Source: Homalodisca vitripennis (lineage: Eukaryota > Arthropoda > Insecta > Hemiptera > Cicadellidae). From it: a stretch of 64,000 nucleotides of DNA. Where the stretch lies: contig NC_060215.1 of the NCBI RefSeq assembly GCF_021130785.1, forward strand, positions 119,312,501 through 119,376,500. Reading direction: 5' to 3'. The notes beneath the pieces were generated by a model. The model ran no database searches, was not told the DNA's origin, and saw only the letters and a list, made by a program, of their open reading frames with translations. The translations under genes were made by a program, and so were the position numbers. Numbering within the stretch: the first letter of the stretch is position 1; each line of letters begins with the position of its first letter. This document shows positions 1 to 64,000 of this stretch, in pieces.

Positions 1-257
1 CCTAGAGGGTAAGTTTTTTCTTCTGGCATGACTACATTGCCAGCTTTCTTTAGGAAAAATGTATCGAGAAAAAGTAATTCACCATTTCTTATGAATTCAC
101 TAGCCTTGATTGTTCCCTTGAGGGAAGTAGAATACTCAAAGTAGTGATACTTGGAGATGCTAAACATGACTTTTTGGATCTTTTGTAGATGGTTTGTTTC
201 GATCGACACTGTATTTTTTTTATAAAATAGTGCCTGTAAATCCCTTTTCAGTGCGTG
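1..257 (-). CDS. Unidentified open frame running off the left edge
   Basis: On the minus strand a frame stays open for about 85 codons from just after a TAG (258-260) to the window edge. It contains an ATG about one third of the way in and reads as ordinary protein, with motifs such as SISKYHYFEY and TIKASEFIRNGELL. I do not recognise the family. The first 20 bp or so overlap the end of the LTR-like repeat at 234-448, so any real exon would begin after it; a possible 3' splice site (A-rich tract then TACAG) lies near 210. It could be the only host exon in the window, part of another transposable element, or chance. The sequence to the left of the window would decide. Confidence 0.2.
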
Positions 258-448
258 CTAGATTTATGTTCTAAGCAGAGATCGTTGATTTAGATATTTA
301 TTTCAACCATAACTGAACTACAATTAATATAGAACAGTTTTGAAACCGTGTAATATACCCATCTAAAACACTGCTCTCTATGTAATTGAATTTAGTGAAA
401 CGATACAACGACCTAAATGTCGTCATATTCTAACTTAAACATTAGCTA
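234..448 (-). repeat. LTR-like repeat, copy 1 (inverted relative to 47.1-47.35 kb)
   Basis: The reverse complement of this stretch matches 47,104-47,352 over about 200 bp, with shared landmarks TTAGAATATGACGACATTTA, TTCAGTTATGGTTGAAAT, ATCTAAATCAACGATCTCTG and ACTGAAAAGGGATTTACA. It follows directly after a Ty3/gypsy RNase H remnant on the same strand, so it is probably the terminal repeat or 3' region of that element, joined after an internal deletion that removed the integrase. Copy 2 carries a short insertion. LTR status is inferred; clean TG...CA ends were not established. Confidence 0.5.
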
Positions 449-450
449 CA

Positions 451-945
451 TCACGGCTTTATCCTCAATTCGATCTGACTTTGTCTTCTTTTCTGAGCTG
501 AAACATTTTCAGTCGTAAACAATCTTATATGTTGAACCTCTCGTTTATAGGCTCGATTTTGAGATAAAACGTCAGCTAATTTTTTAAAGGCTCCTTTCCG
601 GTATTGTATCTCCACGTCATGTTGCTGAAGTTTCAGCACCCAGCGGGTCTGCTGGCTAGAAGGAGTCTATTTGTATAGCCATCTCAAAGCCTGACGGCCG
701 ATTCCACGATAACATTATATTCCTCCACGTAAAGCAACATTTTTAACGGACCAGATAAACGATAACGTTTCTTTTCCGTTACTAAGAATTTGCGATCATG
801 CCTGCCAACAATGTCCGTTTTATGTTGATGTCCATAATGCACGTAGGCCATCGCCCAAGGCGTCTACTCTTAAAACAATAATTTGTCTATAACCAGGACA
901 GGCTAGTAGTTAATGTTTATTTCAAAGACGTGAACGAACGCTCCT
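451..945 (-). pseudogene. Ty3/gypsy retrotransposon RNase H remnant
   Basis: Read on the minus strand from about 945 to 451, the translation follows the RNase H part of a Ty3/gypsy polyprotein. A degenerate RVDALGDGLRA (family: DASxxGxGAVL) is followed by SNGKETLSFIWSVK, then LRWLYK, then QTRWVLKLQQHDVEIQYRKG and KKLADVLSQN (family: DALSR). Stops interrupt it, one just after LRWLYK. The RT domain expected further upstream on this strand is not recognisable and the integrase is missing. In a live element RNase H degrades the RNA strand of the RNA:DNA hybrid inside virus-like particles; this copy is a fossil. Confidence 0.7.
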
Positions 946-1239
946 GTTCGTTCCTCCGTCCATTAACATCCGGCATCTTTATTCAAAATCCTTGTGAGAG
1001 GGAAGTTTAGAGATGCGAAGTTAGGCACGAATTCTTCGATATCAAGAGGCCCTTAGACTTAGTAAGTCTAATCCATTGTAAATCTACTAAGTTTGATTCC
1101 TTTCTCATCCATCAGTATAAGTATGCATGTTGGTAATAAAGTGAAACTTTATGAAGACTTCGATTCTGTATGGGAGACATAAAGTTCACTCACTGGAAGC
1201 TTTACTTAAGGGGTACCATTGCTATTACTATCAACTGAA

Positions 1240-1745
1240 TTTCTGTGTGGTTGATCAAGAGCCTCAAGAGCTGCTTCAGAACGATCTTGATGCCTCTCAT
1301 TAAATTAATAAACCTTTCCGGCACCCAAGACGTTTTCAATATGCATTGAAAAGGGATACTTGAATCACAAAAACTGCCGTCACGTTTCCATCCTCCGGTC
1401 CTGAGTTGAAACTAACTTCATTCGACGATTTGATGGTTACATTTATTGGTTCAAACTTCAATGCATATGGACGATTGATACTGTCACACTCATTGATTGT
1501 GCTGTAGACAGGTTGAACAGAGAGTCAAGCGACATAGTTGCACCAATTATACACAAGTGGTGTTCGAGGATTACCGGTTAAATAGAGTTCGTCATACCGT
1601 AATGGCAGAGAGCAGTGTGTGCAGATAGCGAAAAGCCTGTCAGGCCTAATAAATTTACATGTAGTGTCCCTCAGGGTTCAATTCGGGGAGGGGCAAATTT
1701 TTTCTCCTAATTGCCAAGATCACGACAATCTAGTACGCCACCTAG
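1240..1745 (+). pseudogene. CR1-A family reverse transcriptase fragment
   Basis: This is a decayed plus-strand copy of the CR1-A element at 40.9-45.3 kb. The reverse complement of about 42,650-42,110 aligns to it, including a PLIKLINLS-like stretch near 1292 (CR1-A: LTKLINLSFAQGVFPS), GATTGATACTGTCAC near 1471, AGTGGTGTTCGAGGATT near 1556, and AGAGAGCAGTGTGTGCAGAT near 1608. RT block 5 reads CSVPQGSI at about 1660 before frame is lost. The segment encoding the SKAFD catalytic block is deleted near 1520. No function is expected. Sequence identity to CR1-A is clearly lower than for a recent copy. Confidence 0.75.
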
Positions 1746-2199
1746 GAAACACTAATTTAATAGACTAATCTGCATCGTGCTTCAAAGTAGAACCATCTAG
1801 AACATTAGATACCCCCTCAGTCACAATTGTACTCCGGAATTACTTAAATCGAGTTCGCTGTAAAATTATGATCTCATTTACGACATTGCCAACGGCTAAA
1901 TTTAAAATAATTATTAATATTATTGCTAATTATTTACGTTAACATTTCAAAATTAAATTCCAAACGTCATTTACAAAACTAATTTTAAAGAACATTTTTA
2001 CCTTAAGTAATCATAGGGACAGTTAATTGACCAACCTATGAATCAACAATCATAGGGTTGGGTCTGGTGCTGTATTCCACTGTAGAATATTACATTACCA
2101 ACTTTCTGTATATTTATGTAATATAAGTATTTGTGTATTTATCAGAAATCATTCTTGTATTTCATCCCTGCTTTGAAACAGTTGTATTCGATTCGACAA
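1746..2199. other. AT-rich spacer, no gene seen
   Basis: Between the CR1-A fragment and element B I see no open frame, RNA gene or clear repeat. Some of the first 100 bp may be further decayed CR1 sequence, but I could not align it. Confidence 0.5.
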
Positions 2200-2313
2200 T
2201 ACAAATGCTAGGCATGGTCAGTAGCCTTAGCTTTCCCAAAGCAATTTACGACCAGTGGAAAGATAGTTGGTACTGATCTTGATCTCAATTGGCCTAGGCC
2301 TAGACCACAGGGT

Positions 2314-2904
2314 ATGCAGCATGTGAAAAGCTCTGGCTATGTGGACTTGCCTGGGAAAAATGAATCAACTTCTAGCTACAGGCCTGGTGAAAGCTCTCTT
2401 GAAGATGTTATCAGGGAGGATTCGATAAAATCAGACACTATAGGCTCAGAAAATGATGGCTGGAAAAGTCAATCCAAAAAGCGGAGAAATAAATCGCCTC
2501 GTACAAATAAATCAATCAGGTTGAGGAACAATGACAATCCCAATCACAAATCGATTCTGGCAGAAAATAAAAAAACTTCCAACCCCTCTTTTGATGTTAA
2601 GCCTAGGCCTAGGCTACGCTTGAAATCCAACACAGCAAAAAACATCGTAATTGGTGAGAATGAAAACTCGGAACTTACAGCAGGTGACAAGAAGGCCTGG
2701 GTGTACAAGGAGTTTATTGACGAGGCCTTTGTAGGGTCAAATCCTACAGTGGAGAAATTAGACAGCAAGGGGACAAATGCCAGCTTCAAAATTGTAGTAG
2801 AATACAACATGAAAGACTATCTATTTGAAAGTACAATTTGGCCTAAGGGAGCCATAGTAAGGCGTTTTATATTCAGAAGAATGAAGAGCGAAGCTGTACG
2901 GTAA
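2314..2904 (+). CDS. Element B ORF1 protein (nucleic-acid-binding, RRM-like C-terminus)
   Basis: An uninterrupted frame of 196 codons that starts at an ATG and ends 30-odd bases before the ORF2 frame. The first two thirds are hydrophilic, rich in Ser, Asn, Lys and Arg (for example KSQSKKRRNKSPRTNKS at about residues 51-67), consistent with RNA binding. Residues of about 113-190 resemble the C-terminal domain of many insect non-LTR ORF1 proteins: KKAWVYKEF, then LDSKGTNASFKIVV, then WPKGAIVRRFIF. In related elements this domain has an RRM-like fold and helps form the RNP. No zinc finger is visible, and the protein is short, so an N-terminal PHD module may have been lost. Confidence 0.6.
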   Translation: MQHVKSSGYVDLPGKNESTSSYRPGESSLEDVIREDSIKSDTIGSENDGWKSQSKKRRNKSPRTNKSIRLRNNDNPNHKSILAENKKTSNPSFDVKPRPRLRLKSNTAKNIVIGENENSELTAGDKKAWVYKEFIDEAFVGSNPTVEKLDSKGTNASFKIVVEYNMKDYLFESTIWPKGAIVRRFIFRRMKSEAVR

Positions 2905-2936
2905 CCAATGGTGTATCCAACAATTAAGGTGGGAAC

Positions 2937-5841
2937 GTGCATCAGCCTGATAATCTAGGACTAGGCCTAAGTGTGAGTGACACTACGCGTAGAACATCAA
3001 ATCTTCAAGATATGTCAACATCTACTTATTCTACTGGGCCTAATTCTGGTTTAAAAATAGCCTTTGCTAATGTTCAGTACCTCAGGACTAAATACAATCT
3101 TGTTTCACTATTTACTGACGAAGTTAAACCAGATATTTTCTGTGTCAGTGAGCTCTGGCTTACTAGCCAAGAGAGTGAATTCTACTCCACTATCAATACT
3201 CTAGAGCTTAAGGCAGCCTTTTTTAGGCAATTTCATAAGAACGGGGGTTCTTCAATATATGCTAATAGCAGTTTGAGTTGTAATACACTAGACTTAGGTG
3301 CATTCTGTGATGAAATGCATATTGAGCTCTCTGGGATCGAGATTATAGTCAACCAAGTCACTGCTACTATAATCTCTGTTTATCGCTCGCCTGGCGGTGA
3401 TAGCCAAAAGTTCTTTGACAACCTTGACAGATGCATGGCTGAACTAACTAGACAACATAATAGGCTAGTCTTTCTCGGGGGTGATTTCAATATACACCTT
3501 AATAAAGTAAATGAACTGTCAACTCGTTTTCATTGCTTACTAAGAAGCTACGGACTTTACATAACATCGCAGTCACCAACTCGTGGTCAATACTGTCTAG
3601 ATGCTATCGCCACTAATCTATATTCCTGGGAGCATTCAACGTCAATTCTAGACCCTGTAATTGCCGACCACTGCCCAGTGGTCCTAGATGTAAACATTTA
3701 ATTGGTGAGTGGCACTGAAAGCAGGCCTAGTTGGCATAGCACCTACAATCATAGCTTTAGGCTTATAAATGTCGAGCAGTTTACTAATTTTCGACTAGCC
3801 CTTATAAATACAGACTGGTCTGCTATTCTGGACAATGTCAATCCAAAGACCACTTTCCAATTGTTTTTTGATGTTTTTTATGGTATCTTTGACAGGATAT
3901 TTCCAGCTAAGTTCATTAAACCAAAGTATTGTGCTAATCTCAACAAGTCGGGTGGACCGATCTCTAAGTCCCAAAAAGACTGATACACGCCTGAACTTCA
4001 AAATATTAGGAAATTTGTTGTGGCGTTGCATGACAGGTATAAGATTGCAGCTGGTCAAAACAGGAATTTATTGTATAGCATGTGTTTAAGGGCCAAAAGG
4101 ATCTACAGGAGACAGGTTGATATAGCTAAAAAGAATTTCAAAATGTCTAAAATTGAGTCAGCCCTAAATCCCTGCAAAGCGGCATGGGATCTGATAAATA
4201 GAACCTGTAAGACTAAGCCAGTACTGAAGTGTAATGCCAGCCCTGATCAATTTAATACTACAATGTTAAATGAAGTAAAACATGTAATCAATAAAATATC
4301 TCTACTGGCCTTGGCATCTGGCCACATGAGTAATAGGCCTAAGCCGTTTCCATTCTCAACTTGGAATCCGATCTGTCCTGCAGAGGTAGAGAGGTTAATA
4401 TGTCAATTAAAAAATTCATTAAGTCAGGATATTTATGGGTTGTCAACCCCTGTGCTAAATTATGTTTCAGATGTCATTGCTGCCCATTTAGCTAAGGTTC
4501 TGAATTACTGTTTGGAGTCTGCTGTGTTCCCTAAGGCACTTACAGTCTCACGTACAATACCGGTCTACAAGAAGGGTAATCCTGAGATCATCGAGAGCTA
4601 CAGACCCATTTCATTGACTCCTATTATCAGCAAAATTTTTGAAACAGTAATGAAAAAGCAACTAGTCGATCACTTTGATAGGAACCATATTTATCGGCAT
4701 CACAGCATGGTTTTAGAGGTCAGCACTCAACTTTTGTGGCAGAAGTGTTGGAATCTTTTGAAGCAAAGCAGTCAACAGCGCTGATTCTTGCAGATCTCAG
4801 CAAGGCCTTTGATTGTGTTTCCCACAGTATACTCTTAGGAAAACTTGAGTTGTACGGAGTTACAGCGCAGCCTCTTCAAATGTTCCATTCTTATCTGGAG
4901 GGAAGAGAACAAATATTTTCTGTTAACGGTGCTTCATCCAAACCGCTGCCTGTTATGCACGGTGTGCCTCAAGGCTCGGTTCTCGGTCCCTTGCTCTTCT
5001 TGGTACTAATTAATGACCTAGATTTGATGGGTGATGTACTTCTGTTCGCAGATGATTCTACATTCTTTAAAGCGGGAGCCATACCTGAAGATGCGAGAGC
5101 TCAAGCGCTCCAAGTCTATGACAGAGCTAAGGAATGGTTTTCAGCCAACAAACTCAGTCTAAACGTTTCCAAAACGCAGGAGTTAACATGCACCTTATCT
5201 CTAGCTAACCATACAGTGGGGAGTGTCAAACTTTTGGGCTCTACTCTTGATTCCAAACTTACTGGAACGGGCATATGGCAGAACTGAGTAAGAAACTGTC
5301 TCGAGTGACCTGCTTGTTGCGCAGACTGAAGCCTCTATTGACGGAAAAACATCTTGTCACTATATATCATGGGCTGTTTCATAGCCACATTCTCTACGGT
5401 CTGCTGCTCTGGGGTCATTCATCTGGATGTGCCGAAATTTTATTGCTGCAAAAACATGCTGTGCGTATCATCTCATCTGCAGGCTTCTTAGATCACTGCA
5501 AGCCCTTGTTCAACCGTCTTAAGATCTTAACGGTTTTTAGCCAGTATGTTGTCGCCAGCTTGTTACATGTCAAGGAAAACTTTGCAGCCTTCGGAACTAG
5601 GGGTGAAGTTCAGGATGCCTACAGGCTGAGGAACAGCTCACAAATAAATACAGTCTCCTGTAGGCTAAGCAAGACAAGAGATTGTTTCCCCGCATTAGCA
5701 GTAATAATGTACAACTGCCTCCTTCAACATCTTAAATCTATTGAGAGCAGGGACTTTGAATGCAGGCTTAGGAAGTGGTCTCTGGCCAACCCTCTCTACT
5801 CAATAGAAGATTTTTTCGAGAACGCGAGCAACATAGCCTAG
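2937..5841 (+). pseudogene. Element B ORF2: APE endonuclease + reverse transcriptase (broken)
   Basis: The endonuclease (about 3040-3700) shows FANVQYL, the catalytic-Glu block CVSELWL, VYRSP, GGDFNIHL and a C-terminal ADHCPVV where SDH is usual. RT follows with RTIPVYKKGNPEIIESYRPI, ADLSKAFDCV, HGVPQGSVLGPLLF and the active site FADD at 5045-5056. After it comes the CR1/Jockey C-terminus (HSHILYGLLLWG, LQKHAVRIISSA). ORF2 is broken by an in-frame TAA at 3699-3701, an in-frame TGA at 3981-3983, a frameshift near 4700 just before the SQHGFR block, and a one-base loss near 5263. The domains are otherwise easy to follow, so inactivation is moderately recent. ORF2 normally nicks target DNA and copies its own RNA there (target-primed reverse transcription). 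Confidence 0.85.
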
Positions 5842-6055
5842 CCTTGCCGCCACTTGCATTTGTAAATAGTAAAATTTAGTTAGTTATTTTTTTATGACGC
5901 TTTCAATCCAGCAACGCTGCGCGCTGGTCAATGAAGAAGACATCAGGTATTTAATTTCGAAGTGATTACGATAGTTTTTGTGTGTTTTTAATCCTTGTAG
6001 CAAATTTGTATTTAGAACTTCTACCTTATAATCTCAAACTATAAAGAAAGACCAA

Positions 6056-6428
6056 GATAAGCTGTTTTCAGTACAGCTTACGAGCAGAATTGTACTAGTT
6101 CATGTAAGGCATTAGTGCCTGTGGCATGCTTTGAACAGACCTTGTTTAGTACATTGTAAGTCAGCCTCCCGTTCAGGTGCATCCCTAGAAATTTGCTGAA
6201 TTCGCCTTCTTTTAAGATAGCTTCATCATTATCACAGTTGGTTGTATTCTTCTTCTTTTGACTGAGACAAATGTTACTCAGGTTTATATTAACATAATTT
6301 GTTTTAACATTTATTGGTCTTTGAGAATTGTCTGAAGTACGCACCCAGTTCAGCATAGATTTGTTCCTAAAACTTTCATTAAATTGTATTTTATTCAGAC
6401 AGTTTTTTCGTCTGCATAATGAATCCAA
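6056..6428 (-). pseudogene. CR1-A family RT C-terminal fragment
   Basis: On the minus strand a 116-codon frame matches the region just after the RT active site of CR1-A. Here it reads INVKTNYVNINLSNICL, then GEFSKFLGMHLNGRLTYN and VCSKHATGTNAL; in CR1-A the equivalents are NLKTNFSKTSVINFCF, ESTKFLGMHLDRGLTWDD and VCSKVASGIYVL. At nucleotide level GATAAGCTGTTTTCAG near 6056 corresponds to AGTAAGCTGTCTTCAG near 41,667. Neither the catalytic RT blocks nor the 3' end are present. It abuts the 3' end of element B, which may have inserted beside or into it. Confidence 0.7.
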
Positions 6429-7044
6429 TATATTTTAAATTATTGAATTCAAATATATTAAGTAAAAATTAAGATAATCGGATCTTCCAAATAAATCAAG
6501 TGTATTCTTAAATGTCAATGCCCTTACAGTCAGTGTCTTCCTTTTTTTATTAACACACATGGAAAAATATTTTGCAGTTTATCTCAACTTCAATTTACCT
6601 TTAAATTTTGTTTTCTTTTTATTATGATCTATAACTAACTCCTCTTAGTAGATTAACTACTTTGCAAAATTATATATAATTTTAGTGACACAGCAGTGAG
6701 CTATTTACATTTAAACCACAACGTTATTAAATACCACTATTGACTGATATTTCATTTTACCTGACACCAATACATTTTTGTTGTAAACACTTCAACAACC
6801 AAGATATTTTAACTTAAAAACTTTAATTTAATTAGTTAACCTACATTCTAAGCCTCTTAGTTTAAAGTTAGGAGCTACAACTATTACTGATCAATTGTAC
6901 AAAATGATATTAATATCTTAACGAATGCATTTCAATGTTAGCGATTCACTCTAAAACAAAAATATTGCTAACAACTTTTTAACTATGAAATATTTTCCTC
7001 AGTTGTAAAGAGCTTTCAGTTCATAAATAGTGAAATAATTAGCT
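6429..7044. other. AT-rich spacer, nothing recognised
   Basis: Strongly AT-rich with homopolymer runs of A or T. No open frame of note, no tRNA-like structure and no repeat shared with other parts of the window were seen. Confidence 0.5.
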
Positions 7045-7185
7045 GTTTCACATATAACGGGTAGGTATGGTGGGAAGTCTTGATTCATTTTAAATGTTGA
7101 TTTCAGCTCCGGTTTAACTTCCTCTTATCGCAGCGTCCGGAATCTGACACTGTCACAGACTGGATTCATTCACAAATAACTCAAA
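7045..7185. repeat. Palindromic MITE-like repeat, single arm
   Basis: This is one arm of the palindromic repeat family that is complete at 17.8, 23.1, 39.5 and 40.3 kb. Landmarks in order: GGTATGGTGGGAAGTCTTGA, TTCAGCTCCGGTTTAACTTC, then CGCAGCGTCCGGAATCTGAC. The second arm is not recognisable, so the copy is truncated or strongly diverged beyond 7185. It has no coding capacity; movement would have needed a transposase in trans. Confidence 0.65.
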
Positions 7186-8185
7186 GTGTACGGTTTTAAG
7201 ATTAATATTTAGGGTGTAGCAAAAGGATTTCTGTCTTGTATCCTCATGTTCACAAGGAACTGCATGAACCACCAACTGGAATCAGTTGTCTCGGAAGCCG
7301 TCAGTGAAGTAGATTAAATAAATAGTTTTCAATCTTTTACAAAGAAACTTTATACTCTGTTCGGTACATCGCCAAACAATAAAGGTGATTTAAGAGCGTG
7401 CAGAAGAGCTTGATATCCAATTGGTTATAATGCATGATTATATCCCTAAAGACGCTTGTAAACGGCTCAATACGAATTCTATACGCACTCAAAGTTACTC
7501 AGCATTTTCTTAAGAGCCAAATATAAGTGAAATTAGGAGATATGTGGAGTTTGAACTAAGTGTTGCATAATGTTGTTTTCTAAAGATTTTAGATCAGAAA
7601 AGTTATTTTTGATCTATTGACAACATCTGACGCGCTTGCAATCATTACACCTTAATATAAATTTGATATTAAAACGAATGAAGGAAGAAATTTATCAAGG
7701 TCAGTTTTTGGTTTACGGTTTAAAATTTTACAATATGTCACATAGTCAGTTTTAATTTCGTTTATTTGGGGAAGACTCTTAACTTAATTGTACAGTTTTA
7801 GAAATATAACGATCAGTTTTACCGTATGAATGTTTTTACTTGAAGTTTATAATATATATTTACAAATCGCTAACGTTTAAGTATAATTTTCGTTTATTCA
7901 TACATTTCATAAGCAAATTTAATGAAGGAGAAGTCAGTTTCCACATAAACCTTATTCTGCGCGTCCTAATGGGTCACTGGCTCTCCTTTAGTAAAACTAG
8001 TAGTAAAACTCTCCTGTGTCCATCTTTTGGTAAAACTAATTCTAAATATAACTTACCCAGATCATGAAACCTGTGATCAAATCATCAATAACTTTATAAA
8101 CATATACAGAAATATAAAATTGATTGAAGAATCTTGTTATGTATTTTTTTGAAGTACAATAACCACGAAAACCAAAAGTCAAAAA
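7186..8185. other. AT-rich intergenic sequence, nothing recognised
   Basis: No convincing gene. A 75-codon frame at 7840-8067 is low-complexity and matches nothing I know. No RNA gene or shared repeat was seen. Confidence 0.5.
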
Positions 8186-8189
8186 GAAA

Positions 8190-8233
<44 letters not shown>

Positions 8234-8325
8234 TATATATGTATATAGATATATATATATATATATGTATATATATAAATACATATATATATGTATATAT
8301 AAATATACATATATATAAAATATAA
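8190..8325. repeat. (AT)n microsatellite with interruptions
   Basis: Nearly pure TA dinucleotides from about 8190, broken by GATATA, GTATAT and AAATAC variants toward the 3' side. A long reading frame across it encodes only Tyr/Ile repeats and is an artefact. Confidence 0.95.
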
Positions 8326-9165
8326 CTATAAATGCTACGTATTATGAAAAGTAAAGCCTAATATTTACAGGTTTTTGATAATTTAGTGTAAATTTGATTT
8401 TTCAATCAATAGTCTTTCATATATGAAATAAAAATAACAAGAGCATTCTCTAAAATCTAAAACGATTTGATTTTTACATTAGAATAGGGTTCCTAACAAA
8501 ATGTCACATTAAATAAATGTAATACAGTACATTTATTTTTTAACTGAATTCGGTAATTTTTATTTGGCACAATAATACCCGAAGCATGTTATCTTATTAT
8601 TATTTTCAGGAACCATTCTATAGCTTTATTTAATTACCTTTGACAATAAATATGATAACATTGTTCACTAATTATATATCTTGCAGCAATAGGGTCTAAT
8701 AAGCATTTGTTACCAATTTGAGATAAATAAGAGGAATCTTGTTAAAATTTCTTACATTTATTATTATTATTAAGTTAGTTTTTATAGTTCCGTCTACACA
8801 GTTCTCTTATTATCTTAGCATAAATCTTCATAAAGTATTTTCTTTTTCTTTTCTCATTGCTTGTTTATTTGCAAAGTTATTTACATATTTTTCTGAAATC
8901 GGAGATGGATAGATTATTCCGTCGTTTGTGTGCAATACCTCTTCTTTAACAAGCAATTTTCCCTCTTTAAGTGAAAAGTGTATTACCTTTCTTAGTCTGA
9001 AATTGCGCTGGATACACGTGTTGTTAAGATATGTCCCTTTAAAGTACTCCTCACGTTGTCAATAAAATCAATAGATAGGCTAGATACACATTAATGTTTG
9101 CGTAAACCATCGCAACAAAAAGGGTTATTTTGAAAATATTAATTTTTTATCTGATGTTTTGAATT
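8326..9165. other. AT-rich intergenic sequence, nothing recognised
   Basis: Extends to the A-tail of element C. No coding or structural feature could be supported. Confidence 0.5.
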
Positions 9166-9219
9166 TTGAATTTTTTTTTTTTTTTTTTAATTTTTGTTTC
9201 CGCAGGAAGTTGGCCCATC

Positions 9220-12124
9220 TTAGGGCTTCTGCAGGTCCAAAACTGCCCTGAATAGGAGGGACAGTGTTTTAGGGTAGGGTGGGGTGTTCCAGCCCTTTAC
9301 AAAGATCAAAAATTGTTCCATGCTATAGAAGGATTGATCTATTAGGAAATTTTTTAGCTCACTCTTGAATTTTTTGTTGCAATTGATTGTTCTTATTGTT
9401 AGTGGTAAAACTTGATAAATTTTTAGTCCAGAGAAAATTTGGTTTTTTTTTTCAAAAAGAGTAAGCCTATGTTGCATTGAGAAATTGTTCTTAAATCTAG
9501 TATTGTAATTATGACTATTGTTTATAAATTCTAAGTTTTGAGATTTTATGTACCAGGCACATTCATAAATATATAGACATGGAACTGTTAATATTTTTAG
9601 GTTTTTGAAGTGATCACTACAATGTGAGCGGGGAGGCAAGCCCAACATGGCTCTGATGGCCTTTTTTTGCCAAGTAAAAATTCGTTTGAGATTTGAGGCT
9701 GAGCCCCCCCACAGGATGATTGAGTAAGAGATGTGAGACTCGAACAAAACAGTGGTATACAGATTTTTTCCAATTGGTTGTTTTTGAGTTTTGCAAGGTT
9801 TCGAAGGACAAAAACGCCTTTGGCTAATTTGCTTTCAATTTTGACCAACTGTTCATTCCAGTCCAACCCATCATCCAATATCACCCCCAGCAGTTCTGCT
9901 GATTTTGTGACATCCATCTCCCTGTCACCAATGCAACAAGCTAGGAGTCCAGGAATTTTTTTGAATTTTTCTTTTGTTTTGTTTGGATGCAGATGCATTT
10001 TGTTTTTTCTTGATTGAGTTTGAGGTGGTTTGATTCAAAAAATTGGGCTAGATTGTTTTGCTTTGATGAAGGATTCTAATTCCAGGACTCCACAATCTCT
10101 GTGCCTGGTAAACTAGGGTAGTGTCATCAGCGAACATGTAAAAGATTTTCCACTGGAATCTTACTGGTTATGTTGTTTACATAAACAAACCAGGAAAAAG
10201 CAAAGGGCCCAGGATTGAACCTTGTGGCACGCCATTTCGGATCAAAACTGGGTCGTGAAAGTGTGGATTTAATTTTGAATTTGGTTGTGCTGAGAACCTC
10301 CACTACCTGATACCTATTGGTCAAGTATGAGGTTAGCCATGCGATGGCCAGGAATTTTGAACGCCCAGTGCTGATAATTTCTTCAATAAGATGACCCGCA
10401 TTGACACAGTCGAAGGCCTTCGATAGGTCAGCAAAACAGCCGAATACCGTCTCACCAGCCTCGACCGCATCAATGCAACCATTTACAAAATCAATTAAGG
10501 CCAGTTTGGTTGATTTGGATTTTCTGAAGCCATACTGCCTCTCCACCAGGAGTTTATTTTCCTCCAGGTAGAGAGTCAGCTGGTCACAGATTACCCTCTC
10601 AATGATTTTGGATACTGCCGGAAGGAGCGATACTGGACGATAGTTGCAGACATCGGACTCATCACCCTTCTTTTTGAAAAGAGGCCTCACCTTGGCCACC
10701 TTGCAGGCATCCGGGAAGGTGCAGCTGTTTATTGGAGGCATTCACCAACTCCACAAGGGGTTTAGTCAGTTCCTTTTGACAGAAATTTAATAGCTTTCAT
10801 ACATAGACCATCCACTCCGGCCGATGTTTTCGGTTTGAGTTTTGAAAAAAGTTTTTTTAGTATTCTATCATCTTTTGGCCTGAAAGATTCTAGTTTTGTG
10901 TTAGGGTCTATGTTTGGACCGTCATTGTCATCAGAGCAATAGTTTAAATTTTCATTTATTTGGTCTGCAATGTTTATGAAGTAATTGTTAAAAAAAAATT
11001 CTCCAATCTGCTTTGGGTGATTTATTTTTTTGTTTCCATTAATTATTTCAATATTTGTTATCTTATCAGTGCTCTTTCCTCTAAAATTATTTAACAACAT
11101 TCCAGGATTCCTTTTGTTTGTTGTCAGATTCATTTATTATTTTGTTAAAACCATTCTGCTTTTGTTGACTTGATTCTTAATCTGTAAGTCTCAAGGGCTG
11201 AATTGTATTTCTGTCTGTTTCTGAATTTTTGTTTATTTACCATTTATTAAACAATTCATATGCCCTGTTCTTTAAATTGCTTATTTCATTGTTCATCCAT
11301 TTAATTCTGTGATTTTCTTTTATGGTAACTTCTTTTTAAAGGGCAGGCTATATTGTAGTGGTATGCAAAAGTTTTGATAAAAGCTCCATATTTGTCATTT
11401 ATATTTAGGGCGTTATAAAAATATCTCCAATCTTCATTTCTCAGTCTAAGTTTTAATTCATCTAGGTTATTCTGTTTCATGCTTCTTATTTGTTTTTTTA
11501 GTTTTACAATTTTTCCCTTTGTGAGTATCAATATTTAGTGATATGGCATGGTGATCAGATAGGAGTGGTTCGATTACTTCGTTTTTGTGTTTTTCAAAAT
11601 TTGTAATGAAGTTGTCGATACAAGTGGCAGAGGTATCAGTTTCTCTGGTGGCCTCTTTTACAGTTAGATTCAAGCCAAAAACTTGTTTAAACTATTTTTA
11701 AAATCTAATATGGTTTTATTTTCACACAATATATTCAGGTTGAAATCACCACCTAGTATTATATTGTTCTCTTTTGGTGTTAATTTAGAGAGGTAAAGTG
11801 TTTAATTTGTTTTGGAATATGTCAATGTTTCCATCAGGGCTCCTATATAGGATGCCAATAATGGTTTTCTTATCAATCTACTTCGGTTATTATTTCACAG
11901 CATTCAAAATTCTTGTTCTCAGATAATTTATTGCCAATGCTGGTTATTTTTAGAACTTTTAGTTTAGACTGATTTTGCTTATAGATTGCAACTCCTCCCA
12001 TTCTCATCCCTTCCCTGCAAAAACTGTTTTGCAAAGTGTAATTTTGTATTTTCAACATGTTTAATTTAAAATCTTCAAGACCATGCTCAGAGACTAAGAA
12101 AAAATCAGGTTTATTGTCATCCAA
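9220..12124 (-). pseudogene. Element C ORF2: endonuclease + reverse transcriptase (broken)
   Basis: The endonuclease starts with KPDFFLVSEHGLEDF (catalytic Glu retained) and MRMGGVAIYKQN, and ends with TCIDNFITNF and LLSDHHAISLN. The linker has KPKTSAGVDGL. RT has VRPLFKKKGDESDVCNYRPV, QYGFRKSKSTKLAL and ADLSKAFDCV. The GVPQGSILGP block near 10,225 is split between frames. The active site FADD is encoded at 10,134-10,123, followed by TTLVY, in a frame different from the block before it. The C-terminal part has ESHISYSIILWGG and WQKKAIRAM, then HYNTRFKNNFSMQ. At least four frame changes are needed to read it through. The family is CR1/Jockey without RNase H. Confidence 0.8.
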
Positions 12125-12311
12125 AAATATTTCAGTTTGTGTTATTTTTTCAAGAATGCCCCTTATGTTTAGGTGAATTACTTTACAGGACCCTGTTATA
12201 TTGTTAGATGAAGCTTTTTTCCCCCAATTTAGCCTTCTGTCCCGTCGTGGGATATATCGGCTTGTGGTTATCTATGTGTTTTCCAGGGTCATGTCTATTT
12301 TTGCGTTTTTT

Positions 12312-13290
12312 TCATCCAGTGCTTTTTTTGGACTGACTAGTGAGAGATAGTTGATTATTAGGTCGTTTAGGACATCCTTGCCCGTTTTTATTAAAGTGTA
12401 GGCCATGTCTAGTAAAGCAAGTCCTATCTAACATTGAATTTATGTTTAGGAACGCCCAGTTATTTAGTTTACATTTATGTTGTATGATTTCATTTTGTTT
12501 TTTTATTACTTCATTTTGTCCGGGCTGTCGAATCTGTAGGGTGTTTCGACCCACAGCACCCTTCCCTTGAGCCCTTTCCGCAAGATTGTCCAACCCGGAG
12601 CCCAGTTCCAAGTTTGTTTGGTTTGAAATGGCATTTGACCCCCCTACATGAGTACAAAATCAGAGTCCCCTGCCTGTTTGGTTACCTCACCCGCTCGGTC
12701 CTATCATGGACATGAAAGAAGTTACCAGGCTGCACATCTTCCAAAATTTGAAATTTATCCCCAATTTTTGACCCTCTCAGCCGGTCACCACAGCCCCTCC
12801 CATGACTGTCTGAAACCAACCTAACCACACATTCCGGCCGGCGAGCCCCCCAACACTCGCACCAGCCACACCCCTATGCCCCTTAACCTCCCTCCACTCG
12901 TTCAAACCGGCCATTCACTCCTCCTCAGTCATGTCCATGACTACTTGCCTCAGTCTCGTTAACTCTACTTCCTTAAGACCAAGATCCTCTAATAAGGTTT
13001 CTTTTTCCAATAACAAAGTTTCGTTTTGAGTTTTTAGATCATTGGATTTTCTTTTCATTGTCCCTAAGAAGGCCTATTACATCAAGATTTTTTAAAGCTT
13101 TAAATTTAAATTGTGGTAGTATTCTATGCAAATAGGACAGAACCCAGTAGTCATTTTTCCTAATGTTAACAAAAAGTGTTTTTTTTAGTTTGCTACATGC
13201 TTTGTCTGCATGGAACCACTTACAGAATTATGTCACAGGCTATTGAGTCGGTTTTGTTTTCATCAATGGGCTCTCTACATTTACAACAGG
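12312..13290 (-). pseudogene. Element C ORF1: PHD finger, coiled coil and SGNH-esterase pieces
   Basis: Read 13,290 to 12,312 on the minus strand and allowing frameshifts. First, cysteines spaced like a PHD finger (TCCKCREPI, then IACD, then CKWFHADKAC). Second, a coiled-coil stretch near 13,055-12,930 (TLLLEKETLLEDLGLKEVEL). Third, SDSHGRGCGDRL near 12,800, which fits block I of SGNH/GDSL esterases. Last, TRHGLHFNKNG near 12,410, which fits block V with the catalytic His. PHD and esterase modules are known from ORF1 proteins of CR1-like elements; having both with a coiled coil in one ORF1 is less usual. The catalytic role in retrotransposition is not well established. Confidence 0.65.
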
Positions 13291-14615
13291 TTTCAACAAT
13301 CATTTTCTTGATGAGCTTAAGTAACTTTAAATAACTTAAAAAACTAGCCTAGCGTTGGGTAGCTTTTTGTCAATTAGTAGTAAGTTAACAACGAGAAAGT
13401 CTAGACTAACTTATTGTATGAGTGGCCAGATAGGCCTAGTCTTATATTAGTCCAAATTTGATCAAAAGCTTTAATTGTGTGATTTGAATTCCTAAAACTA
13501 ACTATGTAGGTAAGTGGCCAGATAGGCCTAGTCCTAAATTAGTCCTAATGTAACTATACAACAATCAGGGATTTATGCTGTTCAAGAGTCAGCTAAGTTC
13601 CTGGAACAATTTTAATGTTGTGATTTTTTGAAATGAAAATGATTAATGTTGTTTAGTTTAGAAAAGATTTGACCAATTGGGTTTTTAATTTTGAAAAAGT
13701 TCGGCCCTCCCGGTTCAGAGTGATGTGGGTTTCAGCTGGTGTGTATGGATATAAAATGGAAGTTTTAAGGTTTCGAGGTTGAAGAAAGATATTTCCAAGC
13801 AAAAGGAAGGCAGTTTTAGTTGTACTTGCGTGACCTGCAGTTATCCAGAATTGAATTTCTTCATTAATGTGGTACGAACTTCTTCATAAACCTTATATCT
13901 TGACTGAGCACGTTTTTTTATGTTTTGGTCGAAAATTTTAGTAAAAAGCAGAAATTTATTGTTCAGAATGTAGATTTGTTTATATAATACTGAATCAAAC
14001 TGAAAAAGTAGCACTTATTTACTGATTTATCAGGATTTTTGCGGATTTTAATTGAAGAGTAAAAAATTTGCAGCCGCCACACACACAACAGTCGTCCCGG
14101 CTAAATAAAAATGTTTTAGTTCGTGTTTGAACCTTACCACAACCTATTCACATATATTAAGCTATATTATGACCCTCAATACTTTTACTTCATTAATATA
14201 TTCAAAAGTACTCATTAAGTCTTTTTTAACTTAAATACTTGAACTTTTATAATTCTTTCCGGGAGGTTTACAGGGATAAATGTACTGATTATTTCCTTAC
14301 GTAGATAGTTAACATTAGGTATGCCATATTTGCATTGCATTATCTTAGCAAACATGAGACATTCTGTATAAATAGTAACAAGGCAACTATTTCAGTTTCA
14401 GATAGGTTGGATTCATTTTTTAGTTTCCAAACTTTTTTAAAACATGCTTTATTTCAGTGATTATTACACTATTTTTATCGTGAACTTCTTCGACTAACAC
14501 TCAAGGTGGGTTGAGTATTAAAAAGATGTTAAATATATACAGTTTTCAGCATAAATATTTACATTATAAATAGCTATTATTGGTAAAATAGAAATACTGG
14601 CTGTAGGCTGCACTG
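13291..14615. other. 5' flank of element C and spacer; contains a direct repeat
   Basis: At 13,421-13,461 and 13,513-13,553 the sequence GGCCAGATAGGCCTAGTC followed by a TTAGTCC motif occurs twice, about 92 bp apart. This could be a repeated promoter monomer in the 5' UTR of element C, since 5' UTR monomers act as promoters in several non-LTR families. From about 13.6 to 14.6 kb I see no feature; the beginning of element D may lie near 14.57 kb. Confidence 0.4.
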
Positions 14616-16785
14616 ATGGAGGTTGTTAAGATGAAAAGGCACCAAGTTGGTTTTCACTGCGGTGCAAGCTGTCCTTACTGTTGGGATGTAATGCCTATGA
14701 AAACTGTTGGGATAACCAACAGAAATAGTAAATCTAACAACAAATGGTACAATGAGGACTTAAGAATATTAAAGGTCCAACTTGACAATGCTTACTATTT
14801 ATTCTGCAACACTAACTGTAAGAGGTCTAAAAGAAAATTATATTGCTCTTAAGAGAACGTACAAGGCAGAAATTAAAAAAGCCAAACTTTAATCATAATA
14901 ACAACATAATTGACAGTTCAAACAATAAATCAAAAGCTGCATGGTCTGTCATAAATCAGCTTAGAAATGTTAACAGTAAGCCTCCCAATATTAACGCTAA
15001 TTTAACGCCTGATGCTTTTAACAATTTTTTTCTTACCAGTGTAGAACAAATTTGTAATAGCATACAAACTGATGTAAATAAGCCTAATCATAGTGTTTTT
15101 TTCTTGACAATAGTGAGAGAGACTGTGCAACAGGAAACAATTCAATAGGGTTATTCACTCTTAGAAGTTTTACAGTAGAAGAAGTCTACCTAGCCATAAA
15201 CCAACTGAATAATAGCACTTGTCTTGATATATATGGCACCAATGCAGCAATACTGAAGTTATCAGCATAGGTCTATTTGTGAAGTACTAACATATCTTTT
15301 CAACTTGTGTATTAAGCAGGGTATTTATCCTGACAAACTAAAAGTAATTAAGGTCATTCCAATACACAAAAGAGGGCCTAGGGATGATTTGTGCCAACTA
15401 TAGGCCAATATCCATTGTTCCGACGCTGTCAAAGGTCTTGGAACGTCTCATTCATGAACAACTTTCCTCCTTCTTGGAATCAAATAAGTTATTGTCCAAG
15501 AATCAGTACGGCTTTAGACCTAACCATAGCACTGTTGAAGCTACTCAGGATTTGATCTTGAATTGTTTTGAAGGACTGGAGAACAACCTGAACGTTCTTT
15601 TTCAGATCATTTGATATGTCCAAGGCCTTTGACACAGTGTCGCATCATATTTTAAACTGGATAAGATGTATTTTTATTCTATTGAAAACAGTGTAGTGCA
15701 GTTCTTAAGATCTTATTTGAACAATCGATGGCAATCCGTATTCCTAAATGGCTCTTACTCAAAACAGTTAAGTGTAAAACAAGGTGTCCCACAAGGGTCC
15801 ATTTTGGGACCCTTGCTTTTCATACTCTATGTTAATGACCTGCCGTACAACCTAAATGCTCATTCAGTAAAATCATTTCTATTTGCTGACGATTTGGCAG
15901 TGTGTGTCCAGGGTAACAGTGCAGAAAATGTGGGTTACATAATCGACACCAAAACTAAAAACCATGCATGACTGGTGTAATGCAAAATAAGTTAAGCCTT
16001 AATGACGGGAAAACTCAGGACCTTGCTTTCAGCCTTAGCAATCGGGGGGGAAGTAACCCACTCAAAATTCTTGGGGTTTCACAGTCCAGAGCAATCTTAA
16101 ATGGCATCAGCAAATTGACAGTCTTGCGAACAAAATTTCAAAAGGCATTTTCATGATCAGAGCACTTAAAGGCAGTGTCTCTGTTGGTGTTCTGCTCTGT
16201 GTTTACTATGGCCACATACATAGCTACCTCTCTTATGGAACTTCAATCTGGGCAAACCATGGATATGTACAGAAGCTTTTTGTGCTGCAAAAAAAAAGCA
16301 ATCCGTCTGATTTGTGATGCACACTGGCAGGCCCACTGTAAAGAGCTCTTCATTAGGTTAGGTGTCCCTTTCATTGCCTTCTATGTATATATTTAGCACA
16401 CTCTTGTTTGTTAAGAGGAACTTGGCACTTTTGCCTGCAATGTCCTGAGGTCCATAACTATGCAAACTAGAAACAAAAATAAACTTATAAGTGAACGATG
16501 CAGATACTCTGCAACTCAGAAGAGTTTTCTATACCAAGGCATAAAAATGTTTAATGTTTTGCCGGAAGGTATTAAAGAGCTGCCACTCACTAGATTTAGA
16601 CAAAAACTAAAGAACTTTCTAGTTGCAACCTGCTTATACGATTGTAACAGAATTTTTACGAAGTTGTTAACTCTTTAAGTTAGGTTAAGTAACCTTTTAA
16701 GTTGACTTTGTTATACACGTGAACATGTTTACAACAAATAAATATTTGATTTGATTTTGATTTTATTTGATTTGATACTAGATAT
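14570..16785 (+). mobile_element. 5'-truncated Jockey/CR1-type retrotransposon (element D)
   Basis: Starts within the linker after the (missing) endonuclease, continues through RT and the C-terminal region, and ends in a TTTGATT/TTGATT microsatellite-like tail at about 16,740-16,785 preceded by AACAAATAAATA. Such short tandem tails are usual at the 3' end of CR1/Jockey elements. 5' truncation is the commonest outcome of incomplete reverse transcription. It sits head to head with element C. Confidence 0.8.
14616..16678 (+). pseudogene. Element D ORF2: reverse transcriptase (truncated, frameshifted)
   Basis: The first recognisable part is the endonuclease-RT linker (NNKWYNEDLRILKVQLDNAY, then KAAWSVINQLRN). 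RT blocks follow in changing frames: CANYRPISIVPTLSKVLERL with QYGFRPNHSTVEAT (15,384-15,614), a degenerate MSKAFDTVSH at about 15,614-15,650, and VKQGVPQGSILGPLLF with FADD at 15,882-15,893. The C-terminus carries NKLSLNDGKTQDLAFS, CKKKAIRLICDAHWQAHC and a final NVLPEGIKEL. No endonuclease or ORF1 is present. Several frameshifts separate the pieces. Confidence 0.8.
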
Positions 16786-17814
16786 TAAATGCTTCCTCCA
16801 GTGTATCTTTATGCTACTAGTCATTTAAACTAGCTACCAACACCTTTATCTGTCCTAATTTTACATAAAATAGCGATTATTTAGCTAACTGTTCCTTAAC
16901 TCAAAACAGCAATCTACAATTTAAGGCTAATGATGTTTCTCTTTGTACTGCAGTTAGTTCTAGTTGACTTTCTAAAAGGAAACAGTTCTTTAAATGAACA
17001 TATTTATCCTGACACACTTTGATCTCTAAAGAGAAACTGCGACTATTTAATTCATTGCAATCGTAGTCTAATAAAATAACTTTTCACTGAGGAGCTTTAC
17101 TTCCTCTTTGTGATATATTCTTCTAGTAGCTAAATGTTTTCTCTCAAACAGTATCATAGGGTGTTTCTAGTTTCATTTTCTGAGGAGATTCTATTTATTT
17201 AGATACCTCTGTATATCAGTTCATACACTAATTCGTCCTTTGATAAATCTTCTAACTTAATGGCAGGCAATGTGACTGTTTCAACTGGTTTCTTGTAGTT
17301 TCATGGTCTTTTAAGGACTTGCGCAGTTACTATATGAACCGAATGGACAAAATAATGGAGTTAATGTGTTGAGGTCACACAACAGTTATAGATATGAAAT
17401 ATAACTATGTAATGCAGCTGCTAAAATCGAATAAACGAAAATAATTGGTATATGAGGTGAGGCCAAGTGATTATAATTTTCATTCGAGCATGATAGTCAA
17501 TCGATATTTTAAACCACTAAAATTGACTTATAATAAATTACGCCGTTGACTGACAAACTACTAAGTCAGTGTCGGTAGATTTGGCTTGGCATTATACATC
17601 TAAGCTCAAAGGTTTTCAGGCCTAAATAATCGTGCCTGCGGTAAAGGAAGTTGGGTATAAAATAATTCTGGTAGAAGAGAAGAGAACTCGTATATATCAA
17701 AATCGCGACGGGATTAGGCATTTACCGAGACAACATACATTTTCATAGATGTAGTCTCGTCAAACTTATATGACCACAAGTTTAATCCTTTGAATTTTGG
17801 AAACAATACTCCTT
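16786..17814. other. Intergenic sequence, nothing recognised
   Basis: No open frame of note and no repeat matching other parts of the window. Confidence 0.5.
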
Positions 17815-18405
17815 ACAAGTAACGTAGCTATAGTGGGAAGTTTTGATTCAATTGAATTTTCTGTTCGGCTCCAGTTCACCTTCCTTTCATTGCAGCGTCT
17901 GGTGTTTGACTCTGACTCAACTTAACTTTTGGAATCTGGAGTCATGTTCGTCTGAAATCCAAAGAAATTCGACGTAAAAGAATCTAAAACGAAATATTTA
18001 CATCGTTTCGACATCAGAGACACCTATAAATAGGTGAAGTAGTAGCAACATTGTCTCATCATGTACATAGTTGAGTGAACTACGATTTGATAGACGCAAT
18101 CTCTAAGGACGGTGACCAACAGTGTGTTCTACACCTAACCCAGCTATGATAGGAAGGGTTGATTTAATTGAATTTTCAGTTTGGCTCAGTTTTATAGCGT
18201 TTCACCATGTGAGACACCTATAAATAAATGAAGTATACGTTTCGTTTTGAGCTTCTTCGTCGTCGACGTTCTTTGGATCTCTTCAGACGAACGTTACTCA
18301 AAATTCCAGGAGTCAAGTCTGAGACAGCGTCATATACCAGACGCTGCAACAAAAGGAAGATGAACAGGAGCTAATCTCAAAATTCAATTACAGGCTAGTA
18401 AATTA
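17815..18405. repeat. Palindromic MITE with long inverted arms and nested end
   Basis: The left arm (17,830-18,000) and the right arm (18,240-18,400) are imperfect reverse complements over about 150 bp. Matching landmarks are TTGCAGCGTCTGGT with AGACGCTGCAA, and GTTCGTCTGAAATCCAAAG with CTTTGGATCTCTTCAGACGA. Between them, 18,130-18,200 repeats the outer end (AAGGGTTGATTTAATTGAAT), so a second copy appears nested or the centre was rearranged. CACCTATAAATA occurs twice near 18,022 and 18,217. There is no coding capacity. No superfamily was assigned because no terminal target duplication could be fixed. Confidence 0.75.
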
Positions 18406-21400
18406 CTATTTACAAATCTGAATAATTTATATACATTAAATGAAAGGGTTAAATATCAGCTTCACATGAAAGGGTTAAATTATGATACGAAAAATGTTAT
18501 TATTACTTACAGAAAAGCACACGAGATGTTTTCTAGTAGCCGGAAAGTCGTTTCTTAGAGAAGAGATAAATACGTGTCCCTTTTAGGTTATCACTTAATA
18601 ATTTTGTTCAAAGAACATTAGAGAAGAAATATCAATATCCAGTTAAGAGCAACAGAGATGTGTAACATTTATGAAATAAAGATACGGTCGTTTCTATAGT
18701 GGAAAACGGGAATTCTCTTCTTAATATTAATAAATATAATTCATGTCCACGGGTTGAATGTTATTTTTAGCAAAAGTTGTAGTTTGTTTCATAATAAACC
18801 TCAGAGGATAACCGTTATTAGCGAATAATAATGAATAAAAGATAACAGTTGTGTTCTAAAACATAACTAATCAGAATTAAATTTAATGCTTACTTCGAGG
18901 TAACGAAGTACCTAATCGTTTTAGTAATTTTATTCCATTAAAATAACACTTTATTTTATTTTATTACTGAAGAAGTGCTAATTTGATGTTTTAATATTTT
19001 AGAGGACGTAATAAAACTTTAATACTTTTTAATGTTTATAGTTTTTGGATAGTGTATATTTTTATGTCTTGAGTGATTTAGTTAGAAAATTTAAGATAGG
19101 CAAATTTAGATGCTTTTAATTATACTATACAGTAGAATACACCATCCACTTTGTAGAGAAAATGAAGGCCACAAGAATATACTGCAAGTACCATATTCAC
19201 GTAAATAAATATTAAAGCCAAGTATATTGATTGTCCGTGAATACTGGGTATTTCATTACAAATATTTAATGTCAATAGTCCAGTTTCCAAGTGTAATAAA
19301 TCCTGAGTATTATGATGATTTAAAATAATATTAGTGAAAATAATAGTGACAAGATTAACTCGATCTATGAGTTCTTCAGACATTACATTTGATATTTATG
19401 ATGTATTGATCAATTAATTTAGAAGAGTGAAGACTTATTAGACAATAAAGTACAAGCAAATTAAAAAATATATTTATATTTTTTCATAACATTAATCCTT
19501 ATTTGTATTACTGTAAAACCGAGTTATTGGTTGGAAGGGTTACTCAATTAATATTAAGACACTTAAAGCAACAAGAATATTATAAATGTACAAAGGAAAT
19601 GAGTTCACTATTATTGTTCACCATTTTCTGAAGTTCTATAGATCTAGAGATAACCACAGTTTAAACCAAATGCATATATGTTGCGTAAAGTTTACTTATC
19701 TATGAGTTTGAGCAATTTGTATTGAACTGTTTTGACAGAACATTCGTAATAGTTTTAAATTATTGTGTTCGATTGATTATGATTCAAAAGTAGAACTTAT
19801 ATTTAATAAAATTTACAGTAATTTGAACATTTATAGATGCAGCATAAGATTATTGTATTTCATTACGTTAAAGTAATAAAACTATTTATATACTGAGTAC
19901 ATAACACTCCTACTTCCGTAGGTTCTTAATAAAATATGCCTTATTATCTCTAGTAAAATTACATTCTATATCAAATCCATCATGATGCCTCCAGTGAAAG
20001 TATATTCTTGATAAAATCCCTCTAATATCCAGTAATACGACTATTTTCCACAAGTAAAAATATATAGTCCAATGGTCCGCTTGAAAAAGTTACATAACAT
20101 CACATATCACTATAACATCTGTAACATCTGTAGTATAACATTACATTTATAGCACGCGATGTTTTATTAAGAATGTTTTCATGGACGTGCTTATATGCAT
20201 AAAAAAGGTTAGTCATTTACGTACACACTTATAACGGGTACCGGGAAATTAGCCATTAACCGGGATGTTGAATGTTGGGAGTCAGTAATTAACTAAATTG
20301 AAGGTAAGAGTAACAAACATTCATAATGCCGCTTTTAGTTTACTATGTGCAGATGTTTCTTAGCTTAGTAACCTTTAGTAATTACGCAGAATTAAATATT
20401 TATGGACACTCACAAGGATAAACGTAAGGCTGAGACGACGGCCTACTCTCTGTCTAATGGATATCCTCACGTACGGAAGTGGGGTTTATTAGCTCAGCAC
20501 GTATAGAATAGAGAGTTTTCACTATTACTGTGTTGTCGTGACGTACTCAATACGTATAATCTTTTATATTATTATATAACAAAATTATTAAAAAACTTAC
20601 CTACTACAAAAGTTTTATTTGACAATGCAATACAATATTTACCATATTTTGTTGTATTCTACTATAAAGGTGTTGCTATTGCTCGATGGTTTTATAGTTT
20701 TTGTGTTTGTATTAGTACTAATCATTAAATGTTTTAATGTGAAACTTAAAACTAACAACTAATTGAAACAACGTCCCGAATTTTCTGGAGAATTTACTGT
20801 TTGTTATTAAAATATTTGAACACCAACTTTTTTTTAACGGATAAAGCTTTTAAAGTGCGGGTTGCGGCTTACCAAAGAAGTGAAGAATTGATTAGGCCTT
20901 TAAAATTACGTGCATTTCAAACTATGTTTACATTAAAGATTTTACTGACTCCTCGTAGACCGTTCCCCTATAATAATACTACTAACTACCTTCACCTGGT
21001 ATGGTACAAAAAATTATGCCACTCTTAAAATTCCAAATAAGATCGGTGTCGAAATTATTAGTTTCGCCATTCTGTTTATAATTAAACTTTTTGAGGTCTG
21101 ATTTCCAGCATGAAGTTCTACTAATTAAGATCTTTAAAACGGTACGCACATAGACTTAAACTTGCGTTTAAGATTTTCCACTGCCTCCTTATGGGCTATA
21201 CTTCTGAGGTGGCGAAAAATAAATTAATGCAATATGTCAACGTATAAAATTTTATGGTTTTACGTTTACGGGTACAGAAGATATTAAACCGTTTCAAGAC
21301 TTTTAAACACCCCTGTATGTTTTAGTAGCTTTATGCCATTTTACATTAGAATGATCTAAAATTGCAGCGATACAAACTTTAAAATTAAATGCAATCTTAT

Positions 21401-23134
21401 TTCGGAACATACAATCAAGCACCACAACAACTGAATACATTCTGTTCTTTAAAGCGTATTTAAGCATATTCAAAATTCAAACAAGCTTAAAATTATTTAT
21501 TTATGAATATTTAATCAGATGATTCCACAAAATAAACAACCCGATAATTTAAATTAGATATATGGATAATTATTGAGATAAAATTAACAAGTTACATGAG
21601 ACAATTAAAATTCAATTATTATAGTAAATAATATTTCTTGTGCAATGCATATTTATACTCTTTGTAATTAATTTGTTTTATATCATAAGATTTGTATCAA
21701 ATTTTTGTTAATATTTATTCATTCATATATACAAAAATTATTTAGATTTTATTTAAAAAATTTAAAAATTATAATCTACTTTTTCATTTATCACATTCGA
21801 TCATAAACTGGGGATGATTTGTATACATTTTAAGATATAAGTCGATAAAAATTAAAATATGAATTATTAAAGGATATAAATATAAAAGTTAATACTTGAA
21901 CAACGGAAGTAACTAGGGAACGATCATTTACGCCATCCTACCATCAGATATTTATCTTGTTTGTTAAAGTACACCCAGAGTAGATAGACAGGGTATTTTG
22001 CCTTACATTCTCATCCAGTTGACAATTAGCTTCCAATAAATGAAATTGCTCCAGTGTAATCATGTGTTATAATAACTTATAATATTAGCTCAAATTCAAC
22101 AATACATCTTAAACTATATTAACATAATTATAAATCCTTTAAGTCATAATTATTAAAAAAATCTTAGTCCATAGTTCTTTATTGCAGTCAATAGATGTCC
22201 TGATATTAAACTGAGAAGCAGCAGCAAATCAAATATCTCAAAATTTTTGCCATCACATTTATGTATGCTAATAATGTAACTAAATACATATGTATGAGTA
22301 AGTTACCTGTCAATAAGAAAACAATGAACAACTCTTCTGCTGTATGAAAGGCCAGATAACAAAAAGCAAGTTACAAATATATTCATGTAACCATTATCAA
22401 ATAATGAACCTTATTAAGTGGATATTTTTCTGCACAGTATTTTATTATAGAACAAAAGTTTTGTTACGAATAATAGTCATAATTACTGTCAAGTTACAGT
22501 TACTTTAATTTATTATTATTTTAAGCCAATATAACCAATTAATAATAGGCTTCTACAGGATAATCTAACATTAATAAAAACACCAAGGGGCCCAAGTGAA
22601 TAAAAACAACCTATATAACAACCTGATTGGAGCGAGGGCTGGCTTCCAATCAGACTCTTATTAAATTAAGCAAGCTTAATGTTTTAGTAAGAACATTGAA
22701 ACCTAGCATAAGTTTAAAATGGGAATCCAACAAAACATTTTCTTTAAATTTATAATTTAAAAATATCAAAGTAATAATAAACAAATATTGAAGTAGCTGT
22801 AAACAATTAATCAATCGTTTCTAATTAGATAAAACGTGGATGCTTTAAAAAATGTTGGACTTGCTTTTAACTTATTGGAGTGTATTTTAGGAGATGGAAA
22901 TATGATCATGTCAGAAATCTTGTTTCACCAGTATTTCTGTCAGGAATATTGTGATGGAAATAATAGTCCTATGCTCAACAAAATAGATCAATTATGTTTA
23001 AAATATGTATAGATATCAAAGGTATAAGGATTTTACTTTTTATAAGTAGACTAACTAGACATATGTCATTTGTTTCGTAATTTATTTCATATCAAGAAGT
23101 TTCATAAAGAGTAAAACATTTAACAATTATGAAT
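18406..23134. other. 4.7 kb AT-rich intergenic sequence
   Basis: No gene could be supported. Short frames at 19,120-19,383 (-) and 20,801-21,028 (+) are AT-rich and show no recognisable domain. AGGGTTAAAT is duplicated at about 18,445 and 18,470. A small perfect hairpin (CTGATTGGA...TCCAATCAG) lies at 22,623-22,652. The segment 20.8-21.35 kb has a slightly different texture and ends in ACACCCCTGTATGTTT, which may be a decayed mobile element end. Confidence 0.5.
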
Positions 23135-23335
23135 AGTTAGATGAATTTTTGGTTTATCTCCAGTTCATCTTCCTGTTATTACAGCGTTTGGTATCTGACA
23201 CTGTCTCAGACTCGACTCCTGGAATTTGGAGCAACCGTGTCAGATACCAGACTCGACAATAAAATGAAGGTGAACTGAAGGAAAACTCAAAATTCAATTA
23301 AATCAACCCTTTCAACCATATATAAGTTATGTGTA
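23135..23335. repeat. Palindromic MITE, compact copy
   Basis: A near-perfect palindrome of about 190 bp. Left arm: TCTCCAGTTCATCTTCCTG, then GGTATCTGACACTGTCTCAG. Right arm: GTGTCAGATACCAGACTCG, then GAAGGTGAACTGAAGG. The centre is ACTCCTGGAATTTGGAG. The outer end reads TTAAATCAACCCTTTCAACC. It is the reverse-complement counterpart of the copy at 40,345-40,545 and forms one end of the inverted duplication described in the findings. In single-stranded form it would fold into one long hairpin. Confidence 0.8.
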
Positions 23336-23739
23336 GAAGGTTATTGTTATTGATTAGAGTTATATTTATAAGGAAGTTAGTAATAATCATAAGTTCACAT
23401 ACCGAACAAATATCAATTTTAGTATTTAAGCCATTTTATTTCCATAAAAGATAAAACACACACGCAAATATTTCAAGTTAATACTACTCGATGTGAGGAA
23501 TGTTTTATTTCTTAGCTGAATTCATTACTGTTTACAAGCTTACTACTCTACTACTTACTGTTATAAAAATTACAAATTTAATGCATACTTCGTATGTATC
23601 ATGTACCACAAGAATACATATCCTCTCAGTTAAATACGACTTTTATACTTGATTACAAGGCTATGATAAGAATACTATAAATATGAAGAGTTATTTACAC
23701 ACAACCTGGTATTGCATTGAGATTCATTCATTTGAAAAA
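23336..23739. repeat. Segment between two MITEs, duplicated in inverse at 39.93-40.34 kb
   Basis: About 400 bp that is not part of the palindromes but recurs as its reverse complement at 39,930-40,345. Shared strings include CCATAAAAGATAAAA, AAATATTTCAAGTTAAT, CTCGATGTGAGGAATG, GTTTACA and CTGTTATAAAAATTACAAAT. The two copies differ by many substitutions and small indels. No coding frame spans it. Confidence 0.75.
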
Positions 23740-23960
23740 CTTGTGAATGGTGAGTTTACCTCTAGTTCACCTTCCGCTTGGTGCAGCATCCGAAATCTAA
23801 CTCTGTTTCAGGCGTATTAATCAGTCTTGAACAGTAGATTACGTACATCCAGGTAAGCAAAGAACTCCAGACAGTTTCTTCGTCGTGTAAGATACCGCAT
23901 AAATAATAGGATCAGTGCAATGTTGCAAGTTGATGTCAGGCAAATACGTTTTTTATTTTA
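23740..23960. repeat. Palindromic MITE, partial copy
   Basis: The left arm is clear: GAGTTTACCTCTAGTTCACC, TTCCGCTTGGTGCAGCATCC, then TAACTCTGTTTCAGGC. Beyond 23,830 only scattered matches remain (for example TTTCTTCGTCGTGTAAG near 23,875). It matches the reverse complement of 39,780-39,925 closely. Confidence 0.7.
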
Positions 23961-24767
23961 TATATGTGTGTGTTTGTGACTGTGTGTGTGTGAATTAAAT
24001 TACATTACGAAATCTTATAAGAAAATGTGCGCATTGAAGACGAATGTCAACAGCTCAAACAAAACAAACATGCAAGAAATGAAACAAGATATGTTTGTTC
24101 TGAACTGTTTTCATGCATAAGGGATTTTCAGAGAGAAGTCACAATTGAAATATTGTACTTTGGAATGGAATGTTCGTCATAACTTCAAACTTTGTAAAAC
24201 ACAATCTCTTGTTCATTCTTGATCTATTATAGTTTCTCTTTATTCCCATTGCTTTTAAAGTTATGAAAGCAATGATTGACTACAATTAAGTGGAAAACAT
24301 TATAATTTACATATTTAATCATTCTATTCCACAAAGACATTCTTTCATAGATTTAACTGTGTTTCACCATTATTACATCAGAAAGATTATTCTTTGTTGA
24401 CATTTTATTATTGACGATAGATTACTTGACAACATAATAGTATTTTGAACTGTTACTATCGTTACATATTACAAACTCAGAACACTACGTTTCAAGGGTT
24501 TGAAATCTATGCTCTTTTTCAATGCTAGAAACTCTTAAGACCTAAGGTTATGAAAGCTCCAAATAATATATGATGATTAACTTACCGAATACTTACTTAA
24601 TATCTTATGAAATAATACTTTAGTTTATATTCTAAACCACTACTGTTTTTCATAAGGGAATTTTTATAAAGGAAGAGTTAAAGCATCCAACAGAAATGGA
24701 ATAGTATATTCAGGAAATAAGTCTTCTTATTTTTCCTAGTCTGTTTCTCTATGCCATACTTTATTAG
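23961..24767. other. AT-rich intergenic sequence
   Basis: Nothing recognised apart from a short TGTGTG stretch near 23,965-23,990. Confidence 0.5.
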
Positions 24768-24826
24768 ATATATATATCTAATAAAGTAACAGCAAAACCA
24801 TGGTATTTATATGTTTGTTTATATAT

Positions 24827-25499
<673 letters not shown>

Positions 25500-25880
25500 A
25501 GGGGCGGTCTTACTTTCGAGGCCGTACGGGTAGTGGCGACCCCGAGGTACCCTAGCTAATGCTCCAGATCCCTTCTCTTCTTGTTCTGGAGGCCTATGGC
25601 TGGCACACTTTTCTATGTGTCAGCCTATCTCTCTTCTTCACTCTCTTCTATCTGAGGTAAACTTCCTCAACCCTTCGATTTAGTTTTCCTTTCATTTCTC
25701 CCACTAGGGGCCAAGCCACGGTGGAACAGCGTAGGCCAGGGCTGAATGGCTGGTGGCAAACCAGTCTTTACTATGCGGACTCTGGACACCGGCGACCCTC
25801 CAGTTTAAAAGCAGCTTACCCAGGCATGCGGGGCTCTGTCTGGGTCGACCTTCCATTCCCTAGCTACTCGTGGGAACAAC
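25500..25880 (+). promoter_or_regulatory. 5' UTR / probable internal promoter of the LOA-type element
   Basis: This GC-rich leader begins near GGGGCGGTCTTACTTTCGAG and has no continuous frame linked to ORF1. In this class of element the leader carries the internal promoter. A 67-codon frame at 25,721-25,924 overlaps the ORF1 start in another frame and is probably not translated. No specific promoter element was identified. Confidence 0.45.
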
Positions 25881-27051
25881 ATGAAGAAAAACAGAAACAA
25901 AAACCAAAACCAACCAACCCTTGAAACAGTTCCTGAAGCTGTTTCTAACCTACCTCTTCCTGCTGAGGTAGCTCCTGAAGCTACCTCGCACATACCATCA
26001 CCTGGCAACACAACTCAAGAGGTTGTTATGCCAACATCCCTACCTTCTCCTCAACAAAGTGCCTTAGGAACACAGGAGGTTCCATTGCACACTGAAGCTC
26101 CCATACATGGCAAGGCTTTATCTGAGGAAGGTAGTACAAGCGCTGAGGAAGTAAAATCCCTTCAAGATATAGAAGATCAACTCCTCAACAGCCCAAGCAC
26201 TCCCATGTCTACAGGTACGCTGGATGATGCCACAGAGCAACTCGGCAACCTCAGAATGAAGAGGCCTAATCTCACCACTGCTCAAAGAAAAGAAGCACTA
26301 AAGGCTAAACTTCTTGAAAAGGGTGAAGCTTTTGACCCTTCCAAGTGGAGGAGGGGAAAAAAGAAGAAAAAGAATCCAGAACGGCAGGAGGTCTCAACTC
26401 CGGGCCCAACTGCGGGTACCAAGGCGGGGGAGGGGTCGGCCAAACGCCCCAGAGGCACCTTGGTCACTCCACCCTCCACGCCTTGAGGGGCCCGCAAAGA
26501 AGGCTAGGAGGGAAACCCAAAAGCCCGAAGCCCACGATCCCGAGGCCTCTGGTAGCACACCCAAGGCTACCTACAGAGAGGTCGCAGCGATCAAAATGGC
26601 CATAGCCCTCGAAGGCTACCCGGAGGCGAAGCTTAGTGCAGAGCAAGGAGAAGCCATCGAGGACGCAATTATGGAAGAAATCCAACCCCTGGAGGATGGT
26701 TCCGTTCCATCGTTTGCGGGCACCTACCTAGAGAAAGGTGTTTTAATTGCTTCCTGCATCAACGAGCACACCAAACGTTGGCTGGAAGAAGTTATTCAAA
26801 GAATAAAACCTCTGGGAGATGACATCTCTCTGAGAGTGGGTCTGCGTAAGGACATCTTGAGGTCCACTAGGGTGTTTTTCAGAGCTCACCCGAAGCTTCT
26901 GAAGAAGACACCTGAAAAGGTACTTGAAATGTTCAAAAAGCAGAATCCCAACCTAAATGTAAACGAGTGGAAAATCCTTCCATCCAAGCCAGATCCGAAA
27001 GGTTACGGATTCGTCTGTTTCCTGGACGAGGTCTGCTACAAGGCTGTGTAG
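25881..27051 (+). pseudogene. LOA-type ORF1 protein (DUF4780-like), one frameshift
   Basis: The start was taken at the ATG of MKKNRNKNQNQ. The N-terminal 150 residues are acidic, Ser/Thr/Pro-rich and disordered, followed by a basic stretch (KWRRGKKKKKN). The frame then ends at 26,486, while the C-terminal domain lies in the frame of 26,314-27,051, so one frameshift occurs in the low-complexity G-rich region of about 26,340-26,486. The C-terminal domain has EVAAIKMAIALEGYPEAKL, SFAGTYLEKGVLIASCINEH, KRWLEEVIQRIKPLGDD and NVNEWKILPSKPDPKGYGFV. It resembles the DUF4780 domain, common in insect retrotransposon ORF1 proteins and presumably RNA-binding. No CCHC knuckles are seen. Confidence 0.75.
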
Positions 27052-27118
27052 GCTTCCAACTGTAGAGCCAACCTAGGACTCTGGCAGGTCTCAATTGTCT
27101 CCTCGACAGTCAAGGACA

Positions 27119-30100
27119 ATGCCACGAGTTGGGCATCAACCTCCAGCACAGTAGGGCTGCCTCGGCAGCCTTCTGCCAGTTCTTCCTCCAGGAGGGATTT
27201 GATCTGGCATTGATTCAAGAACCATGGCTTCACCAAGGGAGAGTGGCGGGCCTAAATCAAACCAAAGGTAAGTTAATTTACTGTACCTCTCTAAGGAATG
27301 TCAGGACCTGCATCCTGTTGAAGAGAGGCTTGGATTTTCTAACCCTCAACGAATTCTGCTCCAGAGATCTCACTGTGGGCACACTGACCTGGAAGAATGG
27401 AGGCATAGTGCAGAGCACAATTGTAGGCTCCGTATACTTGCCATATGATGCCAGGGAACTCCCTCCATCAAGAGACCTAGAGCTCCTGGTGGAAGAAGCA
27501 CAAGCCAGACGTCAACAACTTCTTCTAGGTTGTGACGCCAACGCCCATCACTCTGCTGGATGGGGCAGCACCAACACTAACCCCAGAGGTGAGGCACTTT
27601 TACAATTTCTTCTAAGTAGGGACCTATTTATATGTAATAAAGGTAACCGCCCTACGTTCGCAACACGAATTAGACAAGAAGTTATTGATATAACAATCTG
27701 CACACAAGGTATACTTGGAATGGTTGATAAGTGGCACGTAAGCGAAGAGGCCTCATTATCGGATCACAGGTATATCCGCTTCAACTTGCAAGATGAGGCT
27801 GCAGAGGTCCTCTATCGCAATCCCAGGAGGACTGACTGGTTGGGATATAAGTCTGACCTTCAGTCACAGTTGGGATCGGTAGGCGGAAGGGTGCGATGCT
27901 TCACAGACATAGATCAGATAGCTTCTGACCTGCAGAATGCTATAATCAATAGCTTCCACGACAATTGTCCATTGCGACGGGGGAAGAGTCGAACCAATAC
28001 TAAGTGGTGGACTGCGGACCTCGCTCGCAAAAGGGCTAATGTCAGGAAGCTGTACAATCAATGCAAAAGGAGCCGTATCTGGGAGTCCTATCATAGAGCT
28101 CTAACAGAATACAGCCTAGCAATTAAAAAGGCAAAACAAAGTTCCTGGAGGCAGTTTACACAGAAGGTAAATGAGTTAAGCGCGGCAGCTAGACTGCAAC
28201 GTTTACTAGCCTCAGGTCCAACCGGTCACTTGGGATCATTAAGGTCCCAGGGAGATCAACACACTTCCGGGTCTAGTGATAGCCTCAAACTTCTCCTTGA
28301 GACTCACTTCCCTGATTGTATCTTTGAGAATGACGACACTGGAACGTCTGGTAACCATGAGGCAGGCTCACGGCCAAGAGCTTATCGTGGTGGCTGGGCC
28401 ATTGCCAGAAGGATTGTCACTCTCTCTAAAACCAAATGGGCAATTTCTAAATTTGCCCCTTTCAAATCTGCAGGAGGGGATGGAATCTTTCCGGCCCTGC
28501 TTCAACAAGGGCCGGAGAATCTCCTTACCCTTCTATGTGAACTATTCAGGGCGAGCCTAGCTTATGGGTACATACCACAAGTCTGGCGTCTCAACAGGGT
28601 GGTCTTCATCCCTAAAAAAGGGAGAGCGGACTATTCTGTCCCTAAATCTTTTCGTCCCATCAGTTTATCTTCGTTTCTACTGAAAACATTAGAAAGACTG
28701 GTGGAGAGGCACCTGAGAAAGGGAGTTCTCTCAAACACTCCCCTTCATCGCAACCAACATGCATACCAGCAAGGCAAATCCTGTGAATCAGCACTGCACC
28801 AACTAGTCAGTAGGATTGAGGATAGCCTGTGCGCCAAGGAATTGGCATTGTGCACCTTCATAGACATTGAAGGAGCTTTTGACAATGCTAAATTCACTGC
28901 GATGGTAAGTGGAGCACAGCGACGTGGCCTCGAGCCAGCTCTGTGCCGGTGGCTTAGGGCCATGCTGTGCTCCAGACGGATCAGGGCCGATCTCAATGAA
29001 GAATCGCTTGTGATCGCACCTACAAGGGGGATGTCCTCAAGGAGGCATCCTGTCACCTCTACTGTGGAATCTAGTAGTAGATGGTCTACTTGAGGACCTT
29101 ACTAACAATGGAATCTATGTCCAAGGATATGCAGACGACATAGTCCTTATGGTACAGGGAAAATATACAAATGTTGTTGTTGATATCATGAATACCAACC
29201 TTCAACATGTACACAACTGGTGTCAGGGAGAGGGACTGAAAGTAAATCCCTCTAAGACAGTAGTTGTACGATTCACTAGGAAAAAGAACCTAGAGTCTCT
29301 TTCTAGGCTGAAACTCGCATCCACACAGCTTGAGTGGTCAAAGACAGTTAAATATTTAGGACTGACTCTAGACCATAAGCTTACGTGGAATGATCATCTT
29401 AACAATATCCTGCACAAAGCAAAGTGGGCGCTCATAACGTCCAGGAGACTTGCAGGAATCTCATGGGGCGTAAAACCCCATATAGCACTATGGCTTTACA
29501 AAGCAGTTGTAAGGCCTCAAATCACTTATGGTTCATTAGTCTGGTGGACAAAGGTGAATCAGGTAACTGCCAAAGCCAAGCTTGAAAGCTTACAAAGGCT
29601 TGGCACAATCTTTGCAACCGGAGCATTCAGGAGCAGTCCCTCAGCGACCCTCGAGGTGGCTTTAGGACTTCTACCTCTTGATGTCCATATAAAAGCTGAA
29701 GCGCGTAAGTCAGCTTATCGGCTGATGGTTGCTGGCTTGTGGAGGAATGGCGCGTCTAACGCGAGCCATGGCGCCATCACTGAAGCTGTAAACCCAAGCG
29801 CTATTCTCGAAATGGTCTCCGACATAATGAGAACGGAGTTCGTATTCAATAAGCCATTCTCTGTTGACTTCTACTCCAGAGATGAGTGGAAATTGCAAGA
29901 TAACATCCCAACAATAAGAAAGAGCTTTGTCTGGTACACGGATGGCTCGCTTATTAAGGGAAGAACTGGATATGGAGTGTTTAGTCAATCCCCTAGAACT
30001 GCCCTTTGCGGCAGTTTGGGTCGGAACTGCTCCATATTTCAAGCCGAAATCTATGGTATCCTAGCCTGTGCCGACCTAGGCTTCACCAGAGGGTACCAGG

Positions 30101-30765
30101 GAATGAACATCTGTATAATGTCAGACAGTCAGGCAGCTCTTAAAGCTCTTGACTCCAACAGCATTTCATCCAGGCTTGTGTGGGAGTGCTTTAACACTCT
30201 CTGCAAGCTTGGATCACGCAACTTTGTGCGTCTTGGTTGGGTACCGGGCCACACAGGCATAGGTGGCAACGAATACGCCGACAGGCTTGCCAAAAGCGGA
30301 GCAAGCATGCCATACACCGGTCCAGAACCGAGTTGTGGTATAAGCAAGTCAGCCGCTTACCAAAGTATAAACAAATGGTCCAGGAAGACACACCGCTTGC
30401 GGTGGCAGAGTCACCAAGGACAAGCACTCGGCAAAAGACTGCTCACTGATTCTAGCTCCGGCTTCACTAGATGGCTGATGGGGCTGGGCAGGGATCGGGT
30501 TAAGCAAGTGATTGCCTTGATCACTGGACACGGCCACTTCAGGAAACACCTAAACACTCTAGGTTTACGAAATGAGGACTCGGAGTGTAGACTCTGCAAT
30601 AAGTCTGAAGAGACTGCAAAACACATAATACTGGACTGTGAGAGACTGGGAGCAAGGAGAAGGGCTCTTTTCGGTGATAAACAACCAGGCGACGAACCAG
30701 ATGCTAGTATCGGGGAAAAGCTTCTTAGCCTAATTAAGGGCACAAAGATAGGCTTACCCCTCTAA
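27119..30765 (+). pseudogene. LOA-type ORF2: endonuclease-RT-RNase H polyprotein, two 1-base shifts
   Basis: Endonuclease: INLQHSRAAS, IQEPWL (catalytic Glu), CDANAHH, IDITICT and SLSDHRYIRF. RT: VVFIPKKGRADYSVPKSFRP, IDIEGAFDNA, the CPQGGILSPLLWNL block and YADD at 29,128-29,139. RNase H: WYTDGSLIKG (about 29,932), FQAEIYGILA, MSDSQAALKAL and WVPGHTGIGGNEYADRLAK. The C-terminus has a zinc knuckle, CRLCNKSEETAKHIILDC (about 30,586-30,640). The frame changes once in the G-run 29,026-29,030, exactly before the PQG block. The frame starting at the ATG at 27,119 joins the endonuclease frame if one G is removed from the GGG at 27,131-27,133. Otherwise no in-frame ATG precedes the domain. All catalytic motifs are intact. 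Confidence 0.88.
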
Positions 30766-30850
30766 CATCAAAGGGGCACACAATAAGCTCAGGTTGACGT
30801 GTGAGGATCTGTGAATCCACCCCAATACCCTAAAGCAAAAAAAAAAAAAC
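30766..30850 (+). other. 3' UTR and poly(A) tail of the LOA-type element
   Basis: A short 3' UTR (about 70 bp) ends in CCCCAATACCCTAAAGC followed by an A-run at about 30,837-30,850, the expected end of a target-primed insertion. Confidence 0.75.
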
Positions 30851-31547
30851 ATATATTTCCATATCTGTCGAGAAAGAACTGGCTAATCATCAGTTTCCAA
30901 TGTAAGTTTCCAAAGTATTATAGAAAATATAAAGAATAAAGAATTTATTTCTCTTTTTTACATCACAATATATACAATATACATATAGTTGACAATTTTT
31001 TATATATGTATAGTAGACAGTTTTACATATTTATGTCTTGCCAGGACTGACTTCAAAGCTATAAGTTTATCTACAATATTTTAAATACAAAAACATGTCA
31101 AGCACAATGAAAAAGTTTACAAGGTTTTTTAACTTAAACAAATTTACTCGTAAGAATACATAAAAGTAAATAATCTAAGTACAAGAATGAAACTAAAAAA
31201 TATACTGAGATAACAAAAACATAAAGATAATTATCAACTACATCTTACTTTTTATATATAGAGAAATATAGGGCCTCCAAGGCTAGCCTGTTCGGAGGTT
31301 CCAGCATAAAAACAATAAATAAACAAATAGTTATCAGCGAACAAAAATCACACAAAAAATAAACCAAATTCTCGCTAAGGAAAAGAAATATATATTTACA
31401 TAAAACTATTCAAAACAAGATATTTAAATCTGTATAACCTGATTTAAATTTGAATTTACATCTACTTAGAACTAATGTGTTTGTCAAAATGATTAAGAGG
31501 ATAATAATGAAAATTTATATAAAAACCCAAAGTGATAATAATAAAAG

Positions 31548-34384
31548 CTAAACTTGAATATTTAGAACGATATCTATATTATCTATATCATGGAGCCACT
31601 TTTTTAGTTTTTTTAAAAATACAATTTTATTTGTTGAGTTTTTAATGTGGCTTGGCAGCCTGTTAAAAAACCAAGGTCCAATAAAAATAAAAGATTTGGT
31701 AAAGAATGTATTTTTCGGCTTTGGAACTTCAACATTATCTGCATTTCTAAGTTTACTTTTGTATTCATTAATTTGATGAACAGAAGTTATCATACTAAAA
31801 TAACATTTTAAAATCTTAAAAACAAATAAATGTTTCAAAGGAAAAACTTTCAACTGTTTAAATAGTGGACGAGAGGGTTCAGTTATTTTTTTTTTAAGTT
31901 ATTATTCTGACAAAATGTTTTTGCTGTAAGTATATTGAATTCATATTTATGTTATAAGTACCACCCCAAAGAAATAATCCATATTCAATACGACTTTGTA
32001 CAAGTGCAAAATATAGCATTCTAAGTATGTTTGAGCAACACATATTTTTCAGAAAATAAAAGAGTCTAATTACGTTATTTAACTTTGTTTTAATATTTGT
32101 TATATGATTTTTCCAATTAACTTCTTGATCTAAAATAACACCTAGGTATTTTAAATTTTTAGTTTTTTCAACGATTGAACATTCATTTGTTAAACAGATA
32201 TTTAAGCTTGAATCCATAATACAACCTGCACATTTATAAATTATGGGTGTTTCAAACGATACATCTTTTCTTAAGCTAAAATTAATATACATCGTTTTTT
32301 CAGTACTAAGTAACATATGGTTCATTTTGAACCACCACTGTATTGCTGTCAGATCTTTATTCATAGCAATATGAATATCAGCCAAATTATCTTTTACGTA
32401 ACTGAGCGCAGTGTCGTCCGCAAAAGACGTCACTTTACCTTCAAATTTTGCATTACATAGGTCATTTATATATATTATGAAAAGAATTGGCCCTAAAACG
32501 GATCCTTGAGGAACACCGTGAGAAATTGTACCAGGTTCGCTGTATGTGGCACACACTTTGACACATTGACGTCTATTTTTTTAATAGCTTTCAAACCATT
32601 TGTTTGTTACTCCTCTGATTCCAGATTTATGCATTTTATCAAGTAGAATATCATAATCCACAGTATCAAAAGCTTTTTTATATCTAAAAAAAGGCCACTA
32701 GTACATTTATTTAAGTTTAAACCGTCATAAATGTTTGACATGAAATGCATTAGGGCATTTTCAGTGTTCATATTATCTCTAAAACCAAACTGATTTTGAC
32801 TAAAAAAACGCGTGTTGTTAAGAAATTTTAAAAGCTTCTTTTTCATTATTTTTTCATAAATTTTTGAGAAACAAGAAAGTAATAAGATTGGGCGATAATT
32901 GCTACATTGACTGTTTGGTCCTTTCTTATAAATAGGAATTACAACTGCTTGCTTCAATTGGTTTGAGAAAATACCATGTTCAAAACTTGAATTTATCAGA
33001 TACGCAAGAATTTCAACTATTTCCCGTGCAACTGTTTTGATAAGATTAGAACTTATATTATCTATACCAGGAGAGGTATTATTTTTTAAGGAATTTATAG
33101 CAATAGTTACGTCTTCTTTGAAAATAGCTTCTAAAAACATTGATCTGACTTGATACACATCGTCAAAATAACTTTTAAAACTTAAAGTTGAAAAATTCAT
33201 AGGCAAATTGCTATCTAAATCTAAGTTATCTATTATGTTCAAAAAATATTCATTAAACTCATTTGCTACAGTCCTTGAGTGGTATTCAAGTTTATCATTT
33301 ACAGTATATACAATCCAACAGATTTTGAATTTACTTTCATTTGATTAGTTATGCCATTTAAAACCTTCCAAGTATTTTTTGTATTACCTTCACATTTTTC
33401 AAATTGTACTTTATAGTAATTATTTTTTAGCGCTCTTATTTCATCTTGTAACTTGTTTCTAAATATGGTATAATAGTTTTTCAGATTAAAATTATTAGGA
33501 TGATTTTTTACAAGTTTGAATAAGGAGTTTCTCTTTTTAATTTTTCTACAAATAAAATCATTTATCCAAGGTTTTATTTGTTTTATTTTTTTATTAAAAG
33601 TTAATATTTCTTCACTTTGTTTTATATATATCTGAAATAAGTCAATGAAAGAGTCAAAAGCAGACGACGGGTCCTGATCGTTGTAAACATCAGACCAGTC
33701 GGCTTCACGCAACAGCTGTCTCAGCTTATCATACGCGCGTCCTGAGCGGCTGAGAGGTTGGCAAGGGCTCGTCCCCCTCCCCATCCCTACCGGCCAGTGA
33801 TAAGCGCACACACAACAGTGAGTGGTCAGTGATACCGGCGTGTATTGTTGAGACATCCACTAACATCCTGTATCGGCACGCAATACGGGCGAAAACATGA
33901 TCAATACAGGTGGCCGAGTCTGCCGCAATCCTTGTAGGCTCATGATTTAAACTTTCTAATCCATTCATCGCCAATAACCTCAGATAGCTATCAACAAGTT
34001 GCGTGTTTTCTAATATATTTATATTCAAATCACCAACAATAAAAAATATTGATATTTATTGAAACTATTTAAAACTACTGAGAACTCATTAATGAAAGAA
34101 TCTATTGAATGGAAATATAATCTGTATACAGATAATAAACAAATTTCATAACCAAGAATATTAATTATAATTTTTAAGGCATCAGCTGTTTGCATTTGAA
34201 CTATTGAAGAATGTATAACTGAAATTGAACTTTTAACATAAACCGCAATGCCACCTGATCTATAACTATCGTTGCAATTTGAATACAAAACATAGTTAGG
34301 TATTGAATATTGATTTATTTCGTTACTATTAATCCATATTTCTGATAGAATAATTATATCAGGATAAGTCTTTTTCTGTGACAT
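31548..34384 (-). pseudogene. CR1-B ORF2: endonuclease + reverse transcriptase (frameshifted)
   Basis: Endonuclease: YPDIIILSEIWI (catalytic Glu present), YRSGGIAVYVK and LLSVYR. A shift in a T-run near 34,040 then separates these from the GDLNIN block, TCIDHVFARI and GITDHSLL. The linker carries NNTSPGIDNI. RT: AVVIPIYKKGPNSQCSNYRP and SQNQFGFRDN. One base is lost near 32,688, which breaks the DIKKAFD block. Next come an in-frame TAA near 32,583, then SHGVPQGSVLGPILF and FADD at 32,424-32,413. The C-terminus has QSRIEYGLFLWGG and LQQKHFVRII, ending with NRLPSHIKN. There is no RNase H. The endonuclease end (about 33,660-33,920) is distinctly GC-richer than the rest of ORF2. Confidence 0.85.
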
Positions 34385-34670
34385 TTCTAATAAAAATAGA
34401 TCAAAATTTTTCCTGATACTTCTAATGTTTTGATGAATTAGTTTAACTAAAAAACTACTAATTATTGCTGAAAAAATAGACTATTTACAAGAAAAAAATA
34501 GTTAATAATGATAATGAAGAAAAGAAAATATAGAGCTAGGAAAAAGAATATACATGATATAATCTACATTTATACATACATATATACATACAAATGTATA
34601 CATCTACATACACACGCACATAAAACATATTGAAGCAGAACAGTTATAAAAATCAAAAAACTAAGTTAGC

Positions 34671-35590
34671 CTATACCTTGCTTAAGTCAGCCTGACAAGT
34701 TACATGGATTACTCGAGCAGATTCCTCCCTCCGTAAGAAGATCTTGCCGTTGCGGACCCACAGGAACTTGTAGTTCTTCTCCCGCTTCAACCTTCTCGCC
34801 TCGCCCAGAAGCTTCCTCCTCGTCAGCGTCAGGGACTCGTTGATGTAGACCGGCTGGTCTACCCCCAGGTTCATATGCCGGACAAGCTGCTTTTGACCCT
34901 CCGTTTCCTCAGGAATTCTTCTTTATCTAGTCGGCTGACGAATTTAACGATGATCCCCGGTGGCAAGTTGTTGGGACCAGACTTATTTCCCAAACGGTGA
35001 CAGGCATCGATCATAGATCTGGTTATATCCATATCTAAGGCCTTTCCCACTTCCTTCACCACAGAGACGACGTCTTCATTCTTCTCCTGCGGGACGCCAT
35101 AGATCTCAACAGTATTTCTTCTGGAGTACTGCTCCTGTTCTTCTATTCGACCTTCCAGGAATTCTACCTTTGTCTTCAAAACATTATTTTCTTGTACAAG
35201 TTCTTCAATTTTTTTCCGACACTTTTCTAGCTCTTCTGTTTGTTTCTTAACTGCATCAGTGCTATCGTCGATTTTTAAGTACAAAGTCTCAATGGACGAA
35301 TTGAAGTTGGACTCCATATGTTTCTGACCTTGTTCCATTTCGAGAATTTTTTTCATGATATCTTCAAGGGTGAGTTTCCCCTCCAATGATTGAGACTCGA
35401 ACCTCATGCTCTTGCGTCGCTCGGACCCACAGGGTTGGCACCGCCACACGAGGCTGTCGGCTGTTACACACTCCACATCTGCTTTACTCATCTTCAAGCA
35501 ACTTGCGTGAAAATCCTTATTACAGTCATTACACGTTAACCTCAGTTGTTTCGTAGTAACAGCTCTGACACACTGGCCACAGTTGGACAT
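34671..35590 (-). pseudogene. CR1-B ORF1: PHD finger, coiled coil, RRM/L1-like domain
   Basis: The start chosen is the ATG at 35,590 (MSNCGQC). Residues 4-54 form a textbook PHD finger: C4, C7, C20, C23, H28, C31, C51, C54. Residues of about 75-165 are a coiled coil (EELEKCRKKIEELVQENNVL) suited to trimer or dimer formation. Then come RRNTVEIYGVPQEKNEDVVS and IDACHRLG, typical of the RRM-like domain shared with L1 ORF1p-like and baculovirus FP-like proteins. The frame shifts once near 34,871, and the remaining part (NESLTLTRRKLLGEARRLKR, then KIFLRREESARVI) completes the C-terminal domain. Such proteins bind the element RNA as chaperones; PHD fingers read histone tails and may influence target choice. 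Confidence 0.85.
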
Positions 35591-35904
35591 TGTAAAGCAG
35601 TAAACATAAATATACACAATAATATAATTTTATAAACACAGATAAACCTCTAGATCACTTTTTCTTGAAAAACACAATTTAAGATTATATGATGATCAGA
35701 TAAACGCACAGGTTAGTAATACTCATAGACACATGAAAGCGAACTTTCACCTGAGCGAGCTCTTATCAGTCACGACCTTTACTTCTGAGCGCCGACTCAT
35801 CACTAAATACTTATCACTAATCACTAAAAGCACAAAATACTTATATAGCTTAAGTATAACAAGTATTACAGTACTTACATTTCTAAATGAGCTAAAATCC
35901 ACCT

Positions 35905-36313
35905 CAAAATTATGTTTTCCCACGATAATGCACGTCTACATACAGCCAAACGTACACGACATGCCTTGGAAGACATCGATTGAGAAGTGTTTGTTCATCC
36001 TCTTTATAGCCCAGATCTGGCATCAAGCGACAACCACCTCTTTCCATCGATGAACATCTGGCTCGCAACACAGCGCTTCGATAGTGACGCTGAACTTCAC
36101 GCTAGCGTTAATCAGTGGTTAAGATCTCAGGCGGCAGATTTCTACAAAAATGTAATCAACAACTTGCGTCACCTTATGATAAATGTCACAATTTGAACGG
36201 GGATCACGTTGAAAAATAGCCTAACAGCTTTTAAATGTGAATAATTAAATGTTCCTATTTCAGTTGCGTCAATTTGTTTCAAAACGTCTGTTACTTTCGG
36301 GATAGCCCTCGTA
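35905..36313 (+). pseudogene. Mariner-like transposase 3' end with right terminal inverted repeat
   Basis: The translation from about 35,911 has the mariner signature HDNARLHTAK, then VHPLYSPDLASSDNHLFPSM, RFDSDAELHASVNQW and FYKNVINNL. The third catalytic Asp lies in SPDLASSD (D34D-type mariner family; D,D(34)D spacing could not be measured because the first two Asp are missing). One TGA interrupts it just before EVFVHP. The element continues to a typical right end, GTTACTTTCGGGATAGCCCT then CGTA, with the TA at 36,312-36,313. The 5' part and left repeat are absent; the break lies at the 5' end of CR1-B, whose insertion or a deletion may have removed them. Confidence 0.85.
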
Positions 36314-37616
36314 TTTAAAAGTTGATCTTTGATAAATACAAAAACACTCCTGGTAAATAAAATATATAACAAATAATCTTGTTAGTGTTATCCCTGCACT
36401 AACAAAATATTAAAATCCTTAAACATAAGCACTGTTAGAAAATAATCAAAAACCTTTAAACCAAAACATATAATAATTAATGATCGATCTTATTACAAAT
36501 TAGTACTGTTGTAATACATTCTATAAATTTAGTAAGATTATTATATAGAAATTATAATAAGTCACTCAACCAATGTAAAGTGTGACAAATTTGATATATT
36601 TGGTTTTTTTCATTACAGTGAATACTTTTATTAATTTAGTACATATTAATATATCCTTCAGTTTTCAGGAATTTAGTATTCAAAATTGAGAACTGTCGCA
36701 ATATTTACACTTGGAAATGACGTATTGTTACTGCTGAAGAATTGGAAGGTAATTAAAATACGATAGTGTGTACCAAATTTAAGTGATATTCTGTTAAATT
36801 AAATTTGTGTGATAAAAGAATTTTCACATAGGTACAACATTTCTGGTATATTGTTAAACCCTTGTAGGACACATTGTATACAATCATTGAACATAAATAT
36901 TTGTTGTATTTCGTCACTTTAGTTACTGAAAAGTTACCATGTTGGAGCGAAATCAGTACCCATATAGTACAATATAGTTATTTTCCCATGTCCAGTAATA
37001 TAGTAAATACGCAATAAAATGTGTATGTATGTGTATTGTACTGTAGTCTGTTGTTTGTATACAAAGTAAAAATGTAATTCAAAAACTTTGTAATAAATGA
37101 CAAAGAAGAAAATAAATTAAAACTTTGTAACCCACAAAAAAGTGGAGAACAAATGGTTGACTCTGAGATGAAGGGGATAGGAAGGGATAGGATAGGGTAG
37201 TAGTGTAGGATAACTAGGGTGTGTAGGTTAGTGTTAGTGTATAGGAAAGTTTGTGTAAGTGTAATCGAGCCCTATTGGGCTCTCACCAAGAGCCTTCGGT
37301 CCTCCACTTGCAAATCCACGGATTTGGTATTTATTTCGTCATCGCAACACAGCACAACACCGAGATGTTAAACTTTTGAACAATAAGAACGATTAGTAAT
37401 AGACAGTAGCATTTTTGTAAATAACTTTCGTTTGTACCTAACAACAAAGTAAAAATTAATTTATAGTCCAAATTGCAATATTCATTCGTTTAAGCAATTA
37501 TTACTCGAACACCAGCGAAAGTCGGTAAGGAAGATTCTGGGGGATAAAGAAGATCAACTGTGCTGCTGATTCGTGGTATATAAATAGTACATTTTTTTAG
37601 GATTTCGATTCAGAAA
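36314..37616. other. Intergenic sequence; G-rich tract at 37.17-37.26 kb
   Basis: No gene. A purine-biased tract with repeated GGATAG/GGGATAGG and GTTAGTGT words spans about 37,165-37,262. A GC-richer stretch follows (GAGCCCTATTGGGCTC hairpin at about 37,268-37,283, then CCAAGAGCCTTCGGTCCTCC). It may be a piece of an unrecognised element's UTR. Confidence 0.4.
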
Positions 37617-37860
<244 letters not shown>

Positions 37861-38285
37861 GGGCACGTGTCGGTGCGGTGTGTGAGCGCGTGCGGGCGTG
37901 TCGGTGTTTGTTGGCATTATCCATATGAATATAATACTTCGACATATTATATTTACAAAATGAATATTATATTACAACATATATTACATAAAAAATATAA
38001 AATCCAATAATGGGATGGTTTTTGACAATAAATATTGTAGGATAATTATAATTCCATCGTTAACATAAAATTGCATATTAGTAGTATTTCAGATATTGTG
38101 CCATATAGCCTCTGGGATGTAAAAATTGTCATATCAGCGTTTAAATTATTGAGTACAGAAATGAAATAAGAGTACTATTGCTATGTTTTATAAATACAAT
38201 TAAATATAATTAAATTAAAAGTTATTAGTACTGTAACAAATATTTAAATAATTGAAATTACATACTACGTGCCTGAACATACGTG
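37861..38285. other. AT-rich spacer
   Basis: No feature recognised after the TG array until the minisatellite. Confidence 0.5.
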
Positions 38286-38415
38286 TCTGAGAGTCCGTGA
38301 AATGGTGAGGCTTCGTAGAGTGCTCAGACTCCGTGTAACAATGAAGTTTCGTCGAGATCTGAGAGTCCTTGATATAGTGAGTCTTTGCAGTCTGCTGAGA
38401 TTCCGTGAAGCCCGT
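38286..38415. repeat. Degenerate minisatellite, unit about 37 bp
   Basis: Three and a half diverged tandem units, each built as TCTGAGAGTCCGTGAAATGG then TGAGGCTTCGTAGAGTGC. Later units read TCAGACTCCGTGTAACAATG, TCTGAGAGTCCTTGATATAG and TGAGATTCCGTGAAG. Units are 34-38 bp. Function unknown. Confidence 0.75.
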
Positions 38416-39235
38416 TAAGTTAGCTTTGAAAATCTTTGGTTAAAAAAGGCAGGTTAAAAGGCTATATTGTAGAGAATACAAATAAATCGCGACAATCTTT
38501 TTATGAAAGTTGGTGGAAATTATTTTTATACAATATTAATTGCAAGAGTAGCTAACAGTGACTGTCACAATTTTACCTTTAAAATTCTAGAAAATGCATG
38601 AACTGAGTGCACACAATACCTTCAGTACCATAACTACCACAGTCCGTATAGGTGCATCTTAGAATATCTCACACGTTCCCCAAACAACAGAGATGTAAAC
38701 CCAATTTAATGGTATGGGTAAAGTTTCTAATAAAATATTCCAATGATATAAAGCGTTTCTTGTTATCTTACAAACCCCTCTATAGTTTATATAAGTATTA
38801 TAAGCTGTGTTTCTACAGTCATAACAATAGTGTAGGTTACTCATACTCATTATATAAAATGGCTTCAATACACGGTCTTAAACATTTATCACTATTATTA
38901 TTATTATTAGCTACTTTTTTGAATAAATCCACAACATTACCTCCATTAGTTATTCGTCATGTATAAAAACGGAATTAATAATAGAAAGATATTGCATCAT
39001 AATACGACACTTACATTAATGACTGTAAACCAAATTGTAATGAATTAAATACTTGTCTAAGAAAATAATTATATCTTAAATAGTAAAAGAATCTTAGCAA
39101 TATATATTAGTACTTGTATTTGAAGTTAATACAGCACAGAAACTATTTTGAAAGTAAATGATTATTTTACACAAAATTATTATAAGCGAGAACAGGGTTT
39201 CATAACGTTTATTATTGAAATATGAAAAACTACTG
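38416..39235. other. AT-rich intergenic sequence
   Basis: Only short frames, for example 38,652-38,966, with no recognised domain. No RNA gene seen. Confidence 0.5.
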
Positions 39236-39300
39236 AGGAATCTGATATTCTCTTCGTCAGGTGGGGGTTCATCAAACCCCCGAAACGTTGTGTTATACAA
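39236..39300. repeat. Hairpin with GAAACGTT, probable mobile-element end
   Basis: TTCGTCAGGTGGGGGTTCAT is followed by CAAACCCCCGAAACGTT. The 7-bp stem GGGGGTT/AACCCCC closes a CATCA loop and runs straight into GAAACGTTGTGTTATACAA. I recall similar hairpin-plus-GAAACGTT sequences next to several invertebrate retroelements, but cannot name the family. The overlapping minus-strand frame may be a decayed piece of that element. Confidence 0.35.
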
Positions 39301-39540
39301 TTTGTAACATGTAACGATGGTAAATGTCCCAAGTTACTGATAAAAGTGGTTTTAAAGATTAGGCTATTAAGTATTTTTTATTCTTACATTTAACCAATTT
39401 TAATATGGCTATTAAACTCACGGAGAGAATGTAATATGAATAAAGAGATTTCAAAAGCACATTTTACATATTTTTAGATACCAACTTTGCAAATAACACA
39501 TTTCTTGAAATAAACTTAAAATTCTACTCTTAGACTGAAA
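39301..39540. other. AT-rich spacer
   Basis: Nothing recognised between the hairpin and the next palindromic repeat. Confidence 0.45.
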
Positions 39541-39930
39541 AGGGTTAATTCAATGTGAATTTTGAGTTTATTCCAGTCCACCTTCCACTCAGTGCAGCGC
39601 CTGAAATCTAAAGTTTTCAGACTTGATTTGTTAATCTGTAGTTATTTCCGTCTGAAGAGATCCAAAATATCGGCACAAATAAGTGCACTGATGAGACAGT
39701 GAGAACACCTCTTCACCTAGATTACACTTGATTTTGTAGACTGAGTGTCTCTGATTTCGATACAATGGCAAGATTCCGTTTTGCACTTCTTCGTCGCCGA
39801 CGTTTTTGGATCCATTCAGACGGACATGACTCCAGATTCCGAGAGTCAAGCCTGAAACAGAGTTGGATTTCGGATGCTGCACCAAGCGGAAGGTGAACTA
39901 GATGTAAACTCAGCATCCACAAGTTTTTCA
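39541..39930. repeat. Palindromic MITE, long copy
   Basis: Inverted arms of about 140 bp. Left: AGTCCACCTTCCACTCAGTG, CAGCGCCTGAAATC, then TTCCGTCTGAAGAGATCC. Right: GGATCCATTCAGACGGACAT, then GGATTTCGGATGCTGC and GCGGAAGGTGAACTAG. The centre (about 39,670-39,780) is single-copy. Members of the family at 17.8 and 23.7 kb share the same arm order. Long frames through it on the minus strand are incidental. Confidence 0.8.
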
Positions 39931-40344
39931 AATGAATGAATCGCAATGCAGTTCCGGGTTGTGCGTAAATAACTGGTCTTATTATTAATATTCCTACCAT
40001 ATCCTTGTAATCAAGTATAAAGGTGGTGTTTAACTAAGAGGATATAAACTCTTGTGGCACGTTGGCATTTGTAATTTTTATAACAGTAAGTAATAGAGTA
40101 GTAGGCGTGTAAACAGTAATGTTTTCTTGCTCCGCCCAATGAATTCAGCTAAGACATATAACATTCCTCACATCGAGTATAATTAACTTGAAATATTTGT
40201 GTGTCCTTTTTTATCTTTTATGGAAATAAAGTGGCTTAAATACCAACATTGATATTTGTTTGGTATGTGAATTGAAAGAATTATGACTATTACAACTTCC
40301 TTAGCAATATATCTCTGAACAATAACAATAAACTTCTACACGTA
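39931..40344. repeat. Segment between two MITEs (inverted copy at 23.34-23.74 kb)
   Basis: Single-copy-looking sequence that recurs, reverse complemented, at 23,336-23,739; shared strings are ATTTGTAATTTTTATAACAG, CATTCCTCACATCGAGTAT and TTATCTTTTATGGAAATAAA. It is bounded by palindromic repeats at both loci. Confidence 0.75.
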
Positions 40345-40545
40345 ACGTAGATATGGTATAAGGGTTGATTAAATTGAATTTTGAGTTTTGCTTCAATTCA
40401 CCTTCCTTTTATTGTCGAGTCTGGTATCTGACACGGTTGCTCCAAATTCCAGGAGTCAAGTCTGAGACAGTGTCAGATACCAGACGCTGCAATAACAGGA
40501 AGGTGGACTGGAGATAAAATAAAAATTCAATTAACTACTAATTAT
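40345..40545. repeat. Palindromic MITE, compact copy
   Basis: Left arm TTCACCTTCCTTTTATTGTC, then GAGTCTGGTATCTGACACGG. Right arm GTGTCAGATACCAGACGCTG, then CAATAACAGGAAGGTGGACT. The centre is TTGCTCCAAATTCCAGGAGT. It matches the copy at 23,135-23,335 in reverse complement. The outer end carries CGTAACGTAGATATGGTATA, shared in variant form with the ends at 7.05, 17.82 and 18.14 kb. Confidence 0.8.
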
Positions 40546-40935
40546 TAAACTTAAGTAACTTAATACTTAAGACCACAGAAACCCTTCCTGTTCTTTGTCT
40601 CTCGAAAGCCTGCCAAAACTGGTTATGACAAATCCACTAACTACAACTATATAATAATTTTGTTGTCACTTCTACCCATGATGCCACTTTAATATGTCCC
40701 AAATAATTTCACGCTCCTCGCAAGTTCAGGTTACAGGCATACGGCTACCATACTGTATTGAGCTCACGATTGGAGTAGCTGGTGACATGCGCCCTCCACC
40801 TGTCAAGACTCCCTGTCAATCATTTCTGATGCATTTCTAAATACATTGAGCAAGCTACACCATGAATAATTGACTTACGTTTTTATTAGAATAACATTAC
40901 GTATTCCAATCAGTCAGTAAATCCATGTTTTATTG
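40546..40935. other. Intergenic spacer
   Basis: No gene or repeat recognised. Confidence 0.5.
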
Positions 40936-41187
40936 CGGAGACATAATAATAATAATAATATTCTTTATTGCAGGAAACAATTACCAATAATTGTATTGCA
41001 AGCGTCATATAGAAATAAAAGTCCTAATCTAATAACTAACACAATTAATTTTAATTCTGAGTAAAAAAATACTAGAGTAAATTTAAAATAAAAATTACTT
41101 TTTGGGTATGTGCCACCAGCCGCCGTTTTCTCGATAGTGGCCAAATTTTCTTGGATATCAGAAGGGGAATTGTAATTTTTTTTAATG

Positions 41188-44017
41188 TTAGTGAAGACTA
41201 TCCCAGCGACCCATCGCAAACTCGTCAACTGAGTAAAATGCTTTGGACACTAAGAAGTGTTTTAATCGAGATTTAAATTGTTTGTGGTTATTGACGCGTT
41301 TGATATCTTCAGGGAGCCTGTTGATTAGCCTCACACCAACCTGAGATGGCAAGCGTTCAAAAACAGTAGTTCTGTGCTGTGCCATACGAAAGTTGTCCCG
41401 GCCTCTAGTTCCGTATTGGTGTACGTCGCTACCCCGAAGTGAGACGCACTTGAATCGGCAGTATAGCACGACGTCGAGTATGTAGAGGCTAGGCAAAGTG
41501 AGTAATCCAAGCTCCCCGAATGCTAATTTACACGACTCTCTCTGATTTAATTTGTAAATGATTCTGACAGCTTTCTTTTGCATTCTAAACACTCTATTAA
41601 ATTTTTATCTAGAACAGCAACCCCACAATCTTAGACCATAAGCTAAATGTGGATGTATTAGGCCAAAGTAAGCTGTCTTCAGAATATCCAATGAACAGAA
41701 TTTTTCCAAATTGCGTAAGACATAAATGCCAGAAGCAACCTTTGAACAGACACTCTCAATGTGATCGTCCCATGTCAGCCCTCGATCAAGGTGCATCCCA
41801 AGAAACTTGGTGGATTCTTCTTCTTCTATTATGGTTTCATCCACCATCACAATTGGTCGGATTTCGTTTTCATGTTGCCGAAAACAGAAATTAATCACGC
41901 TTGTTTTAGAAAAATTTGTTTTCAAATTGATATTTAAAAAATGATCAATGCATGAGTTGAGTTCTTCAAAGGCTTTGATTTCAAGATCTGGTTTGGTTTT
42001 TGATCTAATGCAGAGAGTTGTATCGTCAGAATACTGAATCATCTTTCGATTATGGATTGATGAACTCAATCTGTTGACGTAGACGAGAAAAAGGACAGGC
42101 CCTAGAATCGATCCTTGTGGGACTCCATAAGGCATTTTAACTTTTTCTGAGAGGGTATTCGCGATCTGCACACACTGCTCTCTATCATTTAGGTATGACG
42201 AGAGCCATTTGTGAGGCAAACCACGAACACCGCTTGACCATAACTGGTGCAACAGTATTTCATGATGCACACAGTCAAAGGCCTTTGAGAGGTCGAGAAA
42301 TATGCTAAGCACATGTTCCCGCCTCTCCAAACCATCGACAACAGAATAAATGAGACTCGTGACAGCATCAATAGTCGATTTGTTTTTTCTAAATCCAAAT
42401 TGTTCATTACAAATAACTTCAAAGCGATTGAAGAAATCTTCTAATCGTCGAAGGAAGGCTTTTTCGAAAATTTTGCTGAGGACCGGAAGAATGGAAATTG
42501 GACGATAGTTACTTGCGACATAAGGATCGTCCTTTTTAAAAATTGGAATGACTTTTGCTGTCTTCAAAGTGGACGGGAAAACGCCTTGGGCGAACGACAG
42601 GTTAATCAATTTTGTGAGTGGTACTGAAATGTGCTTAAAGCAGCGCTTAAGTAATCACACAGACATCCCATTGATGTCACCAGACTTTTTCGACTTCAGC
42701 TCCCGCACCACACGGACCAACTCCGCCTCGCTCACAGGAGACAGGACCATGGATGAGACCGGTCCCATAAATGAGTCCTCTCGGGTGCTGTTCCCACTAA
42801 AACATGGGTCCGGCCCAGCAACCGTGGAGAAAAAGTTATTAAACTCACTTGCCACTTCAAGCGGATTTTTTGTTATTTTACCTTGTATTTTAAGGTTAGG
42901 TTTGAAATGTTTTAGGACTTGTGTTTGAGTTATATTTTTAATTATATTCCACGCACTTTTTGAAAAATTTTCAGAATTCATTAGTCTATTTTCGATTTCC
43001 CGAGCCTTAGCGGCTTTTATATCTTTGCGGTAATTTAGCTTGTATGCTCGAAAGAAATTTTTGAATTCTTCATTTGTCGATTCTATGTAAATTGAATGAT
43101 ACAATTTTAATGTTTTTCTTAATATGAGAATGTTTTGATTTATCCAAGTGTTGTGTTTTTTGTCTGATCGCTCTTTGAATGACTTATAAGGGCAAGTGAT
43201 GTTCAAATAAAAATTAAAACTGTCTGTAAACGCAGAAAACGCTTCCTCCGCATTATCAAAACTATCAATAAATAACCAGGATTCTTCTTGGAGAAATCTG
43301 TTCAGAATTTGGATATTATGAATTTTAAGATCTCTTCTTATATTTACCGAAAGAGGTTCGATCTTCGGACTGAGATTCCCGATCACGGCCTCCTGCGCGA
43401 AGTGGTCGGAGATAGCCGCGTCCAGAACGGAAACCGAAACGTCTAATACGTTTGTAATGACGTTGTCGATGGCCGTACTCGATGTAGCACTCACTCGTGT
43501 TGGCGTGTTCACTGACCAAACTAAGCCGAAAGAGGTGAGAATATCGCGTAACCGATGGGTCAGGGGGTTGGTGTGGTCCAAAACATCGATGTTAAAGTCA
43601 CCTGAAATGATAAACTTCAACGAATTAGAACAGAGAAAATTTAGAAGGGATTCAAATTTTTCAAAAAAAAATTATTGAGCAATCATTTGGGGATCTGTAT
43701 AAGCCAATGATTGTAATTTTTCCTACGGAATTTAGATTGACTTTTATACCTCCCACTTCAAAGTCTAGATCACAACTGTAATCAACCTTGAAGGGTTGGA
43801 ATATCAGTCTTTTCTTAACGAAAATTGCCACACCTCCGCCTTTGCAATGTTTTCGGTGAAATATTGCTGCCAATTGAAAATTGTCAATTTTAAACACAAT
43901 ATCCGCTTCAGGTGAGAAGCTATGATGAGTGACTATGAAAACGTCCGGATGGAGCTCCCCAGCCATGAGCGATAGCTCATCAACTTTATTAGAAGCTGTT
44001 TGTGCGTTTTGGTGCAC
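41188..44017 (-). pseudogene. CR1-A ORF2: endonuclease + reverse transcriptase
   Basis: Endonuclease: PDVFIVTHHSFSPEAD, GGGVAIFVKK, IIGLYRSPND, SGDFNIDVLDH, STAIDNVITNV and AISDHFAQE. The position of the catalytic Glu (family: SEHWL or TEHWL) reads THHSF. An extra T in the T-run of about 43,664-43,672 shifts the frame. RT: AKVIPIFKKDDPYVASNYRP, EQFGFRKNKSTIDAV, LDLSKAFDCVHH, YGVPQGSILGPVLF and YSDD at 42,033-42,022. The C-terminus has HPHLAYGLRLWG, MQKKAVRIIYKLNQRESC and YGTRGRDNFRMAQH. In-frame stops lie at 42,657-42,655 (TGA) and about 41,607-41,605 (TAA). The frame is open a little upstream of 44,017, so the true start is not fixed. Confidence 0.87.
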
Positions 44018-44107
44018 AACAGAAAATTTTGATTGTGAAAACGGAATTTTGTTTTTGTTTAAAATTTAGGTTATTCTTTTGTACATCCGATGCTGATATC
44101 CTTGATT

Positions 44108-45302
44108 TTAAGTCACATTTGATGTCACTAGAATTAAAGATTTTTTTTGGTTGTAGCCACTTTTGTTGTTGTTGAGCTTCACTACGTCCGCAAACGTCTC
44201 AAAGGTCAGCGTCGGAGGCTCCACTGCAGCCGGTGTCTTACAGGCAACTGACTTCTTCGACAGGTGGTCAGTCCGGGGCAGTGACAGTCTATAGGACTTG
44301 AGAGGAGGCGGACGCGATGTAACAGCACGGCAGAACCTTCCCATACACTCCACCAGCAGCTCGGCCAGCAGGCGCTTACACTGAGGCTTTAGATGCATCC
44401 CATGGTTCGTGAATGCACCCCTTCCGATACGGTTGAAATCCACCACCTCCACTCCACTCTGCCTCACGCAGAGCTCCTCTATGTAGGCGTTAATTAAGGA
44501 TGTCTCCCTGTTGATCGGATGTTGGGCGGGTAAGTCGTGTCGGTGAGGCAGAGTGGATACCACTACCTTAGCTGTCCTCAATTTGGAAGTGATGCAGCGC
44601 TCCAGATGTGTGTAGATGTTGCTCTGCTGACCGATGGCGACATCGTTCGTGCCTGCAATAATCACATAGCAGCTGTCTGGCGGAAGAGGACTGTCAGAAG
44701 TGACACTCAGCAGCCCAGCCCCGGGTCTGCAGACACCCTTCACTTTCGTGTCAGCAGTCACCATACAGCGGACGAGGTCGACAACATCACGGCTGTGGCT
44801 ATCCCCGGCGATGTGGATGCTACGAAAAGGGAGAGATCTTATTTGATTGGGGACCGGCTGTCTAACTTGTTTGGTCCTCCGTTTTGCTCTAGACTTCCTT
44901 CTCCTTCCCATAGGCTTGCGAACCTCTTGCTTTACATTCTCCATTACGCTGTTCAGCACAGTAAAGCTGTTTGTCGTCTCAAGTGGTAGTGGGCTCCTTT
45001 TTCCCGCGTTTAACCGTCCATTCGACTTCCCCACCTCCCACACCACACTCGCGACTAGCCATAGATTCTTTTAGGCACTTCAGTTCGGCCTCTAGCACCT
45101 CCACTGTGGTCCTCAGACTGCTCACTAGCTCTCTAGCTTCGACACACAGTTCGTCCGTACAGGCTACCGGTAATTCACATTTAATTCCGCATTCAGGTCT
45201 GGACACCCGGGTAGTCACGAAACGCCGCGGTGAGTTGGCGACAAATATCTGGTAGGTATATTGTAGCAGGCGCTTGTCATTGTTACAGTACATGTATAGC
45301 AA
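44108..45302 (-). pseudogene. CR1-A ORF1: coiled coil + SGNH/GDSL esterase domain, one frameshift
   Basis: The first frame (45,302-44,979) gives a short coiled coil (ARELVSSLRTTVEVLEAELK) after a cysteine-containing N-terminus. A frameshift near 44,990 leads to the second frame. There a basic stretch (GRRRKSRAKRRTKQV) precedes an SGNH hydrolase fold: block I IHIAGDSHSRDV (GDSH at residues 81-84 of this frame), block III IIAGTNDVA (132-135) and block V NHGMHLKPQCKRLLAELL (215-219 with the catalytic His). Esterase domains of this kind are documented in ORF1 of CR1-like elements; the substrate is unknown. ORF1 ends 90 bp before the ORF2 frame. Confidence 0.83.
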
Positions 45303-45310
45303 AAGTCAAT

Positions 45311-46329
45311 TCGAGGTGACAGCTAAAATTGTTAACATTCTTACTACATCAGAATAAAACTCAAACATACAATTCAGCAATTATTCATCCATTTGCCAAT
45401 TTTCCATCTACAGCGACAAATTCAATCTCCTGATTGGTTAATTTCCCCTGGCAAATTCCAAAAACTCGGTATCGTTATAAAATGCTTTTGAAGTTATAAA
45501 GCGTTAACAAAAATTATACCTCTATAGAAGAGCTACGAACTAGTAACTTATTGATGAAATGCTATTTCATGTTAACTTACTAACACCAACAGACATGTTG
45601 AAGTTGAGAACTAAATATCAACTTAATTTTATATATATATCCACATTTTGCAATACGACTTTGTATCAAAAGTGGTTGTTAGGTTTAATTAACTTGAATT
45701 TCCATTTATACACGAGGGGTTAATTGGAGACGATTGTGTCGCTGATCATAAGATTGTACATGTTACTATTAAAGGTATATAAAGGTATTTAAAATGTCTT
45801 ATGTCTATAACTGATTCGAGCTTTATCCCTGTCAGAAACTAAGATAGGTTCCCCTATCATCGTTAAGGCAAGTAGAACTGGAATGTCTGAAACTGTTCAA
45901 TGGAATAGTTTCAATCACTGACTAAAGAAAAATATCATTGAATGGTTAAATATTGATTAACTATAAATGTTAGCCCGACATGTTTGATGATAAATACTTA
46001 TTGCACTATATCTTTTTAGCACTGAAGAGCCTTATCAAGTGTCGATTTCTCAGAATAGTTTTACGTGATCTCCAAGTGTATAATAATGAAAAAGATAGCA
46101 AGATTAATAGCGAGATTTCCCTGAACATGTTTTAAATAAGTTATGGTCATAGGTGTCTTGCATCGGCAGCACTGGTGGTGATGGGACCGATTAAGAACAG
46201 ATCGGTAGATAGGAAATGCTCAGCAGAATATAGTTCACCAAGAACTCTTCTAATTGTTCCACGTCCTTAATGCAAGTAATTGGATGTGAATTAACTGTAA
46301 AAGTCAATAAAAAAGCTAAACGAAAATAT
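45311..46329. other. Intergenic sequence; trace of palindromic repeat near 45.65 kb
   Basis: No gene. At 45,650-45,725 a weak resemblance to the MITE outer end (GTTTAATTAACTTGAATTT) is visible. The rest holds nothing I can name. Confidence 0.4.
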
Positions 46330-47040
46330 AAAATACTACAAATGAAGGCTTCGGCAGTCGCCTTTACTCGAGGTTTGTCGTATCTTATGGAGATGCACTA
46401 AAGACAAGTATTAAGGTATTTGCGTCCAGCATAAAGCTGTCAGCATGTCAGATCACCACAGTGAATCATCATTCAGTTGTAGCAATTGAAAATTGAAGAG
46501 GTACGCAACCGATTAAATAGTGGAACGGCCTTCTCAATAATAGTTTTATCCCTTTGGTTTCCACGCGTGTCCATTATGATCAAAAGTATGTACTTTAGAT
46601 AATTCTACTGGGAAAAACTAAGTTCCTTGTTCATTTATCAGATAAATAAGAATATACTGCAGGGTTAATGGAATTATCTCGTCCTACTGGACTTAATGTG
46701 ATAGGCGGACGACATCCACTCATTGGCCCAAAGTAAACTCTCGTCGAGTGCCTCTTAATCTTCTAACACATTCGCAGAACAACAGTCAACATGTTCTGAT
46801 CACAACATTTTTTAACTGGCAATCACTTTGCTTGGCAAGGTTTTTACTGCAGTGGTCAAATATTGTCTGGTGCTTCACTCTGTGTTCAAGCCTCCTGGCT
46901 AGAGTTTAGAAAAAACATCGTCAGCATTGAAGAATTACAGATTCTCGTTCAAAGAAACGAGACAAGCAAACACCGCCAGGACAAATTGAGAAGTGAACTG
47001 TATCCACAGGACTAAGTAACTCTTGTCTTTCATCCGGTCC
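46330..47040 (+). pseudogene. Possible Ty3/gypsy integrase remnant
   Basis: The stretch precedes the second copy of the LTR-like repeat, where an integrase would be expected. Near 46,935-47,040 a decayed reading (ETRQANTART, then VTLVFHPVPEHT) resembles the end of gypsy integrases (a ...QKRQYD... helix followed by GDLVWLHTPVVP). The N-terminal zinc finger and DDE motifs could not be found. The call rests mainly on position. Confidence 0.25.
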
Positions 47041-47055
47041 CTGAGCACACAAATC

Positions 47056-47057
<2 letters not shown>

Positions 47058-47103
<46 letters not shown>
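47058..47103. repeat. (TA)n microsatellite
   Basis: Pure TA dinucleotides immediately before the LTR-like repeat. Confidence 0.95.
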
Positions 47104-47107
<4 letters not shown>

Positions 47108-47352
47108 AGTTAGAATATGACGACATTTAGGTTGTATCGTTTGACTAAATTCAATTACAGAGAGATAAGTGTTTTAGATGGATATATTGCACGGTTTCAA
47201 AACCGTTCTATATTAAATGTAGTTCAGTTATGGTTGAAATCAATATCTTAGAACAGTAATATTCATAGAGATCTAAATCAACGATCTCTGCCAAGAACAT
47301 ACATCTCTTTACGATACATAGATTTTAGCACGAACTGAAAAGGGATTTACAT
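47104..47352 (+). repeat. LTR-like repeat, copy 2
   Basis: Reverse-complement counterpart of 234-448. The match begins at TTAAGTTAGAATATGACGAC and ends at AAAAGGGATTTACA. An extra segment of about 20 bp (TTAGAACAGTAATATTCAT) interrupts it near 47,250, and another near 47,300. It probably belongs to the same gypsy family as the RNase H remnant at 0.45-0.95 kb. Confidence 0.5.
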
Positions 47353-49834
47353 TCACTATAAATTCATAGTAATAAGTACTATAAATGCAAAGTAACTACA
47401 CGTACAGTAATACTTACTGAACAAGTGGGTATGAATTTCTGGTCAAGGTTTTGTGGTGGAAAACGAGAATGTTTTATCCAGCATTAAGGTGAAACATTCA
47501 ATAGCAATGCCTTACAGCAATACCTCAATGCAACCTTTATAATACAAAGAGCTTAACATAAAGACAAGTTCATCTAAGAGCTTACCATTACGTGACCTGC
47601 TTTGAGAGAAATAGTCTCCTTGCAGAATGCGGGTTCCTGTTTCACTCTGTCAAAGATCTTTTTCTTCTTTAGGCCTACATCAAAATGGTTTATCCTGTTT
47701 AGCCACAGAATGCATAACTAAATAATAAGTAAATGTTTGGTATACAAAATTAAAACTCTTTTATTTATTTATTTTTTTTATTTTTGCCTTAAAAGAATAT
47801 TAACCATTTCCAATTAACATCATTGTTGTTTAAACTTCAATAATAGAGAATGTAAGGTTCGTTTTAATCAGTTATTTTGTATGTCTTTTACTTTATATCC
47901 ATAATTTAAAGATTTGTATTAAATTGTCTTGTAATAATAGCAAGTCTTATTTCATAAATTATGCATTTACGGTTTAATATTAATTTTAATACAATAATGT
48001 AAAACAATAGTCGAAAAGCAAAAATCAGTAAGACGGTGAATATCTCATCAGCGACAAGTAACGATGATTAAAGGATTATATTTTTATAAACACATATAGT
48101 TGGAAATAATAATGATGGTTAACGTAGTGAACCTGAAACATTGTGGATCATTAGCAGTAAGTAACATGAATGATGTACACACACAAAGTACATTCGTTGA
48201 TATACTAATTGAAATAAAACTGCCAAGATATGTACTGAGAAATATCACTGCACATGTGACAGTTATTGGCCTAGAAATGTGGACAGTCTGTTCATTCAGT
48301 CATACAAATATGTGTGTATTATTTCAAATATGAATATTGGTAACATTTTTTTTTTAATACAACTTACGAATTATCAGATTTGTTCAGTAATATGAAAAAT
48401 AAATACACTGTAAGACACCAAACGACTGTTTTTGAAGTTTCAAACCAAGCAAATAAATAATGTTGAGAAAATTATAGATTTTATTTAGCAATTTAATTTT
48501 TAGTAGAATAAATAATGAGTAAACATTGGCAACAGTAATAATAAAGAAAGCGAAAATTCAAAATACGTATTTAATTCAATGATTATTTGGCATTCTTAAA
48601 ATGTAGCTCTTAGAAACGGTTTTGTTTCTGTTGATCTAAAAATCAGTGTGACCCAACCAATCCCTATTAATCAAAGACTTTCAAATTAAAGAAAACTAAA
48701 AGTACAAAGCTACAGAATTGTAGACGACTGCTGTGCCTATACTACCTATATCGCTCTCACTAAGCTTGCTCTCCTTCAGTAAATGTATGATTCTAAATAT
48801 TAAACGTTATTATTGATAGTATGATATATTTGTATTTTTAGCAAAACCAGCCATTAAAAAAAACTTTACATTTGTAACATTGATTTGAATGTAAATAAAC
48901 CTTTAAACATTGCAGTCAAAACCTGAATTTAAACAATTAATAAGTACTACTCGTATGATATAAGAATGAGTTACTTTTCGATTAAATTAATTAGTCTATA
49001 TAATAATCATTAATTCATTAGATACTGTATATATTGGTATAAGACATGTACCATTTACTAACTGATACCTATGTTAGATTTATTGTCTAATTCAATGTGA
49101 TTCTATAGATCGTGGAATATTGACAACATCAATGCATAATCATGATTTTATGCAGGTGCATATTATATATTTGAATAGTTTTATTTTATCTCACGAATGC
49201 AATTCTTATTCCAGAATATGTTTTATTCTCTCACAATACAATAATATGGCTTACTATAAATAATAATTAAACAAACTTTAACAAAAATCAAAGAAAGGAT
49301 CAATATTTCTATAAAAAGGCATTTTAAAAGACAGAAAAATAAAATCTTTTAAGATCACTAGAATACAGTGTGTAGTTATAACAGTAATAATTCTCTACCT
49401 GTTTCCTTTGCAAATGAACAAATTCCATAAACACCATTACTTTTAAACTTTATTGTCTGCTAAATATTATACTACATTTTACAATCGATTTTTTCGTGTT
49501 AAAATGTTTCATTTATATTTAAATATTTCTATATTATATTTACGAAAATAATATTCACTCTTATTTAAAAGTATTATAACGTGTTGTACTTACCGAAACC
49601 AGTATCTTTTCTTTAAACCCGTAATACATTAATTTTAAAATTTATGTACATACCTTAGAGTGAAAGTGTAATTTAAATAGACTAACAAGTTTTTTGCTAA
49701 AATTAAAATAATTAATTGTTTTAGTTAAAACATTTTTGATACCATGTTTACCCATTCGTACAACGTTGAAAAGTAGTAATACCGTGCTAAAATAAAAAAA
49801 AAATTACAATGATATCTAATTTTTCCGAAACTTA

Positions 49835-49837
<3 letters not shown>
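47353..49837. other. AT-rich intergenic sequence
   Basis: A 77-codon frame at 48,100-48,333 has no recognised domain. No RNA gene or shared repeat was seen. Confidence 0.5.

Positions 49838-49880
<43 letters not shown>
49838..49880. repeat. (AT)n microsatellite
   Basis: Uninterrupted AT dinucleotides. Confidence 0.95.
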
Positions 49881-49887
<7 letters not shown>

Positions 49888-51304
49888 CCGAGAACCTGTT
49901 ATAATCAAAAAATGAACTATCTTTACTGCAGTATAATGAATGGTTGGATTCTTCTGTAATGGGAAAGTCCATTCGCGACACAATATCTTCTGTCAAAAAA
50001 GCGTGGTAGTGTTTAAATTCACTTGGTTTCCTGTATTACTGGCCATTCATCTACTTCATGGCTGACACCGTTATGTGTGCTGACAGGAGGGAATTCTGTA
50101 TGTCTGTTTGATGCATGCTATTTAAGTGAGATTATTGGGCAACATATACTTTTTCAACAGAATTTATGTGAGAAATGTAATTAAAAAAGAAAAAATATGA
50201 AATAGATAATATACCGTTTTAAAGTATTGCCTTCATGTATTACTATGTGTGTATTGGGTGCTACCAAGGTGCTTTCGTATTTAGATAGTGTACAGATTTA
50301 TTTTTCTTGCTCCTGAATTCCTATTGAATGACACAGAGCCGCGCACTGTGACGTCTGTTCTTTGTATCACACAAAAAACACATTAAACTATACAGCCACA
50401 ATTACACTATTATATTTAACAAAAATACAATTAATTAAAAAAATATCAAAACTATTTTAACAATAATATAGTTTTAAAGTTTATTGTTCTAAATAAAAAT
50501 AATTAAAAATAATTACAAAGTACATAAAGAAAACAACCATCTTTTTACCTTAGTGCTAAAAGTTCTTAGACCTACTGATTCTTTTATTGGCAATGGTAGT
50601 TTATTTAAAAAAATAAATCTTATTAATATAAGATTTATAATATGAGAAATATTTTTATTGTAGCCATATACAGTGTATAGAGTTTTACAAATACTTTTAA
50701 GGTTTTCGGACGAACCAGTGTTAACAAGACCAATTCAGTCATGGTAATTTGAGTCTTTTGTGGCTTAACGTAAATTTTATATCAGCTGAGAGGGACCTTT
50801 CATAAAATAATTTTTATACATCAAAATATACCGTTTTGAGTATTTCCTTTTGGGTAAAACATAGTTAAATTACAGTTTGAACTTTGGATCTGTAAAAGTA
50901 AGAGGTTATGACATAAGTGGCACGAAGAGATTTTCATTAAGTTTTTGTTCAGTTTAATTTAGCGTATTTTATAATAGAGAAAAGTAAATTTATTTTTAAT
51001 TAAATTAGGAATGTTATTTTCTTTGAGTTTTATAAGAAGAGACTTAAATTTTTATTCGATATTATTTTTTAAACATAAAGTTTAATTTAATCTATTTTAT
51101 TTGAAAAAAGAAAACCTTTTCTTGAGAAAACTTGTGCAACAAAAGGGTTTGTGTAATCGTTTAGCAATCGATTTTAAATATATAAAAAGTTCAGGGATTG
51201 TTCTTCGAAATCCATTTTAATTTAAAATTAATAATTTTTAAAGGCATTAAAAAATTAATCTCTTGTCTATCTACCATAATAAATATAACTAATTAGATTT
51301 TAAT
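49881..51304. other. AT-rich intergenic sequence; may include decayed CR1 3' end
   Basis: Between about 50.5 and 51.3 kb one would expect the C-terminal region of the CR1-A fragment that follows, but decay prevents alignment. Nothing else is recognised. Confidence 0.4.
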
Positions 51305-51880
51305 AACTTGCGGATCTCTCTACAACTCTGTCAGGGTGCTTCCTCAATTACTTAGATTGGTTCGTTTTCTTCTCCGCCATCATAATCGGTGGGTATTTTT
51401 CTTTTTGTTGACAGAAACTAAATGTGATCGCGTTCGTTTTGATAAAATGTTTTTCAAATTGATATTTTTAGAAGGTAAATTACATGAATTCAGTTTAACG
51501 TAGACTTTGATCTCTAGATTTAGTTTTTGATTTGATACAAAGAGCCATGTTATCAGCAAATTGATTCATCTTACTGGGGGACACAATATAGTCTTTTTAG
51601 TTAGTTTGACACGGTGTTGACTGCTCTCTGCCGCTGGAAAGGATGATGGAAGCCATTTATATGGTAAAACGTAATACCTCAAATACCATTTATCTGTAAA
51701 TTATGCAACATTGACGTTTGATGCAAGCAGGTGAATGCTTTTGAAAGTTCAATAAATATGGTAAGCACCTGTTCTTGCCACTCCAAGCCATTAAAATCAC
51801 AATCACAGATATGTAACATTTTCAACAGTCTATTTTCTTTTCCTGAATCAGAAATACTCAGGACTAAGAATTTATTTCAA
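51305..51880 (-). pseudogene. CR1-A family RT fragment (old)
   Basis: Nucleotide-level homology to 41,770-42,440 on the same strand. Examples: TTTTCAAATTGATATTTTTA near 51,472 against TTTTCAAATTGATATTTAAA; CTGCTCTCTGCC near 51,620 against CTGCTCTCTATC; and TTGAAAGTTCAATAAATATG near 51,740 against TTTGAGAGGTCGAGAAATATG. A segment matching about 42,060-42,165, which holds the PQGSILGP region, is missing near 51,605. No frame is open across it. It is more diverged from CR1-A than the 1.24-kb copy. Confidence 0.75.
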
Positions 51881-54800
51881 CCTACATTTTTATTTCCTCA
51901 AGTATTTCCTTATTTCTTTGGAATGAGTTGTAGTAAATCATGTAATATATCTCATAATAATAAAATATCTTAATTTCTAAAACAAAATAGTATATATCCA
52001 GCAAACTATTATTTTCCAATATCATTAAATATTTGAACCAGTAAATCGTTATATTAACAATATTAATGCTATACAAAATATGCCCAATGCATATGTAAAG
52101 ACAAACTTTGCTTTCTCTCACCTGTACCCTTTAAACATCATAACCGTATCAAAAAGCCCTGTAAAAAATGTAAAATATAAAAAGTTATAAATGTTCTCCC
52201 TTCTTAAGTAGAAGCAATTATATCGTAAGTACATATGATTTTGTGTCTGAGTAACCTATGAATTTATTGGACGTTACTGTATGAACTTTTCATTTTATAT
52301 ATTATATGTCAAATAGCTATGTAAATTATTGTACGGAAAATCAATTTATACTTAAAGTATAATACAAACTACTCATACTATAGGGTCGTGCAAGATAATA
52401 GTAATCTTCAGATATTAATAAGCCCCTAACAAAAATAAAAAAATCATATGCATTTGAAAGATCAATTTTAAAGTGGTTGATCAAAACCGTACTTATGAAT
52501 TTGTATACAATTAATACATACAGGCTATAACGCTTGCTGCCTATTTGTAGAGCCTCAAGCGTCAAACGTTATGTTTGAACTAAATCTTAATATAAAACAT
52601 TTTTCGAACGCTATAATAACCTCTAAAATTGTTTCATGTATATTTTAGGCTTTTAGTATAATTATTTAAAAGCGTATGTTAAATCCATCAAGAACTTTTA
52701 GTCTAAAAATTATATTACTGATGTAGAATATAATAATAATAATAATGGAACATGTAGTTATTTTTTTCAAACACAAATATTTGTATAATATAAAAATATT
52801 TATAATTAGTAGGCATACTTAAAACACTTATATGATTTATTAGAGTATACCTCTTTTAGCTCATTTGATAGTTACAATATGTAAAAAATTATATTAAATA
52901 ACATTTCGTGCATTTTTATCACGTTTTGTTATTTAACATATGTTGACTCAATGTTACACTTTTTTAAATACATGATTTAATACCACATAAGTATCTTTTT
53001 ATATATAATACATATAAAGTGTATATTTACATCAAATGTATGACTATGTCCATCTATTTAAAATCATTAAGGATATAAATCAAAACATGAATGTTTTTCT
53101 GTTAAATAACAAAGCAACAATTCTATGTTCCTTTATACGAAGAGCCATAACATATTCATTAGCCAGGAATAAACATTCGCCATCTGGTAATAAATAAGGA
53201 TATTTGGGGTCCCAAAACTGGCCGTCTGTTATCTGTTAATGATAGCAATGAAAAATAGTTCCATTCAAATCTTTACTAACTGTGCATGTTCAATTATTTA
53301 TTGTTATAAAAATATCTATCCATACCTAGATTTTCATGAAAATACCTGTTATCTAATATACCACTTACTACCACATCATTTCGGATATATTTATTAACAC
53401 TTTGCAGCAATCTTAACGACTTTACAAAATGATCTTTTTGCATATGAAGCTATACGATTATGCGTTGCCTGTTATAAAATTTTCTAAAAGAATTTAATGA
53501 ATATAAATTTTTTATTTACCTTCAATTTTCGTAAAACAAATATGTTAAATAAAATTTCGTTCAATAAAATGTTAAATTTAATCGTTTAATACTTATGTAG
53601 CATGGCCAACGAATTAAAAATACGAAGAGAGAGATTAATTTTAAATTCCGAATAACAAGAAAACCTTTTAAGTTTGGTGCAGGCGACGAAAACTGTTTAA
53701 AATCACTGGGAAATACATTTTGTACTCACCTATAATTTCTGGCGGAAATTGAGACACACATGGAACGTATTTACATAGATGCGAACACTCTTACAACAGA
53801 AAATCGTTTAAATTAATATGCCCTCTATAACGAATGAATTAATTACCGAACTAAATTAATGCCCCAGCAGGTTTCTAAAGAAATAGCCAGCTCTCCTGAT
53901 TTGAACCAACCAAAACCAAAATGACTAAATTATGAAATTAATAAATAACTTTGTCAAATTTGTAACAAGACCTAAACGCTACAACAAATCCACAATAGCT
54001 TTTTTGCTTACTTATGCGTACTATGAAAAAATCTTGATTTTATAAAGTTTATTTTGTTCGCTGTAAATATTTGATTATTTTTATTGGGCTTCCTTCGATG
54101 TGACATAACTCTTTAAGTGATTAAGATTTTCAATTTTACTTACATTAAAACTATAAATATTGTGTTCAACTATCTCGTACATTCTGTACAACTAATATGA
54201 AATGTAAGTTAATAACAGTAAGTGAAGACAATGGTTTAACCTGTATTGATTGACGTCACCTGACCGCCCATCGTTAATTGACCTCTGCACTCCCATACTC
54301 CGCCTTACACTGTCTTAATAGTGAATAGAGAAACGTAGAAACTACGGTCAGTACAGTTCATGGTCAGTACAGGCAAGCTTTCTGATCTCTGATATCTATT
54401 TCTGCTCAGTGCTTATTGCTTTATTAATTAGCGTACTGCTTTCCATTTGAAGAAAAGTTTCTCTTTCACTGCTAATAACTTAAAGTTATGTTTTATATTC
54501 AGAAATCTCAAACCATCGCATATTTAACATTATCTTCACAAATAAACAAGTTTGTTTTGTTCTATCTCTTTTGTTTAGCTTTAAAAAAATGTGTTGGGAA
54601 TCCTGATTACTTTATTTCATAAAATGTTTTGCCTGTTTATATTACAAGATATCTGACCACTATCTCACCATTTCTAATAAATACTTACCGCAATGACTGG
54701 CTATTTTAAATGTCTGTCATATAAATTTTTAGAACGATTTTAGTTCAGCGTTCTATTACTTAATTAAAAGGAATGTTTTATTTGTTCACTTTTATATCAG

Positions 54801-55658
54801 TACAAACTTCTAAACTTAAATTCGCCGTAATACTGGGTCTAGAATCCTTTGAAATCGATCAAGTGGAAGTTCTCCATCAAGTAAGAGAGGTGACGTGCGA
54901 TGTTGCTTACATTTTCTCTTCTCTAGCACAGTTAATCCACGTTACAGCTTCATTGTGACGAAGATGCAATTCCTTTAGATACAAATACATGGTTTTTAAA
55001 TTAAGGCAAAAACCAAACGTAAGAAACTTGTTTCATTCTACGTGTTACAATTCTGTAATTTGTTAAAACGTTTCTAAATTTGTTATTTTAGTATCAAAGA
55101 GTACAAAAAACAAGTTTAGCTGAAATTGTGTCATAATAAAATATTTGTTCATTAGGAAAACTTTTCAAGTCTTTTGCTGTTGGATAAATATTAAGGATTT
55201 TATTATTTCTCAGTGCAAGTTGGTTGGTAGTAATATGAAATTTTTATTGGTGATAAACCTTATAATGTCCTCAACACAAATAACTTGTCTCAAGGAATCT
55301 CGTATTAAATTTTGGATTTCGTTGGTACTAGCCTATTAAAACATCGTTGACCTTAACGAGGGTTTAGGCCATTGGGCAAAATCGCTGAAGAAGTCCACGG
55401 ACGCTAGGAATCCGTTTAAACACCACTGATATTTTGACCCAAGTGAAACGACAGTGAAGTGTGAAAGTTTAGATTTTATGTTATTTTATACTGCGTTTTA
55501 ACTGATCATGTATATCAGTTTGTGATTATTAAATTTTACCTACATGAATGTTTCACTTATGTCATGCAACTTTACCGTAGCAACAAGGAAATAACATTGA
55601 GACCAAGGTAAAATCTTAAAATTTTCTGAGAAACGACATTAATTGTAGCCCTTAGGTA
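51881..55658. other. AT-rich intergenic sequence
   Basis: Short frames (51,882-52,121; 52,341-52,565; 54,773-54,958; 55,145-55,339) show no domain. Around 54,255-54,330 there is a locally GC-richer patch (TGACGTCACCTGACCGCCCA) that could belong to a promoter, but nothing downstream identifies a gene. Confidence 0.45.
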
Positions 55659-55666
55659 GGATTGGT
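55659..55666. repeat. Left target-site duplication, GGATTGGT
   Basis: Identical to 61,760-61,767 and immediately outside the left terminal inverted repeat; the bases on either side differ, so the duplication is exactly 8 bp. Confidence 0.8.
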
Positions 55667-55904
55667 GGGGACGCTGCTTTAGCACCCCCTGGAATAAGCA
55701 CCCCCTCGGGCTCTGACGTCACGGCGGGGGGTGCTAATTCAGCGCACGGACACGGTCCAGGCACGGAATTAGCACCCCCCGGCTACAAGGGGGTGCTAAA
55801 TCAGCGCATGAACATGGTCGAGGCCCTGAATTAACACCCCCCTGTTCCAAGGGGGTGCTTATTCAGCGCATGGACATGGCTCAGTCACTGAATTAGCACC
55901 CCCT
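55667..55904 (+). repeat. Left terminal inverted repeat / palindromic array
   Basis: About 238 bp. C-blocks (AGCACCCCC or variants) start at 55,681, 55,697, 55,771, 55,833 and 55,895. G-blocks (GGGGGTGCT) lie at 55,727, 55,789 and 55,851, giving a period of about 62 bp. Each unit pairs a C-block with the next G-block and is joined by a CAGCGCATGGACATGG-type linker. The outer 55 bp end at TGACGTCA. Each unit could form a stem of up to 19 bp, and the repeated blocks are natural candidates for transposase-binding sites. Confidence 0.85.
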
Positions 55905-58900
55905 AGCATTCAACCAGCAAAAAGGGTATTTATCTTTTACATATTCAATTCAATCATAAATATAATAGTTGTTATCTGGATTTTTGTGACGCTGCCTCTT
56001 ATAAGCTACTATCTACGATTGTTTTGCAATTTCCGATGAACGATTAAATAATATAATAATCAAATATGGCTACTTTCTCTTAAAAATTACCATAGACTTA
56101 ATATTACATAATAATGCTCCGACTAACAAGGCTAATAGACCTTAGAACTCCTCCCTCTCATACGCATTGTCATATTTGTGTAATAATTTTCACTCATGAC
56201 TTTGCTTTCTTAATTTGTTCTATATATCACCTATTAAAATAATAAATTAAATCATATCCTTCATTTATTCTATTTCAGTTTATTCTTTCAGTTAATATGT
56301 TTGTAAATTTAATTAACGCACTGCTAAATATATATTTAAAAAAACATAAAATTCTCGTCGATTCTGAGTCGATTTTTGGAATATTACGGAAGGTAAAATG
56401 TAATTATGGTTTTTATACACAATTAGTCTAGTATCTTTGCTGTGTCATTTTTATTGTACAGGTATTGAGTACTGGGCGTCCATACCAATGAAAGATCTAG
56501 TCTACTCATAGTCTAGTTAAGGGTATTCACTGAGCATTAACAGTTCAAACTTAACCCAATCGTGAAAACTCAATGAAACATGTTTCTACATATAATTAAA
56601 ACTATGTTATTTGTATATGAATCCATAATTAAAGTATTTATTTCATTTAATAGCTTCACGGAAATGGAATCTTTTTTTTTTAGTTTAATTAACGCAAATG
56701 TAAAAAACAATTACAACAAATAATTTTGTAAACAATTTAGGCTCGTATTTTAGGCAAAATAGTTCACTGTCACACAGTATAGAATTTTTCTCTGCGGCAT
56801 TTTTGTTTCATATTTAATTTTAATTAAATTTCAAAATTAGGTTTATAGAATGAAACAGATGAAGTATGAAAATTACAGTTTTTGACTTGTCATTTATTAC
56901 AGAAATAATTTTTCAGTACCTGCCCTTAAATAATTACTCGTAACCATCTGCAGTAAGAAACTAGATTATAATTTTTTATCTTATGCACTATTAGGCGTAT
57001 AGTGAATCATCTGCACAATGGAACAGCTACATAGACTTAACACTACACAAAAATCCGTAGAATGGTACTCACAAAAATATCTCAAGGTTACGCCCATAAG
57101 TATTACTATTGCTTACGTGTAAAATATCCTCTATAGAATCATGCCTAACTATTTTTCATGATTAAAGGAATATATTATAGAAACATCAAATACATTTCAC
57201 ATGAGGCTACAACTTGAAGATACATTATTAGTTTATGAACTTAACACTGTGATAAAAAACTTATGGATGAGGCATTGGTAGCTAAGGATGAAGTATATTA
57301 ATCCGCAAAGGTTTCTTCCTAACTAGTTAATGTAAAAAAATGTTTGGTCGACTTCTGTCCATCTTACTTCTAGCAGATATATCCCTCTGGTAAAGGATTA
57401 TACCCTCGATTATATTACTTTTTCTAACGGTATCGATGATAATTAGTGTAATATTACGAGAATGAATAATAGAATTCATATTGGGACTTTCATATTAAGT
57501 GATATCAACTATTACATGTAAAGTATTCCCACATATATGTTTTGTTGCTCCTTTTATGAGTAACCCTATTTTCAAATGTGGATCATAAATCTTTTATTAC
57601 CTACGATACTTTAGGAAAGGAGGGATCGTGATTTTTAATTACTTTAGAACATCAGTTCAAAAAATCATGGAATGTCGCATTGACATTAAAATTGGAATAT
57701 TTTCCAATGACCATAATTTATTTCATCAGTAGTATGCCATTTTTTTAAAGGCATGAAGGAGATGTCTATGACGTACCAGTTATTCTAGAAACATTCCGTA
57801 CGAAGGGGCGGGTATCAGCTAGTAAACATTTAAAAACTTGAAACTCGTTATTTTTGCCTTAACATCGTTGCTCGTTATATATTGGCCGTCTACCAAATAT
57901 GAAATATACAGAGTGAAATCAACCTGCAAATATCGATTGTAGGACTGTAGGTCCACACATAATTTTGACGAAGCTGACGAAACCCGTGCGTGCACTACCG
58001 ACCCTACTTTTCAAACTGATGTGGCCGTATCGAGTGGTTGAGTAATAATATCGATGTTATTCTCAGTTGTTATTCCTATATTAATACATAACTTATTATG
58101 TATAGTGAATTTGTTTGATGAAATTTCCTAAAAAATATAAGAAGAAATCAAACAATGTTTGAGTGTACAGGCCCAAGGTGTAGCATATTATACTCTCTAG
58201 GTAACGGATACTTTTACACGAGTAAAGAGAAAAGATAAACTAGAACACGGTAATGATGTATGGACAAAAACTGAAAATCATCGCCCTTTTGTATGCAGTT
58301 AAAGAATATTTAACTATTGTGTGTTACATTAGTCAGACGTGCGCTTCTAACCCCATGTATCTGGAAGTGTCAAACTTAAGAATGAACATTCTTACAATAT
58401 TGTAAAAAGAAGAGTGAAATCTCAGTGAAGTCTTTAATAAAGCGTCTATAAAAAGGTAAAATTTAAAATTACACTTCAGCTTAGCTGTACTTTTATTTTA
58501 AAGCTATTTATATCGGAAAGTGTAGAGAATTTTGTTACACTCTAATTTTCAATTCGTTGTAATTTTTATAACTGATTTGTAAACTAGGTAGTAAACAGAT
58601 GTATAGAAGCATAAATATTACTTCATTAATAATAAAAAAATACTACACAAATATACATAATATTTCATTTTGTATAAAGTAAACTTTAATATTTTTTAAT
58701 GTTTTATTTTCCGGGTAGAACAAAATCTTCAAACCTCGGTTAGAACAAACTTAACAACTGCAACAAATAGCAATCTTTACTGGTACATTTAAGCATCTAC
58801 GTTTAACACCGTAATCAATAGCATACCTACAAACTCCGTATAAATTTACAAGCCAAAAGTAGGTCTGAGGTCTTCCATTTAAAAACAAAATATTAAATAG

Positions 58901-59136
58901 ACATATAATAACTACAAAGACATTTTTAATTTTTGGTCTACGTAATCAACATGTATTAGAGTGTTTTTTTCTGACGTCTCAATCAAAAGAAACTTTGTTT
59001 AGAAATAATTAAGAATATTATGACCACAATTCAGCAATGTAATGTTAAAATCACTTGATTAGAGCAGCTAAAATAAAAACAGCTGATTGTTGCAGCCCAC
59101 ATTCATTCATATAATAAAGGCGGATATTGTTTGGTA

Positions 59137-59196
59137 ATTGGTTTTAAAAAACAGTAATTGGTTTTAAAAAACAGTAATTGGTTTTAAAAAACAAAC
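59137..59196. repeat. Three tandem 20-bp units
   Basis: GTAATTGGTTTTAAAAAACA occurs three times in a row without mismatch, apart from the start of the first unit. Located inside the 6.1-kb element. Confidence 0.9.
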
Positions 59197-61318
59197 TATC
59201 TCCCTTATTTCACAACCAATTTTTAAAACTTGGTATCGTTAGATTTTTTATTAAATTTAGATATTTTTTTTACCATATATCGCTTTTAAGATATTTACGC
59301 TTAAAGATCTTTTAGAAATCACTATTTTGAAAATAAAGCTTGTAAGAAATTTAAATTTTTGATTTTCCTTAAGGTTATAAAGGTATATACAAAATTTTAA
59401 CCTAAACAATCCATCAAATATAAATAGTAAAGTAAAAAAGACAAAAACAAAACAAAATTGTGGCTATTAGAGTAATTATTGAGTTTTAGAAAGGTGAATA
59501 TGATTGTTTTTGCATTTGGTCCATGAATAATGTCTGAAAATATTGGTAGAGATTGTGGAACACTCTCTATAATAATTTTATGTACAGAGTGTCCTGTAAT
59601 TCTTAGGAAAAGTCTATATACCGCAACTGCTCAGGTCATGGCAAACGCATTTCAGAATATGGAAATAGATCTTTGGTGCTTAGTTTCCTATCCGTTAGTC
59701 TGTATGTGTTTTTTATATACAAATTCGCTTTAATATCTTAAAACGAATAAACAAATCCTACCTAATTTGGATCAAATATTTGTGGTAATAAGGCCAGTTA
59801 TAAACAATATTCATTAATACTTTCGAAATGGCGGCCATTAAATCTGATTAACTTTGAATGTCTTAAAATCCAGCAGGTATACAAGAATAAATCTGATCGT
59901 GGATTGTATCACAAATCTAATTACTCAAATACTATTTCAAACTAATAATAAATAACTCATTAAGAGCATCTTTACTGTAAAAAAACATGGTTCGTGAAAA
60001 TAAATTAATATCAACTTTAGAGTATCTTATCCCTATTTCTTTTATTTTTGTGATATATTATGCAAAACATTTGAAATACATGTTTCAGGCCTATCTAAGG
60101 ATAGAATACAATCATATATTTCATGTTTAATGAAATTATTTTAATATCTGTTGTTTTAGGACATATTTATTTACGAAAATTTAGTCAAGCGACAATCAGA
60201 TGTATTTCCAATAAAACCGCTTATCTTTGATTTTGTCATCTATAAAAGCATTATTGTCTGAATATTACTGTACGAATTTTCTTGTTCTTTATTATTCTTA
60301 ATATATAACAGATAACCTAGTCACTTTATTTAGTTTTTTCACATATATTGTGAATAAATTGAAGCTTTATGATAAATACAACAGTTTATTATTGTTAATT
60401 AAGACATTTGTTTTTGTCCTTCATTGTTCATAAAGGCGTTCATTGTTGATACATTTGCAATATCTCTAGTAGTTTTTAATTTATTAGAAAAAAAGTTGCT
60501 TGGCAACAGATATTAATGTATTTCCTGTACTTTAAATGAAGGGAATAAGATGTGAGCACGATTGGCATAAGATATTCTGGAGCTGCCGTTTACTCGATTT
60601 TTGTATTGTGACCTACTCGTTGAGATTTTCCAAGATATTCCATTTTTAACAACAACAAAAAACGCACACTAACCGACAGAGGGGAAATTAAACAATGTAG
60701 ATCCATAATACTCAGTATATAAATGTATGTTTTGACAGCAATAACGCTTTTGAAAATACGGTAGTATATTTATTGCTACATGTTTTAACATTGTTTTCAA
60801 CTTTTTTTTAAATTATAGTTGAACTAACTGATATGGATATAACTGAATGATATTTATTCTTATAGATATAAAATAATATTTAAATTGTTTGTCAAGTGTG
60901 TTTGAATTATACTATTCAGTTTAAATAGTATAATTCAGTTTATGATGCGTCCTTAAAAATAATTGGCTCTTAGCCGTCGCAAAATTACAATTTCACGGTT
61001 CTAATTTTCCCGCTTTTGATTGGTATTCGAAAAATTAAAATAAATAAATAATTGTTTTTAAAGTGGTTAATAGGTTTATATAATCTCTGACCATGTATAT
61101 TTATTACACATGCCGGATTTACGCAATATCAGTTCCTCTGCGTTGTTCGTACCACGATTTCAAATTAATTTTACTTTAAAATAAACCTGTATTTGAATGC
61201 CTAGAACCTAGTTTTTTACTTAAGTATATTTGATGCATAGTATTTTTATAATTGGTAATGAACTGTTTGTTTTTGAAATTTTAAGTAAACCACAGCAATG
61301 CAGTAAATGTACTCATTG

Positions 61319-61319
<1 letters not shown>

Positions 61320-61373
<54 letters not shown>

Positions 61374-61400
61374 AATTATATATATATATATATATATATT
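61320..61400. repeat. (TA)n microsatellite with TTATATAATTA interruption
   Basis: Dinucleotide tract just inside the right array of the 6.1-kb element. Confidence 0.95.
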
Positions 61401-61484
61401 ATTTTATTTTATTGAAAAATAAATCGCAATATGGTTAAACGTTTATTACTATATTCCGTTGGAGTAATTATTCATCTCATCAAT

Positions 61485-61759
61485 ACGCTGATTTAGCAGC
61501 CCCCAGATTCAAGGGGGTGCTAAATCAGCACATGAGCACGGTCAAGGCGCTGAATTAGGACCCCCCTATTCGAAGGGGGTGCTAAATCAGCACATGAACA
61601 CGGTCGAGGCGCTGAATTAGGACCCCCGTATTCCAAGGGGGTGTTTATTCAGGGCCTGGACACGGCCACTGTGCTGATTTAGCACCCCCTTTCGTGGCGT
61701 CAAAATGACGTCAGTAGCGAGGGGGTGCTATGTCCAGGGGGTGCTAATTCAGGCGCACC
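61485..61759 (-). repeat. Right terminal inverted repeat / palindromic array
   Basis: About 275 bp. Read inward from the right it starts GGTGCGCCTGAATTAGCACC, has a second C-block and TGACGTCA, then three palindromic units of about 62 bp with GGGGGTGCT blocks at about 61,514, 61,576 and 61,638 (the last reads GGGGGTGTT). The linkers CACATGAACACGGTCGAGGC are shared with the left array in variant form. The innermost block is AGCAGCCCCC near 61,495. Confidence 0.85.
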
Positions 61760-61767
61760 GGATTGGT
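61760..61767. repeat. Right target-site duplication, GGATTGGT
   Basis: Identical to 55,659-55,666 and directly adjacent to the right end of the 6.1-kb element. Confidence 0.8.
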
Positions 61768-64000
61768 TTGTAAAAGTACATATAAAAAAATTGTATATGT
61801 AAATCTACGGATCATGTAGGGTTCCCCTTGTGCACTAAATCTCGTATGATGTAATATTCTGAATCTTATAGTGATTCTCGGCCACCGTTATATTCTTTAT
61901 AGCACTACAATGAATAACGTGTACAGGTTATTTAGTTAAAATCTAAATAAAATTTCGCTTTCAAGAATCCTGAGAGAAACTAAAACGAATAATAAGGAGT
62001 AAAAACGTAATTGTAATAGTAAATAATTGTTAATGTAGGACTTTCTACAATATCCTAGTTAGTATGTATTACATTTACTTATAACTGAGAATTCAAGAAT
62101 GTTAACGTAAACCAAATGTCATAAACGATATTGGAGTATTATGATGATATTTAATAAATTACTCTGAAGTTTTAAACTTGTTATTAAGATATTTTCTTGA
62201 TTTATTCCTGGTCATCCGAATATAATAGCTGGTGGTGGTGTGGTTGTGTGTGTGTGTAATTTACGTTAGGATAATTAGTAATGTATCGTGTACAAAAAAG
62301 TTACAAAGTCTAAACATTTATTATTTTTAATTAATATTTAAAAATTAATATTTTAATTAATTAACGGTAAAAACATTAGGGAAAATACGCTTAAGAGATC
62401 ATTTTAAAGTAAAATCCCTGTTTAACATTCCCAAAATCATTAGTGAACTTGAAACGTTGTTGGTGTTATTTTTTAGAATAATCGTGTTTGCTGGATCTTA
62501 CAAGGTTCGAAATCAGACTTGCAATGATGAGGGAAAATATTATTCTTAATGAAGTACTGAAAATTAATGAAGCAGTCACTTTAATATTATAAGGTGTATT
62601 GGAATTTCTTCATGTGCAGGTGAGTCTGTGGCAGTATAATGAAGCATAAGAGGGACAAGTATTCAAATTTATTGCCTATAGAAATAATATTGATCATAAG
62701 ACAACTATAAGCAAGTTTCTAATTAATATTTTACTACTTCTGCTATGCCTCAGGTTCGAGACAAGAATATTGTGCATATTATTTTCTAGAAAACTTCTAA
62801 GATAAGAACGAGTTATAATTAAAGTATTTTCTACTAATTTAATGTACCTTTTTACTTGATACCTACTTTTTTATATTAATGATGTACAATACAAAATAGC
62901 TTGAACTTGCGTTTTCATCGGAATATCGTTTATATAGCGTTATGTTAAATTCATAACTTCAGAAATAGCAATCATTTTAGGATATATTCTGTCCTTAAAT
63001 ATAAATAAACTATTAATAAGTTTAAATTCATTATTATTCAACCTAATCTTTTCACTTTGTAATGAGTTTAAAGAAGGAAGCAAATTCATCTAAAAGAAAA
63101 TCAAAGCGGGCATTATACAAAACATGTAAATTCCAGACATTACTAACGAAACACCCACGAAACTTAGTTTGTATAATAGCGTATGGAGTTTGCTTCAACA
63201 ACTCTCGAATAACTGTGTACAGTTAGACTCAACAACGGATGTTGATTATTCAAGCCCAGTCAGTTGTTGCCCGTATTTGCTTTAAACTTAGCAACTGAAC
63301 AGTTCAAACACTACTCTGTTGCAGTTGCTGGCGGCTGGATAGTGTATTCCAGAATTTGGATTACTTAATTAAACTTATAGCAGACCTTTAGCTCGGATAG
63401 TACCAAGAACCTTTCCAATGATTTAAAGTTAATTTATTCTCTGAATGTGTAGTTTGAATATACGACAAAAATATAAACAGGTACCTATATCCATATAAAC
63501 ATTGGTAAATAAAGTTCCCGAGTTACCAGACGATTTTCGGTTGTTGTGAGTCCATGAATATTCGTTTATATGTTAAGCTTATTTAAACATCAAAACCTTT
63601 TAACCAGAACGTGATGTTCCAGGGGTTAATTTTATTTACTCGATGGTGTATAAAAATCTTTTTCGCATTTTTGATCAATATTAGATACAAGTTCTTTTAA
63701 GATTTAGTTTAGTTTAATGTAGTTAGTTTTAAACATGGTTTTGAGTATTCTCAGTATAAAAATATATTTTATTATTTACTATGGTATAGCACAATGTAAA
63801 CGTAATTGGATACAGCTGAAAAACTTGTTGCAACAAATAATAAATATCAACGTCGTATGTAATTGACCCATATTAAAACATTATTCTCCATCCACTATTA
63901 ACGTGAATATTTAAGTTTGTGTTATTGTATTGAGTAATTAATTCATGGACAAAGGATTAAGCATTTGATTAAGCATTAATGAGCATTTGAGTGACATACG
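61768..64000. other. AT-rich intergenic sequence to the window end
   Basis: A basic 54-codon frame at 63,062-63,226 begins MSLKKEANSSKRKSKRALYK but has no recognised family and no gene context. A short (TG)n lies at about 62,245-62,258. No other feature. Confidence 0.45.

Follow-up and report, generated by a model that had tools for sequence, protein, structure and literature searches.

The window, by which we mean the whole 64,000-nucleotide stretch of the Homalodisca vitripennis genome that was analysed, contains a region of about 6 kb that has the same 8-mer at both outer borders and carries arrays of palindromic repeats near both ends. This raises two questions: whether the region is one mobile unit, and which kind of transposase would move it. 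The initial annotation described a DNA transposon with inverted, satellite-like ends and an 8-bp target duplication, and pointed to hAT, P or Merlin as its superfamily. The features discussed below are collected in Table 1.

Table 1. Positions of the element, its parts and a putative domain of its coding relatives (window positions unless a locus is named)
Feature	Position	Strand	Remark
Window	C9:119312501-119376500		from the 2.30-Gb assembly
Whole element	55667-61759		6093 bp
Left target-site duplication	55659..55666	.	GGATTGGT
Right target-site duplication	61760..61767	.	GGATTGGT
Left tip (terminal inverted repeat proper)	55667..55721	+	starts GGGGACGCTG, ends in TGACGTCA
Left array	55727..55904	+	three 62-bp units (L1-L3), each an imperfect palindrome
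Interior	55905..61486	.	AT-rich, non-coding, conserved between copies
Three 20-bp repeats	59134-59193		inside interior
Right subterminal stretch	61117..61312	.	common to coding relatives (element bases 5451-5646)
(AT)n tract	61321-61399		inside interior
Right array	61487..61691	+	half unit plus three units; R1 and R2 oriented as left array
Right tip	61706..61759	-	with TGACGTCA; inverted relative to left tip
Ubiquitin-peptidase-like part (putative)	L029:6635-7527, L031:3000-4330		also in P0099, P0105, P0106, P0109, P0110, P0113

Borders and terminal inverted repeats

Identical 8-mers were found directly outside both tips, as annotated. As a word, GGATTGGT is not rare, with three occurrences in the window against 1.7 expected; its weight lies in the exact abutment on both tips, and in other 8- to 9-mers that abut likewise on other copies. 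The border at the left tip is marked by the flanks of other copies, which switch exactly there, and the right tip is also the terminus of two coding relatives. The inverted nature of the ends was confirmed for the outer 55 bp or so: 48 of 52 aligned bases were identical in a gapped alignment, which scored 31 in inverted and −12 in direct orientation, while none of 2000 shuffles scored above 6. A count by eye without gaps gave agreement at 18 of the first 24 bases. The motif TGACGTCA, noted before near both ends, is present at 55714-55721 and 61706-61713, and a third copy was found at 54251.

Elsewhere in the window, an R1-like non-LTR retrotransposon was detected at 25881-30765 (+); its frames are interrupted and include endonuclease, reverse transcriptase and RNase H. 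A second non-LTR element, likewise with reverse transcriptase, is located at 41188-45046 (−), and its upstream frame gave a GDSL-lipase-like match (E 2.1e-5, below Pfam's cut-off). Two (TG)n tracts of more than 200 bp are present at 24832-25045 and 37623-37846.

Palindromic arrays behind the tips

Inside the tips, three palindromic 62-bp units on the left and three plus a half on the right were observed, where the initial annotation had three on each side; the inverted orientation that it gave them did not hold. All six full units are imperfect palindromes (hairpin folding z −2.5 to −7.0 versus shuffles), and the right array starts within a unit. For the tip alone, no hairpin folding above shuffles was detected. 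The arrays prolong the inverted repeat at 70-75% complementarity; since the units are palindromes, however, arrays may look inverted whatever their true sense. Left against right array of the window copy scored 109 in direct and 78 in inverted orientation, and the direct sense was better in all 15 copies with both ends. The ten pairs among L1, L2, L3, R1 and R2 likewise scored higher in direct sense (77-95% identity versus 69-78% inverted), the two senses being nearly tied for the L3-R1 pair. R3, which adjoins the right tip, is closer in inverted sense to L2, R1 and R2, in direct sense to L3, and tied with L1. Only the outer tips are clearly inverted and the arrays are chiefly direct, and the description of their orientation needs to be changed because the direct sense prevails in both unit and array comparisons. 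Inverted ends composed of tandem sub-repeats are a trait of the foldback type; the element shows it with 62-bp arrays behind inverted tips, but with the array sense chiefly direct. A further trait of this type is a sub-repeat number that differs from copy to copy; here, motif spacing is nearly constant across the 15 copies, with few departures (e.g. L020).

Copies, target duplications and age

A search of the 2.30-Gb assembly with the left end gave 1194 first-look candidates, which is not an exact copy count. The 40 scored left-end copies are 98-100% identical, 38 of them over bases 1-238. We inspected 20 of the other 39 scored copies together with the window copy. In all 20 the left end is followed by the same interior, and therefore these are not solo arrays, the outcome that would have spoken against a single unit; nor was a duplication found around either array alone. 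Both ends were seen in simple form in 14 of the 20, which with the window makes 15 two-ended copies. The other six comprise a nested pair (C3477), L025, in which the right end is cut by the stretch, and L017, L018 and L029, with no right end in the stretch (L029 runs off its contig).

Every one of the 15 two-ended copies carries its own flanking duplication, and all 15 duplication sequences differ. An exact 8-bp duplication was observed for 10 copies (window, L011, L012, L014, L020, L021, L023, L024, L026 and L027), an exact 9-bp duplication for two (L019 and L028), and a duplication with one mismatch for three (L010 and L022, 8 bp; L013, 9 bp). Alternatively, the 9 bp of L013, L019 and L028 may consist of an 8-bp duplication and an additional base at the right terminus. 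As a background measure, at least 8 shared bases anywhere were found in 202 of 20000 draws of random 25-bp stretch pairs from the window, a criterion far looser than exact abutment. In all 15 copies the whole unit lies between matching duplications, supporting the earlier proposal of one mobile unit with target duplications, present at many sites in the genome. C3477 has one copy nested in the right array of another; the inner copy is reversed, has both ends complete and is flanked by TGATTTAG and, at its opposite end, TGATTTAAG. The six other copies displayed have this sequence a single time. This nesting is a filled site together with its empty site.

Over 6064 shared columns, 11 copies are 0.28-1.21% off the column majority; L020, L021, L024 and L028 are 1.6-2.5% off and group together. 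Extra blocks are present in L021 (302 bp) and in L020 and L024 (about 265 bp). The history of the family is young and star-like, with recent multiplication. No match to the left end was detected in the phage collection, and none to a 17-base piece of the element in viral contigs. A single 21-base match without array in a bacterial MAG contig (L001) was judged to be due to chance.

Some copies have inserts or neighbours of other kinds. A Tc1/mariner-like insert with weak DDE_3 and HTH matches lies near the (AT)n region of one copy (L025:6845-7837, −), and a 2-kb insert with similar-looking frames lies in another (L027:2704-4714); the longer frames of L027 and L025 were rejected as genes of the element, being located within these inserts. 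L017, whose right end is missing from the stretch, lies next to a double jelly-roll capsid-like frame (L017:263-2711; PF21738, E 9.3e-28) and two additional frames, which suggests a Polinton- or virus-like neighbour.

A conserved interior without gene

The AT-rich interior was said to lack coding capacity, and the longest stop-to-stop frame in the window copy is indeed 77 aa; in 12 other copies without long inserts it does not exceed 109 aa. Pfam analysis of ten long interior frames (54-77 aa; the set left out a 69-aa frame overlapping the left array) gave no credible match, one at E 0.077 being disregarded. Copies with varying interiors had been anticipated; instead, pairwise identity over the 15 copies, ends included, is 96.5-99.4%. 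As the interior is conserved between copies, it is a fixed part of the mobile unit. Its inner borders show neither target duplication nor inverted ends, and the longest stretch that they have in common is 5 bp; on these grounds a separate insertion of the interior with its own duplication was rejected. The 5.6-kb interior may be passenger DNA that owes its cohesion to recent amplification from a small number of source copies.

Coding relatives and their transposase

Another element has one family copy (L029, on C4309) within or next to its right tip, and the right array of that other element continues into a broken gene. A genome search with one piece of this gene gave 55 matches. At two further loci (C3304 and C9:123.8M), the gene lies behind the right end of the family, which extends to the terminal base (89% and 85%); the subterminal stretch then follows at 77.5 and 78.5%. 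These two loci look like one insertion, later duplicated, because they share a flank; together with C4309 they therefore make two independent cases of a shared right end. The subterminal stretch is collinear in all three at 77-80% identity, and the part of the element that belongs to the coding relative amounts, with the subterminal DNA, to about 640 bp at the right. C1318 and C4, 98.9% alike over 2.6 kb, represent a different lineage, in which the gene is present without the right end of the family at that place. No left end of the element was recognised within 8.6-12.9 kb at the coding relatives. The coding relative with matching ends that the initial annotation proposed to look for was found as regards the right end (two independent cases) and not the left.

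The coding relatives are broken and encode a DDE transposase with a DxxH motif. The predicted fold of a 550-aa frame is nearest to that of ISCth4 of the IS256 family. Taken over all 550 residues, the match to ISCth4 has low Foldseek TM-scores (0.23-0.25), and the assignment is therefore founded on the catalytic part. Other fold matches include P element, RAG1 and Hermes. A Merlin-type fold was not seen among the 50 matches listed, an absence that carries no weight against Merlin. The RNase H core of IS256/MULE type, with DDE and C/DxxH, is encoded by the coding relatives, including some with the shared right end, and is absent from the element itself. In Pfam scans of the transposase frames, no transposase domain reached significance. 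For the curated MULE domain PF10551 there was no match on the 550-aa frame and a match at E 0.027 in one of 25 relatives. Neither hAT, P/THAP nor Merlin-type domains were found in the coding frames scanned (E up to 1) or among the families listed for the 25 relatives (E up to 0.1), and a PHD finger was matched in neither set. A PDB sequence search with the transposase profile gave one match, a designed protein at E 0.55, which was disregarded.

Sequence motifs suggest a ubiquitin-peptidase-like part at the C-terminus of the transposase family. Several relatives have NTCAFD-type boxes, L029 and L031 have a GHYVAYV-type box, and P0110 has one that is similar to the latter. UCH and C98 matches were weak and below the cut-off, with none for P0099, P0105, P0106 and P0109. 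The model of the thrips relative P0110 (mean pLDDT 58, C-terminal part mostly below 50) was left unused, and a Clathrin-repeat match at L031:3440-4330 (E 0.0005, below Pfam's cut-off) was disregarded. Downstream of the transposase gene, a 147-bp tandem array (3.8 copies) is present at L031:427-979.

Superfamily and origin of the element

Taken together, the element very probably belongs to the Mutator (MULE) superfamily of DNA transposons, as a non-autonomous member that has foldback-like ends and is moved in trans. The terminal inverted repeats of MULEs are often long, and the IS256 family is the bacterial kin of Mutator. Mutator is preferred over hAT, P and Merlin mainly because the right end is common to an IS256/Mutator-like transposase gene, and for this reason the superfamily suggested in the initial annotation is replaced. 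For the Mutator superfamily, target duplications of 8-11 bp are described in PMC6446971.

hAT elements make strictly 8-bp duplications; the P superfamily makes 7-8 bp ones and has a THAP-type transposase, and Merlin makes 8-9 bp ones and has an IS1016-type transposase. A non-autonomous member of one of these, with ends that became repetitive like those of Galileo, a foldback element of P type, would agree with the 8-bp duplications of 12 of the 15 copies (two with one mismatch), with the three 9-bp cases if read as 8 bp plus one base, and with P element, RAG1 and Hermes among the fold matches. We consider it quite improbable, however, as the gene with the shared right end is predicted to fold most like ISCth4, no domain of these superfamilies appeared in the frames or families covered, and the exact 9-bp duplications of L019 and L028, taken at face value, speak against it. 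An assignment to Rehavkus, which overlaps with the Mutator reading, is doubtful. Rehavkus is described as a MULE outgroup of arthropods and annelids, with 9-bp duplications, a PHD finger and a minisatellite before the 3' end (PMC6446971). By this description, on which the comparison is based, the repeat-rich ends and the 147-bp array beyond the gene at one coding locus are alike, but the duplications here are mostly 8 bp and the frames and families covered gave no PHD finger match.

That two independent array insertions bracket ordinary intergenic DNA by chance is extremely improbable. The interior resembles its neighbourhood in base composition, as such an arrangement would have it; against this, neither array has its own duplication, 20 of 20 left ends continue into the same interior, and in 15 copies matching duplications enclose the whole unit, so that a pair of solo arrays is already refuted by the copies. 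A related account, compatible with membership in Mutator, is that a foreign 5.6-kb piece entered a short element made of tip, array and tip, and that the composite then spread. The left and right arrays being direct rather than inverted copies, and the start of the right array inside a unit, point in this direction, but the inner borders lack target duplication and inverted ends, and the coding relative also has some 640 bp of the right part. At least these would have been present first, since they are common to both. We hold this origin to be possible but rather unlikely.

As a Mutator-type element, it would be mobilised when transposase from the coding relatives in the same genome recognises its ends; these would be joined to a new site with a stagger of 8 bp (perhaps also 9 bp), and host repair would leave a direct duplication of the stagger length. 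The enzyme would come from a broken relative like those found or from a sister element that is still intact. The 62-bp palindromes are putative repeated transposase-binding sites, presumably usable in either orientation; as the units would work either way, the direct arrangement of the arrays would do no harm. The route is presumably cut-and-paste, by analogy with the mosquito MULE Muta1, for which excision and reinsertion are reported (PMC5225508).

Comparison with known systems

Most gene-free elements are short. The present family is a clean, young case of a large gene-free element that has spread through a 2.3-Gb genome on what appears to be a borrowed enzyme, and a candidate enzyme lineage is tied to it via the shared terminus. 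An insect transposase group without significant Pfam transposase domain is now linked, by its predicted fold, to IS256/Mutator. Two questions are opened: whether palindromic subterminal units serve as orientation-independent transposase sites, and why an empty 6-kb element was copied so well. A more far-reaching view would be that orientation-free palindromic sites, in arrays of direct sense, replace the usual long inverted repeat, so that a transposase with a C-terminal ubiquitin-peptidase-like domain could multiply a 5.6-kb non-coding passenger to a copy number of perhaps a thousand, the interior possibly being functional; as a whole this is unlikely. The interior might, for example, be a source of small RNA or a spacer helping the ends to pair.

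A full-text literature search with motif pieces returned only unrelated subjects, as judged by titles and the starts of abstracts. By their descriptions, Tetris, Muta1 and Tm1 have an architecture of this kind. Tetris of Drosophila virilis (PMC4079207) is described with a non-coding middle, long inverted ends with tandem repeats and 8-9 bp duplications; membership in Mutator is suggested there, with no autonomous partner known. It differs by its 220-bp repeats, ends of up to 1.7 kb, variable middle and three structurally complete copies, whereas the present element has chiefly direct 62-bp palindromic units, ends of about 240-270 bp, a conserved interior and many copies. MULEs of Aedes aegypti (PMC5225508) are reported to have 8- or 9-bp duplications, and 10 of the 12 families with long ends carry subterminal tandem repeats. 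One of them, Muta1, is termed a type 2 foldback element and has non-autonomous derivatives, but it has 12-bp repeats, is 3.2 kb long with its transposase, and most of its derivatives have variable interiors. Tm1 of root-knot nematodes (PMC3169594) has composite foldback-like ends of tandem motifs, common to non-coding and MULE-coding classes; its motif is of 14 bp, its duplications of 9 bp, its transposase of Phantom type, and 39 and 22 elements are given for two species.

ISCth4 (PMC7780238) is like the coding relative in its DDE residues, C/DxxH motif and, as predicted, transposase fold, but is a bacterial, self-coding element with 31-bp ends and copy-out/paste-in transposition. Animal Pack-TIR elements (PMC8277862) also carry non-transposon DNA between inverted ends; their median cargo is 224 bp and they are mostly single copy, and the 5.6-kb interior is far larger than the animal cargo sizes of that study, which describes no Pack-MULE in the animal reference genomes covered. 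Against the descriptions of Tetris, Muta1 and Tm1, the palindromic 62-bp units in mainly direct sense and the large fixed interior are distinct. A large non-coding element, apparently moved by a borrowed Mutator-type enzyme, is of an uncommon but recognised kind.
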